Part shown: positions 1-64,000 of the stretch, piece after piece
How the letters are laid out: each line of letters begins with the position of its first letter
Numbering within the stretch: position 1 is the first letter of the stretch
Assembly: GCA_902601895.1 (NCBI GenBank)
Contig: CACKOU010000003.1
Span: 1-64,000 of the forward strand
DNA from: an uncultured Pelagibacteraceae bacterium
GTDB lineage: Bacteria > Pseudomonadota > Alphaproteobacteria > Pelagibacterales > Pelagibacteraceae
Direction: 5' to 3'
DNA: 64,000 nucleotides
Translations under genes and position numbers: made by a program
Notes under the pieces: model-generated
What the model was told of the DNA's origin: nothing
Seen by the model: only the letters and a program-made list of their open reading frames with translations
Databases searched by the model: none

Positions 1-74
1 TCTTTATTTAATAAATCAAGTTCAGTAGGATTAAACTTATTTATAAAATAATATTTTTTTAAAAAATTATGCAT
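1..74 (-). CDS. Partial CDS, N-terminus only, runs off the window; possibly ThiE-like
   Basis: Reading leftward from an ATG at 74-72 there are 24 codons with no stop before the window edge; the protein begins MHNFLKKYYFINKF. Its start codon abuts that of the divergent PLP-protein gene, the two ATGs together forming the palindrome ATGCAT at 69-74. The short Lys/Tyr/Phe-rich start recalls SAR11 thiamine-phosphate-synthase-like proteins, but this is a recollection from 24 residues and not a domain assignment. The ORF could also be spurious. Confidence 0.4.
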   Translation of the reverse strand, partial: MHNFLKKYYFINKFNPTELDLLNK

Positions 75-731
75 TCAACAGTAAAGAATTTAATAGAAAT
101 TAATGAAAAAATAAAAAAAAAAATGTCTGAATTAAATATTAAGGATTATAACCCAAATATAATAGCTGTCTCTAAAACATTTGATCTTGCTCATATTTCT
201 CACATTATAAGTCATGGTCATGAAAATTTTGGTGAAAATAAAGTTCAAGAAGCTTTTGAAAAATGGAATGAATTAAAAAAAAGCAATGATAAAATTAAAT
301 TGCATATGATTGGGAAGTTGCAAACCAATAAAGTTAAGTTAGCTGTTAGTATATTTGATTTCATTCATTCAGTCGATAGTGAGAAATTGGCTCTAAAAAT
401 TGCAAAAGAGACAAAAGATCAAAATAAAAATACTAAAATTTTTATTCAAATAAATATTGGCAATGAAGAACAAAAATCTGGGATAAGTGAGAATAATGTT
501 AAAAACTTTTATAATTTTTGTAAAGATATTAATTTAAATGTTGTTGGCATTATGTGTATACCTCCTTTTGGCAAAAGCTCATCACCTTACTTTTCAAAAA
601 TGTCGGAGATAAGTCTAAAACTTAATCTTAAGAATATAAGTATGGGTATGTCTGGTGATTATTTAGACGCATTAAATTATGGAGCCACTTATTTAAGAAT
701 TGGCTCTAAAATATTTGGAGAGAGAGGTTAG
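69..731 (+). CDS. YggS/PROSC-family pyridoxal-phosphate homeostasis protein
   Basis: This 220-residue protein has the family's single alanine-racemase-like TIM-barrel fold, which binds PLP but has no known catalytic reaction and buffers cellular vitamin B6. The PLP lysine is K36 in AVSKT. The family blocks FGENKVQE (about 53-60), HMIGKLQTNK (about 79-88) and the C-terminal GMSGDYLDAL and RIGSKIFG phosphate-binding segments are all present. Length is normal. Its stop overlaps the end of the convergent L,D-transpeptidase gene by 4 bp. The start is the first in-frame ATG and abuts a divergent ORF, so the upstream space is minimal. Confidence 0.93.
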   Translation: MHSTVKNLIEINEKIKKKMSELNIKDYNPNIIAVSKTFDLAHISHIISHGHENFGENKVQEAFEKWNELKKSNDKIKLHMIGKLQTNKVKLAVSIFDFIHSVDSEKLALKIAKETKDQNKNTKIFIQINIGNEEQKSGISENNVKNFYNFCKDINLNVVGIMCIPPFGKSSSPYFSKMSEISLKLNLKNISMGMSGDYLDALNYGATYLRIGSKIFGERG

Positions 732-1216
732 CTTATAAGTATTTGATTTTTTTTATCCAAGATTTTTATCATGATTAAAAAATCTTTCTTACTTAAGGCG
801 ATACATCCTGCTGTACCTTTATAATTTTTTGTAATGTGCAAAAAAATTGCACTACCTTTATTTGGAATAACTTTTTTAAAATTATATTCTATTGGAATCA
901 TCAGGTCATATTTATAATCTTTTCTAAATATCTTTTCATATTTCTCATTTTTTGAAATTTTAATCAATTTATTATAATTTTTACTGTTAATATTATTGCA
1001 CCATCCCATATTCTTTTTAATTTTTTTTTTATTTAAATTACTTTCTTTTACATCTTTTTTGTATTTATAGAATAAATCACCTAAATTAAATTTGCCTTTT
1101 GGTGTTTTAAAATCTCCCTCTATTTTGTTGTTTGTTATTCCATTTTTCCCAATACAGCATTGGAAAATAAATTCATCTACAATTAACTTGTTTTTATTTA
1201 TTAACTTAATTAACAT
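728..1216 (-). CDS. YkuD-type L,D-transpeptidase
   Basis: The 162-residue protein carries the YkuD catalytic signature: H127 in FLHIT and C138 in GTAGCIAL. The upstream G-K-N-G and EGDFKTPKGKF segments are typical of the small YkuD proteins (COG3786 type). The family forms 3-3 peptidoglycan cross-links or attaches proteins to peptidoglycan through an acyl-cysteine intermediate. No signal peptide is obvious, although the protein would need export to act on the wall, so either a non-classical route or a start error is possible. The start codon lies 7 bp from that of the divergent winged-helix regulator. Confidence 0.85.
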   Translation of the reverse strand: MLIKLINKNKLIVDEFIFQCCIGKNGITNNKIEGDFKTPKGKFNLGDLFYKYKKDVKESNLNKKKIKKNMGWCNNINSKNYNKLIKISKNEKYEKIFRKDYKYDLMIPIEYNFKKVIPNKGSAIFLHITKNYKGTAGCIALSKKDFLIMIKILDKKNQILIS

Positions 1217-1223
1217 TTATAAA

Positions 1224-1781
1224 ATGACTTTTCCAAATATATTAATTTATAATCTTCCAGTTCTCTATAATATTTTTAATGAATTATCCGATGACTTAGA
1301 TTATAAATTTTTTAATGTTAGTTTAAATGAATTATCAAAATATAATTATATTTTGTCCAAGGAAACTTTAATAATATCCTCAAAAAAGCTTAAGTACAAA
1401 AATCATATTATTTTAGATAAAAAACCAATAACAATTACTAAAATTCTTGAACAAATAAATCTATCACTTTTAAAAAATAAATTTAAAAAAAATTCAAGCT
1501 CACAGATCGGAAAATATTTATTGGATATTAATTCTAGAAACTTGCTACTAAAAAATCAAAAAATTAAGTTGACTGAAAAAGAGATAAATATTCTTCTTTT
1601 TTTAAAAGAAAAAAAAAATTCATCGATAAAAGAATTACAGAAAAATGTATGGGGATATAAAGAAGATCTTGAGACTCATACTGTTGAAACTCACATTCAT
1701 AGACTAAAGAAAAAAATAAAAGAAAAGTTTGGTGATAAAAAATTTTTATTAAGAAGGAAAGAGGGTTATTTAATCAATTGA
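1224..1781 (+). CDS. Winged-helix (OmpR/PhoB-type) response-regulator-like protein with degenerate N-terminus
   Basis: The C-terminal 75 residues (about 110-185) match the OmpR/PhoB winged-helix domain: LTEKEINILLFL, then ELQKNVWGY, then the recognition-helix segment ETHIHRLKKKI and the wing ending in EGYLIN. The N-terminal 100 residues sit where a receiver domain would be but show no clear acidic pocket or phospho-accepting Asp, so phosphorylation control is doubtful. The start chosen is the ATG at 1224 (MTFPNIL). A longer frame from 1092 would run through the divergent transpeptidase gene and is unlikely. Target genes are unknown. The stop overlaps the arfA-like start. Confidence 0.8.
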   Translation: MTFPNILIYNLPVLYNIFNELSDDLDYKFFNVSLNELSKYNYILSKETLIISSKKLKYKNHIILDKKPITITKILEQINLSLLKNKFKKNSSSQIGKYLLDINSRNLLLKNQKIKLTEKEINILLFLKEKKNSSIKELQKNVWGYKEDLETHTVETHIHRLKKKIKEKFGDKKFLLRRKEGYLIN

Positions 1782-1900
1782 GAAAAAAAAAAAATAAAGT
1801 TGCCAAAGAGTTGTTTACGCCAAAATTTAAGCAAAAAATTGTTAAATCCAAGAAAGGAAAAGGCAGTTATAAAAGAAAAAGCAAATTTAAAAATCTATGA
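1778..1900 (+). CDS. arfA: ArfA-like alternative ribosome-rescue peptide, 40 residues
   Basis: A 40-codon ORF starts at TTG 1778, which overlaps the TGA of the upstream regulator as TTGA. The core LFTPKFKQKIVKSKKGKGSY closely resembles the ArfA core around DPLFRQRV...KGKGSYMRK. ArfA enters the empty mRNA channel of stalled ribosomes and recruits release factor RF2. In E. coli the full-length product has a hydrophobic tail that makes it unstable, and the active form comes from truncated mRNA; here the frame ends by a normal stop just after the KGKGSYKRK core. A purine-rich stretch (AAGGAAAGAGGG) about 12 bp upstream may serve as SD. The 3' end overlaps the convergent oxygenase gene by 6 bp. 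Confidence 0.75.
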   Translation: MRKKKNKVAKELFTPKFKQKIVKSKKGKGSYKRKSKFKNL

Positions 1901-2503
1901 TCTTAATATATCTATGTTAAAGCTTATAACAACGCGATCTTCATCAGACATATTTCTATTTACAGAATGAGTTAAATAGGCAGGAAATATTAATAAATCT
2001 CCCTCTTTTGGTATAATTTCAATATTATTTCTATTTAATTCTGTATCCTCTTCAATTAATGGGTGTCTTTCTCTAGAGATCGAATTAGGATTTAAAAATT
2101 TAATTGTACCACAGCCTTTAGAAACTTTTACATAATATGCAGCACTCAAGTAATTATTTGGATGGGTGTGTGCCGTATTTAAATTATTTTTCTTATTTAT
2201 AATTGCCCACATTTCCGTTAATCTCACATTATTAGGATCGTATTTCCATCCATAATTTTTAAAAACATCCAAAACATATCTTTTAGTTTCTTGGAAAAAT
2301 TTAAAAGGTGGAGTATCTTTTTTGGTCATTATGAAACTTTTCGAATGCCAGCCATCTACATTTGATCTTTGAACTCCAACTTTGTCTTTGTTGTAAAGTT
2401 CGTAAATATAATTAAGTAAAGCTTTATTGTGTTCTTCATAGTTGTTTAATCTATATTTAAAAACAGGTTGAGGAAAAAGTTTATATATATTTTTGTCTTC
2501 CAT
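1895..2503 (-). CDS. 2OG-Fe(II) oxygenase, TIGR02466-like
   Basis: The 202-residue protein resembles the TIGR02466 group of putative 2-oxoglutarate/iron oxygenases. Candidate iron ligands are H112 or H114 in AHTHPNN and H179 in AYLTHSV, and R190 in DEDRVVISF is the likely 2-oxoglutarate-binding residue. The segment PKEGDLLIFPA precedes the distal His, as in the family. The substrate is unknown; marine members are often linked to small-molecule or protein hydroxylation. It lies 5 bp downstream of the PfkB-kinase gene on the same strand, so the two may be co-transcribed. Confidence 0.8.
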   Translation of the reverse strand: MEDKNIYKLFPQPVFKYRLNNYEEHNKALLNYIYELYNKDKVGVQRSNVDGWHSKSFIMTKKDTPPFKFFQETKRYVLDVFKNYGWKYDPNNVRLTEMWAIINKKNNLNTAHTHPNNYLSAAYYVKVSKGCGTIKFLNPNSISRERHPLIEEDTELNRNNIEIIPKEGDLLIFPAYLTHSVNRNMSDEDRVVISFNIDILRS

Positions 2504-2508
2504 TAAAT

Positions 2509-3438
2509 TTATAGTCTTGCACCTATTTGCTGTATAATTTTAGAAGACATTTCTCTTCCTTTGTCTAAACATTCTACCGGGCTATTATTATTTAAATATC
2601 CATGAAGAAATCCTGCAGCAAATAAATCGCCTGCTCCAGTAAGATCTTTTATTATTAAATCTTTTTCAACTCCATTTTCTGTTACTTCGTTACCATTTAT
2701 TGATATAGCACCTTTTTCTCCCCGCGTTATAACAATCAATTTTTTTAAACTTTTGCCAAATTCTATAACTTCTTCAAAATTATTTACCTCTAGCAATGAC
2801 ATCATCTCTTGCTCGTTTGCGAAAGTAATATCTAATTTATTTCTTACTAAATCTAAAAAATGTGGTTTATGTCTATCCACGCAGAACTGATCTGAAAGTG
2901 ACATGGCAACTTTTTTTGCGCTATTGATAGCTTTTTCGAAGGCTTTTTTTGGTTCACCTTCATCCCACAAATAACCTTCCAGAAAAATCATATCAGCTTT
3001 TTCAATAATAACAGTATCTACGTCATTTTCATTTATTTTCCCAGCAGTACCAAGAAATGTACACATTGTCCTTTCAGAATCTGGAGTAACCAAAATTAAA
3101 CACGATCCAGTTGGCAATGCTTCTTTTTTTTTTGTATAAAAATATTCAACTTTTTCTGATTTTAATCCATCTTCGTATTTGCTGCCTAACTCATCATCGC
3201 TTACTTTACCAATAAAACCAACTTTGTTTCCTAACTGAGATAAACCAACAATTGAATTTGCTACTGATCCGCCAGAAATAGTTTTTTCAATTTTAAGGTT
3301 TGACAGCATTGATTGAAACTCTTTATCATCAAAAATAAGCTTCATAGTACCTTTTGTTAATTTATTTTGACTAATAAAGTTTTCGTCAACTTTGCAAATC
3401 ACATCTACTATTGCGTTACCAATTCCTAAAATTTTCAT
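2509..3438 (-). CDS. PfkB-family (ribokinase/adenosine-kinase-like) sugar kinase
   Basis: The 309-residue protein has both PfkB signatures: a GG-containing N-terminal motif (ISGGSVANS, about residue 55) and the C-terminal DLTGAGDLFAAGF block (about 265-277), where the second Asp is the catalytic base and GAGD forms the anion hole. The family phosphorylates sugars or nucleosides with ATP. The sequence resembles the alphaproteobacterial adenosine-kinase-like group, but the substrate cannot be settled from sequence. It starts directly after nth with no gap and is followed by the 2OG oxygenase. Confidence 0.88.
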   Translation of the reverse strand: MKILGIGNAIVDVICKVDENFISQNKLTKGTMKLIFDDKEFQSMLSNLKIEKTISGGSVANSIVGLSQLGNKVGFIGKVSDDELGSKYEDGLKSEKVEYFYTKKKEALPTGSCLILVTPDSERTMCTFLGTAGKINENDVDTVIIEKADMIFLEGYLWDEGEPKKAFEKAINSAKKVAMSLSDQFCVDRHKPHFLDLVRNKLDITFANEQEMMSLLEVNNFEEVIEFGKSLKKLIVITRGEKGAISINGNEVTENGVEKDLIIKDLTGAGDLFAAGFLHGYLNNNSPVECLDKGREMSSKIIQQIGARL

Positions 3439-4092
3439 TTATGCTTTTTTTGTTTTTATTGGCTTTTTTCTTTTAGGATAACAAGAAGTACAAATTTTAC
3501 AAGAAATTCCGTAACACTCTCTAGCTTTGCAATACTCTCTTCCATAATAAATTATTTGTAAATGTAGTTTATTCCAATTTTTTTTTGGAAATAATCGCTT
3601 CAGATCTATTTCAGTTTGGATAACATTTTTTCCATTAGTTAAACCCCATCTTTGTGCAAGCCTATGTATATGTGTATCAATTGGAAATGCTGGGAAACCA
3701 AAACCTTGAGACATCACAACGCTAGCTGTTTTATGTCCAACTCCAGGCAACTCTTCTAACTCCTGAAAAGTTTTTGGAACTTTACCATTATATTTTTTAA
3801 TTAATGTCTTTGATAAATTATAAACACTTTTTGCTTTAATTCTAAAAATTCCTATACTTTTTATTAATTTTTCTATTCTTTTTCTTCCAAGCTTCACAAA
3901 ATGCTCAGGTTTATAATATTTTGGATAAATATTTTTTGTAACATTATTAACGTTTACGTCTGTGCACTGAGCCGAAAGTAGAACAGATATTAGAAGCGTA
4001 AATACATTTCTATGCTTTAATGGTACAGGTGTTGTTGGGTAAATTTTATTAAGTATTTTTAAAACTATTTTGGCTCTCTGAACTTCATTCAT
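3439..4092 (-). CDS. nth: Endonuclease III (base-excision repair glycosylase/AP lyase)
   Basis: The 217-residue protein has the helix-hairpin-helix ELPGVGHKTA with catalytic K121, followed by catalytic D139 in FPIDTH, aligning with E. coli K120/D138. It removes oxidised pyrimidines and cleaves the abasic site. The C-terminal iron-sulfur region has cysteines spaced C-x4-C-x4-C-x2-C-x2-C rather than the textbook C-x6-C-x2-C-x5-C, so the cluster ligands need checking. The basic tail is typical. It overlaps the dapB stop by one base (TAATG), indicating translational coupling. Confidence 0.94.
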   Translation of the reverse strand: MNEVQRAKIVLKILNKIYPTTPVPLKHRNVFTLLISVLLSAQCTDVNVNNVTKNIYPKYYKPEHFVKLGRKRIEKLIKSIGIFRIKAKSVYNLSKTLIKKYNGKVPKTFQELEELPGVGHKTASVVMSQGFGFPAFPIDTHIHRLAQRWGLTNGKNVIQTEIDLKRLFPKKNWNKLHLQIIYYGREYCKARECYGISCKICTSCYPKRKKPIKTKKA

Positions 4093-4868
4093 TATTTAAA
4101 ATGCAGAAGATTTCTCATTGAATAGAGACCTGGTTTCTTATTAATTAACCATTTGGCAGCACTTATTGCACCTTCTGAATAGAGAGCCCTATCAAAAGCT
4201 TCGTGGTTCAGTTTTATAATTTCTTTTCCACTTGAAAAAGTAACTTCATGTTCACCTATAATCTCACCTTTTCTTATTGAATTAAAGTTAATTTTTTTTC
4301 CATAAGGGAATTTACTTTTGTTTAAATATTTTTTTCCCACAATTCTGTAAAAGTTTTTATTTCTTCCTACAGCAATTCCTTTTCCTAGCATTAAAGCTGT
4401 ACCAGATGGATGATCTTTCTTGTGTTTGTGATGCACCTCAAGAATTTTACTTAGGTAATTATTGCCAAGAGATGCTGATGTGATCTCAGTTAAGTACATA
4501 AGTAAATTAATACCAAGGCTCATGTTACCCGCTTTTAAAATTGGAATTTTTTTTGAAAACTTCTTAATTAAATCTTCCTCTTTTTTTGTAAAACCTGTTG
4601 TCCCAATAACTACTTTTTTTTTTAACTTAGAGGCTATCTTTAAAACATCAAATGTACATTTCGGAATTGTGAAATCTATTATCACATTCGCTTTGCTAAA
4701 GGCTCTTTCAGTATTTAACTCAGGTTTAATTCCACTAATTTTCTTATTAATTGACCTGTTTTCTGTAAGAGAAACCAGCTTAGTAGACTTATCTTTAATA
4801 GCAGATTTAATGAGCTGTTGACCCATTCTTCCCATACATCCTGTTATGGCTAGATTTATTTTGCCCAT
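4092..4868 (-). CDS. dapB: 4-hydroxy-tetrahydrodipicolinate reductase
   Basis: The 258-residue enzyme has the N-terminal nucleotide-binding loop GCMGRMGQQL and the substrate-binding block EVHHKHKKDHPSGTA with the catalytic His and Lys of DapB. It reduces the DapA product using NAD(P)H in the diaminopimelate/lysine pathway, which also supplies peptidoglycan; lysA lies elsewhere in this window. Length is close to the family norm (about 270). It lies 27 bp downstream of dnaJ and is followed by nth with a one-base overlap, so it may be in the chaperone operon or have its own promoter. Confidence 0.96.
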   Translation of the reverse strand: MGKINLAITGCMGRMGQQLIKSAIKDKSTKLVSLTENRSINKKISGIKPELNTERAFSKANVIIDFTIPKCTFDVLKIASKLKKKVVIGTTGFTKKEEDLIKKFSKKIPILKAGNMSLGINLLMYLTEITSASLGNNYLSKILEVHHKHKKDHPSGTALMLGKGIAVGRNKNFYRIVGKKYLNKSKFPYGKKINFNSIRKGEIIGEHEVTFSSGKEIIKLNHEAFDRALYSEGAISAAKWLINKKPGLYSMRNLLHFK

Positions 4869-4895
4869 TATAATGGTCTAGATTAGCACTATTGA

Positions 4896-6020
4896 TTAGT
4901 TTTTCCAGAAACTTTTAGCTTTTTGAAAGAACTTTTTTATGCTTGGATTAGATTTCTCGTTTTCAATTTCTCTAAATTTTTCAAGTAATTCTTTTTGCTC
5001 TTTATTTAAGGATATTGGAACTTCTGTGTTTACTTGAACATACAAATCCCCAAAATTATTACCTCTCATAAAAGGCATTCCTTTACCCTTTAGTCTAAAT
5101 TGTTTACCACTTTGTGTTCCAGCAGGTATTTTAATTTTGGCCTTGCCACCATCAATTGTTGGAATTTCAATTGAAGACCCTAGAGCAGCATCTGCGATAG
5201 AAACTGGACATTCAAAAAACAAGTTTTCGTCTGATCTTTTAAATAAATCATGAGAATTAACATTAATAAATAAATATAAATCACCATTATTCCCACCTCT
5301 TGAGCCGGCTTCTCCTTTGCCAGATAGCCTTATTCTAGTTCCATCATCTACACCTTTTGGAATAGTAACCGATAATCTTTTTGAAGCCTGTTTTTTACCT
5401 TGTCCATTACAATTAACACATGGATGAGTAATTTCTTCTCCTGCGCCAGCGCATTGAGGGCAGGTTTGTTGGACTGTAAAAAACCCTTGGCTAGATCTTA
5501 CTTGTCCATGTCCACCACACATAGAACAAGCGCCAGCTTGGTGCCCAGGTTTTGATCCTGATCCATCGCAAGTCTCACATTTTTCAGATGTAGAGAATTT
5601 TATATCTTGCTTTTTACCAGAGAAAGCCTCTTCTAAAGAGATTGACAAGTCATATCTTAGGTCTGAACCTCTGTTATTTGACCTTCTTGATCTACGACCT
5701 CCACCAAAACCTTCTCCAAAAAAATCCTCAAAAATATCAGAAAAATGATTTGAAAAATCGAAATTACCAAATCCACCTCTTCCTCCACCACCATTTTCAA
5801 AAGCTGCATGACCAAAATTATCATAATTTTGTTTTCTCTCAGAATTTGAAAGTACATGGTAAGCTTCAGATGCTTCTTTAAATTTTTCTTCAGCACCTTT
5901 ATCATCCTTATTTTTGTCTGGATGATATTTTACCGCAAGTTTTCTATAAGCTGATTTTATTTGGTCTGCCGAAGCGCTTTTATTTACACCTAAAACTTCG
6001 TAGTAATCTCTTTTTGCCAT
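4896..6020 (-). CDS. dnaJ: Hsp40 co-chaperone DnaJ
   Basis: The 374-residue protein has the complete type-I layout: J domain with HPD in YHPDKN (about 32-37), a Gly/Phe-rich linker (about 72-110), four CxxCxGxG zinc repeats ([32 protein letters not shown]) and two C-terminal substrate-binding domains. It delivers clients to DnaK and stimulates its ATPase. It follows dnaK by 29 bp on the same strand, the usual dnaK-dnaJ pairing. No internal frameshift or missing zinc cysteine is visible. Confidence 0.98.
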
Positions 6021-6049
6021 AACATGTTATAGACAAACAGTTGTTTTTA

Positions 6050-7972
6050 TTAGGCGCTTTTTTCTTTATTCTCGTCTTTTACTTCTTCAAAATCTGCATC
6101 AACAACATTATCGTCTTTTGTATCTTCTTTCTTTGCGTCTTTTGGAGCTTCTTCAGGTTTTGCGCTTTGTTGTGATTTATAAATCGCTTCACCTAATTTC
6201 ATAGACGCCTGAACTAAATCTTGTGTTTTCTTCTTTATTTCATCAACATCAGTTCCTTTAAGAGCATTTCTCAGGTTTGCCGATGCATCCTCAATTGATT
6301 TTTTATCTGCATCAGAAACTTTGCCTCCATGTTCTTTTAAATTTTTTTCAGTTGAGTGAATTAATGTATCCGCCTGATTTCTTACATCAACAGCTTCTCT
6401 TTTCTTTTTATCTTCTTCTTTATTTGACTCCGCATCTTTAACCATTTGATTAATTTCTTCATCGCTTAATCCTCCAGATGCTTGAATTTGAATTTTTTGC
6501 TCTTTACCAGTTCCTTTGTCTTTAGCTGAGACGTTTACAATTCCATTCGCATCTATATCAAATGTCACTTCAATTTGTGGGACTCCTCTTGGAGCAGGAG
6601 CTATTCCAACTAATTCAAAGTTTCCTAATACTTTATTATCTGAAGCCATTTCCCTTTCACCCTGAAGAACTCTAATTGATACTGCTGGTTGGTTATCTTC
6701 TGCAGTAGAAAATACTTGGCTTTTTTTGGTAGGTATTGTTGTATTCTTATCTATTAATTTCGTAGATACCCCACCTAATGTCTCAATTCCTAAAGATAAA
6801 GGAGTTACATCTAAGAGCAATACATCTTTTACATCACCTTGTAGAACTCCTGCTTGTATCGCTGCACCCATAGCAACAACTTCATCAGGGTTTACTGATT
6901 TGTTAGGATCTTTACCAAAGAAATTCTTAACTTCTTCTATAACTTTTGGCATTCTAGTCATACCACCTACTAGTACAATTTCATCTACTTCACTTGCTGA
7001 TAATCCAGCATCTTTTAACGCTGTTTTACATGGCGGTAATGTTCTTGAAATCAAATCTTCAACTAATGCCTCTAATTTAGCTCTAGTCATTTTCAAGTTA
7101 ATATGTTTTGGTCCAGTTTTGTCAGCTGTAATAAAGGGTAAATTTATTTCTGTTTGTGTAGCTGATGAAAGTTCTATTTTTGCTTTTTCTGCAGCTTCTT
7201 TTAATCTTTGTAAAGCTAATTTATCCGATTTTAAATCAATACCGTTTTCTTTTTTGAATTCTGAAAGTAAGTAATCGACTATTGCATTATCAAAATCTTC
7301 TCCACCTAAAAATGTGTCACCATTGGTTGACTTAACTTCAAATACACCGTCGCCTAATTCAAGAATTGAAACATCAAATGTTCCTCCGCCTAAGTCATAG
7401 ACTGCTATTTTCTTATTTGCTTTTTTATCTAAACCATAGGCTAGAGATGCAGCGGTTGGCTCATTTATAATTCTTAAAACTTCAAGGCCAGCAATTTTAC
7501 CTGCATCTTTGGTTGCTTGTCTCTGAGCATCGTTAAAGTATGCTGGAACAGTAATAACAGCTTGTTTCACTTCAGAACCTAAATATTTTTCTGCTGTCTC
7601 TTTCATTTTTTGAAGTGTGAAAGCTGAAATTTGTGATGGTGAGTATTTTTGACCTTTTGCTTCAATCCATGCATCACCTTTATCAGAATTAACTATTTTA
7701 AAAGGAGCAGTCTCTACATCTTTTTTTACTGTTGGATCATCAAAATTTCTTCCAATTAACCTTTTAACTGCGAATATTGTATTTTCAGGATTTGTGACAG
7801 CTTGTCTTTTTGCGGGCTGACCTATTAATTTTTCACCTTCATCCGCAAACGCTACAACCGAAGGTGTTGTTCTTGCTCCTTCAGCATTTTCCAAAACTTT
7901 TGCCTGTGTTCCCTCCATAACTGCAACACAAGAGTTTGTTGTTCCTAAATCTATTCCTATAACTTTGCTCAT
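6050..7972 (-). CDS. dnaK: Hsp70 chaperone DnaK
   Basis: The 640-residue protein is full length. It begins with the phosphate-1 loop [13 protein letters not shown] and contains [14 protein letters not shown], the phosphate-2 block [10 protein letters not shown], the adenosine block [10 protein letters not shown], the linker [12 protein letters not shown] and an acidic C-terminal tail. It is the ATP-driven folding chaperone working with DnaJ and GrpE. The 61-bp spacer before it holds an SD-like AGGAAA and possible weak sigma70-type elements (TTGTAG and TATATG, 16 bp apart). No CIRCE inverted repeat is present. Confidence 0.99.
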
Positions 7973-8033
7973 ATATTTTCCTGTTTGATGCTCATATAAG
8001 TGTTAATTTTACAACTACAACCGTATTAAATGA

Positions 8034-8684
8034 TTATTTTTTAGGCTCATTTTCAACATTTTCCTGGTTTTTTTGGTCATTCTGTTTTTCTTCATGTTTA
8101 TCATCAGCTTTTTTTTTAGATACGGCTACTAACGAAGGTCTTAGTAACCTATCCTTCATCATAAAACCTTTTTGAATTTCTTGAACTATTGTCCCTTGAT
8201 CTTTAGTATCATCTTCAACTTCCATCATAGCTTGATGTAAATTTGGATCTAGTTTTTCATTAATTGCTTTAATTGGTTCAATATTATTTTTTTTAAAAAT
8301 TGAAATCATATCTTTATTAATAATATCAATATGATCTATCAATTTTTTTAGTGTGTCTTTGTCTTTTATAGTTTCATCACTTTCGAGCGTCTGTTTCGAT
8401 CTTTCTAAATTATCTAGAAGATTTAGAGTTTCTCTTGCAAATGAAAATCCACCGTATTCAAAAGCTTCATCCTTCTCTTTTTCAAATCTTCTCCTCTGAT
8501 TTTCCATTTCAGCAAATGTTCTAGCAAGTTTATCTTTGAGATTTGCAATTTCATCCTCAGGTGAAATTTGTTTTTCCTTTTCTTCTTTTTTAGTTTCTTC
8601 TGCAGCCTCTTTATCTTTGCTTAGCTCTAAATTTTCATCTTTTAAATTTTGGTCTTCTTTATTATGTATTTCTTCTTTTTCCAT
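8034..8684 (-). CDS. grpE: Nucleotide exchange factor GrpE
   Basis: The 216-residue protein has a highly charged Glu/Lys-rich N-terminus (1-45), a long coiled coil with the conserved segment FAEMENQRRRFEKEK, and the beta-domain segments HQAMMEVED, GTIVQEIQKGFMMKDRLLRPSLV. GrpE releases ADP from DnaK. Gene order grpE-dnaK-dnaJ keeps the whole DnaK machine together on the minus strand. The 36-bp gap to the divergent rdgB must hold the promoters of both genes. A lysine/asparagine-rich C-terminal extension follows the beta domain. Confidence 0.96.
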   Translation of the reverse strand: MEKEEIHNKEDQNLKDENLELSKDKEAAEETKKEEKEKQISPEDEIANLKDKLARTFAEMENQRRRFEKEKDEAFEYGGFSFARETLNLLDNLERSKQTLESDETIKDKDTLKKLIDHIDIINKDMISIFKKNNIEPIKAINEKLDPNLHQAMMEVEDDTKDQGTIVQEIQKGFMMKDRLLRPSLVAVSKKKADDKHEEKQNDQKNQENVENEPKK

Positions 8685-8692
8685 AACCTTCT

Positions 8693-8720
8693 ATATGGTA
8701 AGAAATTCTAAAAATTCCAG
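8693..8720 (-). promoter_or_regulatory. Possible heat-shock-type promoter before grpE
   Basis: On the minus strand CTGGAA (8720-8715) and ACCATAT (8699-8693) lie about 15 bp apart, loosely like the sigma32 elements CTTGAA and CCCATnT. The putative -10 is only 9 bp from the grpE ATG, so the transcript would be nearly leaderless. The match is weak and could be chance in this composition. Confidence 0.2.
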
Positions 8721-9323
8721 ATGTTTAAAAAAAAAATAAAAGAAATTGTTATTGGTTCAAATAATGAGGGAAAAATAAAAGAAATTAAAGATTTATTGCC
8801 TAAATATTACATAATTACTTCGCCGAAAGACTACGGACTTAAAAGTCCTAGGGAAAACGGTAAAACATTTTTAAAGAATTCTTTAATAAAAGCAAAGTAT
8901 TTTTCAAAAAAAACAGGAAAAATATGTATAGCGGATGACTCTGGATTAGAAGTTAAATTATTAAATAATCAGCCAGGTATTTATTCAGCAAGATGGGCAG
9001 GTAAAAAAAGCAATTTTGATTTAGCAATTTCTAAAATTTATAAAAAATTGTCTGCATATGATAAAAATTGGAAATTAAAAAAAATTAAAGCAAGATTTAT
9101 TTGTGCTTTGACAGTTTACGGTTTAAAAAAAAATCCAATTCAATCAATAGGTATAATTGACGGCAAAATCTCAAAAAAAAAATTAGGAAAAAATGGTTTT
9201 GGATATGACCCAATTTTTATACCTGAAAATAGGAGATTAACTTTTGGTCAAATTTCACCAAAATTAAAATTTAGAAATGATCATAGATCTAAAGCATTTA
9301 AAAAAATCAAAAAATTTTTTTAA
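8721..9323 (+). CDS. rdgB: XTP/dITP diphosphatase (Ham1/RdgB family)
   Basis: The 200-residue enzyme shows the family motifs SNNEGKIKEI at the N-terminus (nucleotide binding), ADDSGLEV (metal/catalytic region, about 74-81), PGIYSARWAG, and the C-terminal GFGYDPIF and FGQISPKLK. It hydrolyses non-canonical purine triphosphates (ITP, XTP and deoxy forms) to keep them out of DNA and RNA. It is divergent from grpE, as in many alphaproteobacteria, and its 3' end overlaps the convergent LpoA-like gene by 17 bp. Confidence 0.96.
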   Translation: MFKKKIKEIVIGSNNEGKIKEIKDLLPKYYIITSPKDYGLKSPRENGKTFLKNSLIKAKYFSKKTGKICIADDSGLEVKLLNNQPGIYSARWAGKKSNFDLAISKIYKKLSAYDKNWKLKKIKARFICALTVYGLKKNPIQSIGIIDGKISKKKLGKNGFGYDPIFIPENRRLTFGQISPKLKFRNDHRSKAFKKIKKFF

Positions 9324-10458
9324 ATTTTCCATCAATTGCACCATATAAATTTAATTGGTGTGTAATCACATTTTTATCAATTTCAAATATTCCAATCAAA
9401 CCTTTAAATTTATTTTCTTTATAAAACATTTTTTTGTCTAATTTAAAATTATTTTTATAAAGTAAATAATATACTAACCCAAAAATATCATAGCTTAAAA
9501 ATGATAATTGGTTAGGATTTGAATTAAATTTATTTACATAATTTTTGAAAAACAAATCATAATTATCCTTATTAACTGATGGAAAATATATTGGTTGCAA
9601 TGATTTATCGTTTAACAAAGATTTATCAAACCATTGATTAAAAGTTATATAAGTAATTCTTTTTGAAGATACATCTGTGTAAAGCAGGGAAGTTGTTACG
9701 CTCTTTAATGTTTCATCGAAATCAGCAATAATTACAGAGTCAAAATTAATAAAACCCAAAGTATCCTTTTTTTTTAATTTAGATATTTTTTTTTCTTTAT
9801 CCAATAGGTTTGAATTTTCTAATTTTTTTATTTCATTTTCTAGATTTTGCTTTCTTTGTTCATATCTTGTTAATCTACTTATCTGCTTTGTTATTAAAGT
9901 AGGTTCTTGATCATAAATAAATTTTTCTTTTACCTTAATCTTTGTTTTTTTGATTGCAAATTCTATCTCACTTTTAAAGTGTGTCTCTGGAATAAGAAAA
10001 ATTGGTCTTTCTAATTTTTCATAAGCGATAAACTTTTTTATGGTATTTATTTGTGAAATAGCATTTACTCCAGCGCTAATTATATTAGAGGGCTTATTTT
10101 TAATTTTATTTGTTAAAGAAATAAAAAAAACATTTTCAAGTTCATCTAAATATTTCGTACTTTCGTTAAAAACAGGACCAATAATTATTTGAATTCCATC
10201 ATCACTTAGCTCTTTTGCAACTCTTAAACTATCTATAGGGTTTGATTTTGTATCTTTTGGAAAAATAACAATTCTTTCATCTCCAATTTTATTTATTGCC
10301 ATCCTCACAGAATTAATTATCGATTCTCCTATATATGAATATTCACCAGATAAAGGAACAATCAAACCTATCTTTATATTTTCCTCTGAAAAAGTTGTTT
10401 TGCAGAAAAAAAAAATATTTATACAAATAACTAAAATAATATTAATAAAAGTTTTCAT
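9307..10458 (-). CDS. LpoA-like periplasmic binding-fold protein (penicillin-binding-protein activator family)
   Basis: The 383-residue protein has an N-terminal signal segment (about 1-24) and then the type-1 periplasmic-binding fold beginning IGLIVPLSGEYSYIGESI, as in Leu/Ile/Val-binding proteins and the C-terminal domain of LpoA. A lysine-rich helical insertion lies near 200-230. It sits divergently next to rsmI, the classical neighbour of lpoA in proteobacteria, which favours a role in activating peptidoglycan synthesis over amino-acid uptake; no ABC permease genes are nearby. FFFC at the end of the signal hydrophobic stretch is a weak lipobox candidate. Confidence 0.75.
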   Translation of the reverse strand: MKTFINIILVICINIFFFCKTTFSEENIKIGLIVPLSGEYSYIGESIINSVRMAINKIGDERIVIFPKDTKSNPIDSLRVAKELSDDGIQIIIGPVFNESTKYLDELENVFFISLTNKIKNKPSNIISAGVNAISQINTIKKFIAYEKLERPIFLIPETHFKSEIEFAIKKTKIKVKEKFIYDQEPTLITKQISRLTRYEQRKQNLENEIKKLENSNLLDKEKKISKLKKKDTLGFINFDSVIIADFDETLKSVTTSLLYTDVSSKRITYITFNQWFDKSLLNDKSLQPIYFPSVNKDNYDLFFKNYVNKFNSNPNQLSFLSYDIFGLVYYLLYKNNFKLDKKMFYKENKFKGLIGIFEIDKNVITHQLNLYGAIDGKFKKIF

Positions 10459-10505
10459 TTATAATCTAATAATATATTTACTTAAGTATACTATCTTTAT
10501 AAACA

Positions 10506-11345
10506 ATGAATAAATTAAAACCTGGGCTATATTGTGTTTCAACTCCAATAGGAAATATGGATGACTTTTCAATTAGAGGTCAAGAAACTTTAAGAAATTC
10601 ACATTTTATTCTTTGTGAGGATACAAGAGTTTCAAAAAAATTATTAACTAAATATAATATAAAAAAAAAACTAATTTCGTATCATAAATTTAATGAGAAA
10701 AAAAAATTACCTGAATTAATAGATCAATTAAATAATCAAAAAATTATTTCAATAATATCAGATGCTGGTACTCCTTGTATATCTGACCCTGGTGGAATAC
10801 TTATTAAAGAGTGTATTAAAAATAAAATTAATGTATATCCGATCCCAGGCCCCTCTGCAGTAACTTCAACTTTATCAATAAGTAGTTTTTCAGATAAATT
10901 TATTTTTTTAGGCTTTTTGCCAGACAAAATTGGTGAAATTAAAAAATTATTTAAAAATATTGTACATTTGGAATTTTCGTTAATCTTCTTTATTTCACCC
11001 AAAAAAATAAAAAAAATTACTCCTATTTTGGAAGACCTTTTTGTGGAAAGAGATATTTTGATTTGCAGAGAGATTTCTAAGATTCATGAGCAATTTATAA
11101 GAACAAATATAAAAAATCTTTCAAATACTAGATTTCCAGAAAAAGGTGAGTCAACAGTTGTGATATCTGAACCAAAAATTGAAAATAGTTACTTAAAAGA
11201 ATTAACCGAATCTGATAAAAAAAATATTAAATTAATGTTAAATACCATGAGTGTTAAAGATGTTACAAAAACATATTATCAAGAAAAAAAGGTTTCAAAA
11301 AAATTAATTTATAATTATTGCTTACAAATAAAAGATGAAAGTTAA
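10506..11345 (+). CDS. rsmI: 16S rRNA 2'-O-methyltransferase (C1402), RsmI
   Basis: The 279-residue SAM-dependent enzyme has the RsmI motifs: LYCVSTPIGNMDD at the N-terminus, CEDTRVSKKLL (about 36-46), SDAGTPCISDPG (about 85-96) and PIPGPSAVT (about 112-120). It methylates the ribose of C1402 in the decoding centre. Length is normal. Its 3' end overlaps the BON-lipoprotein gene by 11 bp, so the two are probably translated from one mRNA. The yraN nuclease-like gene often found downstream in other proteobacteria is not here. Confidence 0.96.
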   Translation: MNKLKPGLYCVSTPIGNMDDFSIRGQETLRNSHFILCEDTRVSKKLLTKYNIKKKLISYHKFNEKKKLPELIDQLNNQKIISIISDAGTPCISDPGGILIKECIKNKINVYPIPGPSAVTSTLSISSFSDKFIFLGFLPDKIGEIKKLFKNIVHLEFSLIFFISPKKIKKITPILEDLFVERDILICREISKIHEQFIRTNIKNLSNTRFPEKGESTVVISEPKIENSYLKELTESDKKNIKLMLNTMSVKDVTKTYYQEKKVSKKLIYNYCLQIKDES

Positions 11346-11928
11346 AAATATATTTTTTTTTATAATTTTAATTATCTTAACAGGATGTGTAGGATATTCT
11401 TCAACTGGTGTACTTGGCACAGGTGTATCGATTGCTACTGATCCTAGAACAATCGGAACACAAATAGATGACTCGATTATGCAAAAAAATATAAGTGCTA
11501 AAATTATCTCTTTAAATACAAATTATATTTTATCTGTAAAATCAAAAGTTTTGGATGGCAGAGTCTTTATCACCGGTAAAGTTGACACTGTTGACGATAA
11601 ACTTAAAATTACCAAATTAGCATGGGAGATAAAAGGTACAAGATCAGTTAAAAATGATTTAAAGATAAAAGAAAAGTTTGACTTAAAACAAGCTGCTAAA
11701 GACTTACTTATAACTTCTCAGCTTCGTACAGCCATGTTATCAAATAAGAAAATTAAATCTTCAAACTACAATATAGATACCCACAAAAAAACAATTTATA
11801 TTTATGGTATCTCAAAAGATAAAGAAGAAAGATCAGAAGTAATAAATGAAGCAAAGCAAATTCTTGATGTAAAGGATGTTATAACAAGCATTTTTTTAGT
11901 TGAGGACTTGAGAGTATTAAAAAATTAA
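11335..11928 (+). CDS. BON-domain outer-membrane lipoprotein (DolP/OsmY-like)
   Basis: The 197-residue protein starts with a signal peptide ending in the lipobox LTGC, with the lipidated Cys near residue 18. Two BON domains follow (about 50-115 and 120-190), containing the typical VKSKVLDGRVFITGKVD and YIYGISKDKEE strands. DolP-like proteins bind anionic phospholipid and support outer-membrane integrity and the BAM complex. The association with rsmI is the same as that of dolP (yraP) in gammaproteobacteria. The 3' end overlaps the convergent maeB by 4 bp. Confidence 0.88.
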   Translation: MKVKNIFFFIILIILTGCVGYSSTGVLGTGVSIATDPRTIGTQIDDSIMQKNISAKIISLNTNYILSVKSKVLDGRVFITGKVDTVDDKLKITKLAWEIKGTRSVKNDLKIKEKFDLKQAAKDLLITSQLRTAMLSNKKIKSSNYNIDTHKKTIYIYGISKDKEERSEVINEAKQILDVKDVITSIFLVEDLRVLKN

Positions 11929-14213
11929 TTTGGTTTTTTGTAATTAATCACTCCTGCAGAATAAGCTGCCACAGATGCTAAATTTAATATGTCAGAAGTC
12001 GATGATCTTAATGGAGCAATTTCAATTGCTTGACCTAAACCGATTAATAGTGGTCCTATAACTTTTGCACCACCTAAGGTTTTCATTATTTTATAAGTTA
12101 TAGCAGCACTATGCTGTCCAGGCATAATCAATATATTTGCATTACCAACAATCTCAGAGAATGGATAAAGATCTTTATATTCATCGCTTAAGGCCACATC
12201 AGGTTGCATATCTCCATCAAACTTAAAGTTAACCTTTTTATTTTTTAAAATTTCTACTGCGTCTCTAATATGTTTAGTTCTAGCAGTAATTGGTTGGCCA
12301 AAAGTTGAGTGTGAAAGAAAAGCAACTTTTGGTTCAAATCCAAATAATTTTGCAACTCTAGATGCAGAAATAGCTATTTCAGAAAGTTGTTCAGATGTTG
12401 GATATTCGTGAACACTTGTATCCGCAATAAAGACCGTTTTTCCTTTATTTACAATCATGTTTAATCCAAACATAATTTCTCCTGGTCTTGCATCTATGAC
12501 CTTTTTTACTTTATCAAGAGATTGTCCGTATCTTCTAGAATTTCCTGTAACCATTGCATCTGCATCACCACATGCAACCATGCAAGATCCCCATATAACT
12601 CTGTCATTTCTAACCATTTTATCACAATCTCTTTCAAGTAATCCTTCTGTTCTTTGAAGTTTTTTAAATAGGTAACTCACATATTTTTTTCGTTCGTCAC
12701 TCAAAGTAGAGTTCACAATCTTAATATCAAAGTTTTCTCCGTAACCAATCTCTCTAAGTTTTTCTTTAACCACTTTTTCTTTAGCAACTAAAATAGGCGT
12801 ACCTAATCCACTATTTTTAAATGCTATTGCAGCCTTCAAAGTATTTTCATCTTCACCATCAGCAAATACGACTTTTTTGTTTGTTTTTTTTATTTGGTTG
12901 TTTATTCCCTGCATAATAGTCACAGATGGATCAAGTCTTTGTTTTAGCTGTTCAGAATATTGATCAAAATTTTCTATTTTTTTTCTAGCAACACCAGATT
13001 TTATGGCAGCTTTTGCGACAGCTACTGGTATTACACTTATTAACCGAGGGTCAAAAGTAGATGGAATAATATATTCTTTTCCATAATTAGGTCTTTCGCC
13101 ACCCATTGCAGCCGCCACTTCGTCAGGCACAAATTCTCTTGCAAGTGAAGCAATAGCATTAGCTGCTGCGACTTTCATTTCTTCATTAATAGTTTTTGCT
13201 CTAACATCTAATGCTCCTCTAAATATGTAAGGAAACCCAATTAAATTATTTACTTGGTTTGGATAATCGGATCTACCAGTTGCTATAATTGCATCATTTC
13301 TAACTTCTTCTATATCTTCAGGTTTAATCTCAGGATCTGGATTTGCACACGCAAATATAATTGGATTTTTAGCCATTTTTTTAACCATACTCTTTTTTAC
13401 AACACCTGCAGCGGATAAGCCTAAAAATACATCTGCATTTTTCATTGCATCATCTAAATTTTCATCCTTAGTCTGTACTGCAAATTCTTTTTTCCAAGAA
13501 TTAATATCTTTTCTATTTTTATTTATTACTCCTTTTGTATCCAACATTTTAATATTATTTTTGGGAATACCTGTGCTTCTAAATAATTTTGCACATGCCA
13601 TAGCTGCAGCACCCGCACCATTAATTACTATTTTAATTTTTTTTAAGTTTTTTTTTGCAATATCAACTGCGTTAATTAATGCAGCTGTTGTTATGATTGC
13701 CGTTCCATGTTGATCGTCATGAAAGACAGGAATATCTAGAATTTTTTTTAATTCTTCTTCAATTATAAAACAGTTTGGTGCTGCAATGTCTTCAAGATTT
13801 ATTCCACCAAAACTTTTTGCTATATGCTTTATAGAATTAATTATTTCTTTTGTATCTTCTGTGTCTATTTCTAAATCTATAGAGTCAATATCTGCAAATC
13901 TTTTAAATAGAACAGCTTTTCCTTCCATTACTGGTTTTGATGCTATCGCACCTAAATTTCCTAGCCCTAATATTGCTGATCCATTACTTATTACTGCAAC
14001 TAGATTTCCTTTTGTAGTATATTCATATGCTAGCTCAGGATTGTCTGCTATCGCTTTAACAGGAGCAGCAACACCTGGAGAGTAAGCTAGGGCCAAGTCT
14101 CTTTTTGTAGTAACAGGCTTAGATGAAACGATCTCTATTTTGCCAGATTTATCATTAGTATGAAAATCCAAAGCTTCTTTATCAGAATAATGTTCAATTT
14201 TGTTTTTTTTCAT
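11925..14213 (-). CDS. maeB: NADP-dependent malic enzyme with C-terminal phosphotransacetylase-like domain
   Basis: The 762-residue protein matches MaeB in length. The N-terminal half holds the malic-enzyme domains (AYSPGVAAP, VFHDDQHGTAI, NGAGAAAMACA, FACANPDPEI). The C-terminal half (about 430-762) is a phosphate acetyl/butyryl-transferase-like domain, which in MaeB enzymes is generally regulatory, sensing acetyl-CoA. It converts malate to pyruvate with CO2 and NADPH, an important anaplerotic and NADPH step in SAR11 metabolism. It is transcribed alone, convergent with the BON lipoprotein and divergent from murJ across a 43-bp gap. Confidence 0.96.
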   Translation of the reverse strand: MKKNKIEHYSDKEALDFHTNDKSGKIEIVSSKPVTTKRDLALAYSPGVAAPVKAIADNPELAYEYTTKGNLVAVISNGSAILGLGNLGAIASKPVMEGKAVLFKRFADIDSIDLEIDTEDTKEIINSIKHIAKSFGGINLEDIAAPNCFIIEEELKKILDIPVFHDDQHGTAIITTAALINAVDIAKKNLKKIKIVINGAGAAAMACAKLFRSTGIPKNNIKMLDTKGVINKNRKDINSWKKEFAVQTKDENLDDAMKNADVFLGLSAAGVVKKSMVKKMAKNPIIFACANPDPEIKPEDIEEVRNDAIIATGRSDYPNQVNNLIGFPYIFRGALDVRAKTINEEMKVAAANAIASLAREFVPDEVAAAMGGERPNYGKEYIIPSTFDPRLISVIPVAVAKAAIKSGVARKKIENFDQYSEQLKQRLDPSVTIMQGINNQIKKTNKKVVFADGEDENTLKAAIAFKNSGLGTPILVAKEKVVKEKLREIGYGENFDIKIVNSTLSDERKKYVSYLFKKLQRTEGLLERDCDKMVRNDRVIWGSCMVACGDADAMVTGNSRRYGQSLDKVKKVIDARPGEIMFGLNMIVNKGKTVFIADTSVHEYPTSEQLSEIAISASRVAKLFGFEPKVAFLSHSTFGQPITARTKHIRDAVEILKNKKVNFKFDGDMQPDVALSDEYKDLYPFSEIVGNANILIMPGQHSAAITYKIMKTLGGAKVIGPLLIGLGQAIEIAPLRSSTSDILNLASVAAYSAGVINYKKPN

Positions 14214-14256
14214 TATTTGTTAGATATAAAAAAGGATTAAGTTACTAATATGATTT

Positions 14257-15783
14257 ATGAATTTAATTAAGTCAACAGGCACATTTAGTCTGTTTGTTAT
14301 ACTAAGCAGAATTTTAGGATATATTAGAGATTTTTTTATAGCTATTTATCTTGGTTCAGGACCTATTGCTGATGCATTTTTTGTAGCATTTAGAATACCA
14401 AACACTTTTAGAAGATTATTTGCAGAAGGTACTTTTAATGCAGCGTTTGTTCCATCTTATACATCGGAACTTCTGTCGAGTAAAAGAAAAGCTCAAAAAT
14501 TTGCAAACTCGGTATTTAATTTATTAGTCTTAGCACTTTTAAGTCTAACAATACTGGTAGAGATTTTCATGCCAAGCTTTATAAAATTGATCGCCCCTGG
14601 CTTCTCAGACTTAGGTGAAAAGTTTAAATTAGCAGTTGATTTAACAAGAATTACTTTCCCTTTTTTATTTTTCATAAGCATAGCTTCTTTTTTTTCAGCA
14701 ATTTTAAATTCTCACAATAAATTTGCCGCCGCCGCCGCCGCTCCGCTCTTTTTAAATGTAATATTAATAATATGTTTCCTCTTTATAAAAAAAGACACTG
14801 TTTTAGTTTACTATATAAGTTATGCAATAACATTCGCGGGAATTGTACAGTTTGTATTTTTAATTATTTTTACTAGAAAATACTTTAATCCAAGTTTTAA
14901 ATTCAATTTACAAATAGATAACAAAATAAAATTCTTTTTTAAAAAGCTTTTGCCGAGTATATTTTCATCTGGCGTTACTCAAATTAACATATTAGTTGGA
15001 ACAATAATTGCCTCTTTCCAAGCAAGTGCAGTTTCATATTTGTATTATGCAGATAGAATATACCAGATAAACTTAGCAATAGCAGGGATTGCGATTGGTA
15101 TAATTATTTTACCCAACCTCAGTAGGCATATTAAGAGTAAAAATAAAATAAAATTGGAAATTTTACAAAATAAATCTTTGGAGTTGAGTTTATTTTTAAG
15201 TCTTCCTGCAAGTCTTGCATTAATTTTTGCTTCTGAAGAAATTGTTTCTGCACTTTTTGGTTATGGATCTTTTAATGAAGAAAGTGTTAAAAATTCAGCT
15301 CTTGCATTATTTTATTTTGCATTAGGTCTACCTGCATTCTCAATGATAAAAATATTTTCAAGTTTTATATTTGCAAGAAATGATACAAAAACACCTTTTT
15401 ACTTTTCATTAATTTCTGTAATTTTGAATATTGTTATTAGCGTATCTTTATTTAGTAAAATAGGTTTTATTATAATTCCTATAGCAACGAGTATTTCTTC
15501 ATGGTTGAATGGATTCTTACTAATGGTATTTGTCCTAAACAAAAATTACTTTAACTTCAACAATTCATTTTTTAAACAGCTATTTAAAATATTTATTTCT
15601 AATTTAATTTCTTTGGGATTATTTAAAATATTAATAAATTATTTTGGCAATTATCTTATATTTTCGAATAGTTATAAATTTTTAGCAATTATATTAATAG
15701 TTCTTTTAACTTTTGCTTTTTATTTGTTGATTTCAATACTCATTAATGCCTTTAAAATATCTGATATTAAATTAAACTATTAA
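14257..15783 (+). CDS. murJ: Lipid II flippase MurJ (MviN)
   Basis: The 508-residue polytopic protein has about 14 predicted membrane segments and MurJ landmarks: the start [17 protein letters not shown], the segment [19 protein letters not shown] with its conserved arginines, and FNAAFVPSY. It flips lipid II across the inner membrane for wall synthesis. It heads the large plus-strand block and is followed after 2 bp by trpS. A GCC trinucleotide tract inside encodes the Ala run of [11 protein letters not shown], which is also Ala-rich in alphaproteobacterial homologues. Confidence 0.96.
14725..14742 (+). repeat. GCC trinucleotide tract inside murJ
   Basis: Five consecutive GCC codons followed by GCT encode six alanines. 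Most other alanine codons in the window end in A or T, so a run of GCC codons stands out and could be a slippage-prone microsatellite. Confidence 0.85.
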
Positions 15784-15785
15784 TT

Positions 15786-16787
15786 ATGTCTAAAAAAATT
15801 TTTTCTGGAGTTCAACCAACGGGAAATTTACATCTAGGGAATTATATAGGTGCTATAAAAAATTTTGTTGATTTACAAAAAAACAAAGATAATAGCTGCA
15901 TTTTTTGTGTTGTTGATCTTCATGCCATTACTGTAATGCAAGATCCGATAGAGTTAAAAAATAATATTAGAGAGACAGCGGCAGCATTTATCGCAAGCGG
16001 AATTGATCCAAAAAATAGTATAATATTTAATCAATCTTTAGTTCCCGCACATTCTGAGGGTTCTTGGATTTTAGGATGTGTTGCCAGAATGGGTTGGCTG
16101 AATAGAATGACACAATTCAAAGAGAAAGCAGGAAAAGACAAGGAAAAAGCTAGTGTTGGTCTATATATTTATCCAGTTCTAATGGCCTCTGATATTCTTT
16201 TATATGATGCTACTCATGTGCCAGTTGGAGATGATCAAAAACAGCATTTAGAACTCTGCAGAGATATAGCTCAAAAATTTAATAACGAATATAAATGTCC
16301 AGATCTCCTAATACCTCCTGAGCCTCTAATACAAAAACATTTCTCAAGAATAATGAGTTTGAAGGATGGAACAAAAAAAATGAGTAAGTCAGATATTGCT
16401 GAAGGAAGTAGGATTAATTTAACAGATACGGATGATCAAATTATCAACAAAGTAAAAAAAGCAAAAACAGATAATGATACTTTACCTGGAAATGAAGATG
16501 GACTTAAAGGTAGACCCGAAGCAGAAAATTTAATGGGTATTTACTCTAGCTTAAGTAATCAAAATATTACTGATACATTAAATGAATTTGAGGGAAAAAA
16601 TTTTTCTGAGTTAAAAAATAAACTATCTGAAGTAATTGTGACTAAACTGTCACCTATATCAAAAGAAATAAAAAAATTATTGTCAGATAAAAATTATATA
16701 GATCAAATTTTAGAAGACGGTGCAGTAAAAGCGCAGAATATTTCTTCTATAAAAGTTAAAAAGATAAAAGAAATAGTTGGTTTTTAA
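15786..16787 (+). CDS. trpS: Tryptophanyl-tRNA synthetase
   Basis: The 333-residue class-I synthetase has the HIGH-type motif in [13 protein letters not shown] (about 11-23) and the KMSKS motif in KKMSKSD (about 198-204). It charges tRNA-Trp. Length and domain layout are normal for bacterial TrpRS. It begins 2 bp after murJ and is probably co-transcribed; the murJ-trpS pair is common in alphaproteobacteria. The next gene, nfuA, begins 37 bp downstream. Confidence 0.98.
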
Positions 16788-16824
16788 TTATTTAATATTT
16801 TGAAATAAACACTATATATATCTA

Positions 16825-17367
16825 ATGTTTATACAAACTGAAAATACACCAAACCCAAATTCATTAAAGTTTTTGCCTGGTAGAAAAGTATCTAATAATG
16901 GTCCTTTAGAAGTTTTAAATCAAGAAGATACAAATAATTTGCTGATAAAGAATTTACTACAAATAAATGGAGTGACGGGGGTATTTTTAGGAGAAGATTT
17001 CTTTTCGATAAATAAAGAAGAGAATAAAAAGTGGGAAGATATTCAGCATATAGTTATATCTTATGTAAATGAATATTACGCAAATGGTAATACTTGCATT
17101 ATAGATAAAACAAAAGAAGAAGAGCAAAACAAAAATTATTCAGAGATAGAAAAAAAAATTATAAGTATTCTAGATTCTAAAATCAGACCTGCTGTTGCAA
17201 GAGATGGAGGGGATATTAAGTTCCAAGAATTCAAGGATGGAAAAGTTAAAGTTTTGTTAAAAGGCAGTTGTTCAGGTTGTCCATCTTCAACTCTTACTCT
17301 AAAAAAAGGTGTAGAAAACTTGCTTTGTCATTATATTCCCGAAGTTAAGGAAGTTTTAGCTGTATAA
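16825..17367 (+). CDS. nfuA: NfuA-type iron-sulfur scaffold/carrier
   Basis: The 180-residue protein has an N-terminal Nfu domain (starting FIQTENTPNPNSLKFLPG) and a C-terminal NifU-like domain (about 110-180) with the cluster-binding CxxC in GSCSGCPSSTL. Such proteins transfer 4Fe-4S clusters to client enzymes; MiaB and the ferredoxin encoded in this window are plausible clients by inference. The segment RPAVARDGGDI is the usual opening of the C-terminal domain. The trpS-nfuA-tsaB neighbourhood is alphaproteobacterial. Confidence 0.95.
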   Translation: MFIQTENTPNPNSLKFLPGRKVSNNGPLEVLNQEDTNNLLIKNLLQINGVTGVFLGEDFFSINKEENKKWEDIQHIVISYVNEYYANGNTCIIDKTKEEEQNKNYSEIEKKIISILDSKIRPAVARDGGDIKFQEFKDGKVKVLLKGSCSGCPSSTLTLKKGVENLLCHYIPEVKEVLAV

Positions 17368-17395
17368 TTAATTATTAATACTTATATTGAAATCA

Positions 17396-18487
17396 ATGGT
17401 TAGACGTACAAAAAGTAAAAGTATTAAACCCAAGCAAAAGAAAAATAATATATTCAGATTTTCGGCGATTTCTCTGTTAGTTATTTTCTCTTTTTTTACT
17501 TTACCAACTTTAAGTAATTTTTTAGTTAAAAACTTAAATTTCAAAAAATCTATAATCTCAAATGCTGGTGTAAATTTTGACCAAGAATTAGAAAAAAGAA
17601 AAAAAGTGCTAGATGGAGAAACAGAAACTAAAACAAATAAACTCAGTCTTAAAAATATTTTTGCTGATATTGATTTTTTCAGTACAGATGACGAGGGACA
17701 AAATTCAATAAGATTTGATGCAAGAACAATTGAGCAATTGTTTAAAGATACAAATTATAATCTTGAAAAAGTTAGAGAGACCAAGTTAGTAAATATAGGT
17801 AACAAAATTGATCATCTTCCAAAAGAGATTAAAAGTATTGAGAGTTCAAAGAAGAGAAAGAGACTATTTATTCAAATAGTTTTACCGTTGATCGTAGAAG
17901 AGAACGCTAAAATTCGACTAGATAGAAAAGAATTATTTAGAATATTGGCTAAGAATATCAATACGCAAAAAGAAAAGAATTGGTTAAAGGAAAAATTTAA
18001 ACAATATGGTTTAAGAGATGGAGATTTTTATTCTCTGAAAGTTAGAATGGATGAAGTGCCTGTCTCTTTAGCGCTTGCTCAAGCTGCTAAAGAAACAGGA
18101 TGGGGTACATCTAGATTTGCACAAGAGGGTAACGCATTATTCGGACAATGGACCTGGAATGGAGAAGGTATCAGACCAGCTGGTGTAGATAAAGACGCAA
18201 AACACAAAGTTGCAAAGTTTTCAGTTCTTAAAGCATCAGTAAGAGCTTATCAGCGAAATTTAAATACTCACAGCAGTTATATTGAGTTTAGAAAAGAGCG
18301 AGCAATTCAAAGAGATAATGATGAAAAATTAGATAGTTTAAAATTAGTTAATTATTTAGATAAATATGCAGAAACAGGTGAAGTATATATTGAAGTGTTA
18401 AAAAAAATTATAAAACAAAATTCTCTAACTGATTTTGACGATGTTAAAGTGATGCCAACGAGCAAAAAAACAAAAAAATTAATTTAA
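17396..18487 (+). CDS. Glucosaminidase-domain protein (Bax-like)
   Basis: The protein is about 363 residues from the ATG at 17396; a TTG at 17387 in the same frame would add three. It has a basic N-terminus, one membrane anchor (about 23-45), a long charged linker, and a C-terminal glucosaminidase domain (about 200-345) with the motif LALAQAAKETGWGTSRFA, whose Glu is the expected catalytic acid, followed by NALFGQWTW. It probably cleaves peptidoglycan at N-acetylglucosamine in the periplasm. The 3' end overlaps the convergent polysaccharide deacetylase by 4 bp, suggesting an envelope-linked pair. Confidence 0.85.
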   Translation: MVRRTKSKSIKPKQKKNNIFRFSAISLLVIFSFFTLPTLSNFLVKNLNFKKSIISNAGVNFDQELEKRKKVLDGETETKTNKLSLKNIFADIDFFSTDDEGQNSIRFDARTIEQLFKDTNYNLEKVRETKLVNIGNKIDHLPKEIKSIESSKKRKRLFIQIVLPLIVEENAKIRLDRKELFRILAKNINTQKEKNWLKEKFKQYGLRDGDFYSLKVRMDEVPVSLALAQAAKETGWGTSRFAQEGNALFGQWTWNGEGIRPAGVDKDAKHKVAKFSVLKASVRAYQRNLNTHSSYIEFRKERAIQRDNDEKLDSLKLVNYLDKYAETGEVYIEVLKKIIKQNSLTDFDDVKVMPTSKKTKKLI

Positions 18488-19536
18488 TTTTTTACAAATT
18501 GAAATCCTGCAAACCTCCACCCTTCTTCGTCTCTTAAAGAGCAATTAATTCTTCCTCTTCTTTCATTAAACTTTTCAGAAAAGTTAATTTTTAAAATATT
18601 ACCATTTAACACAATATTTGTTCTTCTCCATTTTGATCCCTCATTCGAAAAGCAATTAATATTTTCTAAATTTTTTTGGTCTTTAAAAAACTCAATACTC
18701 ATTTTTGGTGGATTTTCATTATCTTGCATAAATTTATCTTCAGGTTTAATTATTTTATATTGAAGGGGTAGGTAAGATATTACTTCCTTAAATCTTTTTA
18801 ATTCACCATACTTCTCATTTATTGGAAATCTCGGTAACTCATATATATCTTTATTTAAATCTATAACTCCTGAATGTTGACCAAAAGCGAATTCGAAATT
18901 ATTTGAGATATAATTTTTTTGCTCTAGGTTGTATTCACCAAAAGGATATGAAAAAAATATAGGGTTGTAACCTAATTTGTTTTTAAAAATATGGATAGAT
19001 TTTTCAATATCCTCAACAAATTTTTTAAAATTGAATTTAGTTAAATAATCATGTGAATGTGAATGATTACCAATGTATGCAAATTCTTCTTTCTCTATCT
19101 CTTTAATTTGAGCCCAATTCATATATCCTTTATTTCCAACCGCTTCAGTTGATACAAACAAAATGAAAGGGATCTTATGATTTCTTAAAATGGGCCATGC
19201 ATTTTCATAAAATGAAGAGAATGCATCATCGACTGTTATAAGAATTTTTTTTCTTTTTTTTACTTTATTAAAATTTTCAGTAAATTCTCCAGGATTATAA
19301 AAGTTAAGATTACTATTTTTTATTAAATTTATATGTTTTTTAAAAATATCTATTTTTATGTTTGTTGATGGATATTTATTTTCCTCAAATCTATGATACA
19401 TAATCGCCAAAATACCTTGTTCCTCTTTATAATATTTCTTATTTACTACTTCGGATTTAGCGTTTAAAAAAATAATTGAAATTATGAATACTTTAATAAT
19501 AAATGCTGCAGATGATAAAATTTTATTTTCACTCAT
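18484..19536 (-). CDS. Polysaccharide deacetylase family protein (NodB-like)
   Basis: The 350-residue protein has an N-terminal hydrophobic signal segment (about 11-27) followed by a NodB-homology domain: the catalytic Asp pair in LITVDDAFSSFYENAW and the metal-binding His motif in GNHSHSHDYL. The family removes acetyl groups from glycans such as peptidoglycan or exopolysaccharide. The C-terminal 80 residues form an unrecognised domain. The ATG at 19536 makes the gene overlap the divergent tsaB by 53 bp; the next in-frame Met would delete the signal sequence, so the overlap seems genuine. Confidence 0.82.
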   Translation of the reverse strand: MSENKILSSAAFIIKVFIISIIFLNAKSEVVNKKYYKEEQGILAIMYHRFEENKYPSTNIKIDIFKKHINLIKNSNLNFYNPGEFTENFNKVKKRKKILITVDDAFSSFYENAWPILRNHKIPFILFVSTEAVGNKGYMNWAQIKEIEKEEFAYIGNHSHSHDYLTKFNFKKFVEDIEKSIHIFKNKLGYNPIFFSYPFGEYNLEQKNYISNNFEFAFGQHSGVIDLNKDIYELPRFPINEKYGELKRFKEVISYLPLQYKIIKPEDKFMQDNENPPKMSIEFFKDQKNLENINCFSNEGSKWRRTNIVLNGNILKINFSEKFNERRGRINCSLRDEEGWRFAGFQFVKN

Positions 19537-19861
19537 AACTAGCAGAGAATCTTATACTACCGCACATATAAACAGTAGAGAAAACTTTGATAAAATAATG
19601 ATATTAATTTTGAATTTCCTAAAAAAAAATAATTCAAATTTAGATGATATAGCTCAAATATTTGTGAATCAGGGCCCAGGAAAAGTTACAAGTATTAGAA
19701 ATTCAATAGCAATTGCTAAAGGTATTTCTTTTGCAAAAAATATTGATTTATATGGATTTTTGAGTGAACACTTGACTGACAATAGCTTAGAACAATTAGT
19801 AAAAATTGATAAAAAAAATTTTACAAATATTAATTTGATTAAACCCCTCCACTCGAGTTAA
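19484..19861 (+). CDS. tsaB: Short TsaB (tRNA t6A synthesis partner), 125 residues
   Basis: The protein matches the N-terminal lobe of TsaB: MNTLIINAAD, then IFVNQGPGKVTSIRNSIAIAKGI, equivalent to the GPGSFTGLR block. TsaB partners TsaD to make N6-threonylcarbamoyladenosine at position 37 of ANN-decoding tRNAs. The usual length is about 220-230 residues; here the C-terminal half is absent and only 8 bp separate the stop from fur, so this is a real end and not a frameshift. The rimI gene that normally follows is also missing. It overlaps the divergent deacetylase by 53 bp. Confidence 0.8.
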   Translation: MNTLIINAADDKILFSLITSRESYTTAHINSRENFDKIMILILNFLKKNNSNLDDIAQIFVNQGPGKVTSIRNSIAIAKGISFAKNIDLYGFLSEHLTDNSLEQLVKIDKKNFTNINLIKPLHSS

Positions 19862-19869
19862 AATATAGT

Positions 19870-20289
19870 ATGTTAGAAACTATTGAAGAAAAATGTCAAA
19901 AAAACGGAGTTAAGCTTACTGATCAAAGAAGGATAATCGCAAGAGTTATTTCCGAATCAAAAAAAACGTACGGAGAATCTGACCATCCAGATGTAGATGA
20001 GTTATATAACAGAGTTTCTCAAATAGATTCAAAAATTAGTATAGCTACAGTTTATAGAACAGTTAAACTGTTCGAAGAAGCTGGTATTTTAACAAAACAC
20101 GATTTTAAATCTGGTAAGGCAAGGTATGAATTAAATGATGATCATAACCATTTGATTGATATTAAAACAGGAGAAATTATAGAATTTGTAGATGAAGAGA
20201 TCGAAGAGTTACAAAAAAAAATTGCTGACAAATATGGTTATAAGCTAGTTGATCATAAATTAGAATTATACGGAATCAAAAAAAAATAA
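19870..20289 (+). CDS. fur: Fur-family metalloregulator (alphaproteobacterial Fur/Mur type)
   Basis: The 139-residue protein has an N-terminal winged helix (KLTDQRRIIARVI, then SIATVYRTVKLFEEAGI) and a C-terminal metal/dimer domain with HNHLIDIKTGEIIEF. It lacks the CxxC zinc pair of gammaproteobacterial Fur, as is usual for alphaproteobacterial Fur/Mur, several of which respond to manganese. It lies between tsaB and miaB, its standard alphaproteobacterial position. The metal it senses cannot be told from sequence. A second family member of the Irr type is at 35865. Confidence 0.92.
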   Translation: MLETIEEKCQKNGVKLTDQRRIIARVISESKKTYGESDHPDVDELYNRVSQIDSKISIATVYRTVKLFEEAGILTKHDFKSGKARYELNDDHNHLIDIKTGEIIEFVDEEIEELQKKIADKYGYKLVDHKLELYGIKKK

Positions 20290-20292
20290 TTC

Positions 20293-21624
20293 ATGCATAA
20301 AAAAGTATTTATAAAGACATTTGGTTGTCAAATGAATGAATACGACTCTAATAGAATATACGATGCTGTTAAAGCAATAGGATATAATAAAACAGAAAAT
20401 CAAGGTGATGCTGATTGTTATATTTTGAATACTTGTCATATTCGAGACAAAGCCAAGGATAAAGTTTATCATGAAATTGGCAGAGTCAAAAAATTATACG
20501 AAAATAAAAAAAAACCAATCATGGTTGTTGCAGGTTGCGTTGCACAAGCTGAAAATACTGAGATGCTTAATAGAGAGAAATTTATAGATTTAATTATAGG
20601 TCCTCAATCTTATCAAAAAATAAATAATCTTTTAAAAAGCTTTGAAGAAGAAAATAAAGTTGAAGAAACTGAATTCGACTCAGTTTCAAAGTTTAGGTAC
20701 TTCGATAATATTAAAAATAACAATACCAATGTTTCATCTTTTTTAACAATTCAAGAGGGTTGTGATAAGTTCTGTCATTTCTGTGTTGTTCCTTATACTA
20801 GAGGACCAGAATATTCTAGACCATTCAAAAGTATTATTGATGAAGCTGAGAGATTGATCAAGAACGGATCTAGAGAAATTACTTTTCTTGGCCAAAACGT
20901 AAATGCATATTCTTATAAAGATGGATCCAGGGAATACAGATTGTCAGATCTTATAAAAACACTCAGCAAATATTCCGAAATAAGTAGAATTAGATATACC
21001 ACATCTCATCCAAGAGATATGACAGATGATCTTATTGAATGTTACAAAAATTCAAAAAAATTAATGCCTTTTGTTCATTTACCAATACAAAGTGGTTCTG
21101 ACAGAATATTAAAAATGATGAACAGAAAGCACACTGTAAGTTATTATTTAAACATTTATGAAAAATTAATCAAAATTAATCCTAAAATAAAATTTTCTAG
21201 TGACTTTATTATCGGATACCCCGGAGAAACAGAGAATGATTTTAAAGAAACCATAAATTTAGTTAATAAAATTAAATTTATAAATTCATTTTCTTTTATT
21301 TTTAGCCCAAGACCAGGAACAAAGGCTGCAGAATTAGAGATTACTGATAAAGATAAACTTAAAAATAGACTGATAACTATTCAAGAAAAATTATTTAACA
21401 ATCAAATAGAATTAAATAAATCTTTAGAAGGTAAAACTTTAGAGGTACTTGTTGAAAATAAACTTAAAAACCAAAAAAAATATTTTGGAAGAAATAAATT
21501 TTTAAATTCTGTTATTTTCGATGCTAATGAAAGTCATATCGGCAAATTAATTAAAGTGAATATTGAAAAAAGTAATCAAAATTCTTTATTTGGCAAAGTA
21601 ACAGATGAAATGAAAGCAGCATAA
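20293..21624 (+). CDS. miaB: tRNA-2-methylthio-N6-dimethylallyladenosine synthase MiaB
   Basis: The 443-residue radical-SAM methylthiotransferase has the N-terminal UPF0004 domain with three cluster cysteines (TFGCQMNEYDS, NTCHIRD, AGCVAQ), the radical-SAM motif CDKFCHFC (about 157-164) and a C-terminal TRAM domain. It adds the 2-methylthio group to i6A37 of tRNAs. It starts 3 bp after fur and is 1 bp from the phoH-like gene, so it belongs to the fur-miaB-phoH-ybeY-lnt-metK transcript. Confidence 0.98.
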   Translation: MHKKVFIKTFGCQMNEYDSNRIYDAVKAIGYNKTENQGDADCYILNTCHIRDKAKDKVYHEIGRVKKLYENKKKPIMVVAGCVAQAENTEMLNREKFIDLIIGPQSYQKINNLLKSFEEENKVEETEFDSVSKFRYFDNIKNNNTNVSSFLTIQEGCDKFCHFCVVPYTRGPEYSRPFKSIIDEAERLIKNGSREITFLGQNVNAYSYKDGSREYRLSDLIKTLSKYSEISRIRYTTSHPRDMTDDLIECYKNSKKLMPFVHLPIQSGSDRILKMMNRKHTVSYYLNIYEKLIKINPKIKFSSDFIIGYPGETENDFKETINLVNKIKFINSFSFIFSPRPGTKAAELEITDKDKLKNRLITIQEKLFNNQIELNKSLEGKTLEVLVENKLKNQKKYFGRNKFLNSVIFDANESHIGKLIKVNIEKSNQNSLFGKVTDEMKAA

Positions 21625-21625
21625 T

Positions 21626-22633
21626 TTGAAAAATTTTGCAAAATCAAAAATTAATCCCGATTTAAAATATGTATATTCAGAAAACAATGCCTTAAGTATT
21701 GTATTTCAAAGCAACGAATTACTTTTAGGTGTTTTAGGAGAATTTAATAATAACCTAAAAGAATTAGAAAAAATTACAAATTCTAGCATTTACTCAAGAG
21801 GAAACTCAATTTTATTAAAAAATAATCCTGAGAAAAATGAAATAATAAAGAATGCAATTCAATTCCTTGTAGATCAATTTTTAAATAATGGAACATTAGA
21901 AAAAAAGGATATAGAGTCATCAGTAAACAAATTTATGATTGATGAAAAAGTTACAAATAAAAGTAGAAATGTTGAATACATAATAAAAACTCCAAAAAAA
22001 TTTGTTATACCAAGATCAGAGAAACAAAAAAATTATATAAGGGCTTTAAAAGAATCAGATATTATTATTTCTACAGGACCAGCGGGAACTGGTAAAACTT
22101 TTTTAGCTGTAGCTGTTGCTTTAACAATGTTGCTTGAAAAAAAAATAGAGCGAATTATTTTATCTAGACCAGCGGTAGAAGCAGGAGAGAGATTAGGTTT
22201 TTTACCAGGTGACATGAGGGAAAAAGTTGATCCATATTTAAGACCTCTTTACGATTCATTATATGACTTATTAGATTTTGAAAAAATTCAAAAAAAAATA
22301 GAAGTTGGAGATATTGAAATTGCACCACTTGCATTCATGAGGGGAAGAACTTTAAAAAATTCTTTTGCAATACTCGATGAAGCACAAAATGCAACAGATA
22401 CTCAAATAAAAATGTTTTTAACAAGAATTGGTGAAAATTCCAAAATAGTTATTAACGGTGATCCTTCTCAAATAGACTTACACAATAAAACAATGTCAGG
22501 ATTAAATAGATCAAAAAAATTACTTGGTCATTTAAAAGAGATATCTGTAGTAGATTTTGATCATACCGATGTTGTGAGACATCCACTAGTTTCCAAGATA
22601 GTCAAGGCTTATTCTGATAAAAATTCAGATTAA
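21626..22633 (+). CDS. ybeZ: PhoH-like ATPase (YbeZ)
   Basis: The 335-residue protein carries the PhoH P-loop GPAGTGKTFLAVA (about 151-163) and Walker B ILDEAQNATDTQIKMFLTR (about 251-269), preceded by LSRPAVEAGERLGFLPGD. It uses a TTG start (21626) directly after miaB. YbeZ works with the RNase YbeY in rRNA processing and ribosome quality control, and ybeY follows with a one-base overlap. It is soluble and cytoplasmic. Length is normal for the family. Confidence 0.95.
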   Translation: MKNFAKSKINPDLKYVYSENNALSIVFQSNELLLGVLGEFNNNLKELEKITNSSIYSRGNSILLKNNPEKNEIIKNAIQFLVDQFLNNGTLEKKDIESSVNKFMIDEKVTNKSRNVEYIIKTPKKFVIPRSEKQKNYIRALKESDIIISTGPAGTGKTFLAVAVALTMLLEKKIERIILSRPAVEAGERLGFLPGDMREKVDPYLRPLYDSLYDLLDFEKIQKKIEVGDIEIAPLAFMRGRTLKNSFAILDEAQNATDTQIKMFLTRIGENSKIVINGDPSQIDLHNKTMSGLNRSKKLLGHLKEISVVDFDHTDVVRHPLVSKIVKAYSDKNSD

Positions 22634-23079
22634 TGATTAAAGTCAACATAGTTTTAGACAAAAAAATTTGGGAAAAAAAATTAAAAAAACCAGAAATCTA
22701 CTTCAAAAAGAAATTAAACAAATTATCTAAATTAAGCATATTTAAAAATAAAAACCACGAGTTTACTGTGATGCTTACTAATAATAAAAAAATGAAAGAT
22801 TTAAATTTAAAATTTAGAAATAAAAATGTTACAACGGACGTACTTTCTTTTCCTTTAAATGTTAAATTCAAAAATAAATTATATTTAGGGGATATAGCAA
22901 TTTCTTTTGAAATAATTAATAAAAGAGCTAAATCAAAGAGTTTTGATCATGAATTAGATAAAATGTGGATACATGGTTATTTACATCTTTTAGGACATGA
23001 TCATAAAAAAAATAAAGATTATTATTTAATGAAGAAAAAAGAAAATTTAATATTTAAAAAATTGAATAAAATAAATTGA
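22633..23079 (+). CDS. ybeY: Endoribonuclease YbeY
   Basis: The 148-residue metalloprotein has the defining zinc motif HGYLHLLGHDH (three histidines) near residues 117-127 and the upstream TTDVLSFPL block. It is required for 16S rRNA 3' maturation and late ribosome quality control. It overlaps ybeZ by one base and lnt by four bases (TTGA), so translation is coupled. The corC/ybeX haemolysin-like gene that usually lies between ybeY and lnt in alphaproteobacteria is absent. Confidence 0.96.
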   Translation: MIKVNIVLDKKIWEKKLKKPEIYFKKKLNKLSKLSIFKNKNHEFTVMLTNNKKMKDLNLKFRNKNVTTDVLSFPLNVKFKNKLYLGDIAISFEIINKRAKSKSFDHELDKMWIHGYLHLLGHDHKKNKDYYLMKKKENLIFKKLNKIN

Positions 23080-24596
23080 AATCTATTCTAGAAAATAAAG
23101 CTTATCTATATTTAATATGTTTATTTTTAGGTATAATAACATCATTTAGTTTACCACCATATAATTTTGTATTTCTTAATTTTTTTTCACTCCCGATATT
23201 ACTTTATATATTGATAAATTATGCCCATAAAAAAATCATATCGTTTTTTGTTGGTTGGGTCTTTGGATTTGGTTATTTTATTTCTAACCTTTATTGGATT
23301 ACAAATTCTTTGACATATGATGTAAATTTTAAATTCATTATTCCATTTGCATTAATATTAATTCCTTTATTTTTGGGAATATTTTATGGTTTGGTAACTT
23401 TTTTAAGTAGCTATTTTAATTTGAAAAATAAACTCTCATCAGTTTTAATTTTTTCGCTTTTTTTTGGTGGGATTGAATTTCTAAGAAGTTTTATTTTAGG
23501 TGGTTTTCCTTGGAATTTATTAGTCTTTAGTATTTCAAATAACTTACCTTCTTTACAAATTTTATCCTATGTAGGAACCTACTCATTAAATTTATTATCT
23601 ATGACTATTTTCTTGTTACCAATAATATTTTTTAATAAGTATAAAAGTTCAGCATCAGTTATTATTTTTTGTTTCAGTTTAATTCTAGTAGTAATAAATT
23701 ACTCGTATGGATATATTAATATTAAAAATTTTGAAAAAAAAAAATACGACAAGCTAGATTCCGTTATTCGAGTTGTTTCTCCAAATTTTCCAATTGAAAG
23801 ATTCTTAACAAATCAGAGTCCAGAAAAAAATATTGATGAATTACTCACTTTAAGTAATCCAAATAAATCTCAAAAAAAAATATTTATTTTTCCTGAGGGT
23901 ATAATTAGTAGTATTTATTTTAAAGATCTCAAATTATTTAAAAATATCTTCAAAAAAAAATTTAATGTAAATCATAAAGTCATTTTGGGGATTAATAGTA
24001 TTAAAGAAAATAAAATTTATAATTCTTTAGTAGTATTAAATTCTGACACAGAATTATTATATAAATATAACAAGAATAAACTAGTTCCATTTGGAGAATT
24101 TTTACCTTTTGAAAATTTCTTCAAAAGAGTAGGTTTAAAAAAAATAACCCAAGGGTATCAATCATTTTCAGCTGATAATAAAAGAAAAATTTTGAACATT
24201 GATAAATTAAAATTTATTCCACTTATTTGTTATGAAATTATTTATTCAGGAAAAATTAATCCAAATAAAAAATATTATGATTTTATATTAAATATTTCTG
24301 AGGATGGTTGGTTTGGCAAATCTATTGGACCTGCTCAACATTTATATCATTCGATATTCAGATCAATTGAAGAAGGTAAAAATGTTATTAGATCTACAAA
24401 TAATGGAGTGTCTGCTTTTGTTAATCCCAAAGGTCAAATTATTAAACAAATTAGTGAAAAAGGATATTTTGATATTAATAAAATCAAACGTGTTGATAAA
24501 ACTTATTTTGCTGAACATGGTAATAAGATCTTCTTTTATTTTGTCCTAATTTATACTACTTTCATTATGATATTAAAAATAAGGGAGAATAAATGA
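23076..24596 (+). CDS. lnt: Apolipoprotein N-acyltransferase
   Basis: The 506-residue membrane enzyme has six to eight N-terminal transmembrane helices and then a periplasmic nitrilase-like domain with the Glu-Lys-Cys triad: Glu in FPEGII (about 267), Lys in NKLVPFGEF (about 331) and Cys in IPLICYEII (about 385). It adds the third acyl chain to lipoproteins such as the BON and LptM-like lipoproteins of this window. The start is a TTG overlapping the ybeY stop; the end overlaps metK as ATGA. Confidence 0.96.
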
Positions 24597-25756
24597 AAAA
24601 AGATTACTTATTTACTAGCGAGTCAGTATCCGAAGGTCATCCAGATAAAGTTTGTGATAGAATTTCAGATATGGTTGTAGATACATATTTGGCTGCTGAA
24701 CCTCAATCGAGAGTTGCTTGTGAAACATTAACAACAACAAATAAAGTTGTCTTAGCTGGTGAAGTAAGAGGTCCAGAAATAAAAAAAGAAGATTTAATAG
24801 AAAAAGTTAGGCACTGCATCAAAGACATTGGATATGATCAAGAAGGATTTACTTGGAAAGAGGCAACATCAGTCGAAAGTCATTTACATTCTCAATCAGC
24901 TGATATTGCTATGGGTGTAGATTCCTCTGGAAATAAAGATGAAGGTGCAGGTGATCAAGGAATTATGTTTGGTTATGCGTGTAATGAAACTGATGTGCTG
25001 ATGCCCGCTCCAATACATTATTCTCATAAAATTTTAAGACTTATGGCTGAGGATAGAAAATCTGGCAAATTAAAAAATATAGAACCAGACTCAAAAAGCC
25101 AAATTACAATTGAATACAAAAATGGTAAACCTTCATCTGTAAAATCTGTAGTTATATCGACACAACACTCTCCAGATATCAATCAAGCTCAAGTTAGAGA
25201 ATTGGTAAAACCTTATATTGAAAGATCAATACCAAAAGAATTATTGAGTTCATTAGATGAAAAGGAAATATATGTGAACCCAACAGGAAATTTTGTAATT
25301 GGAGGTCCTGACGGTGACAGTGGTTTGACTGGTAGGAAAATTATTGTTGACACCTATGGTGGAGCAGCACCACATGGAGGAGGTGCATTTTCTGGAAAAG
25401 ATCCAACCAAAGTTGATAGATCAGCTGCTTATGCATCCAGATATTTAGCAAAGAATGTTGTTGCATCTAAAATTGCTGATAAATGTCTTATACAATTAGC
25501 TTATGCAATTGGAGTATCAAAACCTTTATCTATTTATGTCGATTTGTTTGTTAACGACGATGAGAAAAATAAGCATGTTGAAAAGCTTATAAATGAGAAT
25601 TTTGATCTAAGCCCCAGAGGAATAAGAGAAATGCTTGGTCTGAACAAACCTATCTATGAAAAAACATCAGCCTATGGGCATTTTGGAAGAATGCCCGATG
25701 ACATGGGATGCTTTTCATGGGAAAAGACAGATAAATCAGACATATTTAGCAAGTAA
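24593..25756 (+). CDS. metK: S-adenosylmethionine synthetase
   Basis: The 387-residue enzyme shows the MetK signatures: [16 protein letters not shown] at the N-terminus, [12 protein letters not shown] (about 121-132), [15 protein letters not shown] (about 260-274) and a normal C-terminus. It makes SAM from methionine and ATP. Its start overlaps the lnt stop by four bases, so there is no room for a leader riboswitch; expression depends on the upstream operon. It is followed not by trmB or rimP but by a promoter/terminator segment and nusA. Confidence 0.98.
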
Positions 25757-25762
25757 ATAAAG

Positions 25763-25790
25763 TTGAATATTAAAAAAAAATAAATATATT
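25763..25790 (+). promoter_or_regulatory. Putative sigma70-type promoter upstream of nusA
   Basis: TTGAAT (25763-25768) and TATATT (25785-25790) are spaced by 16 bp, each close to consensus. The predicted start near 25797 lies upstream of the terminator hairpin at 25813-25839, so a transcript from here would read through that hairpin before reaching nusA. AT-rich sequence raises the chance of a fortuitous match. Confidence 0.45.
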
Positions 25791-25812
25791 TCACTAACAT
25801 TATTGAATTTTC

Positions 25813-25839
25813 AAAATGGGCTTCGGCCCATTTTTTTTT
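25813..25839 (+). terminator. Intrinsic terminator between metK and nusA (possible nusA attenuator)
   Basis: A perfect 9-bp stem, AAAATGGGC paired with GCCCATTTT, is closed by a UUCG tetraloop and followed by a T-run to 25839. This is a textbook rho-independent terminator and one of few GC-rich stems in the window. It ends only 11 bp before the nusA ATG. It may end the metK operon, and if nusA is transcribed from the upstream putative promoter it would also act within the nusA leader. Confidence 0.92.
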
Positions 25840-25850
25840 AGGTATAACAA

Positions 25851-27404
25851 ATGTTAAATAGAAGAGCAGATAAATTAGAATTATTGAGAATTGCAGAAGC
25901 AGTAGCTTTAGAAAAGTCAATCGATAAAGAACTTATAATTGACTCGATGGAGAATGGTATAGCTAAAGCAGCTAAATCAAAATTTGGATCTGATAATGAA
26001 ATTAAAGTTCAAATAAACAGAGATAATGGAGACATTGGAATTTATAGAAGATTGTTAATTGTTGAAAACCCAGAAAATTCAAATATTGAAATTAGCTTAG
26101 ATGATGCAAAGAAACTAGATGTAATTTATCATGATAAAAAAGTTGGTGACGAAGTTTTGCAACCTTTACCTTCATTTGATTTTGGAAGAATAGCAGCTCA
26201 AACAGCTAAACAGGTTATTAGTTTTAATGTTAGAGAGGCGGAAAGAGAGAGGCAATATAACGATTTTAAAGATAAAAAAGATACAATAGTAAGTGGTATT
26301 GTAAAAAGGTTAGAATATGGAAATGTCATAGTTGACTTGGGAAGAACAGAGTCAATTATTCAAAAAAATGAAATGATACCTAGAGAGAATATAAAAGCTG
26401 GTGATAGAATAAAAGCATACTGTTTAGACGTAAGAAGAGAAACGAGAGGCCAGCAAATATTTCTTTCAAGGGCACACCCTAAATTTATGGAAAAACTTTT
26501 TATTCAAGAAGTTCCAGAAATTTATGAAGGACTTATAGAAATAAAATCATCTTCAAGAGATCCAGGTAGTAGAGCAAAGATTTGTGTTAAAGCAATTGAT
26601 ACATCTTTAGATCCAGTTGGAGCATGTGTGGGTATGCGAGGAAGCAGAGTACAAGCTGTTGTAAACGAGCTACAGGGTGAAAAGATAGATATAGTTAATT
26701 GGTCTGAAGATCCAGCTGTTATAGTTGCTAACGCTTTGTCGCCGGCTGAAGTTCAAAGAGTAAATGTGGACGAGGAAGGAAGAAAGCTTGATGTGATTTT
26801 AACAGAAGAAAATTTAAGTAAGGCAATCGGTAGAAGAGGTCAAAATGTCAGATTAGCAACAAAACTTATGAATTATGAAATAAATATCATGACAGACCAA
26901 GAGGATTCTGAGAGAAGACAAATTGAGTTTAAAGAGAAGACGGATAATTTTGTAAAAAATTTAGAATTAGATGAAACGCTTGGACAGTTGTTGGTTGCTG
27001 AAGGATTTTCATCAATAGATGACATAAAGGATAGTAATACAGAGTCACTAATGAAAATCGAGGGTATAGAACAAGATACTGCAATAGAATTAATTGATAG
27101 AGCAAAAGAATTTTATAAAAAAGATCAAGAGGAAATTGCAAATAGAATAAAAAACTTAGGTTTAGAAAACGATTTGATTAATCATAAAGGTTTAACACCT
27201 GGAATGTTGGTTACGCTTGGAGAACAAAAAATATTAACTCTAAATGATTTCGCAGATCTTGCATCAGATGAATTAACAGGTGGATATGATATCGTAAAAG
27301 GAGAAAGAGTAAGAATTAAAGGTTACCTAGAGGAATTTGCTCTTTCTAAAAAAGAAGCTGATGATTTAATTATGTCTGCAAGAGATATAGTTTATAAAGA
27401 TTGA
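25851..27404 (+). CDS. nusA: Transcription termination/antitermination factor NusA
   Basis: The 517-residue protein has the NusA N-terminal domain (starting MLNRRADKLELLRIAEAVA), an S1 domain (about 135-200; SGIVKRLEYGNVIVDLG), two KH domains (GACVGMRGSRV and KAIGRRGQNV) and two C-terminal helix-hairpin repeats. It binds RNA polymerase and controls pausing, termination and antitermination. A TATAAC at 25842-25847 just before the ATG could give a leaderless transcript. The rimP gene that usually precedes nusA and the ylxR gene that often follows are both missing; infB follows after 10 bp. Confidence 0.98.
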   Translation: MLNRRADKLELLRIAEAVALEKSIDKELIIDSMENGIAKAAKSKFGSDNEIKVQINRDNGDIGIYRRLLIVENPENSNIEISLDDAKKLDVIYHDKKVGDEVLQPLPSFDFGRIAAQTAKQVISFNVREAERERQYNDFKDKKDTIVSGIVKRLEYGNVIVDLGRTESIIQKNEMIPRENIKAGDRIKAYCLDVRRETRGQQIFLSRAHPKFMEKLFIQEVPEIYEGLIEIKSSSRDPGSRAKICVKAIDTSLDPVGACVGMRGSRVQAVVNELQGEKIDIVNWSEDPAVIVANALSPAEVQRVNVDEEGRKLDVILTEENLSKAIGRRGQNVRLATKLMNYEINIMTDQEDSERRQIEFKEKTDNFVKNLELDETLGQLLVAEGFSSIDDIKDSNTESLMKIEGIEQDTAIELIDRAKEFYKKDQEEIANRIKNLGLENDLINHKGLTPGMLVTLGEQKILTLNDFADLASDELTGGYDIVKGERVRIKGYLEEFALSKKEADDLIMSARDIVYKD

Positions 27405-27414
27405 GAAATGAAAA

Positions 27415-29634
27415 ATGGAAAAAAAAAAATTAAAGTTATCAATTTCTGGCACATCCAAAAAAACAATAAATAGTATAGAGCAAGCCAAATCTCACTCGAA
27501 AAATGCAGTTGTAATTGAAAAAAAATCGTCAAGATTTGCAAATAAGCCAAATTTTTCTAGAGGTAATAAATCTTCAGAAATTAGGTCACAAAATAATAAT
27601 ATTTCAAAACAAAAAACTTTTTTTAAACCATCAACACCTATTTCGTCTGATTTTGAAAAAAGAAAATTAGCAGAGCAGAGAGCCACAAGAAGACTAAAGG
27701 GTGAGAATGTTTATAAAGAAAATAAATCAAATAAAATTAGTGTTAAGAGGAGAGAATTAAAACTTACTGTTTCCCAAGCATTAAATGAAGATGAAATTAG
27801 AGTAAGATCTAGAAGTTTAGCTTCATTAAAAAGAGCAAAACAAAAAGAAAATAGACTACTTACAAAGGATAGCAAAAAAGAAAGTTTTAAACCAATTAAA
27901 AGAGATATCAATATTCCAGAAGTCATTACTATAAGAGAATTAGCAAATAGAATGGCTGAACAATCTAGTAGTATTATAAAGCACCTGATGGGCATGGGGG
28001 TAACAGTTACAATAAATCATACTATTGACTCAGATACTGCAGAATACTTGGTAAAGGAATTTGGCCATAATCCTGTTAAAGAAGAAAAGGCAGAGGAAAT
28101 TTTAGAAAAAATAAAAGAAATAAAAACACAGAATTTAAAAAGTAGAGCTCCAATTGTTACGGTGATGGGTCATGTAGATCACGGAAAAACTTCAGTTTTG
28201 GATGTTCTTAGAAAAGCAAATGTTGTGTCTGGTGAATTCGGAGGTATTACTCAGCATATTGGAGCTTATCAAATAACTCATGAGACAAATAAAATTACTT
28301 TTATAGATACACCAGGTCACGCAGCTTTTACAGAAATGAGAGCCAGAGGATCAAAATTAACAGATATAGTTATTTTAGTTGTTGCAGCAGACGATGGAGT
28401 TAAACCACAAACAATAGAGTCAATTAAACACGCTAAAGCAGCAAAAGTTCCAATAGTCGTTGCTATAAATAAGTGTGATCTACCTGAAGCTGACCCTCAA
28501 AAAATTAAAAACCAGCTTTTAGAATACGAATTAATAGCTGAAGATTTATCTGGGGATACTTTAATGGTTGAAATTTCTACCAAAACAAAACAAAATTTAG
28601 AAAAATTAGTTGAGAGTGTAATTTTACAAGCAGAAATATTAGACCTAAAAACAGATTTTGATACTGATGCAAAAGGGATAGTTTTAGAGTCCAAGATTGA
28701 TATAGGAAGAGGTCCAATCGCAAATGTAATTATTACTGCCGGAACTTTAAATAAAGGTGATTATTTTGTTAGTGGTTTAAAATGGGGTAAAGTGAGAGCG
28801 ATAATAAATGATCAAGGAAAACAGATTGATACAGCAGAACCTTCAACTCCAATTGAAATATTAGGTATAAATGGAGCAGCTAAATCAGGAGATGATTTTA
28901 TAGTATTAAAAACTGAAAAAGAGGCAAAATCACTTTGCGATGGAAGAATACAGGAAGCAAAAGATATTAAAAATCCATTATCTTTTGTAACTCAAGATTC
29001 TGCATTTAAAGATTCATCATTAGAGGAATTAAATATCATCATTAAATCAGATGTTCATGGTTCTTCTGAGGCCATAAAAAACGCCATAAATCAAATTAAA
29101 CATGAAGAAGTAAAACCTAAGATACTTTTATCAGATATTGGCATGGTTACAGAGACTGACGTAACATTAGCCAAAGCATCTAATGCCGTAATCATTGCCT
29201 TTAATGTAAAACCTAGCAAAGAAGCTAAGAAAAGAGCTGAACAAGAAAAGATTACCATATCCAACTTTAATATTATTTATGAAGTTTTAGATTTTATAAA
29301 AAGTAAAATGTCTGGCCTATTAACCCCAGAAATTGATGAAAAAATAATTGGTACAGCTGAGATTCTTGAAATATTTAAGGTTTCAAAAGTAGGTAAAGTG
29401 GCTGGTTCAAAGGTTACAGATGGAGAAATTACTCAAGACTCCAGCGCAAGAGTAATTAGAGATGGGGCTATAATTTTTAATGGTAAAATAGGCACTATTT
29501 TTAGAGAAAAAAATCAAACTAAACAGGTATCTGCTGGACTAGAGTGTGGAATAACTTTAAAGGATTTTGTAGATTTCCAGAAAAATGATGTAATAGAAGT
29601 ATATAATTCAACAATAACTGAGAGAACAATATAA
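27415..29634 (+). CDS. infB: Translation initiation factor IF-2
   Basis: The 739-residue GTPase has a Lys/Ser-rich N-terminal region (1-160), an IF2 N-domain (about 165-215), and a G domain with GHVDHGKTS (about 251-259), DTPGHAAF and NKCD, followed by the four C-terminal domains. It positions initiator tRNA on the 30S subunit. It is shorter than the 850-1000 residues of many alphaproteobacteria because the N-terminal linker is trimmed. It overlaps rbfA by one base, as expected in the nusA-infB-rbfA operon. Confidence 0.98.
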   Translation: MEKKKLKLSISGTSKKTINSIEQAKSHSKNAVVIEKKSSRFANKPNFSRGNKSSEIRSQNNNISKQKTFFKPSTPISSDFEKRKLAEQRATRRLKGENVYKENKSNKISVKRRELKLTVSQALNEDEIRVRSRSLASLKRAKQKENRLLTKDSKKESFKPIKRDINIPEVITIRELANRMAEQSSSIIKHLMGMGVTVTINHTIDSDTAEYLVKEFGHNPVKEEKAEEILEKIKEIKTQNLKSRAPIVTVMGHVDHGKTSVLDVLRKANVVSGEFGGITQHIGAYQITHETNKITFIDTPGHAAFTEMRARGSKLTDIVILVVAADDGVKPQTIESIKHAKAAKVPIVVAINKCDLPEADPQKIKNQLLEYELIAEDLSGDTLMVEISTKTKQNLEKLVESVILQAEILDLKTDFDTDAKGIVLESKIDIGRGPIANVIITAGTLNKGDYFVSGLKWGKVRAIINDQGKQIDTAEPSTPIEILGINGAAKSGDDFIVLKTEKEAKSLCDGRIQEAKDIKNPLSFVTQDSAFKDSSLEELNIIIKSDVHGSSEAIKNAINQIKHEEVKPKILLSDIGMVTETDVTLAKASNAVIIAFNVKPSKEAKKRAEQEKITISNFNIIYEVLDFIKSKMSGLLTPEIDEKIIGTAEILEIFKVSKVGKVAGSKVTDGEITQDSSARVIRDGAIIFNGKIGTIFREKNQTKQVSAGLECGITLKDFVDFQKNDVIEVYNSTITERTI

Positions 29635-29999
29635 TGACTAACTTAGGAAAACCAGTCACTCAAAGACAATTAAGAGTTGGTGAAATGATCAAACAAGCTT
29701 TGGGAATGTTATTTATAAGAGATGAAGCAAAATTACCAAATCTATCAACTAAAGAGATAACTGTGACTGAAGTTAGAATGTCTCCAGATTTAAAAACAGC
29801 AAAAATTTTTGTAATGCCTTTAGGAGGAAAAGACGCCGAAGAAGTCGTTGCTAAACTAAAAGAATTTTCATTTGTAATAAGAAAAGTTTTATCAAAAAAG
29901 ATAGTAATGAAATTTTTACCAAAACTATTTTTCGTAAAAGATGATTCTTTTGATTATGCAGAAAAAATTGAAAATTTAATAAAACAAACAAATAAATAA
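29634..29999 (+). CDS. rbfA: Ribosome-binding factor A
   Basis: The 121-residue KH-like protein has the RbfA pattern QRQLRVGEMIKQALGMLF near the N-terminus, VTEVRMSPDLKTAKIFVMPLGG in the middle, and the final strand MKFLPKLFFVKDDSFDYAEKIE. It binds the 30S subunit and helps mature 16S rRNA. It is translationally coupled to infB by a one-base overlap. The truB gene normally between rbfA and rpsO is absent; rpsO begins 10 bp downstream. Confidence 0.96.
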   Translation: MTNLGKPVTQRQLRVGEMIKQALGMLFIRDEAKLPNLSTKEITVTEVRMSPDLKTAKIFVMPLGGKDAEEVVAKLKEFSFVIRKVLSKKIVMKFLPKLFFVKDDSFDYAEKIENLIKQTNK

Positions 30000-30009
30000 G
30001 GAAAAGAAA

Positions 30010-30258
30010 ATGGTAAATAAAGCAAAAGAACTCGCAATTCACGATAAAGATACAGGTTCTTCAGAAGTTCAAGTTGCTCAATTAACAGATAAAATTGAGA
30101 ACTTGTCAAAACATATTAAACAGTTCAAAAAAGATAAACACTCGTCTGTTGGACTTTTAAGAGCAGTAAATAGAAGAAAAAAATTATTAGACTACTTGAA
30201 GAAAAATAAAATGGAGTCTTATAAAGAAGTAATATCAAAATTAAATTTAAGGAAGTAA
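30010..30258 (+). CDS. rpsO: Ribosomal protein S15
   Basis: The 82-residue protein has the S15 core DTGSSEVQVAQLTDKIENL and the 16S-binding segment HSSVGLLRAVNRRKKLLDYLKK. It is about six residues shorter at the N-terminus than most S15 proteins. It binds the central domain of 16S rRNA early in 30S assembly. An AAGGAAAAG purine stretch just before the ATG is the likely ribosome binding site. It is immediately followed by pnp, the classical rpsO-pnp pairing. Confidence 0.97.
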   Translation: MVNKAKELAIHDKDTGSSEVQVAQLTDKIENLSKHIKQFKKDKHSSVGLLRAVNRRKKLLDYLKKNKMESYKEVISKLNLRK

Positions 30259-32331
30259 ATGTTTAAGGTTGTAAAGAAAGAAATAGAAGTAGCAGGAAAA
30301 AAGATTAGTTTAGAAACAGGTAAAATAGCAAGACAAGCAGATGGTGCAATTATAGCTCAGTGTGGAGAAACTGTAGTTTTAGCAACAGCAGTAGGAGCTA
30401 AAAAAGTTAATCCTGATATGGATTACTTTCCTTTGTCAGTAAATTATCAAGAAAAATATTATGCAGCTGGTAAAATTCCAGGTGGATATTTTAAAAGAGA
30501 AGCAAGACCAACGGATAGCGAAACATTAATTTCAAGGTTAATCGATAGACCTATCAGACCACTCTTTCCTGATGAATTTAAAAACGAAGTTCAGGTACTT
30601 CCAACTGTAATATCTTATGACAAAGAAAATGAAGCAGATATTTTATCAATAATCGCTTCATCAGCGGCTTTGTCAATTTCAGGAATGCCATTTTTGGGTC
30701 CTGTTGGTGCTTCTAGAGTTGGCTTTATTAAAGGTGAATACGTTCTTAATCCTACTAAAGCAGAACTGAAGGATTCTAAGTTAGATCTTGTGGTGGCTGG
30801 AACAAAGGATGCGGTTTTAATGGTTGAATCCGAAGCAAGTGGTTTGACAGAGGAGGAAATGTTAAACGCTGTTAAGTTTGGCCATGAAGGGTTTGTTCCA
30901 ATTATTGAGATAATAGAGGAACTAGCTAAAGAATGCAAAAAACCTGATTGGGAAGTTGAGAAAAAAGATCTTTCAGAAGTAAAAAATAAATTAGAGAGTG
31001 AATTTACGGATGAACTTAAAAAAGCATTTTCAATTAAAGATAAACAAGAAAGATCAAATTTAATTTCTGAGATAACTGATAAAGCAAAAAAACTTTATGA
31101 AGAAGATGAGAATTATACAGATCTTGATGTAAATTCTGAACTTAAAAATTTAGAAAAAAGGATTGTTAGAACAGATATTATAAAAAATAAAAATAGAATT
31201 GATGGTAGAGGTCTTGCAGATGTTAGGCCAATTATGTGTGAAGTTGGAATTCTTCCAAGAGTTCATGGCTCTGCTTTGTTTACTCGAGGAGAAACTCAAG
31301 CAATAGTTACAACTACACTCGGTACCTCGGATGATGAGCAGAAAATAGAAAGTCTTGAAGGATTACAAAAAGAGAGATTTATGCTTCATTATAATTTTCC
31401 ACCTTTCTCTGTTGGAGAAACTGGTAGAATAGGTACTGGGAGAAGAGAAATTGGTCATGGAAAATTAGCTTGGAGAGCAATAAATTCTTCTTTGCCTTCT
31501 AAAGAGAGTTTTCCCTATACATTTAGAATTGTATCAGAGATAACTGAGTCAAACGGTTCTTCTTCTATGGCAACCGTTTGTGGTTCATCTTTAGCTTTGA
31601 TGGATGCAGGCGTGCCAATAAAAGAACCAGTTGCTGGTATTGCAATGGGATTAATTAAAGAAGGAGATGACTTCAGCGTACTTTCAGATATTCTTGGAGA
31701 CGAAGATCACTTAGGTGATATGGACTTTAAAGTTGCTGGAACTAAAGACGGAATAACATCTCTTCAAATGGACATTAAAATTACAGGAATAACATTTGAA
31801 ATTATGGAGCAAGCCTTAAAACAAGCAAAAGATGGAAGAATTCACATCCTAGGTGAAATGAATAAAGCTTTATCTAAATCAAGGGAAGATGTTGGAAAAC
31901 ATACTCCTAAGATGGAGAAAATTACTGTAGATAAGAAAGATATTGCTACAGTCATTGGAAAAGGTGGAGCTACTATAAGAGAAATAGTTGAGGTATCTGG
32001 TGCCAAAGTTGACATCAATGACGAAGGTGAAGTTACAGTAGCTGCTCCAGATGAGGAATCAAGAAACAAAGCTATGCAAATGATTAAAGACTTAACTGCT
32101 AAAGCTGAACTCAATAAAATTTACAATGGAAAAGTAATGAAAATTATGGAGTTTGGTGCATTTGTTAATTTCCTAGGAAAACAAGATGGTCTTGTTCATA
32201 TATCAGAGCTTGCTGATAAAAGAGTCGGTAAGGTAACTGATGTCGTAAAAGAAGGTGATGAAGTTAAAGTTAAAGTAATAGGCTTTGATAGAGGAAAAGT
32301 TAAGTTATCAATTAAACAAGCTGCAATATAA
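30259..32331 (+). CDS. pnp: Polynucleotide phosphorylase
   Basis: The 690-residue 3'-5' exoribonuclease has two RNase PH domains (the second around [13 protein letters not shown] and the [15 protein letters not shown] active-site region, about 475-490), a KH domain ([13 protein letters not shown], about 555-567) and an S1 domain at the C-terminus ([15 protein letters not shown]). It degrades mRNA phosphorolytically. Length is normal. It begins directly after the rpsO stop and ends 15 bp before a rhodanese gene. Confidence 0.98.
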
Positions 32332-32346
32332 ATTTATAGGAAAAAT

Positions 32347-32709
32347 ATGAAAAAATTTGATGATTTAATGAGAGTAAGCAATGAAATTGAAAATATCAGC
32401 GCTAGTGATGCAAAAGAAAAGCTAAATGACCCAAATGTTCAATTTATCGATGTTAGGGATAAAGAAAGCTATTCAAAAGGCACGATCGGTAATGCAATTC
32501 ACTTAGATAGAGGTTTATTAGAATTTTATTTAGCAGAAGGAAGTCCTCTTGAAAATGATATGTTTAAAAATAATCCTGATAAAGAATATGTAGTTTTTTG
32601 TGGTGTTGGTGGACAAGGAACATTAGCAACCAAAACTATGAAGGATATGGGGGTTAAAAATGTCAAAAATATCACTGGTGGAATTAAAGAATGGGAAAAG
32701 ATCAAGTAG
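32347..32709 (+). CDS. Single-domain rhodanese-like protein
   Basis: The 120-residue protein is one rhodanese fold: FIDVRDKESYSKGTIGNAIHLDRG in the first half and the active-site loop VVFCGVGGQGTLA with a catalytic Cys in the second. Such proteins move sulfane sulfur or act as redox adaptors. There is no signal peptide, so it is cytoplasmic. An AGGAAAAAT sequence precedes the ATG. Its position 15 bp after pnp suggests readthrough transcription. The donor and acceptor of sulfur are unknown. Confidence 0.9.
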   Translation: MKKFDDLMRVSNEIENISASDAKEKLNDPNVQFIDVRDKESYSKGTIGNAIHLDRGLLEFYLAEGSPLENDMFKNNPDKEYVVFCGVGGQGTLATKTMKDMGVKNVKNITGGIKEWEKIK

Positions 32710-32736
32710 AAAATAATTATTTTAAATTTTAATAAA

Positions 32737-32889
32737 ATGAAAATTCCAAAAAAACTCAAATTTGAACAACTCAAAAATAAATATGGAAGATATTTATTAC
32801 TTGGTAGTTTTGCATTTTTTTTTATTAAAGGTTTAATTTGGTTAGGTATTTTTATTGCCGTTGGCTTAGGTATTACTAATTCTTTTTAA
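32737..32889 (+). CDS. Small membrane protein, 50 residues
   Basis: A 50-codon ORF begins with an amphipathic basic segment (MKIPKKLKFEQLKNKYGRY) followed by one hydrophobic helix with FFFIKGLIWLGIFIAVGLG. The pattern (short basic arm, then F-x-KGLxWL) resembles small single-span proteins seen in other alphaproteobacteria; function is unknown. It lies 27 bp after the rhodanese gene and its stop overlaps the convergent DUF4149 gene by 4 bp. The codon composition and membrane pattern support a real gene. Confidence 0.65.
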   Translation: MKIPKKLKFEQLKNKYGRYLLLGSFAFFFIKGLIWLGIFIAVGLGITNSF

Positions 32890-33275
32890 AATAAGACAAT
32901 TACCAACAAAATTATTTGAACAAAATTTATCACCACAGAAACAAAGTGTGATTGTTTAAATTTTTTATCCTGCTTTTCATCTCTGAACTTATTTATCAGT
33001 GGCATAAGTACAAAATTTGATACAGCAAATAATACCGCAATAATTAAAATTAAATAAAAATCTAAGGAAAAAATTTTTAGAATTATAAAGCAAATTAAAA
33101 CTAAAATACTTATAGCTAAATTAACAGTGTAGTAATAAGGAAATATTTTTCTTATGAATTTTCTAGCATTTTCCTCATTTAATGCAGTGAAAGTAACAGG
33201 TGCTACAACAAAAGAAAAGAAGAGCATAATTCCCAATATTATACTCGTTAAATAAAGACTAATTTGTTGCATCAT
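32886..33275 (-). CDS. DUF4149-like four-helix membrane protein
   Basis: The 129-residue protein has four hydrophobic segments (about 7-28, 46-66, 70-90, 108-128). The motif FSFVVAPVTFTALNEENARKF in the first third matches the DUF4149/TMEM205-like group. No catalytic residues are known. It lies 14 bp downstream of fabI on the same strand, so it may be the last gene of the fab operon. A role in membrane homeostasis would be speculation. Confidence 0.7.
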   Translation of the reverse strand: MMQQISLYLTSIILGIMLFFSFVVAPVTFTALNEENARKFIRKIFPYYYTVNLAISILVLICFIILKIFSLDFYLILIIAVLFAVSNFVLMPLINKFRDEKQDKKFKQSHFVSVVINFVQIILLVIVLF

Positions 33276-33289
33276 AATTTAACTAAATT

Positions 33290-34075
33290 TCAGGTAATGT
33301 TCTTAGGATCTGGCATTCCAACTTTATTGTAACCAGCATCCACATAATGAATTTCTCCAGTAACACCACCTGCCATATCGCTTAAAAGATATAATGCTGA
33401 ATTTCCAACATCAAGATTATCAACATTTCTTTTTAAGAAAGAATGATCAGCATTCCACTTGTAAAGAAATTTAGCGTCGCCAATGGCAGATGCAGCTAGT
33501 GTTTTGATTGGACCCGCACTTATTGCATTAACTCTAATATTCTTTGCTCCCAGATCCCTTGCTAGATATTTAACACTAGACTCTAGTGCAGCTTTACATA
33601 CTCCCATTACATTATAATTAGGTATAGCTTTATTTGCTTCATAACTCAAAGTAATCATACTGCCACCTTGCTTCATTATTTTAGATGCCTCTCTAGCAAC
33701 TTCAGTAAATGAAAAACAAGATATTAACATACTTCTTAAAAAGTTTTCTCTAGTTGTATTTAAATATTCTCCTGACAACTCGGACTTATCTGAAAATGCA
33801 ATTGCATGCACAACAAAATCAATTTCTCCCCATTGACTTTTTACGTCTTCAAAAAGTTTTACAACTTCTTCTTTTTTTTCTACATCACAGCTAAATGTTA
33901 TGTTTGAATTTAGTTTTTCCGCAAGTGGAACAACTCTTTTTTTTAAAGCATCACCCAAATATGTAAAAGCTAACTCTGCTCCAGCTTCTGATAGTTTTTG
34001 CGATATACCCCATGCAATTGACCTCTCATTAGCAACGCCCATGATAAGACCTTTTTTTCCCTTCATTAAATTCAT
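33290..34075 (-). CDS. fabI: Enoyl-ACP reductase FabI
   Basis: The 261-residue SDR enzyme starts MNLMKGKKGLIMGVANERSIAWG, with the NADH-binding GVANERSIAWG of FabI. The Tyr-x6-Lys catalytic pair is in NYNVMGVCK. It performs the last reduction in each fatty-acid elongation cycle. The ATG at 34075 is preferred: the longer in-frame start is a TTG (34093) that would overlap fabB, and homologues begin at MNLM. It is the third gene of fabA-fabB-fabI. Confidence 0.95.
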   Translation of the reverse strand: MNLMKGKKGLIMGVANERSIAWGISQKLSEAGAELAFTYLGDALKKRVVPLAEKLNSNITFSCDVEKKEEVVKLFEDVKSQWGEIDFVVHAIAFSDKSELSGEYLNTTRENFLRSMLISCFSFTEVAREASKIMKQGGSMITLSYEANKAIPNYNVMGVCKAALESSVKYLARDLGAKNIRVNAISAGPIKTLAASAIGDAKFLYKWNADHSFLKRNVDNLDVGNSALYLLSDMAGGVTGEIHYVDAGYNKVGMPDPKNIT

Positions 34076-34079
34076 AGAT

Positions 34080-35291
34080 CTAAACTTTCTCAAACACTAA
34101 TGTTGCATTAGTTCCACCAAAACCAAAGCTGTTAGACATAATTGCATTTAGATTTACGTCTTTTTCAACTTGTGTAACAATTGGATAGTTCTTAGCTTCA
34201 TCATCCATTTCTGAAATATTTGCTGATGCTGAAATAAAATTGTTTTTCATCATTATCAAACTGTAAATTGCTTCGTGAACTGAAGTTGCGCCTAATGAAT
34301 GGCCCGACAAAGATTTTGTTGAACTTATCTTAGGTTTATATTCTGGAAAAGCCTCACCAACTGCTTTTAATTCTGTAATATCTCCCACAGGTGTTGATGT
34401 CCCGTGAGTATTAATATAATCAATTTTATTTTTTGAAGTTGCTAGAGCCATTTTCATACATCTCACCGCTCCCTCACCAGATGGTGCAACCATATCATAG
34501 CCATCTGAGGTTGCTCCATATCCAGTTAATTCTGCGTATATTTTAGCACCTCTTGCTTTGGCATGTTCATATTCTTCTAAAACAAGAACTCCACCTCCAC
34601 CAGCAATCACAAAACCATCTCTTGTTTTATCATACGGTCTTGAGGCTTTTTCAGGGGTATCGTTATATTTCGAGGATAGTGCAGTCATTGCATCAAACAT
34701 TGCAGTCATTGCAAAGTGAACCTCATCACTGCCACCTGCAAAAATAATATTTTGTTTTCCTAATTGAATAAGTTCCATTGCGTTACCAATACAATGACCA
34801 CTCGTTGCGCATGCAGAACTTATTGTGTAATTAGTGCCTTTGATTTTAAATGGAACCGCTAGAGTGGCAGAAGCAGTACTTGCCATAGTTCTTGGAACTA
34901 TAAATGGACCCATTTTTTTTGGATTTTTTTCTCTAGTTTTATCTGATGCTAAAATCACATTTTCAATTGATGGTCCCCCAGATCCCATGACCATACCTGT
35001 TGAAATATTACTAACCTCATTTTCTTCTAATCCAGAGTCTTTAACTGCTTCACTCATTGCAACATAATTATATGCTGATCCATCGCCCATAAACCTAATA
35101 ACTTTTCTATCTATATAATCTTCCAATTTGATATTTGGTTTACCATGAACATGGCTTTTTAAATTATGCTCTTTGTATTCCTCAGAAAATGTTATTCCTG
35201 ATTTTGTATTAACTAACGATTCATAAACTTCATCTTGGTTATTTCCCAAACATGAAACTACACCAAGTCCTGTTACAACTACTCTTTTCAT
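34080..35291 (-). CDS. fabB: 3-oxoacyl-ACP synthase I
   Basis: The 403-residue ketosynthase has the active-site Cys in [12 protein letters not shown], the two catalytic histidines in [12 protein letters not shown] and [10 protein letters not shown], and the C-terminal [14 protein letters not shown]. It elongates acyl-ACP and, with FabA, supports anaerobic-type unsaturated fatty-acid synthesis. It follows fabA with a one-base overlap and is followed after 4 bp by fabI. The fabA-fabB-fabI order next to irr is the known arrangement in Rhizobiales. Confidence 0.97.
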
Positions 35292-35791
35292 TATTTAAAT
35301 AATCCTACCTTAAGGTTTTCTGCACTATAAATCTTTTTTCCATCAGCGAGCAATATTCCATTTGCAAGCCCCACAGTTGTTTCTCCTTTAACAAGAATTC
35401 TTTTCATATCTATTTCGTATGTTGCCATTTTGACATTTTTAAGAACTTCTCCAGTGAATTTTACAGTGCTTACACCTAATGCTCTACCTCTTCCTGGATT
35501 TCCAAGCCAACCAAGAAAAAAGCCAACTAGCTGCCACATAGCATCTAAACCAAGACAACCTGGCATAACTGGATCTTCTCTAAAATGACAATCAAAGAAC
35601 CACAAATTATCCTTAATATCAAGTTCGGCTTTCATAGATCCTTTTTTATAAAAACCCTCACTCTCAGTTATTTCTGTAATTCTATCAAACATTAGCATTG
35701 GTGGAGAAGGTAATTTTGCATTACCTGGACCAAATAACTTACCATTAGCACAATCAATTAGTTCGTTGTAATTAAAGGAACTTTTTTTCAT
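35291..35791 (-). CDS. fabA: 3-hydroxydecanoyl-ACP dehydratase/isomerase
   Basis: The 166-residue hot-dog-fold enzyme has catalytic H69 in [13 protein letters not shown] and D83 in LGLDAMWQL, the FabA signature. It dehydrates 3-hydroxyacyl-ACP and isomerises trans-2 to cis-3 decenoyl-ACP, starting unsaturated fatty-acid synthesis. Length is near the norm (about 172). It leads the minus-strand fab operon and shares a 73-bp intergenic region with the divergent irr gene, so an Irr-type site there could affect both. Confidence 0.97.
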
Positions 35792-35825
35792 AATTTTGTA
35801 ATCTTATTACTTGATTTAGGTACAT

Positions 35826-35858
35826 TATAATATACAAATAGTTTAGAATAGTTTTAAA
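35826..35858 (+). promoter_or_regulatory. irr promoter -10 and Irr-box-like palindrome
   Basis: A consensus TATAAT lies at 35826-35831; no convincing -35 is seen at 16-18 bp. Just downstream, 35842-35858 reads TTTAGAATAGTTTTAAA, a near-palindrome resembling the Irr/ICE box (TTTAGAA-N3-TTCTAAA) known from Rhizobiales. Its position between the -10 and the irr ATG would suit autorepression. Two similar sites lie upstream of katG. Confidence 0.55.
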
Positions 35859-35864
35859 TTGCTA

Positions 35865-36275
35865 ATGACAAGTAAACAAGTATTTATTGAAAAACTAAGA
35901 AACTCTAGCTTAAGACCAACTAAACAAAGAATAAACATATGCGAGGTTTTATTTAATAGAGATAAAACTTTCCATTTCACAATAAACGACTTATTCAATT
36001 TGATAAAAGATAAAACTGGAGATAAAGTTTCTTTAGCAACTGTTTACAATACAGTTCATGCATTTCATAAAAAAGGATATCTAAAAGAAATTCCAATAAA
36101 TTCTAATCAAACCTACTTTGATACAAATGTCACAGATCACCACCATTTCTTTGATGTTAAAGAAGAAAAGCTTATTGATCTTAAAAATGAGGATGTAGGA
36201 CCTATAGAAATTCAAAAATCTATACCTGGAAAAAAAATTAAATCAGTTGAAGTTTTAGTAAAATTAGAAGACTAA
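35865..36275 (+). CDS. irr: Irr-type iron response regulator (Fur superfamily)
   Basis: The protein is 136 residues from the ATG at 35865 (a TTG at 35859 would add two). It has the Fur-type winged helix (LRPTKQRINICEVLF, then SLATVYNTVHAFHKKGYL) and the Irr hallmark HHH motif in VTDHHHFFD, with no CxxC zinc pairs. Irr proteins sense iron through heme status and control heme, iron and oxidative-stress genes. Divergence from fabA-fabB-fabI is the same arrangement as in Rhizobiales. katG follows 105 bp downstream. Confidence 0.88.
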   Translation: MTSKQVFIEKLRNSSLRPTKQRINICEVLFNRDKTFHFTINDLFNLIKDKTGDKVSLATVYNTVHAFHKKGYLKEIPINSNQTYFDTNVTDHHHFFDVKEEKLIDLKNEDVGPIEIQKSIPGKKIKSVEVLVKLED

Positions 36276-36308
36276 GTTTCAAAATTAAATCATAAATATT
36301 CTGACTTA

Positions 36309-36337
36309 TTGACAATCTTCTTTAGAATAATTATAAA
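36309..36337 (+). promoter_or_regulatory. katG promoter with near-consensus elements
   Basis: TTGACA (36309-36314) and TATAAA (36332-36337) are separated by exactly 17 bp, which is among the best promoter matches in the window. The expected start is near 36344. A strong SD, AAAGGAG (36364-36370), lies 10 bp before the katG ATG. The spacer and -10 are overlapped by an Irr-box-like sequence. Confidence 0.75.
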
Positions 36338-36360
36338 CAACGAGTTAGAACAATTATAAT
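36321..36360 (+). promoter_or_regulatory. Two tandem Irr-box-like sites over the katG promoter
   Basis: Site 1 is TTTAGAATAATTATAAA (36321-36337), covering the spacer and -10. Site 2 is GTTAGAACAATTATAAT (36344-36360), starting at the predicted transcription start. Both fit [TG]TTAGAA-N3-TTATAA[AT] and are offset by 23 bp, about two helical turns. They share this pattern with the site before irr. Binding there would be expected to block RNA polymerase. Confidence 0.5.
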
Positions 36361-36380
36361 ACTAAAGGAGATATATAATA

Positions 36381-38618
36381 ATGAGTGCAGAATTTCATAA
36401 AAGTAAAACATTTAAATCAGCAGAATTAAGTAAGTGCCCTTTTACGGGCGCAGGTACACCAGCAAAATTTAGCGCTGGTAGAGGACAAACAAATAGAGAT
36501 TTTTGGCCAAATAGTTTGAATTTGAAAATTTTAAGTCAGCACTCGAATTTATCAAATCCAATGGAGAAAAAATTTAATTATTCTAAAGAATTTAAAAAAC
36601 TGAATTACAAAGCACTCAAAAAAGATTTAAACAAATTAATGACAGACTCACAAGATTGGTGGCCAGCAGATTACGGTCATTATGGTCCTTTATTTATTAG
36701 ATTAGCATGGCACGCAGCAGGTACATACAGAACAGGTGATGGTAGAGGGGGAGCTGGAACAGGTAATCAAAGGTTTGCACCGTTAAATGCTTGGCCTGAT
36801 AATGTTAATCTAGATAAAGCTAGATTACTTTTGTGGCCAATAAAACAGAAATATGGAAAAAGAATTTCTTGGGCAGATCTATTTATACTAGTTGGAAATG
36901 TAGCATTAGAGTCAATGGGTTTTAAAACGTTCGGTTTTGGAGCGGGAAGAACTGATATCTGGGAACCAGAAGATGATATTTACTGGGGTTCAGAAAAAGA
37001 AATGTTAGGTGTTAAGAGATACAGCGGAAAAAGAGATCTTGAACAACCATTGGGGGCTTCTCACATGGGATTAATTTATGTAAATCCACAAGGTCCAGAT
37101 TTTAATCCAGACCCATTGAAAGCAGCTCATGATATTAGAGAAACATTTGGACGAATGGCTATGAATGATTATGAAACAGTTGCACTAGTTGCTGGTGGTC
37201 ATACTTTTGGAAAATCTCATGGTGCTGCACCTGAATCACATAAAGGACCTGATCCAGAAGCATCAAGAATTCAAGATCAAGCAACTGGTTGGAATAGTAA
37301 TTACAAAACAGGAAAAGGTGTACACGCAATAAGTAGTGGTATTGAAGGGGCATGGACACAAACACCAACACAATGGGATATGGGTTACTTTGATTGTTTA
37401 TTTAACCATGAATGGGAATTGACAAAAGGACCTGCGGGAGCATTTCAATGGACTCCAAAAAAGAATGGTCAGAAAATTAAAATGGTTCCTGATGCTCATG
37501 ATAAAAGTAAAATGCATCCTCCAATGATGCAAACAACTGATTTATCTTTGAGAATGGATAAAAGTTATGGACCAATTTCAAGACATTTTTATCAAAATCC
37601 AGATGAATTTGCTGATGCATTTGCAAGAGCTTGGTTTAAGCTTACTCATAGAGACATGGGACCAAGAGCATGTTATTTGGGTAGCGAAGTACCAAAAGAA
37701 CAATTAATTTGGCAAGATCCTATAGATAAACCAAAATATAAACTTAAATCAAAAGATATAAGAGATTTAAAATCAAAGCTTTCAAAATCAAAAATCTCTG
37801 TTTCTGATCTAGTTTCTACGGCTTGGGCTTCTGCTTCTACATACAGAGGTTCTGACAAAAGAGGTGGAGCAAACGGAGCAAGAATTATGCTTGAGCCTCA
37901 AAGAAGTTGGAAAGTCAATAACCCTAAAAAACTTTCAAAGGTTATTAAAGCTTTACAAAAAATTAAGAAAAAATTTGATACAAATAAAAAATCAGTCTCA
38001 ATGGCAGATCTTATAGTATTAGGTGGAAATGTAGGAATAGAGATGGCAGCAAAAAAAGCTGGTCATAAAATTCAGGTTCCATTTACTCCTGGAAGAGGAG
38101 ATGCAAGACAAGACCAAACAGATGTAAATTCATTTGGATTACTTGAGCCGCTAGCGGATGGTTTTAGAAACTACATGAAAAAAGGTAAATCTAATGTTTC
38201 AGCTGAGGAAAAATTAATTGATAAGGCACAATTAATGGGATTAACGGCACCAGAGATGACTGTTCTTGTAGGAGGAATGAGAGTTTTAGATACAAACTAT
38301 GATAGTTCTAAAAATGGAGTTTTCACAAAAAAACCTGAAACTCTATCAACAGATTATTTTGTAAATCTTCTTGATATGAGCACCACTTGGAAAGAAACTG
38401 ACAAGTCTGAACAATATTTTGTTGGTAAAGATAGAAAGTCTAAAAAAACTAAGTGGAAAGGTTCAAGAGTTGACCTTATTTTTGGTTCAAATTCTCAATT
38501 AAGAGCATTAGCTGAAGTCTATGCCTGCAAAGACTCATCTGACAAATTTGTTAAAGACTTTGTATCTGCATGGGTCAAAGTGATGAATGCAGATAGATTT
38601 GATTTAAGATTAAACTAG
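36381..38618 (+). CDS. katG: Catalase-peroxidase KatG
   Basis: The 745-residue heme enzyme has both duplicated peroxidase domains. Distal-site residues R107, W110 and H111 lie in [13 protein letters not shown]; the Tyr in [10 protein letters not shown] and the Met in [11 protein letters not shown] are in place to form the Trp-Tyr-Met adduct needed for catalase activity; the proximal His is in [11 protein letters not shown]. It removes hydrogen peroxide. Catalase is absent from several sequenced open-ocean SAR11 genomes as far as I recall, so its presence here is notable. The promoter and SD are unusually strong for this window. Confidence 0.98.
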
Positions 38619-38637
38619 TATTAAGGAAAATGGAAAA

Positions 38638-39234
38638 ATGACATCACTATCGTTCGAAGACTTTTATAAAGTTCCTGAAATTAAGTTTGATATAAATAGA
38701 TTGCGAAATGACTTAAATCTAATTTTAGAAAAAAAGAAATTTAATTCGCCAGGTGTTACTCACTTTGGTGCAATTCCTCTAAATCAAATTCCAAATAACA
38801 AAGACTCTATAGAAGGGAACAATATCAGAGGTAGATATTGGACTATTGCAGATGAGACAGGCAAAGAAGTCTCAAGAGATATTGATATTGATGAATCGAA
38901 ATATACTCAGTTGCTACCAGAGTTCGAGAAAACTTATTTTAAAGAGGTTTATGAAATTCTTAGTAAAAAATTTAAACTAGGAAGAGTAAGGCTTTTATTA
39001 AAAGAGCCAAGATCAACGCTAAGCTGGCACAAAGATCCAGAGTGTAGATTGCATATTCCGATAGTAACTAATGCAGGTTGTTCAATGGTCATTGAAAATG
39101 TTGCAAAACATTTGCCTGCTGATGGACATGTATGGATTACTAACAATACAAAGTATCATAACTTTTTTAATGGAGGAGAACAGGCTAGAGTTCACTTAGT
39201 TGCTTGTGTTCTTGAAAGCCCGTTTAAAGAATAA
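38638..39234 (+). CDS. Aspartyl/asparaginyl beta-hydroxylase-like 2OG-Fe(II) oxygenase
   Basis: The 198-residue protein shows a complete 2OG-oxygenase facial triad: H131 and D133 in SWHKDPE and H174 in TKYHNFFNGG, with R184 in EQARVHLV as the likely 2-oxoglutarate anchor. This is the aspartyl/asparaginyl beta-hydroxylase pattern (PF05118-like). The substrate is unknown and there is no signal peptide. It starts 19 bp after katG behind an AAGGAAAATGG stretch, so an iron- and oxygen-dependent enzyme probably sits in the katG transcript. Confidence 0.82.
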   Translation: MTSLSFEDFYKVPEIKFDINRLRNDLNLILEKKKFNSPGVTHFGAIPLNQIPNNKDSIEGNNIRGRYWTIADETGKEVSRDIDIDESKYTQLLPEFEKTYFKEVYEILSKKFKLGRVRLLLKEPRSTLSWHKDPECRLHIPIVTNAGCSMVIENVAKHLPADGHVWITNNTKYHNFFNGGEQARVHLVACVLESPFKE

Positions 39235-39476
39235 TGGAAGTTACCAACGGTATTTTTAAAGCTGCCGGTCAGATTTATTCCAATAACAGAGGCTCTATTT
39301 TAAGAACAATTGTTTATACAGTTGGCCATTTTGCAATTGCTATAACTGTTTTGATGTTAGTTGCTGATGTATCTTTTATGATAGCTTTGACCGATGCAAT
39401 TGTAGAACCAATTGCCAACTCAATTTGGTATTTCATTTTAGATAAGTGGTGGGCAAGTAGATCAAAAAGTAAATAA
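39234..39476 (+). CDS. DUF2061-like small membrane protein
   Basis: The 80-residue protein has two hydrophobic segments (about 25-45 and 48-70). Features such as SILRTIVYTVGHFAIAI near the start of the first helix and a final WYFILDKWWASR with aromatic/basic residues recall DUF2061 proteins. The function of that family is not established. The start overlaps the stop of the oxygenase gene by one base (TAATG), so the two are translationally coupled and likely in the katG operon. Confidence 0.65.
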   Translation: MEVTNGIFKAAGQIYSNNRGSILRTIVYTVGHFAIAITVLMLVADVSFMIALTDAIVEPIANSIWYFILDKWWASRSKSK

Positions 39477-39526
39477 TAATCATTATCAATAAGTATTTAG
39501 GAAAAATTTAATAAGGATAATTTGTA

Positions 39527-39576
39527 GTAATAATAATTATTCGCAAAAAAAATGCGTAAATAATAATTATTCGCAA
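39527..39576 (+). repeat. Three-element repeat that can form alternative hairpins
   Basis: ATTATTCGCA occurs at 39536-39545 and again at 39566-39575, within a longer 17-bp direct repeat (39530-39546, 39560-39576). Between them, TGCGTAAATAAT (39553-39564) is complementary to both copies apart from a two-base bulge. The middle element could pair upstream (loop of seven As) or downstream, but not both. It lies 46 bp before the cysteine-rich ORF. Function is unknown. Confidence 0.7.
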
Positions 39577-39621
39577 GGATATTTGTTGAAAATAATTTTT
39601 TCATATTTAATTTTTTAAAAT

Positions 39622-39801
39622 ATGCAAATAGAAAATTATAATTGTAAAAAATGTGGATTAACAATCTCTTCAACTTGTTCCAAGTGTGATAAAATAGTTG
39701 ATGTTGAAGTCCTTGATGATGGATGTATAGTTCAAAAAACTAAATGTGTTGATTGTGCGAATGCTCCAGTTATCAAAGACGTTTGTGTCCAACAAAAATA
39801 A
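39622..39801 (+). CDS. Cysteine-rich small protein, 59 residues
   Basis: A 59-codon ORF encodes eight cysteines (8, 11, 19, 22, 35, 42, 45, 55), six of them in three CxxC pairs: CKKC, CSKC and CVDC. This suggests a zinc-ribbon or other metal-binding protein, or a metallothionein-like buffer. I recognise no named family. It follows the katG-oxygenase-DUF2061 genes and a hairpin-forming repeat. No clear SD precedes the ATG. The regular cysteine spacing makes a chance ORF unlikely. Confidence 0.65.
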   Translation: MQIENYNCKKCGLTISSTCSKCDKIVDVEVLDDGCIVQKTKCVDCANAPVIKDVCVQQK

Positions 39802-39827
39802 TTAGTTAATATATATAACTTAGAGGG

Positions 39828-40280
39828 TTAGTTGACTTTTCCCCAAAGATTCTCTTCGTCAACCCACCCTTTAAAACTTTTAGTTTCTACTAAGCACCAA
39901 TTTCTCTCGCATTTTTTCACTATCAATAATCTTCCAGTTTCTATTTTAGCCAAGGGTTTAGAAAATTTAGTTGGTTTTTTGAATAGAATTTTATTTGATA
40001 CAGTTATAAAGGATTTTGATTGCTTCAATTGAGAAATGTGTATCCACCCACCATTCTTTTTATTGTCAATTATTCTTCTAAAATTTTCTTTTTTATCAAT
40101 CACTTTTACTGGCAAGTTTATTTTCTTGTAAATATACTTTATTGGATAATCAAAACTTGGACCATATCTTACGTTTACCTTATCATTTTTAAGCATTAAA
40201 AATTTTTCATTATTTTCAGAAATTGCATTAGAAGTAAAAAATATAATGATTAAAATCTTGAAGATTAATTGCACAAACAA
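39828..40280 (-). CDS. Secreted SH3-domain protein
   Basis: The 150-residue protein has an N-terminal signal peptide (about 1-20) and two bacterial SH3-like modules: the first around KVNVRYGPSFDYPIKYIY and NGGWIHISQL, the second around KFSKPLAKIETGRLLIVKKCERNWCLVE ending GWVDEENLW. Alphaproteobacterial homologues are periplasmic and thought to bind peptidoglycan. Its start overlaps the end of the MoeB/ThiF-like gene by 16 bp, so it is the last gene of the minus-strand operon. Confidence 0.82.
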   Translation of the reverse strand: MFVQLIFKILIIIFFTSNAISENNEKFLMLKNDKVNVRYGPSFDYPIKYIYKKINLPVKVIDKKENFRRIIDNKKNGGWIHISQLKQSKSFITVSNKILFKKPTKFSKPLAKIETGRLLIVKKCERNWCLVETKSFKGWVDEENLWGKVN

Positions 40281-41017
40281 CCTTTTTTTTTAGTAAATTT
40301 AATTTTTCTAAATTCAAGTTTTTTCAGATTAACAATCAGAATTGATGAGTGAAGACTTTTATCTGACGAAATTATGTTTTTTAAAACTTCATTTGCTTGC
40401 ATACTCCCAATTATATTTGATGTAGTTCCTAATATTCCTTCACTTTCACAATTTAAAACTTCATCAGTTGGTTCTGATTGATAAAAACACTTTAAACATG
40501 GGCTTGATTTGTTGTTAAAATCGAATGAAAAAATGTGTCCATCAAATTTGCTAATAGCACCAACTATTAATTTTCTTTTATATTTTAATGAAAATTTATT
40601 TATTAAAAATTTAGTTTTAAAATTATCTGTTCCATCTACAATTATATCGAAATCTTTTACAATTTTATTTAAATTTTTTTCTGATGCTCTTTCTTTTAAA
40701 ATTTTGACTTTTACATCTCTGTTAATTAATTTTATTCTTCTTTTAAAGATATCAACCTTAAATTTTCCAACATCTTTTGAAGTATACAAAATTTGTCTTT
40801 GAAGATTTGAAATATCTACTTTATCGTGATCAATGGCACCTATATACCCTACACCACATCTAGCCAACAAATCTGCAACTGGACTACCTAATCCACCAAT
40901 TCCTACAATTAAAACTTTTGAATTAATTATTTTCTTTTGTCCTAATATACCAATATCCTTAAGTATTATTTGTCTAGAGTATCTCTCAAGCTTTCGTTTA
41001 GATAATGAATTTTTCAC
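40265..41017 (-). CDS. MoeB/ThiF/HesA-family adenylyltransferase
   Basis: The 250-residue E1-like enzyme has the ATP-binding loop VGIGGLGSPVADLLARCGVG (about 34-53), the DHDKVDISNLQRQ block, and the conserved Asp in DIIVDGTDNFKTK. It adenylates the C-terminal glycine of a sulfur-carrier protein (MoaD or ThiS type). One zinc pair, CLKC, is visible; the second pair appears reduced to CLC at the extreme C-terminus. No molybdopterin or thiamine genes are adjacent, so the partner is unknown. It overlaps dut by 4 bp. Confidence 0.87.
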   Translation of the reverse strand: MKNSLSKRKLERYSRQIILKDIGILGQKKIINSKVLIVGIGGLGSPVADLLARCGVGYIGAIDHDKVDISNLQRQILYTSKDVGKFKVDIFKRRIKLINRDVKVKILKERASEKNLNKIVKDFDIIVDGTDNFKTKFLINKFSLKYKRKLIVGAISKFDGHIFSFDFNNKSSPCLKCFYQSEPTDEVLNCESEGILGTTSNIIGSMQANEVLKNIISSDKSLHSSILIVNLKKLEFRKIKFTKKKGCLCN

Positions 41018-41451
41018 TTACCCGTTGATCCAAATCCACCCGAACCTCTAATTGTCTCAGGCAAAGTTTCTACAGTTTCAAAATCTATTTTTAGAATTGG
41101 CATTAATATCATTTGCGCAATCCTATCATCGTTATTTACTGTAAAGTCTTTATCTCCATGATTAAATAAAATTACTTTTATTTCTCCTCTATAGTCACTA
41201 TCAATTGTTCCAGGAGTATTTAATACACTTATATTATTTTTAGCTGCCAAACCTGATCGCGGCCTGATCTGAACTTCGGTATCCTCAGGTATTGCAATGG
41301 ATATACCTGTTGGCACTAAAGCGTTTTCACCTGGTTTAATTACTATTTTCTTTTCAATGAATGCAGTCAAATCTAGTCCAGATGAACCTGTTGTTTTATA
41401 TTCTGGCAGTTTAACTTTCTTGTCTAATTTTTTAATTAAGACTTTCACCAT
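41014..41451 (-). CDS. dut: dUTP diphosphatase
   Basis: The 145-residue trimeric dUTPase has all five motifs, including GLDLTAF near 25-31, RPRSGLAAKN (about 63-72), NTPGTIDSDYRGEI (about 78-91), and the C-terminal GSGGFGSTG P-loop-like tail. It hydrolyses dUTP to dUMP, keeping uracil out of DNA. It follows coaBC by 4 bp, in the ubiE-ubiB-coaBC-dut order typical of alphaproteobacteria. Confidence 0.97.
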   Translation of the reverse strand: MVKVLIKKLDKKVKLPEYKTTGSSGLDLTAFIEKKIVIKPGENALVPTGISIAIPEDTEVQIRPRSGLAAKNNISVLNTPGTIDSDYRGEIKVILFNHGDKDFTVNNDDRIAQMILMPILKIDFETVETLPETIRGSGGFGSTGK

Positions 41452-41455
41452 TAAG

Positions 41456-42655
41456 TTAATTAATCTGTTGAATTACTCTTTTGACTATTTCTTCAGCGAC
41501 CAATGATTTACTCATCTTTTCAAAATTTTCTTCAGGTTTATCTTTGTAAAATATAGAAATTTTATTAAAATCTGATCCAAATCCTATAGTTTGATCTGAG
41601 ACATCATTTGCAATTACCCAGTCGCAATTTTTTTCTTTCAGCTTCTCCTTTGCATTTGTCGAGATATTGTTTGTTTCTGCCGCAAAACCAATTGTTATTT
41701 TTGGTCTTAATGAATTATGATTAGATATATGATTTAAAATATCGATATTTTTTTCTAGCTCTAAGTTAAATTCTTCATTCTTTTTAATCTTTGTACTTTT
41801 ATAATTTTTCACTTTAAAATCAGAAACAGCTGCAGAAAAAATAGCTACATCTGTTGGTAGATTATTTAAACTTTCTTTGAACATCTCTTCAGCAGTTTCA
41901 ACACTTACAAAATTAACACCGTCCAAAGGTTTAATGCTTGTCTTTCCGGAAATAAGTGTCGTATCAAATCCATTGTCTCTAAGACATTTGGCTATTTCAT
42001 ATCCTTGTTTGCCACTGGATTTATTTGTAATAAATCTTACAGGATCAATATATTCATTAGTTGGTCCTGCAGTAACTAAAGCTTTTAATTTTTTATTTTT
42101 ATCTAAATTAGAAAAATAATTTTTAAGCGTATTGACTATTTCATTTGGTTCTGTCATTTTTCCTTCACCGAATTCACCACATGCCATATCCCCTATCTCT
42201 GGGCCAATAATTTTGTATCCAAAGCTTTTTAATTTTAATATGTTTTCTTTAGCAGAAGGATGCTCCCACATTCTTACATTCATTGCCGGTGCTAAAAATA
42301 TTTGTTTGTTAGAAGCTAATAAAACAGTAGACGCCAAATCTTCTGCATTTCCTGAGGCTACTTTAGATATGGTATTAGCTGTAATTGGTGCAACTAATAC
42401 TGCATCAGCCCACCTTGATAAAGATATATGGTCCATCTCAGCTTCGTTTTCTGCACTAAATATATCGTCATAAACTTTTTCTTGGGAAAGAGACGAAACA
42501 GATAGTGGAGTTACAAATTCTTTTGCATTTTTTGTTAATATAGTTTTTACGCTAGCACTATTTTTCTTAAGTAATCTTATCAACTCAAGACTTTTGTAAG
42601 CAGAAATTCCGCCACATATAATTAACAGTATTTTTTTATTATCAAAATAATTCAT
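41456..42655 (-). CDS. coaBC: Bifunctional CoaBC (phosphopantothenoylcysteine synthetase/decarboxylase)
   Basis: The 399-residue fusion has an N-terminal flavin-dependent decarboxylase domain (ICGGISAYKSLELIRLL; APAMNVRMW, about 133-141) and a C-terminal synthetase domain (TAGPTNEYIDPVRFITNKSSGKQGY, about 193-217). It carries out two consecutive coenzyme A synthesis steps. Length is normal. It is in the ubiE-ubiB-coaBC-dut operon, 8 bp after ubiB. Confidence 0.97.
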   Translation of the reverse strand: MNYFDNKKILLIICGGISAYKSLELIRLLKKNSASVKTILTKNAKEFVTPLSVSSLSQEKVYDDIFSAENEAEMDHISLSRWADAVLVAPITANTISKVASGNAEDLASTVLLASNKQIFLAPAMNVRMWEHPSAKENILKLKSFGYKIIGPEIGDMACGEFGEGKMTEPNEIVNTLKNYFSNLDKNKKLKALVTAGPTNEYIDPVRFITNKSSGKQGYEIAKCLRDNGFDTTLISGKTSIKPLDGVNFVSVETAEEMFKESLNNLPTDVAIFSAAVSDFKVKNYKSTKIKKNEEFNLELEKNIDILNHISNHNSLRPKITIGFAAETNNISTNAKEKLKEKNCDWVIANDVSDQTIGFGSDFNKISIFYKDKPEENFEKMSKSLVAEEIVKRVIQQIN

Positions 42656-42663
42656 CGTCGAGA

Positions 42664-44241
42664 TTAAAATACTACTAATCCTAAAATTACAAGTAATAAT
42701 AAACCAATGATTGATTGATTTCTGAAAGCTACCATTTCATTTTTTTTTGTATTTAGATCATTATACGTATTAGTATTTTGTGGAATTTGTCCACTTGCAA
42801 GAAATGTTAATGCTTGGTTTGCTTTATCCATTATTTGTGGCATTTCTGGTAATCTTTTTATAACTTCTGCAGAATTTTTTAGAGTTTCATTTAATGTTGT
42901 TATAGGATCTTTTGTTTCTTTAAGCCATTTTTCAAGAACAGGTCTTGACGTTTCCCAAATGTTTGTCTCTGGATTTAATCTTCTTGCAACACCTTCAACT
43001 ACTACCATGGTTTTCTGTAGCATGAGCAACTGTGGTTGAGTTTGCATATTAAATTTTTCTGTCACATCAAAAAGTTGTTTGAGTAGTTTACCGCCAGATA
43101 TATCTTTAATTGACTGACCAAATATTGGTTCTCCTATTGATCTTAGTGCTTGGGCAAGATCATCAACAGGCACTTCTTTTGGAACTAACCCTGCAGCCAA
43201 ATGAACTTCAGCCACTTTTTTATAATCTCGTTTAATAAATCCATATAAAATCTCAGCAAGAAATTTTTTACTCAAATCATCGAGCCTTCCCATTATACCA
43301 AAATCGATAGGTACAATTTGACCACTATTATTTATAAAAATGTTACCTTGATGCATATCTGCATGAAAAAAACCATCTCTAACAGCATGTCTTAGAAAAT
43401 GTTGAATAATATCTGATGCAATTTTTTTGGTATCTATATTTCTTTTTTCTAACTCTTCTGTTTCTCTTATAGAGACACCTTCAACCCAGTCTAAAGTCAT
43501 TACATTTTCACTTGTAAAATTCCAATAAATACTAGGAACTTGAAATCCACTGTCATTCTTAGTGTTTTCAGAATACTCATTAGCTGCAGCGGCTTCAAAT
43601 CTTAAATCCATTTCTAAATTGGTTATTTCTTTTAGCAAATAAACAACCTCAACTAATTTAAGTCTTTTTGTCTTTTTTAAAATTGACTCTGTTAAAAAAG
43701 CAAAAAGCATCAAAGCATCAATTTCTTCGTTAAATATTTTTTTTATATTTGGTCGTAAAATTTTTATAGCCACATCTTTAATTGTGCCATTATCATTTAT
43801 TTGCGCTTTATGAACTTGAGCTATAGATGCTGCTGCTACTGGTTCAGATAGATTTATAATTGAATTAAAATTATCTTCTCCTAAATCTTTTCTTATTATT
43901 TCTTTAGCTTTAGATAATTCAAAGGGAGGCAAACGATCTTGTAAACTCTCTAGTTGCTTTGATAACTTTTCTCCAATTATATCTGGTCGTGTTGCTAGAA
44001 ATTGACCTAATTTAATAAATGTTGTACCCATAGATTGCAAAGAGTTTGATAATCTTTCACCTTCGGTTTCATTTACAAAAGAATTATCTTTTTTTGAAAA
44101 TGATAAAGACAACAAATAGAATAAAATTTTTATTCCAATCGGTGGATTATGAAACTTTGTGAATATACTTAAAGCGTCAGATTTTGCTAATTTCCTTCCA
44201 AGCTTAAAAAGTATGTATAATTTTTTAATCATATTTTCCAA
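42664..44241 (-). CDS. ubiB: UbiB-family kinase-like ubiquinone biosynthesis protein
   Basis: The 525-residue protein has the UbiB/ADCK signature: KLGQFLATRPDII (KxGQ motif, about 77-89), the Ala-rich loop AAASIAQVHKA that replaces the kinase P-loop, the HADMHQGNIFI catalytic loop and the metal-binding DFG in PIDFGIMG. A C-terminal hydrophobic helix anchors it to the membrane. It is needed for ubiquinone synthesis, probably as an ATPase. It overlaps the ubiE end by 13 bp. ubiE, ubiB and (elsewhere in this window) coq7 cover part of the quinone pathway. Confidence 0.96.
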   Translation of the reverse strand: MENMIKKLYILFKLGRKLAKSDALSIFTKFHNPPIGIKILFYLLSLSFSKKDNSFVNETEGERLSNSLQSMGTTFIKLGQFLATRPDIIGEKLSKQLESLQDRLPPFELSKAKEIIRKDLGEDNFNSIINLSEPVAAASIAQVHKAQINDNGTIKDVAIKILRPNIKKIFNEEIDALMLFAFLTESILKKTKRLKLVEVVYLLKEITNLEMDLRFEAAAANEYSENTKNDSGFQVPSIYWNFTSENVMTLDWVEGVSIRETEELEKRNIDTKKIASDIIQHFLRHAVRDGFFHADMHQGNIFINNSGQIVPIDFGIMGRLDDLSKKFLAEILYGFIKRDYKKVAEVHLAAGLVPKEVPVDDLAQALRSIGEPIFGQSIKDISGGKLLKQLFDVTEKFNMQTQPQLLMLQKTMVVVEGVARRLNPETNIWETSRPVLEKWLKETKDPITTLNETLKNSAEVIKRLPEMPQIMDKANQALTFLASGQIPQNTNTYNDLNTKKNEMVAFRNQSIIGLLLLVILGLVVF

Positions 44242-44936
44242 CCTGAATGAATAGCCACTATCCCACCAGAAAAGTTTCTATACTCACATTTAATAAAATT
44301 ATTTTTCTCCATTAAACCCTTTAATTCCTCTTGATTAACAAATTCTTGGATACTTTTTATTAGATATTCATAAGGCTCTTTTTCACCAACTATAAATTTT
44401 CCTATTTCTGGAATTAATTCAGAGTATCTTTTATAGACTAAATCTAAGTTTAAATTTTGAATTTTTGAAAATTCTAAACAAAAAAATCTACCTCCTGACT
44501 TTAAAACTCTGTACGCTTCACTTAAGGATTTATTAATATTTTTTGTATTTCTTAAACCAAAACTGATTGTGTAATAATCACATGAATTAGATTTTAAAGG
44601 TAATTTCTCTGCCGACCCTTTAATCCACTTGATATTTTTGTAATTTGATAGTCTATTTTTTCCCTTTTTCATCATTCCTTCATTGGGATCAATACAAAAT
44701 AATTCTATATTTTTATTTGAACTATTATCGATAAAAAGTTTTGCTATATCACCTGTGCCACATGCAACATCTGCTAGAATTTTATTTTTACCTGGGTTCA
44801 TCCAATTTATTAAATTTCTTTTCCATATTCTATGAACTCCAAGTGACATTAAATCATTCATGATATCGTATTTATCATAAACTTTATTAAACACTCCTTG
44901 GACTAGACCTTTTTTATTTTGAAGATATTGTTGCAT
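44229..44936 (-). CDS. ubiE: Ubiquinone/menaquinone C-methyltransferase UbiE
   Basis: The 235-residue SAM-dependent enzyme has motif I in LADVACGTGDIAKLF (about 54-68), the UbiE block YDIMNDLMSLGVHRIWK near the N-terminus and YYTISFGLRNTKN. It C-methylates the benzoquinone ring. It leads the minus-strand operon, divergent from mutM across 32 bp that must carry both promoters. The start overlaps nothing and the length is normal. Confidence 0.97.
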   Translation of the reverse strand: MQQYLQNKKGLVQGVFNKVYDKYDIMNDLMSLGVHRIWKRNLINWMNPGKNKILADVACGTGDIAKLFIDNSSNKNIELFCIDPNEGMMKKGKNRLSNYKNIKWIKGSAEKLPLKSNSCDYYTISFGLRNTKNINKSLSEAYRVLKSGGRFFCLEFSKIQNLNLDLVYKRYSELIPEIGKFIVGEKEPYEYLIKSIQEFVNQEELKGLMEKNNFIKCEYRNFSGGIVAIHSGWKI

Positions 44937-44968
44937 AAAAAAAATAATATTAATTAATATAATAATAA

Positions 44969-45832
44969 ATGCCAGAATTGCCAGAAGTAGAAGTTGTTAA
45001 AGAGTCACTAAGTAGAACGATAACAGGAAAAAAAATATATAAAGTAAGTGTTAAAAATAGAAATCTGAGGATTAAAATACATAAAGATTTCGAAAAAAAT
45101 TTAAAACTTAAATTTATTAAAAAGGTTAATAGATTTTCGAAATATATCATTCTTGATCTTGAAAATAATAAGTATTGCGTAATTCACTTAGGAATGTCGG
45201 GTACTATTCATATTTTAAAAAAAATAGGTTTAAATAATAAAACCAATTCAAGTTTTTATCATAGTCCATTTTTACCAAAAAAGCATAATCACGTTACATT
45301 AAAATTGAAAGATATGAGTATAATTTATAATGATCCTAGAAGGTTTGGATTTTTTAAAATTTTTAATAATAAATTAAGTTTAGAAAAATATTTTAGCAGA
45401 TTCGGACCTGAACCATTTTCAAATAAATTTAATATTAATTACTGTAAAAACTACTTATATAAAAAAAAAAAAAATATTAAAAATTTTTTATTAGATCAAA
45501 AATTCGTTTCAGGTATTGGAAATATTTATGCAAGTGAAATTCTTTTTAAATCTAAGATCAATCCAAAGAAAGAAGCTAGCTTTATAACTAATAGTGATAT
45601 AAAAAAAATTATTAGGTTTTCTAGAACAACATTAAATCATGCAATTAAATCTGGTGGATCAACTATTAGAGATTTTAAAAATATAGGTGGTAATAAAGGT
45701 TATTATCAGAATAATTTTAAAGTGTACAATAGAGAAAATAAAAATTGTTTGGTTGCCAGATGTAAGGGGTCGATAAAAAAAATAATAATTACTAATAGAT
45801 CAACTTTTTTTTGTAATATTTGCCAAAAATAA
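44969..45832 (+). CDS. mutM: Formamidopyrimidine-DNA glycosylase
   Basis: The 287-residue enzyme starts MPELPEVEVV, giving the catalytic N-terminal Pro2 and Glu3 after Met removal. It has HLGMSGTIHI with the conserved region near Lys57, NDPRRFGFF, and a C-terminal zinc finger of C-x4-C and C-x2-C type (CLVARC and CNIC). It excises 8-oxoguanine. mutM divergent from ubiE and followed by rpsT and dnaA is a conserved alphaproteobacterial arrangement. Confidence 0.97.
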   Translation: MPELPEVEVVKESLSRTITGKKIYKVSVKNRNLRIKIHKDFEKNLKLKFIKKVNRFSKYIILDLENNKYCVIHLGMSGTIHILKKIGLNNKTNSSFYHSPFLPKKHNHVTLKLKDMSIIYNDPRRFGFFKIFNNKLSLEKYFSRFGPEPFSNKFNINYCKNYLYKKKKNIKNFLLDQKFVSGIGNIYASEILFKSKINPKKEASFITNSDIKKIIRFSRTTLNHAIKSGGSTIRDFKNIGGNKGYYQNNFKVYNRENKNCLVARCKGSIKKIIITNRSTFFCNICQK

Positions 45833-45844
45833 ATTAATAATCTA

Positions 45845-45873
45845 TTGACCATGCAAAATTATAGTTATATATA
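45845..45873 (+). promoter_or_regulatory. rpsT promoter
   Basis: TTGACC (45845-45850) and TATATA (45868-45873) are spaced by 17 bp, close to the sigma70 consensus, between the mutM stop and the rpsT ATG (45883). The predicted start is about 45880, so the leader would be very short. Confidence 0.55.
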
Positions 45874-45882
45874 AACGCGACT

Positions 45883-46143
45883 ATGGCAAATACAAAATCA
45901 GCGGTTAAACGGGTAAGAAGAATAAAAAAACAAACTGAAGTAAATAGATCACGAAAAAGCAGATATAAGCTATCATTAAAAAAAATGAAATTATTAATAG
46001 AAAGCAAGAATAAAAAAGAAGCTTTAGCATTCTTACCAAAACTTAATTCTGAGCTAATGAAGGTATCAAAATCTGGTATAATAAAAAAGAAAAATGCATC
46101 GAGGAACGTATCTCGATTAACAAAAAAAATTAACTTACTATAA
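45883..46143 (+). CDS. rpsT: Ribosomal protein S20
   Basis: The 86-residue protein begins MANTKSAVKRVRRIKKQTEVNR, typical S20, with a long basic helix bundle and the C-terminal SGIIKKKNASRNVSRLTKKIN. It binds 16S rRNA helices 9 and 44. Length matches the family. No SD is apparent in the 10 bp before the ATG, consistent with the near-leaderless transcript predicted from the upstream promoter. Confidence 0.97.
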   Translation: MANTKSAVKRVRRIKKQTEVNRSRKSRYKLSLKKMKLLIESKNKKEALAFLPKLNSELMKVSKSGIIKKKNASRNVSRLTKKINLL

Positions 46144-46354
46144 CAACCTTTAGTTTATAATAATATACAACTTATAAGATTAAAATTAAAAAAGATAATT
46201 TAAAGCTCAATAAAGTAAATTTATTGTTACTATTTTTTTTAAAATTTTTCAAATACAATTTTTAATTTATACAATCCTAAATTTTATTTTTTTTTTAAAA
46301 TTTCAAATAAAATATTGCATATTTTTTTTCGATAAGATTTAACACATTATCCAT
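46144..46354 (+). other. AT-rich spacer between rpsT and dnaA
   Basis: This 211-bp gene-free segment is extremely AT-rich with many T- and A-runs. It contains one DnaA-box-like TTATCCATA (46347-46355, one mismatch to TTATCCACA) touching the dnaA start and a weaker TTATACAAT (46267-46275). A TTGCAT at 46315-46320 with TTTAAC 17 bp later could be a weak dnaA promoter. There are too few boxes to call an origin of replication. Confidence 0.5.
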
Positions 46355-47758
46355 ATGAAAAATCAATTCTCTAAAAAAAATTTAAATAATGTAATTAAAA
46401 TTGATTGGAAATTAATTCATTCAATAATGAAAGATAAATTTGGAACAGAAATTTTCGACAGTTGGTTAAAAAAAATTGATTTAGTTGATGAATTCACTGA
46501 TCATGTTTTATTATCAGTACCTACCCGTTTTATTAGAGATTGGATTACTTCAAGATATTTAGATCAAATTTTAGGTATTTTAAAAAAACAAAAAAAAGAA
46601 ATAACAAGAATAGAGTTTGTAATTGAAGATAAAATAAAACCATTAAAAGAAAATTATAATAAAGAATTACAATTAAAAGAAAAAGTTACTTACATTAAAG
46701 ATACTTTTTTACAATATAATAGAATTGATCCCAATAAAAATTTTAATAATTTCTTATTAGGTTCAAGTAATAAATTAGCTTTTGAAGCTGCAAAAAAAGT
46801 CACTGAACAGGTTGCGTATTATAATCCCTTATACTTATATTCTGGAGTTGGTATGGGCAAAACCCATCTTTTGAATGCAATTGGTTTAGAATTAAAAGAC
46901 AAAAATAAAGTTATGTTTATTTCAGCTGAGAGATTTATGTATCAATTTGTAAAATCAATTAAATCTAATGAGATGGTCAAATTTAAAGATTATTTTCGTA
47001 ATACAGATGTTTTACTAATTGATGATATACAATTTATGAATGGTAAAGAAGCAATGCAAGAAGAATTTTTTCACACTTTTAATGCACTTTTAGAAAAACA
47101 ATCTCAAATAATAGTTTCTGCAGATAGACCACCAAATAAATTGCTTAGAATACAAGAAAGAATAAAATCTAGGTTTTCTGGTGGTCTTGTTGTTGATATT
47201 CAAAATCCAGATATAAAGCTAAGATATGAAATACTAAAATCAAAATATGATGAAATAAAATATTTAAACTCAAATCAAGTCCTTTTAAAAGATGAAACTT
47301 TAAAATTTATAAGCGAAGAAATTAAAACAAGTATTAGAGAGCTGGTTGGAGCTCTAAATAGAATTGTTTCTTTTTCAAGAATTTATAATAAATCTCCAAA
47401 TATTTCTGAGACTAAAGTTATACTAAAAGATCTTCTTAATTTAACAGAGAATAAAGTAACTATCGATAATATACAAACTATCGTCTGCAAATTCTTTAAA
47501 ATAAGTAAATCAGAGATGCTATCTCCAAGAAGATCAAGATACCTCGTGAGACCGAGACAAACAGCTATTTACTTAGCTAAAATACTTACATCTAAATCTT
47601 TACCTGAGATAGGTCGAGCATTTGCTAATAGAGATCATACGACAGTTATTCACTCTGTTAAAACAATCGAAAGAATTCGTAAAACTGATAATGAACTCAA
47701 TATAAATATAGATAATCTGAAGAATAAAGTTCTCTATAATCCAAAAGATGAAATTTAA
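46355..47758 (+). CDS. dnaA: Chromosomal replication initiator DnaA
   Basis: The 467-residue AAA+ protein has domain I (about 12-85), domain III with Walker A in SGVGMGKTHLLNAIG (about 164-178) and Walker B in LLIDDIQFM, and the domain IV DNA-binding signature NRDHTTVIHSVKTIE (about 429-443). It opens the replication origin. No SD is visible before the ATG. A DnaA-box-like sequence touches the start codon and might mediate autoregulation. The end overlaps dnaN by 11 bp. Confidence 0.98.
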   Translation: MKNQFSKKNLNNVIKIDWKLIHSIMKDKFGTEIFDSWLKKIDLVDEFTDHVLLSVPTRFIRDWITSRYLDQILGILKKQKKEITRIEFVIEDKIKPLKENYNKELQLKEKVTYIKDTFLQYNRIDPNKNFNNFLLGSSNKLAFEAAKKVTEQVAYYNPLYLYSGVGMGKTHLLNAIGLELKDKNKVMFISAERFMYQFVKSIKSNEMVKFKDYFRNTDVLLIDDIQFMNGKEAMQEEFFHTFNALLEKQSQIIVSADRPPNKLLRIQERIKSRFSGGLVVDIQNPDIKLRYEILKSKYDEIKYLNSNQVLLKDETLKFISEEIKTSIRELVGALNRIVSFSRIYNKSPNISETKVILKDLLNLTENKVTIDNIQTIVCKFFKISKSEMLSPRRSRYLVRPRQTAIYLAKILTSKSLPEIGRAFANRDHTTVIHSVKTIERIRKTDNELNINIDNLKNKVLYNPKDEI

Positions 47759-48860
47759 TGTCAATCAACAAGATCTACAAAAATCTCTAAGTTATTGCCA
47801 AGGGGTTATAGAAAAGAGAAGTACACTCCCAATTTTATCAAATATTCTTTTAGATGCTTCCAATTCTAAATTAACTATAACTGCAACTGACTTGGATATA
47901 ATCTTCATAAATGAAATACCTAATGTTGAAATTTTAGAAGAAGGTAAAACTACTACCTCTTCTTCAGTTATATATGATATTATAAGGAAAATTCCACCTG
48001 GAAACAAAATTAATCTTTCAACTTCTGAAAATAACAAACTTAAAATTAAATCTGAAAAATCTATATATAATTTAAATTGCATAGATCCATCAGAATTTCC
48101 ATTATTAGATGAAAATTTTAATGATAATGAATTTTCATTAAATTCTAAGGAATTTTTAAAATTACTTAATAAATGTAAGTTTTCTATTTCTAATGATGAA
48201 ACAAGGCATTATCTGACAGGGATCTTCCTTCATCAAGTAATAAGTGATGATAAATCATATTTAACTGCAGCCGCAACCGATAGTCACAGAATGTCAATTT
48301 CAAAAATTAAATTAGAAAACAAAATTAACTTTGAGCCCATCATTTTGCCTAAAAAAACAATCTATCAATTATGCTCATTACTAGAGGATCAGGACTCAAA
48401 AATTAAATTTTCAAATATCAAAACAAAAATTAAAATAACATTTGAAAATAGTACAGTAATATCAAAACTAATTGATGGTAAATTCCCTAATTATATTCAA
48501 GTACTCCCAAAAGATAATCAAAAAAAACTTGAAATAGATTTAAAACCTTTCTTAAATTCCGTTGATAGAGTTGCTTCTGTTTCATTAGATAAAAAAGATA
48601 GTGTAAAATTTAAACTAACAAAAGGAAATCTCAATCTATCTGTAAACAATTCAAATAGTGGAGATGGTAATGAAGATTTATCTGTTGATTTTGATCATGA
48701 CCTTGAAATTAGTTTTAACTCAAGATATTTAATTGACGTGGCATCTCAAATGGAAGGTCAAAAGATTGATATTTATTTAAAAGATATATCCTCTCCAGCT
48801 TTGATAAGAGATCCTTCCGACTTTAATAGTTTATTTATAATTATGCCAATGAAAGGTTAG
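47748..48860 (+). CDS. dnaN: DNA polymerase III beta subunit (sliding clamp)
   Basis: The 370-residue protein has three repeated clamp domains, starting MKFNVNQQDLQKSLSYCQGVIEKRSTLPIL and ending LFIIMPMKG, the typical clamp C-terminus. It tethers polymerase to DNA. It overlaps dnaA by 11 bp. recF, the usual next gene, is absent here; instead the convergent plsC overlaps the dnaN stop by 4 bp. Confidence 0.98.
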   Translation: MKFNVNQQDLQKSLSYCQGVIEKRSTLPILSNILLDASNSKLTITATDLDIIFINEIPNVEILEEGKTTTSSSVIYDIIRKIPPGNKINLSTSENNKLKIKSEKSIYNLNCIDPSEFPLLDENFNDNEFSLNSKEFLKLLNKCKFSISNDETRHYLTGIFLHQVISDDKSYLTAAATDSHRMSISKIKLENKINFEPIILPKKTIYQLCSLLEDQDSKIKFSNIKTKIKITFENSTVISKLIDGKFPNYIQVLPKDNQKKLEIDLKPFLNSVDRVASVSLDKKDSVKFKLTKGNLNLSVNNSNSGDGNEDLSVDFDHDLEISFNSRYLIDVASQMEGQKIDIYLKDISSPALIRDPSDFNSLFIIMPMKG

Positions 48861-49552
48861 TTGATACCTAGTTCTGAATAAATTTTATTCTCTAATAATC
48901 TAACAAATTCTTTCTCTTCTAAACCAGGATCTATTGGGTCTAGAATAGAAACAGTTATAGTCTTATTAGCTTTTATCGTTCCATTTTTTGGCCAAACTTT
49001 TCCAGAGTCGATTGCTACCGGCTGACATTGCATATTTAATTCCTTATAAATTCTTCCAACACCCTTTTTAAATGGGACTCTATCTTCTGGTAAAACTCGT
49101 GTTGCTTGAGGGAAAATTATTAATGGACTTCCTGTTTCTTGTATTTTTTTTTTTACTTTTTCAATAAAGTTAAGATTTTCTTTTGTTATTTTATTTCTAT
49201 TAATAGAAATAGAACCTGTTTTTCTTAAATACCAACCAAAAATAGGAATATTTAATAGTTCCTTTTTCAGGATAAAAATAGGTGAATTGAAAATTGTTTG
49301 TAAATAAAAAGTTTCAAACATAGATTGGTGAGAACAGGCAATAAAAAAACTTTTATTGCTAATCATATTTTCTTTACCTATGACTATTATTTTAGTTGAA
49401 TAAATGAATCTTAAACAAATAGATGACCAATACCCAAAAAGTTTGCCTCCAAACAGAACTATTTTTTTTGGCAATACTAGTGATGGGATAAACAAAAGAC
49501 ATATGAATATTAGTCCTGAAAAAAATATACTTTTAAATAAGATATTTCTCAT
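48857..49552 (-). CDS. plsC: 1-acyl-sn-glycerol-3-phosphate acyltransferase
   Basis: The 231-residue protein has an N-terminal membrane helix (about 5-28) and the acyltransferase HX4(D/E) motif as HQSMFE (about 75-80), followed by SISINRN and FPQATRV, equivalent to the EGTRS block. It makes phosphatidic acid from lysophosphatidic acid. The Glu in place of Asp is common in alphaproteobacterial members. It lies 12 bp after lysA on the same strand. Confidence 0.9.
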   Translation of the reverse strand: MRNILFKSIFFSGLIFICLLFIPSLVLPKKIVLFGGKLFGYWSSICLRFIYSTKIIVIGKENMISNKSFFIACSHQSMFETFYLQTIFNSPIFILKKELLNIPIFGWYLRKTGSISINRNKITKENLNFIEKVKKKIQETGSPLIIFPQATRVLPEDRVPFKKGVGRIYKELNMQCQPVAIDSGKVWPKNGTIKANKTITVSILDPIDPGLEEKEFVRLLENKIYSELGIN

Positions 49553-49564
49553 TATAGATCTAAG

Positions 49565-50779
49565 TTAGATTATATCTGATATTTTTTGCCTTTTTCTAAT
49601 AATCTTAACTTTATTTCCATTAATTAAAATTTCTTCTGGCCTTACTCTTAGATTATAATTAGAAGATAAAGAATAACCATACGCACCTGTATCGCAAATA
49701 ATCATTATATCATTCTCTTTTATACTCTGAAAATTTTTTTCTGTTAAAAATTTATCAGTTGTTTCACAGACAGGACCAACAAATTCTAAAGTTTTTTTTG
49801 ATCGTGAATTATTTCTTTGGTAAGGTATTATTCTATGTTTTGCATTGTATAAAGCTGGTCTTATCAAGTCGTTCATTGCCGCATCTAATATAACAAATGT
49901 TTTTGTTTTATTATGTTTTAAATAAATTACTTTTGTTACAAGAATACCTGCGTTTCCAATAATAGATCTGCCTGGCTCAAAAATTATTTTACAATTATAT
50001 TTTTTTTTGAATTTAATTATTGATTTCTTGTATTTTAAATAATTTAGTTTTTTACCTTTATTTTCATAATTAATTCCCATTCCACCACCTAAATCAATAG
50101 TCTCAAATTTGTAATTAAGATTTTCCAAAATTTCATCGAGCACATTTAACATTTTATCGTAGGGTTTATAGTTCAAAATTTGACTTCCAATGTGAACACT
50201 TAAACATTTAATTTTAATAAATTTAGAATTTTTCATTAAATTAATAATTTTTATGAAGGTCTTTTTGTCTACACCAAACTTATTCTCACTTTTCCCCGTA
50301 GAAATTTGTTTTAATGTTTGAGCATCAGTATCAGGATTCAATCTCAAACCTATATTAACTACTTTATTTAATTTTCTTGCCACTTTCTCAATTGTTAGAA
50401 CCTCACTTAAAGATTCTGAATTGATTAATAATATTTCTTGTTTTATAGCATACTCAATTTCAGCTCTTGTTTTTCCAACTCCAGAGAAAACAATTTTTTT
50501 TTTGTTGATTCCTGCTTTAAGTGATGCAAACAACTCACCTTTTGAGACAACATCTGCACCAAGACCTAGTTTTTTTATTTCTTTCAATAATAAAATATTA
50601 GAATTAGATTTTACAGAGAAACAAATTAATGGCGATATCTGTTTAAAAATATTTTTAAAATTTTCTATATTTTTCTTTAAATTTTTATATGAGTAACAAT
50701 ATAAAGGTGTGCTAAACTTCTTTACTAAATTTTTTATATTTTTTTGTTCAATAAAAAAATTATTATTTATATATTTCAT
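49565..50779 (-). CDS. lysA: Diaminopimelate decarboxylase
   Basis: The 404-residue PLP enzyme has the Schiff-base Lys in ICFSVKSNSN (about 58), GLGADVVSKGEL, the HIGSQ segment, and the FVGPVCETTDKF block with the active-site Cys. It makes lysine from meso-diaminopimelate, the last step of the pathway that includes the dapB product. It overlaps the small lipoprotein gene upstream by 17 bp. The argH-lipoprotein-lysA order is common in alphaproteobacteria. Confidence 0.97.
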   Translation of the reverse strand: MKYINNNFFIEQKNIKNLVKKFSTPLYCYSYKNLKKNIENFKNIFKQISPLICFSVKSNSNILLLKEIKKLGLGADVVSKGELFASLKAGINKKKIVFSGVGKTRAEIEYAIKQEILLINSESLSEVLTIEKVARKLNKVVNIGLRLNPDTDAQTLKQISTGKSENKFGVDKKTFIKIINLMKNSKFIKIKCLSVHIGSQILNYKPYDKMLNVLDEILENLNYKFETIDLGGGMGINYENKGKKLNYLKYKKSIIKFKKKYNCKIIFEPGRSIIGNAGILVTKVIYLKHNKTKTFVILDAAMNDLIRPALYNAKHRIIPYQRNNSRSKKTLEFVGPVCETTDKFLTEKNFQSIKENDIMIICDTGAYGYSLSSNYNLRVRPEEILINGNKVKIIRKRQKISDII

Positions 50780-50891
50780 AATAATCTTTGAACTTTTTAT
50801 TTAAGTTTGCTTGATATTCTGGATCACCCTTTCTTCCACAAGCCGCCAAAAAATATAAACAAAGTATAGTAATTAAAATTTTTTTAAACAT
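50763..50891 (-). CDS. LptM-like small lipoprotein, 42 residues
   Basis: A 42-codon ORF between argH and lysA encodes a signal peptide with lipobox LAAC at residues 15-18, followed by GRKGDPEY, resembling the start of mature LptM/YifL (CGLKGPLY). LptM assists assembly of the LPS translocon LptD/E. The argH-LptM-like-lysA arrangement is widespread in proteobacteria. It overlaps argH by 8 bp and lysA by 17 bp, so all three are likely translated from one mRNA. Confidence 0.82.
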   Translation of the reverse strand: MFKKILITILCLYFLAACGRKGDPEYQANLNKKFKDYYEIYK

Positions 50892-52278
50892 TTTTTAATT
50901 TTTCTTTCTTTATCATCTTCTTTACATTTTCAAAAGAGGTTCCACCATACGATTTTTTTGAATTAATTGAGTTTTCCAAGTCTAATATTTCATAAACTCC
51001 TGAATTTAAATTTGGTTCTATTTGGTTCAATTCTTTTAAATCTAATTCATGAAGTCTTTTGCTCTTTTTTTCTGCTAAATTAATAATTTTTGCTGTCTGC
51101 AGGTAAGCTTTTCTAAAAGGATATCCAAGCTCTTTAACCATGTAATCAGTTAAATCTGTAGCTGTAATAAAACCTTTTTCTGCTAGTGATAACATTTTTT
51201 TTTTATTAACAATTAAATTTTTTACTACATCATTTAATAATGACAGTGATATTTTTAATTGGTCACTTGATTTAAAAACTATTTCTTTATCATCTTGTAA
51301 ATCTTTGAAATAAGATATTGGTAATCCTTTCAAAATTGAAATCATAGAATTAATATTCCCAATAAAAGTTCCAGTTTTACCTCTCAAATATTCTAGAGGA
51401 TCGGGATTCTTTTTTTGAGGCATTATCGAAGAACCAGTTACTAATTTATCATTAAGACTTATCAGATTAAAAGCATCAGAATTCCAAATTATAAGTTCTT
51501 CAGCTATTCTTGAAATATGTATTGAGCATGCAAGAGATGAATATAAAAAATCTAAAACAAAATCTCTATCAGATACAGTATCTATAGAGTTATTTGTAGG
51601 CTTTTTAAATTTGAGTTTCTTTGTAGTGTAATTCCTATCAATTTTAAAAGATGTGCCAGACAAAGCCCCGACACCTAATGGATTTTCATCTAAAAACTCC
51701 AAGTTATTTTCAAATTTTTTTTTATCTCTCTTAAACATCTCAACATATGCTAATAGATAATGTGCTAAAGATATTGGTTGAGCATTCTTTAAATGCGTGA
51801 AACCTGGAATAATTGTTTTAATATTTTTTTGAGCAAGATTAAGAATATTAGAATTTGTGTTATCTAGTAAAATGATAATTTTTTTTGTCGCCTCTTTTAA
51901 CCATAATTTTAAATCGGTTATTACTTGGTCATTCCTTGATCTAGCTGTATGGACATACCCAGCATCATCTCCAATTAATTCAAATAATCTATTTTCAATA
52001 TTCATATGAATATCTTCTAATTCATAATTAAAAATGAATTTTTTCTTGATAATTTCATTTTTTATTCTTTTCAACCCCCAGATGATTTTATTCTTAACTT
52101 TAAAATCTATAATTTTTTGTTTGTGAAGCATTTCTACGTGGGCAATTGACGCCATTATATCTTCTTTAAATAATCTCTTATCTATTGATAGAGACCCGCC
52201 CACTTTTTTAAATAAAGTTGATACATTTTTTTTAGTTCTTGTGCTCCAAATTGGTTTATTGTTTTTATTTTTTCTCAT
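50884..52278 (-). CDS. argH: Argininosuccinate lyase
   Basis: The 464-residue enzyme has the fumarase/lyase superfamily signature GSSIMPQKKNPDPLE (about 284-298), the HTARSRNDQ segment and HLKNAQPISLAHYLL. It cleaves argininosuccinate to arginine and fumarate. Length is normal. It is first in the argH-lptM-lysA-plsC run and divergent from the TlpA-type gene across a 20-bp gap. Confidence 0.98.
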   Translation of the reverse strand: MRKNKNNKPIWSTRTKKNVSTLFKKVGGSLSIDKRLFKEDIMASIAHVEMLHKQKIIDFKVKNKIIWGLKRIKNEIIKKKFIFNYELEDIHMNIENRLFELIGDDAGYVHTARSRNDQVITDLKLWLKEATKKIIILLDNTNSNILNLAQKNIKTIIPGFTHLKNAQPISLAHYLLAYVEMFKRDKKKFENNLEFLDENPLGVGALSGTSFKIDRNYTTKKLKFKKPTNNSIDTVSDRDFVLDFLYSSLACSIHISRIAEELIIWNSDAFNLISLNDKLVTGSSIMPQKKNPDPLEYLRGKTGTFIGNINSMISILKGLPISYFKDLQDDKEIVFKSSDQLKISLSLLNDVVKNLIVNKKKMLSLAEKGFITATDLTDYMVKELGYPFRKAYLQTAKIINLAEKKSKRLHELDLKELNQIEPNLNSGVYEILDLENSINSKKSYGGTSFENVKKMIKKEKLKNV

Positions 52279-52298
52279 GTTAATAAATTATTACTTTT

Positions 52299-52829
52299 AT
52301 GAGATTTATATATTTATCTTTTAAAATAATATTTATTTACTTATTATCACTTAGTTCTTCATATTCAATAGAAGCACCCAATATAAAAAATCTAATAATT
52401 TATGAAGAAAAACAGGAAATTAAGTTATTTGAGTTTTTTAATGAGTTTGAAAACAAAGTTAATATTCAAGAATTTAAATCTGAATTAATAATAGTAAATT
52501 TTTGGGCCACATGGTGTGCCCCTTGCAGAGAGGAAATGCCATCTTTAAATAACCTTCAATTAAATAATAATGAAAATAAAATTAAGATTATACCAATAAA
52601 TATTGGAGGTGAAAATTTGCGTATTTCAAAAAAATTTTTCAATGAATTAAATATAGATAATTTAAAAGTTTATGTTGGTAATGGTGCAGAAATTGCTAAA
52701 AATTTAAAACTTAGAGGGCTACCCACAACTATATTTATAGACAGAGATGGATATGAGTTTGCAAGAATAGTTGGATCAATAGATTTTAATAACGATGAAT
52801 TCTTAAAATGGTTAAAGAAATTAAATTAA
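52299..52829 (+). CDS. TlpA/ResA-type membrane-anchored thioredoxin
   Basis: The 176-residue protein has an N-terminal signal/anchor (about 5-22), then a thioredoxin fold with the active site WATWCAPCREEMPSL (Cys-Ala-Pro-Cys, about 71-74) and the cis-Pro loop LRGLPTTIFID. The family reduces periplasmic disulfides, for instance in cytochrome maturation. The genome's disulfide-forming DsbB is at 54877. It overlaps the HIG1 gene by 4 bp, tail to tail. Confidence 0.92.
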   Translation: MRFIYLSFKIIFIYLLSLSSSYSIEAPNIKNLIIYEEKQEIKLFEFFNEFENKVNIQEFKSELIIVNFWATWCAPCREEMPSLNNLQLNNNENKIKIIPINIGGENLRISKKFFNELNIDNLKVYVGNGAEIAKNLKLRGLPTTIFIDRDGYEFARIVGSIDFNNDEFLKWLKKLN

Positions 52830-53026
52830 TTTTTGTAAAAGTAAGCTAAAGCAACCAATACTATTATAGCAATAAATTGAAGCAAAACTCTTAATTGCAT
52901 CAGTTTATTCGAATTTTTTTTATCTCCATCTCCTTTAAAAAGAGTCCTAATACCCAGGATTAATACAACGGCTACTGCTGCAAGTAAGACAATTGCTGTT
53001 ATTTTGACAAATATTTCAGAAATCAT
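52826..53026 (-). CDS. HIG1-domain twin-transmembrane protein
   Basis: The 66-residue protein has two hydrophobic helices (about 8-27 and 44-63) joined by LFKGDGDKKNSNKLMQLRVLLQF, matching the HIG_1_N domain (twin-membrane protein) common in alphaproteobacteria. Eukaryotic relatives act in respiratory-chain supercomplexes; the bacterial role is less certain. It is a single-gene unit on minus, convergent with the thioredoxin and 49 bp from the divergent esterase. Confidence 0.85.
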   Translation of the reverse strand: MISEIFVKITAIVLLAAVAVVLILGIRTLFKGDGDKKNSNKLMQLRVLLQFIAIIVLVALAYFYKN

Positions 53027-53075
53027 TTTTTGATTTTAGTTTGTTTTTGAAATAAAAAAACATAAATAGTTATCT

Positions 53076-53732
53076 ATGACATTTTGCCTTGAAACAACAA
53101 TTGTAAAGCCTGAAAATGAAACTGAAATCAAAAATGCAGTAATTTTATTACATGGATATGGAGGTGACGGTAAAGATATAAGCATGCTAACCTTAAATTG
53201 GAGAAGGTTCTTAACTAATACAATATTTCTATGTCCAAATGGACATGAGAAATGTAAAATTAATCCAACTGGTTATCAATGGTTTGACTTGGAGACGAAT
53301 GATAAAAACTTTATTTTAAATGAAGTAAGAAAAGCTGAAATTAAATTAGCAAAATATATTGAAGAAGTTAAAAAACAATACAATTTAAAAAACTCAAAAA
53401 TTTGCTTGTCTGGATTTAGTCAGGGTTGCATGATGTCAATAAATCTAGGTTTAATATCTGAAGAACCATTTAACAGCATTGTGGGTTTTTCAGGAAAAAT
53501 TATTGATAAAGATGATCTTAAATCAAGAATATTTTCAAAACCAAAAACTTTATTAATTCATGGTGATAGAGATGAAATTGTTCCACCGTATAACTTATTA
53601 GAGGCAAAAGATTTTTTTTCAAGAAACAATATAAAAATAGAAACTTTAATGATCAAAAACTGCGACCATCATATACCAGTTGAAGCTTCTAGTAATGCAT
53701 TAAAGTTTATTAAAACGAATTTTAATATTTAA
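53076..53732 (+). CDS. Alpha/beta-hydrolase, phospholipase/carboxylesterase family
   Basis: The 218-residue protein has LLHGYGGDGKDI (oxyanion-hole region), the nucleophile in GFSQGCMM (Ser about 140), the acid in HGDRDEIVP and the catalytic His in NCDHHIPVEA. This is the phospholipase/carboxylesterase family (PF02230). There is no signal peptide, so it is cytosolic. Possible substrates are short acyl esters or lysophospholipids; none can be assigned. Confidence 0.9.
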   Translation: MTFCLETTIVKPENETEIKNAVILLHGYGGDGKDISMLTLNWRRFLTNTIFLCPNGHEKCKINPTGYQWFDLETNDKNFILNEVRKAEIKLAKYIEEVKKQYNLKNSKICLSGFSQGCMMSINLGLISEEPFNSIVGFSGKIIDKDDLKSRIFSKPKTLLIHGDRDEIVPPYNLLEAKDFFSRNNIKIETLMIKNCDHHIPVEASSNALKFIKTNFNI

Positions 53733-53747
53733 AAAATATTTAACTTT

Positions 53748-53777
53748 TTGTTATATTGATTAATAAAAATATATAAT
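53748..53777 (+). promoter_or_regulatory. Possible promoter before the HNH gene
   Basis: TTGTTA (53748-53753) and TATAAT (53772-53777) are spaced by 18 bp. The predicted start lies about 7 bp before the ATG at 53791, so the leader would be minimal. AT-rich context reduces certainty. Confidence 0.35.
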
Positions 53778-53790
53778 ATAATAATTTATT

Positions 53791-54363
53791 ATGACTTTAA
53801 TGATAAATGAAAACCTATCTTTAGAAAAATGTCCTGCATTAGTTCTTAACGCAGATTATAGACCTTTAAGTTATTACCCACTTTCTTTGTGGTCTTGGCA
53901 AGATTCGATTAAATCAGTGTTTTTAGATAGAGTTTCAATTGTTAGTCATTACGATAGAGTAATTAGAAGCCCTTCATTTTCCATGCAATTGCCAAGCGTA
54001 ATAGCTTTAAAATCTTTTATTAAGCCTCGTTCAAATCCAAATTTTACAAGATTTAATGTTTTTTTGAGAGATAAATTTAGTTGTCAGTATTGTGGAAGTA
54101 AAAATGAATTGACTTTTGATCACCTTCTCCCAAGATCAAAAGGAGGGAAAACTGATTGGGAGAATGTCGTAACTGCATGCTCTGCATGTAATGTTAAAAA
54201 GGGTGGTAGATTATTAAAAAACTCAGGAATGAAATTAAACCAGTGGCCATTTCAGCCAACCACCGATGACTTACACCGAAATGGAAAAAATTTCCCCCCA
54301 AATTTTTTGCATAGTAGTTGGATGGATTATTTATATTGGGACGTTGAATTAGATCCTAGCTAA
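53791..54363 (+). CDS. HNH endonuclease-domain protein
   Basis: The 190-residue protein has a C-terminal HNH domain with two zinc CxxC pairs (CQYC and CSAC) around the HNH core TFDHLLPRSKGGKTDWENVV (DH and N). The N-terminal 90 residues (starting LEKCPALVLNADYRPLSY) match the conserved alphaproteobacterial HNH protein usually encoded near coq7 and dsbB. Its DNA target is unknown; no restriction or methylase partner is nearby. It overlaps coq7 by 4 bp, tail to tail. Confidence 0.92.
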   Translation: MTLMINENLSLEKCPALVLNADYRPLSYYPLSLWSWQDSIKSVFLDRVSIVSHYDRVIRSPSFSMQLPSVIALKSFIKPRSNPNFTRFNVFLRDKFSCQYCGSKNELTFDHLLPRSKGGKTDWENVVTACSACNVKKGGRLLKNSGMKLNQWPFQPTTDDLHRNGKNFPPNFLHSSWMDYLYWDVELDPS

Positions 54364-54893
54364 ATTTTTTCAGATATATTTATTGCGATTTTGGAACCAG
54401 TTTTAATTATTTTATCCATGATTGAATAAATTCCTCTCTTAGTTGCTCCTTGTTCATAAGCAATATCTTTGTGCTCTAATTCATCAGCTCTAAATTTTTT
54501 TATCTTTTCTTTAAGTTTTTTTTCATCGTCTTGAATTTTATTAATTTGATTTTGATAGTGTTCATCTATTACTTCCTCGACTGATGCAGTACATAACATT
54601 GCAGCTTTTTTCCCTAAAATTGTTGATCCAAAACCTAATCCAATACCTAAAATGTCCCAAAGAGGTAAAAATTTAGTAGGCTTTATATTTCTTTTTTTAA
54701 TTTCACTCTCAAAGAAATCACTATGTTCTTGCTCATGTTCTTTCATATCCTCAATTGTTTTAAGTAATTCTGGATCTTTTTTAAAAGTTTTAAGAGCAAG
54801 TAGTTGTCCTTCGTATATTTTTATTGCACCTCTTTCTCCTGCATGATCAACCCTTATAAATTCTTCTAGCATTTTTTTATTTGTTTTTTTCAT
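54360..54893 (-). CDS. coq7: Ubiquinone biosynthesis hydroxylase Coq7
   Basis: The 177-residue di-iron protein has the ligands expected of the Coq7 ferritin-like fold: the Glu in HAGERGA, ExxH in EHEQEHSDF, Glu in VEEVIDEHYQ, and ExxH in DELEHKD. It hydroxylates demethoxyubiquinone at C6 using oxygen. It lies downstream of dsbB with a 17-bp overlap. With ubiE and ubiB this gives three ubiquinone genes in the window. Confidence 0.96.
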   Translation of the reverse strand: MKKTNKKMLEEFIRVDHAGERGAIKIYEGQLLALKTFKKDPELLKTIEDMKEHEQEHSDFFESEIKKRNIKPTKFLPLWDILGIGLGFGSTILGKKAAMLCTASVEEVIDEHYQNQINKIQDDEKKLKEKIKKFRADELEHKDIAYEQGATKRGIYSIMDKIIKTGSKIAINISEKI

Positions 54894-55365
54894 AAAAAAG
54901 AATCCTTAGAGAGATAATTACAATTAGTAAAGATATAAATGTGTTCCAACCAGATAATGACACACCAAAAATTTTAAATATTGCGTCTTTGCAACTTATA
55001 TTTATTGTTAAACTTTCTAATAACTCTTTTTTACTTATTATTTCTAAGTTATTAGCAGAACAACCGCCAAACTCTTCAAAAAAACCATTTTCTATTCCAA
55101 AATGATATCCAGCTATTATGAAACTAAAAGAGAATAATAAAATTAAATAAATTAAAATTTTATCAGATCTAAAATAGTAATAACCTAAAAAACAAAAGAA
55201 TATTGAAAAAATAAATGGAATTCTTTGATATAAACAAAGCTTACAAGGCAAATATCCTAATATATTTTCAATGTAAATAGCAGATAGAATTGCAGCTATT
55301 GAGTAAAAAAGTACTATTAAGTATATATTTTTTCTTTTAAGAGTTATTTTCATTTTATGATACAA
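54877..55365 (-). CDS. dsbB: Disulfide oxidoreductase DsbB
   Basis: The 162-residue membrane protein has four hydrophobic helices, the first periplasmic pair CKLC in LPCKLCLYQRIPF, and a second Cys pair in FGGCSANN and INISCKD, the four cysteines of DsbB. It reoxidises DsbA and passes electrons to ubiquinone. It overlaps the upstream YqaA-type gene by 11 bp and coq7 by 17 bp. dsbA itself is not in the window. Confidence 0.93.
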   Translation of the reverse strand: MYHKMKITLKRKNIYLIVLFYSIAAILSAIYIENILGYLPCKLCLYQRIPFIFSIFFCFLGYYYFRSDKILIYLILLFSFSFIIAGYHFGIENGFFEEFGGCSANNLEIISKKELLESLTINISCKDAIFKIFGVSLSGWNTFISLLIVIISLRILFYEKNK

Positions 55366-55963
55366 ATCTACTCATAAAATTATAAACAAAATATACAAAA
55401 ATAATTAGAGTAATTGAAATTATTAAAGATATTTTCATTAATTTTTTTTCAATTAGTTTCTTCATTGCTAGCCCAAAGTTACCAACTAAAAAGGCTATTA
55501 TAAAAAATCTTGACCCTCTAGTTGCAAGGCATACTATAATAAAGTAAAAAAAATTAAATTGTACAAATCCACTTGTAATTGTTAATAACTTGAAAGGTAT
55601 TGGTGTAAATCCTGCGATTGCCAGTAAAGTTGCCCATGTAGCTATACCTCCATCTGAAGAAATTTTATTTTTAAGAAAAGAACTGTCATCTACACCATAA
55701 AGTTCAAAAATTTTTACTCCTATTTCACTAAAAAAAACATAACCAATTAAATAACCCAGAATTGCACCAAGAACTGATCCAAAAGTTGCAATAGTGGCAA
55801 TTTTTATCCACCTTTCTTTATCAGCTATGGTCATTGGTATAATTAGAGCATCTGGCGGGATAGGAAAAATAAAACTTTCAATAAATGATATAAAACCTAG
55901 AATTTTTTTTGAATTTTTATGCCCTGCTAATTTTATAGTTTTTTCGTAAAGCGCTTTAAACAT
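55355..55963 (-). CDS. YqaA/DedA-type membrane protein (VTT/SNARE-associated domain)
   Basis: The 202-residue protein has about five hydrophobic segments, with the family segment SFIFPIPPDALIIPM near the N-terminus and GSVLGAILGYLIG and GFTPIPFKLLTITSG in the middle. It belongs to the YqaA subgroup of the DedA/VTT superfamily, linked to lipid transport or membrane homeostasis. The gene order YqaA-dsbB-coq7 with the convergent HNH gene is standard in alphaproteobacteria. It is divergent from the TPR glycosyltransferase. Confidence 0.88.
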   Translation of the reverse strand: MFKALYEKTIKLAGHKNSKKILGFISFIESFIFPIPPDALIIPMTIADKERWIKIATIATFGSVLGAILGYLIGYVFFSEIGVKIFELYGVDDSSFLKNKISSDGGIATWATLLAIAGFTPIPFKLLTITSGFVQFNFFYFIIVCLATRGSRFFIIAFLVGNFGLAMKKLIEKKLMKISLIISITLIIFVYFVYNFMSRFVS

Positions 55964-55994
55964 ATTTTTTATTAATATAATATTTATTTTTTAA

Positions 55995-58304
55995 ATGAAA
56001 GATATTGATACTGAAAATTTATATAAAAATGCACTTAAGCTTCACAAAGAAAAAAATTACGAAATAGCAAAAAAAAAATACGAAGAAATACTTAGTATCA
56101 ACCCTAACCATGTTAATTCTTTAAACAATTTAGGTATAATTTTATCAACACAAAAAAAATATAGTAATGCAATAAACTTGTTTAAAAAAGCAATAAATAT
56201 TGATAGCAAAAATAAAGAAGTACTAAATAATCTTGGATTATCTTTATTCAATTTAAAAAATTTTCATGAGGCTGAAATATGTTTTTTGAAAATTTTAAAA
56301 ATAGAAAAAAATATTAATACTCTCAGCAATTTAGCTGTAGTTTTTAAAGAACAAAAAAAATATCAAAAAAGTATTGCAGCTTTAAAACAAGCAATAGAAA
56401 TTTCACCAAATAGTTTTCAATTATATAACAATTTAGGTACCATTTTAATGAGCATGAAAAATTTTGAAGAGGCAATAATCTATTTTAAAAAATCTATTAA
56501 AATAAAACCTGATTATGTTGATGTGCTTAATAATATAGGTATAGCCTACTTTAATTTGAGAAATTTTGTAAAATCTGTAGAATTCTTTGAAAAGTCAATT
56601 TCTATAGATCAAAATAATTTCAAAAGTTTATATAATTTTGCTAATGTTTTAAAAGAGTTATCAAGGTTCGATGAATCAATTAGTTTTTATAAAAAAGCCA
56701 TTAATATTAATCCAAAATTTGCAGATGCATTAAATAATCTAGGTTTGGTGTTAATTCAATTAAAAAAGTTTGATGAAGCAATTAATTATTTAAATAAATC
56801 TTTACAATTAAAAAAAAACACTGAAGTTTTAAATAATTTATTAAGTGTATATGTATTTTTAGGGGATTATATTAAAGCTATTAAAATTTATGATGTAATT
56901 GAGTCAGAAAAAAAAAGTAACTTGGTGACACAATTCTTATCAATGAATATATTTCCAACAATTTACGACAGTTCAGAACAAATCGAAATATTTAGGAAAC
57001 GATTTAAATTTTTTATAAATAAAATTAATGAAATAATTGACAAAAATGAAAATTTAAGTCACTCAGAAGTTTTAAATGCATTAAAATCATCAACAAATTT
57101 TTATCTTTCGTATCAGGGACGTAATGATTTAAATTTACAAGTTGATTATGCTAATTTAATTTATAAGTTATCAAAAAAAGTTTGGCCTTTTAATAAGGTG
57201 TCAAAATCTAGAATTTATAATAATAAAAAAATCAAAATAGGATTTATTTCTGGCTTCTTTTATGATCATACAGTTTCAAGATTGTTTAAAAATTGGATAA
57301 TAAAATTGGATAAAAATAAATTTGAAAAAAAAATAATTTATATTGGTAATAAAATTGATATTGTTACTAAAGAACTTATTAGACATTCCCAAAGTTTTAT
57401 AATTGAAGAAAATATAAATTTATTAATTGAATTAATAAAAAATGAAAATTTTGATGTAATAATATATTTGGATATAGGTATGAATCCAAAAATCCAAATT
57501 TTAGCATCATTGAGATTTGCAAGATTTCAATTTGTAACCTGGGGCCATCCAGTAACCAGCGGATTAAAAGAAATAGATTATTTCTTATCAAGTGAACACA
57601 TGGAGACTGAAAATTCAAAAAAATATTACACTGAAAAATTAATCTGTATTCCAGGTATAGGAATAGATTTCGATCCTGATATAAAAAAAATATCCTCACC
57701 AAAATTAAAAAAAATTGATGAAAATGTTATTTACTTGAATCATCAAAGTTTATTTAAAATGTTGCCCAAAGATGATCATATTTATTTAGATATAATTAAA
57801 AAAAATTCTAACTGCAAATTTTGGTTTATTAGTGGATCAAATAGATTAGTTACTGAAGTTTTTAAAAATAGATTAAAAAATTTATTTCTAAAAAATAATT
57901 TGGAATTTGAAAAATATGTTTATTTTTTTGATAAATGTCGAAGAGAGGAATTTTTAGGAATTATTAATCAGTCAGATATAATACTTGATAGCATTGATTG
58001 GTCTGGTGGAAACTCTAATTTGGAAGCACTCAGTTTAAATAAACCAATTGTAACCTTTCCATCAAATTACTTACGTGGAAGGCACACCTACGCAATGCTA
58101 AAAATAATGAATATCAATGAAACAATTGCTCAATCTAAAGAAAATTACGTCGATATTGCTGTTAAGCTAGCAAAAGACTTAAGCTTTAGACAAAAAATTA
58201 TAAATTTAATTAAATCTAATAAGAACAAAATACTCTTCGATAAAACTTCAGTAAATTTTATAGATGATTTCTTATCGAAAAATTTGTTTGTTAATAAGAA
58301 CTAA
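55995..58304 (+). CDS. TPR-repeat O-GlcNAc-transferase-like (GT41/SPINDLY) protein
   Basis: The 769-residue protein has about 8-9 TPR repeats in the first 300 residues (recurring LNNLGxxL patterns), a linker, and a C-terminal GT41 domain (about 410-760) with WGHPVTSGLKEIDYFLSS and the nucleotide-binding GGNSNLEALSLNKPIVTFP and RGRHTYAMLK. Relatives transfer GlcNAc or fucose to protein Ser/Thr. No signal peptide is seen. It leads a glycosylation cluster with an epimerase and a GT2. The acceptor is unknown. Composition is very AT-rich. Confidence 0.92.
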   Translation: MKDIDTENLYKNALKLHKEKNYEIAKKKYEEILSINPNHVNSLNNLGIILSTQKKYSNAINLFKKAINIDSKNKEVLNNLGLSLFNLKNFHEAEICFLKILKIEKNINTLSNLAVVFKEQKKYQKSIAALKQAIEISPNSFQLYNNLGTILMSMKNFEEAIIYFKKSIKIKPDYVDVLNNIGIAYFNLRNFVKSVEFFEKSISIDQNNFKSLYNFANVLKELSRFDESISFYKKAININPKFADALNNLGLVLIQLKKFDEAINYLNKSLQLKKNTEVLNNLLSVYVFLGDYIKAIKIYDVIESEKKSNLVTQFLSMNIFPTIYDSSEQIEIFRKRFKFFINKINEIIDKNENLSHSEVLNALKSSTNFYLSYQGRNDLNLQVDYANLIYKLSKKVWPFNKVSKSRIYNNKKIKIGFISGFFYDHTVSRLFKNWIIKLDKNKFEKKIIYIGNKIDIVTKELIRHSQSFIIEENINLLIELIKNENFDVIIYLDIGMNPKIQILASLRFARFQFVTWGHPVTSGLKEIDYFLSSEHMETENSKKYYTEKLICIPGIGIDFDPDIKKISSPKLKKIDENVIYLNHQSLFKMLPKDDHIYLDIIKKNSNCKFWFISGSNRLVTEVFKNRLKNLFLKNNLEFEKYVYFFDKCRREEFLGIINQSDIILDSIDWSGGNSNLEALSLNKPIVTFPSNYLRGRHTYAMLKIMNINETIAQSKENYVDIAVKLAKDLSFRQKIINLIKSNKNKILFDKTSVNFIDDFLSKNLFVNKN

Positions 58305-58339
58305 TTTGATTAAATTGTTTAATATTTTTGTGAAATTAA

Positions 58340-59212
58340 ATGAAAAAAATATTAATTTTTGGAGGATATGGCTTTATTGGTAGTCATTTATATAACAAAT
58401 TAAAAAATAAATATATTGTTTTAAGGTTTACCTCAATAAAAAATAAAAGAAGTAAAATAAAATATAATTATAAAAATTTTTCAAATATTATAAAAAATAA
58501 TAAACCTGATATTATTTTTTTTTTAAGCGGCACTTCTTATCCAGATTATAGAAATAAAAATCATATTGTTGATTTAAGAAAAACAAATTTAGTTTTGCAA
58601 ACTTTGTTATCTGTATTAACAAAAAATGATTTCAGGGGAAAAGTATTTTATTTTTCCTCTATAGGTGTTTATGGATCAAATAAATCAAATAAAGTTACTG
58701 AAGAAAATCTCACAAAACCCGAATCATTTTATGCATTAGCAAAGGTCTTGGCGGAAAAACAGTGTAAATATTTTATAGATAATTACGGTTTAAAAATAAA
58801 TATTTTAAGAATCTGTTCAATTTTTGGTCCAAATCTAAAAAGGCAAATAATCTATAAAATAATTAAAGAAAATATGAATAATAAAGACACTATAAAACTT
58901 TTAGGGAGTCCTGCTGATAAAAGAGAATTTCTATTTATATACGACCTAGTGGAAATAATAGATAAATTAATCTTATCAAACGCAGAACAAGAAATTTTAA
59001 ATATTGGGTCTAATAAGCAATATTTAATAATTGACGTGATTAAAAAAGTCCAAAAAATTACTAAAAAAAGTAAAAAAATAATATTCATGAGTAAAATAAA
59101 AACACCAAAACTTCCATTATTAGATAACAAAAAATTATATAAATTTATTAATTTAAAAAAAAATTTTGATTTAGATAAAGGTTTAAGAAAAACAATATTA
59201 AACAATAAATGA
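58340..59212 (+). CDS. NAD-dependent nucleotide-sugar epimerase/dehydratase (extended SDR)
   Basis: The 290-residue protein has the N-terminal NAD loop FGGYGFIGSHL (about 7-17) and catalytic Tyr-x3-Lys in SFYALAKVLAE (about 134), after YFSSIGVYG with the catalytic Ser. It is the extended-SDR type that modifies UDP-, GDP- or dTDP-sugars. The product sugar cannot be told. It lies 35 bp after the GT41 gene and directly abuts the GT2 gene. Confidence 0.92.
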   Translation: MKKILIFGGYGFIGSHLYNKLKNKYIVLRFTSIKNKRSKIKYNYKNFSNIIKNNKPDIIFFLSGTSYPDYRNKNHIVDLRKTNLVLQTLLSVLTKNDFRGKVFYFSSIGVYGSNKSNKVTEENLTKPESFYALAKVLAEKQCKYFIDNYGLKINILRICSIFGPNLKRQIIYKIIKENMNNKDTIKLLGSPADKREFLFIYDLVEIIDKLILSNAEQEILNIGSNKQYLIIDVIKKVQKITKKSKKIIFMSKIKTPKLPLLDNKKLYKFINLKKNFDLDKGLRKTILNNK

Positions 59213-59911
59213 ATGATTAGCTTTATTATTCCTACTTTAAACGAGAAGAATAATATTGATCTAACAGTACAAAAAATAGAAAAAAGTATTAGTGAGCAAG
59301 AATCATATGAAATTATTTTTGTAGATGATAAAAGTACAGATGGTTCGTTGGAAAAAATTAAAAAATTAAGTAAAAATAACAATAATATAAATTATGTAAT
59401 ACCAAAAAAAAAAATGGGCTTAGGAAATGCATTAAGTTTAGGTCAAAAAGTTTCAAAAGGAGATTATATTTTTTTTTTAGATTGTGATAACTCAATTAAT
59501 CTTCAGGATTTAATTAAGATAAAAAATTCAAAACAAAAAAATAAACTTGTCATTGGTAGCCGTTATCTTAAAAACTCAAGAATTAACGGAGTAAATTTTT
59601 TAAAAGTATTTATGAGTAGATTTTTAAATTTTATTTTATCAAAATATTTAAGTATATCAGTGCGAGATATTTCGCACTCATGCAGAATATTTCCTAAATC
59701 TATTTTTTTAAAAACTAAAAATTTAAAGCATCCAGTCTTTTTTTGGGAACATTCTTTATACTGTGATCGGAAAGGTCTTAATATTATAGAAATTCCGATT
59801 AAATTTGACGAAAGGAAGAGTGGCAAAACAAAAAATTCATTTTTTTCACTAATTAAAAATATTTGCTTTGCCTTTTTTTCAATAATAAATTTAAAATTTA
59901 AATATAAATGA
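59213..59911 (+). CDS. Glycosyltransferase family 2 (dolichol-phosphate-mannose-synthase-like)
   Basis: The 232-residue GT-A enzyme starts MISFIIPTLNEKNNID, with DDKSTDGS (nucleotide binding), GLGNALSLGQKVSKGDYI and the DxD in FLDCDNS. The soluble part resembles polyprenyl-phosphate sugar transferases. There are no clear transmembrane helices at the C-terminus. It begins directly after the epimerase stop, and its own stop is only 2 bp from the tRNA-Leu gene. Confidence 0.9.
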   Translation: MISFIIPTLNEKNNIDLTVQKIEKSISEQESYEIIFVDDKSTDGSLEKIKKLSKNNNNINYVIPKKKMGLGNALSLGQKVSKGDYIFFLDCDNSINLQDLIKIKNSKQKNKLVIGSRYLKNSRINGVNFLKVFMSRFLNFILSKYLSISVRDISHSCRIFPKSIFLKTKNLKHPVFFWEHSLYCDRKGLNIIEIPIKFDERKSGKTKNSFFSLIKNICFAFFSIINLKFKYK

Positions 59912-59913
59912 AA

Positions 59914-60000
59914 GGGCGAATGGCGGAATTGGTAGACGCGTTGGACTCAAAATCCAATAGTAGCAATACTGTGAGAGTTCGATTCTCTCTTCGCCCACCA
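59914..60000 (+). tRNA. tRNA-Leu (anticodon CAA)
   Basis: An 87-nt class-II tRNA has an acceptor stem GGGCGAA paired with TTCGCCC, a D-arm with GGTAGACGC, an anticodon stem TTGGA/TCCAA with loop CTCAAAA (anticodon CAA, reading UUG), a long variable arm, a T-arm with GTTCGATTC, and an encoded CCA end. It begins 2 bp after the GT2 stop, and the acyl-CoA synthetase ATG is 5 bp beyond its 3' end, so it is embedded in a coding transcript. Confidence 0.98.
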
Positions 60001-60005
60001 ACTGT

Positions 60006-61715
60006 ATGAATTTAAAAAAAATTAACAATTTAACTGAATTATTTTTTGAAAAATTTAACAGTCAAAGTAATAAAGATAAAATTTTACTATCAACATTAGG
60101 AAATAAAAAAAGGAATTATTCTTGGCAGCAAACTTTCAATTTTATAAATTTATTATCAGGTGAAATAAAAAAAATTCTGTCAAAGGGGGATAGATGTCTA
60201 TTAATTTCTGAAAACCGACCAGAGTGGTTTATTACAGATATTGCTATTATGTTGTCTGACGGAATAACAGTTCCTGCATACACCACCTATTCAGAAAAAG
60301 ATTACAACTATATTATAGATGATTGTACCCCTAGTATTATTTTTGTCTCTAACATTGAACAATTTAATAAATTAAAAAATATTATTAATAAAAAAAAGTT
60401 TATAAAAAAAATATTTTCTTTTGAAAATTTGCATAGTACAGAAATTGATTACATTAATTTAGAAAATTTAATTTTTAATTCCTCTGTAAAAACAGTTAAA
60501 ATTTTTAAATCAACAGCATTAAGAAAAGATCCATCTTGTATAATTTATACATCAGGTACTCAGGGTAATCCTAAAGGAGTAATCTTAAGCCATGGAGGTA
60601 TTTTAAGTAATTGTGAGGGAGCAATTCATATTTTGAGACCATTATTGAAGAACAAAGAAACAAGTTTTTTAACATGGCTTCCTCTGTCACACTCATATGA
60701 GCACACTGTTCAATTTGTTCAAATAACTGTTTCAGCAAGAATATTTTATGCCGAGAGCATTGATAAATTAGTAAAAAATATGAGTGATTGTTCTCCAGAA
60801 ATTATGACTGCAGTGCCAAGATTTTATCAAAATTTGTATCAAAAAATTAATGCAAGTTTCAAAAAAACTACAGGAATAAAGAAAATTTTAATTAATAAAA
60901 CTTTAGAATTGGGTTTGAAAAAAATTAAAAAACAAAATTTGAAAATTATTGAAATAATACAAGATGCTATTTTAGAGAAATTAGTAAGAAATAAAATAAA
61001 AAGACAATTTGGAGGTTCTTTAAAGACTTTTGTTTCTGGAGGAGGTGCTTTAGATAAAGAAGTTGGATATTTTCTTAATGCTATTGGATTACCAACTTTA
61101 CAAGGTTATGGTTTAACAGAAACATCACCAGTGGTCAGTTGTAACCCCATTAATGATATCAGAATAGAAACTGTTGGAAAACCGTTTGAGGGAAATGAAG
61201 TGAAAATAGCTACTGATGGAGAAATATTAGTCAAAGGTGAAAATGTAATGCTTGGTTATTGGAACAATAAAGAGGAAACAGACAATGTTTTAAAAAATGG
61301 CTGGTTGCATACTGGAGACATTGGAATATTCGAAAATAATTATTTAAAAATCACTGATAGAAAAAAAGATATAATTATAACCCCAGGAGGAGAGAATATT
61401 TCTCCACTTAAAATTGAAAATGAATTAATAAATTTAGAATTTATAGATCAAGCAATAGTGTATGGTGACAACAAACCTTATTTAGTAGCTTTAATAGTTT
61501 TAAATGAAGAGTTTATAAATATAACAAAAGAAAAAATTGATATGGAAATAAAAAAATTAAATATGAAACTCTCAAAAATTGAAAACGTAAAAAAATATTT
61601 TATAATAAAAGAGAAATTTTCAATTGAAAATGGAATGATAACACCAACATTAAAGTTAAAAAGATATAAAATTATAAATAAATATAAAAATAATTTTGAA
61701 AATATTTACGATTAA
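60006..61715 (+). CDS. Long-chain acyl-CoA synthetase (AMP-forming)
   Basis: The 569-residue enzyme has the AMP-binding motif IIYTSGTQGNPKGV (about 180), GYGLTETSP (about 366), GWLHTGDIG and RKKDIIITPGGENISP. It activates fatty acids to acyl-CoA, for uptake or membrane recycling. The start at 60006 lies 5 bp after the tRNA 3' end and no SD fits, so the mRNA after tRNA processing would be nearly leaderless. Length is at the shorter end of the family. Confidence 0.94.
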   Translation: MNLKKINNLTELFFEKFNSQSNKDKILLSTLGNKKRNYSWQQTFNFINLLSGEIKKILSKGDRCLLISENRPEWFITDIAIMLSDGITVPAYTTYSEKDYNYIIDDCTPSIIFVSNIEQFNKLKNIINKKKFIKKIFSFENLHSTEIDYINLENLIFNSSVKTVKIFKSTALRKDPSCIIYTSGTQGNPKGVILSHGGILSNCEGAIHILRPLLKNKETSFLTWLPLSHSYEHTVQFVQITVSARIFYAESIDKLVKNMSDCSPEIMTAVPRFYQNLYQKINASFKKTTGIKKILINKTLELGLKKIKKQNLKIIEIIQDAILEKLVRNKIKRQFGGSLKTFVSGGGALDKEVGYFLNAIGLPTLQGYGLTETSPVVSCNPINDIRIETVGKPFEGNEVKIATDGEILVKGENVMLGYWNNKEETDNVLKNGWLHTGDIGIFENNYLKITDRKKDIIITPGGENISPLKIENELINLEFIDQAIVYGDNKPYLVALIVLNEEFINITKEKIDMEIKKLNMKLSKIENVKKYFIIKEKFSIENGMITPTLKLKRYKIINKYKNNFENIYD

Positions 61716-61818
61716 TAAAAATAATTGTTTAATAAACCCTATTTTACTTAACTTTTTTTAATAATATTTTTTTTTTATTTTAAAAAAAAATTTTAAATTT
61801 TTTTTTAAAATTATATAT

Positions 61819-61847
61819 TTGACATAACTATTCAAAAAAAATAAAAA
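61819..61847 (+). promoter_or_regulatory. Promoter for the lysine-rich peptide gene
   Basis: A perfect TTGACA (61819-61824) is followed 17 bp later by TAAAAA (61842-61847). The predicted start near 61854 would place the AACGAATC/GATTCGTT palindrome at the very 5' end of the mRNA. With the SD AGGGAG (61888-61893) this is one of the strongest expression signals in the window. Confidence 0.55.
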
Positions 61848-61857
61848 AAGAGTATTA

Positions 61858-61878
61858 AACGAATCATAAAGATTCGTT
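61858..61878 (+). promoter_or_regulatory. Palindrome in the leader of the lysine-rich peptide gene
   Basis: Arms AACGAATC (61858-61865) and GATTCGTT (61871-61878) are perfectly complementary around a 5-bp loop ATAAA. Each arm contains a GANTC site (GAATC, GATTC), the target of the alphaproteobacterial CcrM methylase. It could be a 5' stem-loop protecting the mRNA or an operator. Confidence 0.6.
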
Positions 61879-61899
61879 AATAAAAAAAGGGAGCTAAAG

Positions 61900-61983
61900 A
61901 TGGCTAAAAGAAGAAAAAAAGCTGCTAAAAAGAAAACTAAGAAAAAAGCTAAGAAAAAAGCTAAAAAGAAAAAAAGAAGATAA
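61900..61983 (+). CDS. Lys/Arg/Ala-only basic peptide, 27 residues (histone-H1-like)
   Basis: A 27-codon ORF encodes MAKRRKKAAKKKTKKKAKKK and seven more Lys/Arg/Ala residues; apart from Met and one Thr it is only Lys, Arg and Ala. It has its own near-consensus promoter, strong SD and a hairpin terminator. It resembles the lysine-rich tails of bacterial H1-like nucleoid proteins and is probably DNA-, RNA- or ribosome-associated; no named family is claimed. The next gene, convergent, is a CarD regulator that also has a lysine-rich tail. Confidence 0.75.
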   Translation: MAKRRKKAAKKKTKKKAKKKAKKKKRR

Positions 61984-62005
61984 TTAGTATTCTTTTTAAT
62001 TGATT

Positions 62006-62043
62006 ACGCTTCTCATGGCGATTGCGTGGGAAGCGTTTTTTTT
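62006..62043 (+). terminator. Intrinsic terminator after the lysine-rich peptide
   Basis: A 12-bp stem, ACGCTTCTCATG with CGTGGGAAGCGT (two or three G-U pairs in RNA), encloses a 7-nt loop and is followed by eight Ts (62036-62043). It ends the short transcript and touches the stop codon of the convergent CarD gene (62042-62044). On the minus strand there is no T-run after the stem, so it is probably one-directional. Confidence 0.9.
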
Positions 62044-62869
62044 ATTCAACTCCTGCCTCTTCTGTATTTTTTTCTGAATCTTTGACATCTGTTTTAACTA
62101 CTTGTTTTTCTAAATTTCTTTTTAAAGCTTTATCTAATTTTTTTTGTGAATCTTCTGGACTAGAATTCATAACTATTTGAAATTCAGCTAAAATTCTTTC
62201 ATAAGCTTTTTCGAATAATTGTCTTTCACTGTATGATTGGTCAACCATTATATCATCTCCTTTATTGAGATCCCTAACAACTTCGGCTAGTTCATATATT
62301 TTTCCTGAAGAAATTTTGGCTTCATATTCTTGAGCTCTTCTACTCCACATACTTCTTTTTATTTTAGGTTTGCCCTTTAATATACTTATGCATTTATTTA
62401 CCTGATTTATTGTTGCTAGTGGTCTTAAGTGATTTTGTTTATTTACAGGAACCATGCCATTTGCTTTATCTTTCTCGAATTTAAGTACATATGTCTCAAT
62501 ATCTATACCGCCAATATTCATTTTTTTAAATTCTTGAATTTGCCCTACACCATGTTTGGGATAAACAACATAGTCTTTTATTTTATATAATCTTTTTTCA
62601 GTTTGTTGTTTTTTAACTTTTTTTATCTCAGGCTTTTGTTCATTATTTTTAGGAATTCTTAATAAATTTTGTTTTGTTTCATTATCAGCTTTCTTTTCAA
62701 TATTTTTTGAAATATTTTTTTTCTTTTTTTTAATTATCTTTTGTTTAACTATTTTACTTTTTTTAGTAACGGGTTTTTTTGTTTTTTTTATTACAATCTT
62801 CTTTTTTTTCACTTTAGCTTTTTTATTAAATGTTTTCTTTAAAGTATTTATCAAATTTATTTTTTTCAT
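62042..62869 (-). CDS. carD: CarD/CdnL-type RNA-polymerase-binding regulator with lysine-rich N-terminal tail
   Basis: The protein is 275 residues from the ATG at 62869 (a GTG at 62890 would add seven). The CarD domain starts around residue 100 with [19 protein letters not shown] and includes [13 protein letters not shown] and [14 protein letters not shown]. CarD stabilises open promoter complexes. The first 67 residues hold about 29 lysines and are predicted disordered, an H1-like tail. Its start overlaps the fdxA end by 44 bp; no other Met precedes the domain. Confidence 0.93.
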
Positions 62870-63152
62870 CTTTATATTTTTCGTGATCACTAAGAGGATC
62901 TTTAGCTTCGGTAATATTTGGCCATATCTCCGAATATTTTTTGTTCAACTCTAACCATTTTTCGCTACCATTTTCCGTATCCGATATTATAGCTTCAATA
63001 GGACACTCAGGCTCACAAACGCCACAATCTATACACTCATCAGGTTTAATTACAAGCATATTTTTTCCTTCGTAAAAACAATCAACAGGACATACATCTA
63101 CACATGTGGTGTGTTTGCATTTAATACACTTGTCGTTAACTAGATATGTCAT
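62826..63152 (-). CDS. fdxA: 7Fe ferredoxin (FdxA type)
   Basis: The 108-residue protein has the 7Fe pattern: C9, C17 and C50 for a 3Fe-4S cluster and C21, C40, C43 and C46 for a 4Fe-4S cluster, with extra C12 and C25 as in Azotobacter ferredoxin I. It is a low-potential electron carrier. fdxA next to carD is a conserved alphaproteobacterial neighbourhood. It overlaps carD by 44 bp downstream and the TerB gene by 17 bp upstream. Confidence 0.95.
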
Positions 63153-63573
63153 TATATAATTTAATTTTTTCTTTGATATCTCCTACTATTTTTGTGTCCA
63201 AATAGAGAAGTCCTGATAACCTCCTCATTAAATTAGTTTCATACATGTCAGCATTTTTATCGGAATAAATTATATGCCATAATGCTTCTATAACTATTTT
63301 TTTTTCTTCTATGCTTTTATTTTTCACCTCTTTTGTAAAATCTAAAATTTGATTTGCGTCCTTTTCTTTGATTTCAGCATCTCTAATAATCTCATCTATA
63401 TTATTTTTATCTGCTCCCATTTCTACCAAAGCCTTTTTGATAATATCTCTTTCCTTTTCTGTAAAATTTTGGTCAATTTTTGCTGAATGAATTAAAAGAG
63501 CTGTAACACTTATTAAAGATAAGTGATTGTTGTTATTTTCTTCTTCTTTTTTTTTAGCAAATAATTTGAACAT
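63136..63573 (-). CDS. TerB-like tellurite-resistance-fold protein
   Basis: The 145-residue helical protein matches the TerB fold: [30 protein letters not shown] in the first half and [28 protein letters not shown] in the second, with acidic metal-binding positions. TerB-like proteins are common in bacteria without tellurite resistance; their role is unclear. It overlaps fdxA by 17 bp and the helicase gene by 1 bp. In many alphaproteobacteria an S4-domain protein occupies this position. Confidence 0.85.
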
Positions 63574-64000
63574 TACTTTATGTTTAACTGGTTTAATATA
63601 CTAAAAGGGTTATTAGAATAGTCTTTTTTGTCTTGTTTTCGTTTGATATTCTTTTTTAACGGCAAATATTTCATATACATATTTTTCTCCTTCTCAAAAA
63701 CTTTATAATTCATTTTTTTGAGTAGTTTTATAAAGTTTATTTTAGAACAACCCAACAAATTTAACATTTCAGGGACAACTTTAATTTCATTTTTTTTATC
63801 TTTTGCAGAGTTGAAGATCATTAAAAAAAGTCTTTCTAAAATATCTATTCTAACATACATATCATCAAATTTTTCAAAACCACACAATAGCATAAAATCT
63901 TTATTCGCTGATTTCATTCCTTCTAAAAAATTCAATCCAAATGTAGGAGGAGAAAGTTTTAAAAATTTATTATTATAACATTTCCATAATAAAATTCTTA
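63573..64000 (-). CDS. SUV3-like helicase, C-terminal end only (runs off the window)
   Basis: The frame is open from the window edge at 64000 to a stop at 63573, about 142 codons. The residues from LLW through PPTFGLNF, then GFEKFDDMYVRIDILERLF and the final NPFSILNQL match the C-terminal region of the alphaproteobacterial superfamily-2 helicase (SUV3-like) that lies upstream of fdxA-carD. The apparent start TTG at 63933-63935 is internal, not a real start. No helicase motifs are in view because they lie outside the window. Confidence 0.8.
   Translation of the reverse strand, partial: RILLWKCYNNKFLKLSPPTFGLNFLEGMKSANKDFMLLCGFEKFDDMYVRIDILERLFLMIFNSAKDKKNEIKVVPEMLNLLGCSKINFIKLLKKMNYKVFEKEKNMYMKYLPLKKNIKRKQDKKDYSNNPFSILNQLNIK

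Follow-up and report, generated by a model that had tools for sequence, protein, structure and literature searches.

A hairpin in the nusA leader of SAR11 bacteria as a probable form of the rimP-leader attenuator

Attenuators described ahead of rimP and nusA

NusA is a protein that aids the stopping of transcription. The closest described relative of the element reported here is the rimP-leader, a predicted attenuator of rimP-nusA-infB operons whose terminator has a GGGc...gCCC stem (Naville and Gautheret 2010, PMC2965389). In the same work NusA was proposed as the sensor, the choice between RimP and NusA being left open (PMC2965389). In B. subtilis, where the leader is ~180 nt long (PMC2965389), NusA stimulates attenuation in the leader of the operon that encodes it, according to work cited in a review (PMC12288461). 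In S. agalactiae, the leader of the rimP-nusA-infB operon contains an intrinsic terminator 31 nt past the transcription start, and both short and long RNAs originate from that single start (PMC4448216).

The window analysed here is the whole stretch formed by the first 64,000 nucleotides of contig CACKOU010000003.1, from an uncultured Pelagibacteraceae bacterium. It belongs to SAR11, a group of very abundant ocean bacteria with streamlined genomes. Ahead of nusA it carries a hairpin that we interpret, with a probability of about three in four, as a form of the rimP-leader attenuator, probably under feedback by NusA. A GGGc...gCCC stem, a U-stretch, a position close to the operon's first gene and the lack of a visible antiterminator are common to both elements (PMC2965389). 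The U-stretch follows the stem directly in SAR11, as it does in the rimP-leader, and in both the signature is absent from other terminators. While the rimP-leader is defined as lying 4-130 nt before the first gene (PMC2965389), the distance from the T-run to the nusA ATG is 8-16 nt across the 90 spacers of the window's genus and 11 nt in the window. The SAR11 element is unlike the rimP-leader in that it abuts nusA with no rimP found, reaches the end of the terminator after ~43 nt and keeps nine T almost invariably. In this comparison rimP is taken as the neighbour that gave the RNA its name and not as part of the RNA itself, and the SAR11 operon as one that begins with nusA.

The other described systems are more distant. 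The nusA operon of B. subtilis and that of SAR11 both have an intrinsic terminator in the leader, and the NusA dependence that has been shown in B. subtilis is here proposed for SAR11 (PMC12288461, as cited there). The S. agalactiae operon differs in starting with rimP and in belonging to a Gram-positive organism; in addition, RNA data are available there, whereas the SAR11 leader is known from its sequence (PMC4448216). The gammaproteobacterial rimP leader, Rfam RF01770, precedes the same operon as the SAR11 element and does not match at the SAR11 leader (16.8 bits against a gathering score of 47), and no known RNA family reaches its gathering score in the metK-nusA region. The SAR11 leader was not found described in the literature searched, and supplementary lists, which lay outside that search, may include it; neither nusA nor metK appears in the main text of the Meyer 2009 survey of P. 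ubique RNAs. The type of element is already known through the published rimP-leader and the idea of NusA attenuation, and the SAR11 case appears to be new.

The metK-nusA spacer in the window and its genus

The spacer between the metK stop at 25756 and the nusA ATG at 25851 measures 94 nt and holds all the elements of the predicted leader (Table 1). The genes that follow nusA, which we take from their translations to be infB, rbfA, rpsO and pnp, are closely packed on one strand, and they are therefore likely to be co-transcribed with it. The truB gene, frequent between rbfA and rpsO, is absent from this position in the window (29634-30258).

Table 1. Coordinates of the metK-nusA locus in the window and the basis of each assignment
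Feature	Position	Strand	Basis
metK (S-adenosylmethionine synthetase), upstream neighbour	24593..25756	+	ORF; three S-AdoMet_synt Pfam domains
-35 hexamer TTGAAT of the putative nusA promoter	25763..25768	+	sequence; 4/6 columns invariant in 75 distinct same-genus sequences
-10 hexamer TATATT, 16 nt from the -35	25785..25790	+	sequence; TATA invariant across the same-genus set
Predicted start (A at 25797) and conserved ACATT, 6 nt past the -10	25797..25801	+	per-column conservation; start inferred
Predicted nusA leader: ~43 nt when it ends at 25839, 54 nt when counted to the ATG	25797..25850	+	inferred from promoter position and sequence
Terminator hairpin AAAATGGGC-TTCG-GCCCATTTT, GGGC/GCCC core	25813..25834	+	sequence; fold; 90/90 same-genus genomes; compensated stem changes between families
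Nine-T run (U-tract)	25831..25839	+	exactly nine in 89/90 same-genus genomes and 29/29 other SAR11 loci
AGG, weak Shine-Dalgarno right behind the T-run	25840..25842	+	sequence
nusA	25851..27404	+	ORF; NusA_N, S1, KH, HHH domains
Genes after nusA: infB (27415), rbfA (29634), rpsO (30010), pnp (30259)	27415..32331	+	ORFs

The hairpin consists of the stem AAAATGGGC (25813-25821), a TTCG loop (25822-25825) and the arm GCCCATTTT (25826-25834). The predicted fold of 25797-25839 reaches -12.3 kcal/mol (z -3.8), a stability equalled by none of 200 shuffles. In the metK-nusA regions of 90 same-genus genomes, metK lies directly ahead of nusA in every case, 89-100 nt away, and each spacer has the GGGC....GCCC hairpin. 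The single same-genus genome that departs from nine T has ten, and across SAR11 as a whole the run is nine in 118 of 119 loci and ten in the remaining one, the nine T of two of the 29 loci from other SAR11 having been read from the printed sequence where the script counted 0. A leader peptide starting from an ATG within the hairpin was considered and rejected, its frame relative to nusA being scattered (44/22/20).

Upstream of the hairpin, the pattern TTG[AT]A[AT]-16-TATA[AT][AT] is present in 86 of the 90 spacers. A per-column count was made on these 86 sequences (75 distinct), and its hexamer conservation, with four of six columns invariant in the -35 and four of six in the -10, is partly by construction, since the sequences were pre-picked by the promoter pattern. 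In the same count, many columns between the two hexamers are free to vary and some A-rich ones are fixed too, while the ACATT columns are ~88-97% conserved and the 6 nt separating them from the -10 are variable. The independent evidence for the promoter is the 86/90 count together with ACATT at the expected start, and the position of both would place the transcription start at ~25797. In this respect the preliminary description holds up well: the perfect hairpin with a UUCG loop and a T-run ending 11 bp before the nusA ATG is confirmed by reading the sequence, the TTGAAT and TATATT hexamers 16 bp apart are conserved with their spacing and start point, and the aligned spacers keep the promoter ahead of the hairpin and the hairpin itself wherever metK and nusA are adjacent.

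The case that the feature exceeds chance is made by conservation and not by match counts in single genomes. Within a single genome, the promoter pattern by itself is no commoner than expected (91 found against 91 expected), and a loose terminator scan likewise stays at chance level (5 found against 6.1 expected). Stronger intrinsic terminators are rare: a scan of 304 kb, made up of the window and 240 kb from one complete relative, yields 10 intergenic candidates, two of which are the nusA-leader element. A further strong terminator-like hairpin with a T-run is found in the window at 62005-62042 (+), 3' of a same-strand gene and facing a gene on the opposite strand. A covariance model of the element gives one strong match, at nusA, in each of 39 genomes out of 41; in the other two, no nusA was found. 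No second strong match was seen elsewhere in the SAR11 genomes. Consistent with this specificity, GGGCNNNNGCCCATTTTTT occurs once in the genome G000, and the signature is absent from its other terminators.

The best other covariance match (E 5.5e-4, in G141) falls on a terminator that separates an apparent proteorhodopsin gene from an apparent ferredoxin gene. Strong intrinsic terminators in this gene context, ending ~25 nt ahead of the start of the ferredoxin gene, are present in two SAR11 genomes (L242:10893-10930 and L270:500-540). Two more loci, L244 (reverse-complement position 13111) and L248 (reverse-complement position 15388), have terminators between an apparent transporter binding-protein gene and the next same-strand transporter gene, which look as if they lowered the expression of the second gene.

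The gene to which the hairpin belongs

In the window alone, the hairpin could be read as an ordinary metK terminator, with nusA transcribed from a near-leaderless promoter past it. It would indeed stop metK transcripts too, and a TATAAC follows the T-run at 25843-25848, one base from the 25842 at which it had been placed. However, a -10-like word is found in only nine of the distinct T-run-to-ATG segments of the genus, and a four-base Shine-Dalgarno word in 63 of the 90 segments, compared with 29% in shuffles. These segments are too short to accommodate a conserved promoter and are enriched in Shine-Dalgarno-like words, both of which argue against a near-leaderless start, and the promoter that is conserved lies upstream of the hairpin.

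Other SAR11 lineages separate the two genes. Between metK and nusA, genera g2-g4 of the window's family (f1) and a second family (f2) have trmB in a gap of 711-851 nt, the gene being identified by TrmB-family matches in f2 and by gap size in g2-g4; TrmB matches are strong in f2, and only weak and partial in the window's genus. Where trmB intervenes, the hairpin stays with nusA and not with metK, the end of its stem being only 22-37 nt ahead of the nusA start. The core is GGGC....GCCC in all 18 other f1 loci and GGGT...[GA]CCC in f2, with pairing kept through compensated changes: an A-T pair of f1 corresponds to G-C in f2, and a C-G pair of f1 to T-G or T-A. These pairs were counted on hairpin-anchored sequences, because in a MAFFT alignment the f2 stems were one column out of register. 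The f2 loci also have a promoter of their own, TTGATT-17-TATA[AG][AG], between trmB and the hairpin (11/11); the promoter is weaker in g5/g6, where the -10 is weak, and is not evident in genera g2-g4. Because the hairpin remains close to nusA with trmB in between, has its own promoter in f2 and shows paired stem changes, the comparison indicates that the element is a nusA leader and not a metK terminator, and a metK terminator followed by a near-leaderless nusA start is highly improbable.

Beyond SAR11, the same hairpin is found ahead of rimP. In 22 of 30 rimP loci from other alphaproteobacteria, rimP is preceded by a GGG[CT]..[GA]CCC hairpin whose tail is T-rich. A strict pattern (GGGC..GCCC with at least 6 T in 8, within 250 nt upstream of rimP) is present at 19 of the 30 loci, at none in the rest of the same-strand upstream and downstream sequence, at three on the opposite strand of that 250-nt stretch and at 0.01 loci per shuffle. 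One of the 30 loci (L225) is cut off and was for that reason wrongly oriented, which makes the fraction a slight underestimate. In alphaproteobacteria outside SAR11 without a detected rimP, a similar hairpin precedes nusA in two of seven loci and is absent from five. In these two, L233 (~43 nt ahead of the aligned nusA start) and L237, a GGG..CCC hairpin is followed by a T-rich tail, which in one of them has nine T. It had been suggested that loss of trmB and rimP brought the metK terminator together with the nusA leader; this does not agree with a hairpin that accompanies nusA where trmB remains and that also precedes rimP in other alphaproteobacteria. A search for rimP itself (PF02576) was positive in 10 of 14 control genomes and in none of 21 SAR11 genomes from two families, so that in SAR11 the leader now abuts nusA.

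NusA as the probable signal

The element is very probably a real attenuator. In the proposed model, RNA polymerase would start at ~25797 from the conserved promoter and, ~40 nt on, would meet a short intrinsic terminator formed by GGGC-loop-GCCC and nine U. When NusA is plentiful, it would bind the polymerase and the forming hairpin, favouring termination and yielding a dead-end RNA of ~43 nt; when NusA is scarce, polymerase would read through into the Shine-Dalgarno and nusA-infB-rbfA-rpsO-pnp. SAR11 NusA retains the N-terminal, S1, KH and HHH domains. We infer the termination efficiency of the leader from its sequence, and the step to NusA feedback from its conserved anatomy, with B. subtilis and S. 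agalactiae as parallels.

The main rival to NusA feedback, since SAR11 has terminators between same-strand genes elsewhere, is a fixed and unregulated partial terminator. Such an element would lower transcription of the nusA operon by a constant factor, compared with metK and with the operon's own promoter, or shield nusA from metK transcription, with no sensing of NusA. Similar terminators do lie 25-34 nt before same-strand genes in a SAR11 genome, after apparent proteorhodopsin and transporter binding-protein genes, and a hairpin with an uninterrupted run of nine T could terminate well without NusA. However, those terminators have other stems, whereas the GGGC/GCCC core is kept throughout the order and in alphaproteobacterial rimP leaders, and the nusA hairpin stays in place when the upstream gene changes. 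Taken together with the autoregulation of the operon by NusA reported for B. subtilis (cited in PMC12288461), this makes a fixed terminator unlikely.

It could also be postulated that the same attenuator responds to another signal, for example translation factors, NusG, nucleotide supply or temperature. IF2, RbfA, S15 and PNPase are further products of the operon, and a cold response of the E. coli operon is described in the literature. Against this, no alternative structure is visible by fold prediction in the ~16 nt ahead of the hairpin, which leaves little room for a sensor beyond the polymerase and its factors, and RimP is an unlikely signal because rimP was not found in SAR11. A signal other than NusA is on these grounds quite improbable.

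The leader is a likely control element for the nusA, infB, rbfA, rpsO and pnp operon in the streamlined SAR11 genomes. That the leader is kept on nusA across two SAR11 families without a detectable rimP favours nusA as the target and NusA as the sensor. More tentatively, a lineage that has lost rimP may have retained the rimP-leader ahead of nusA, where it would act as a self-contained, NusA-responsive terminator of ~43 nt, a natural deletion experiment. If this is true, the GGGC/GCCC stem and the tract of exactly nine U would stay constant because they set NusA homeostasis, and RimP would be excluded as the sensor of a widespread attenuator.
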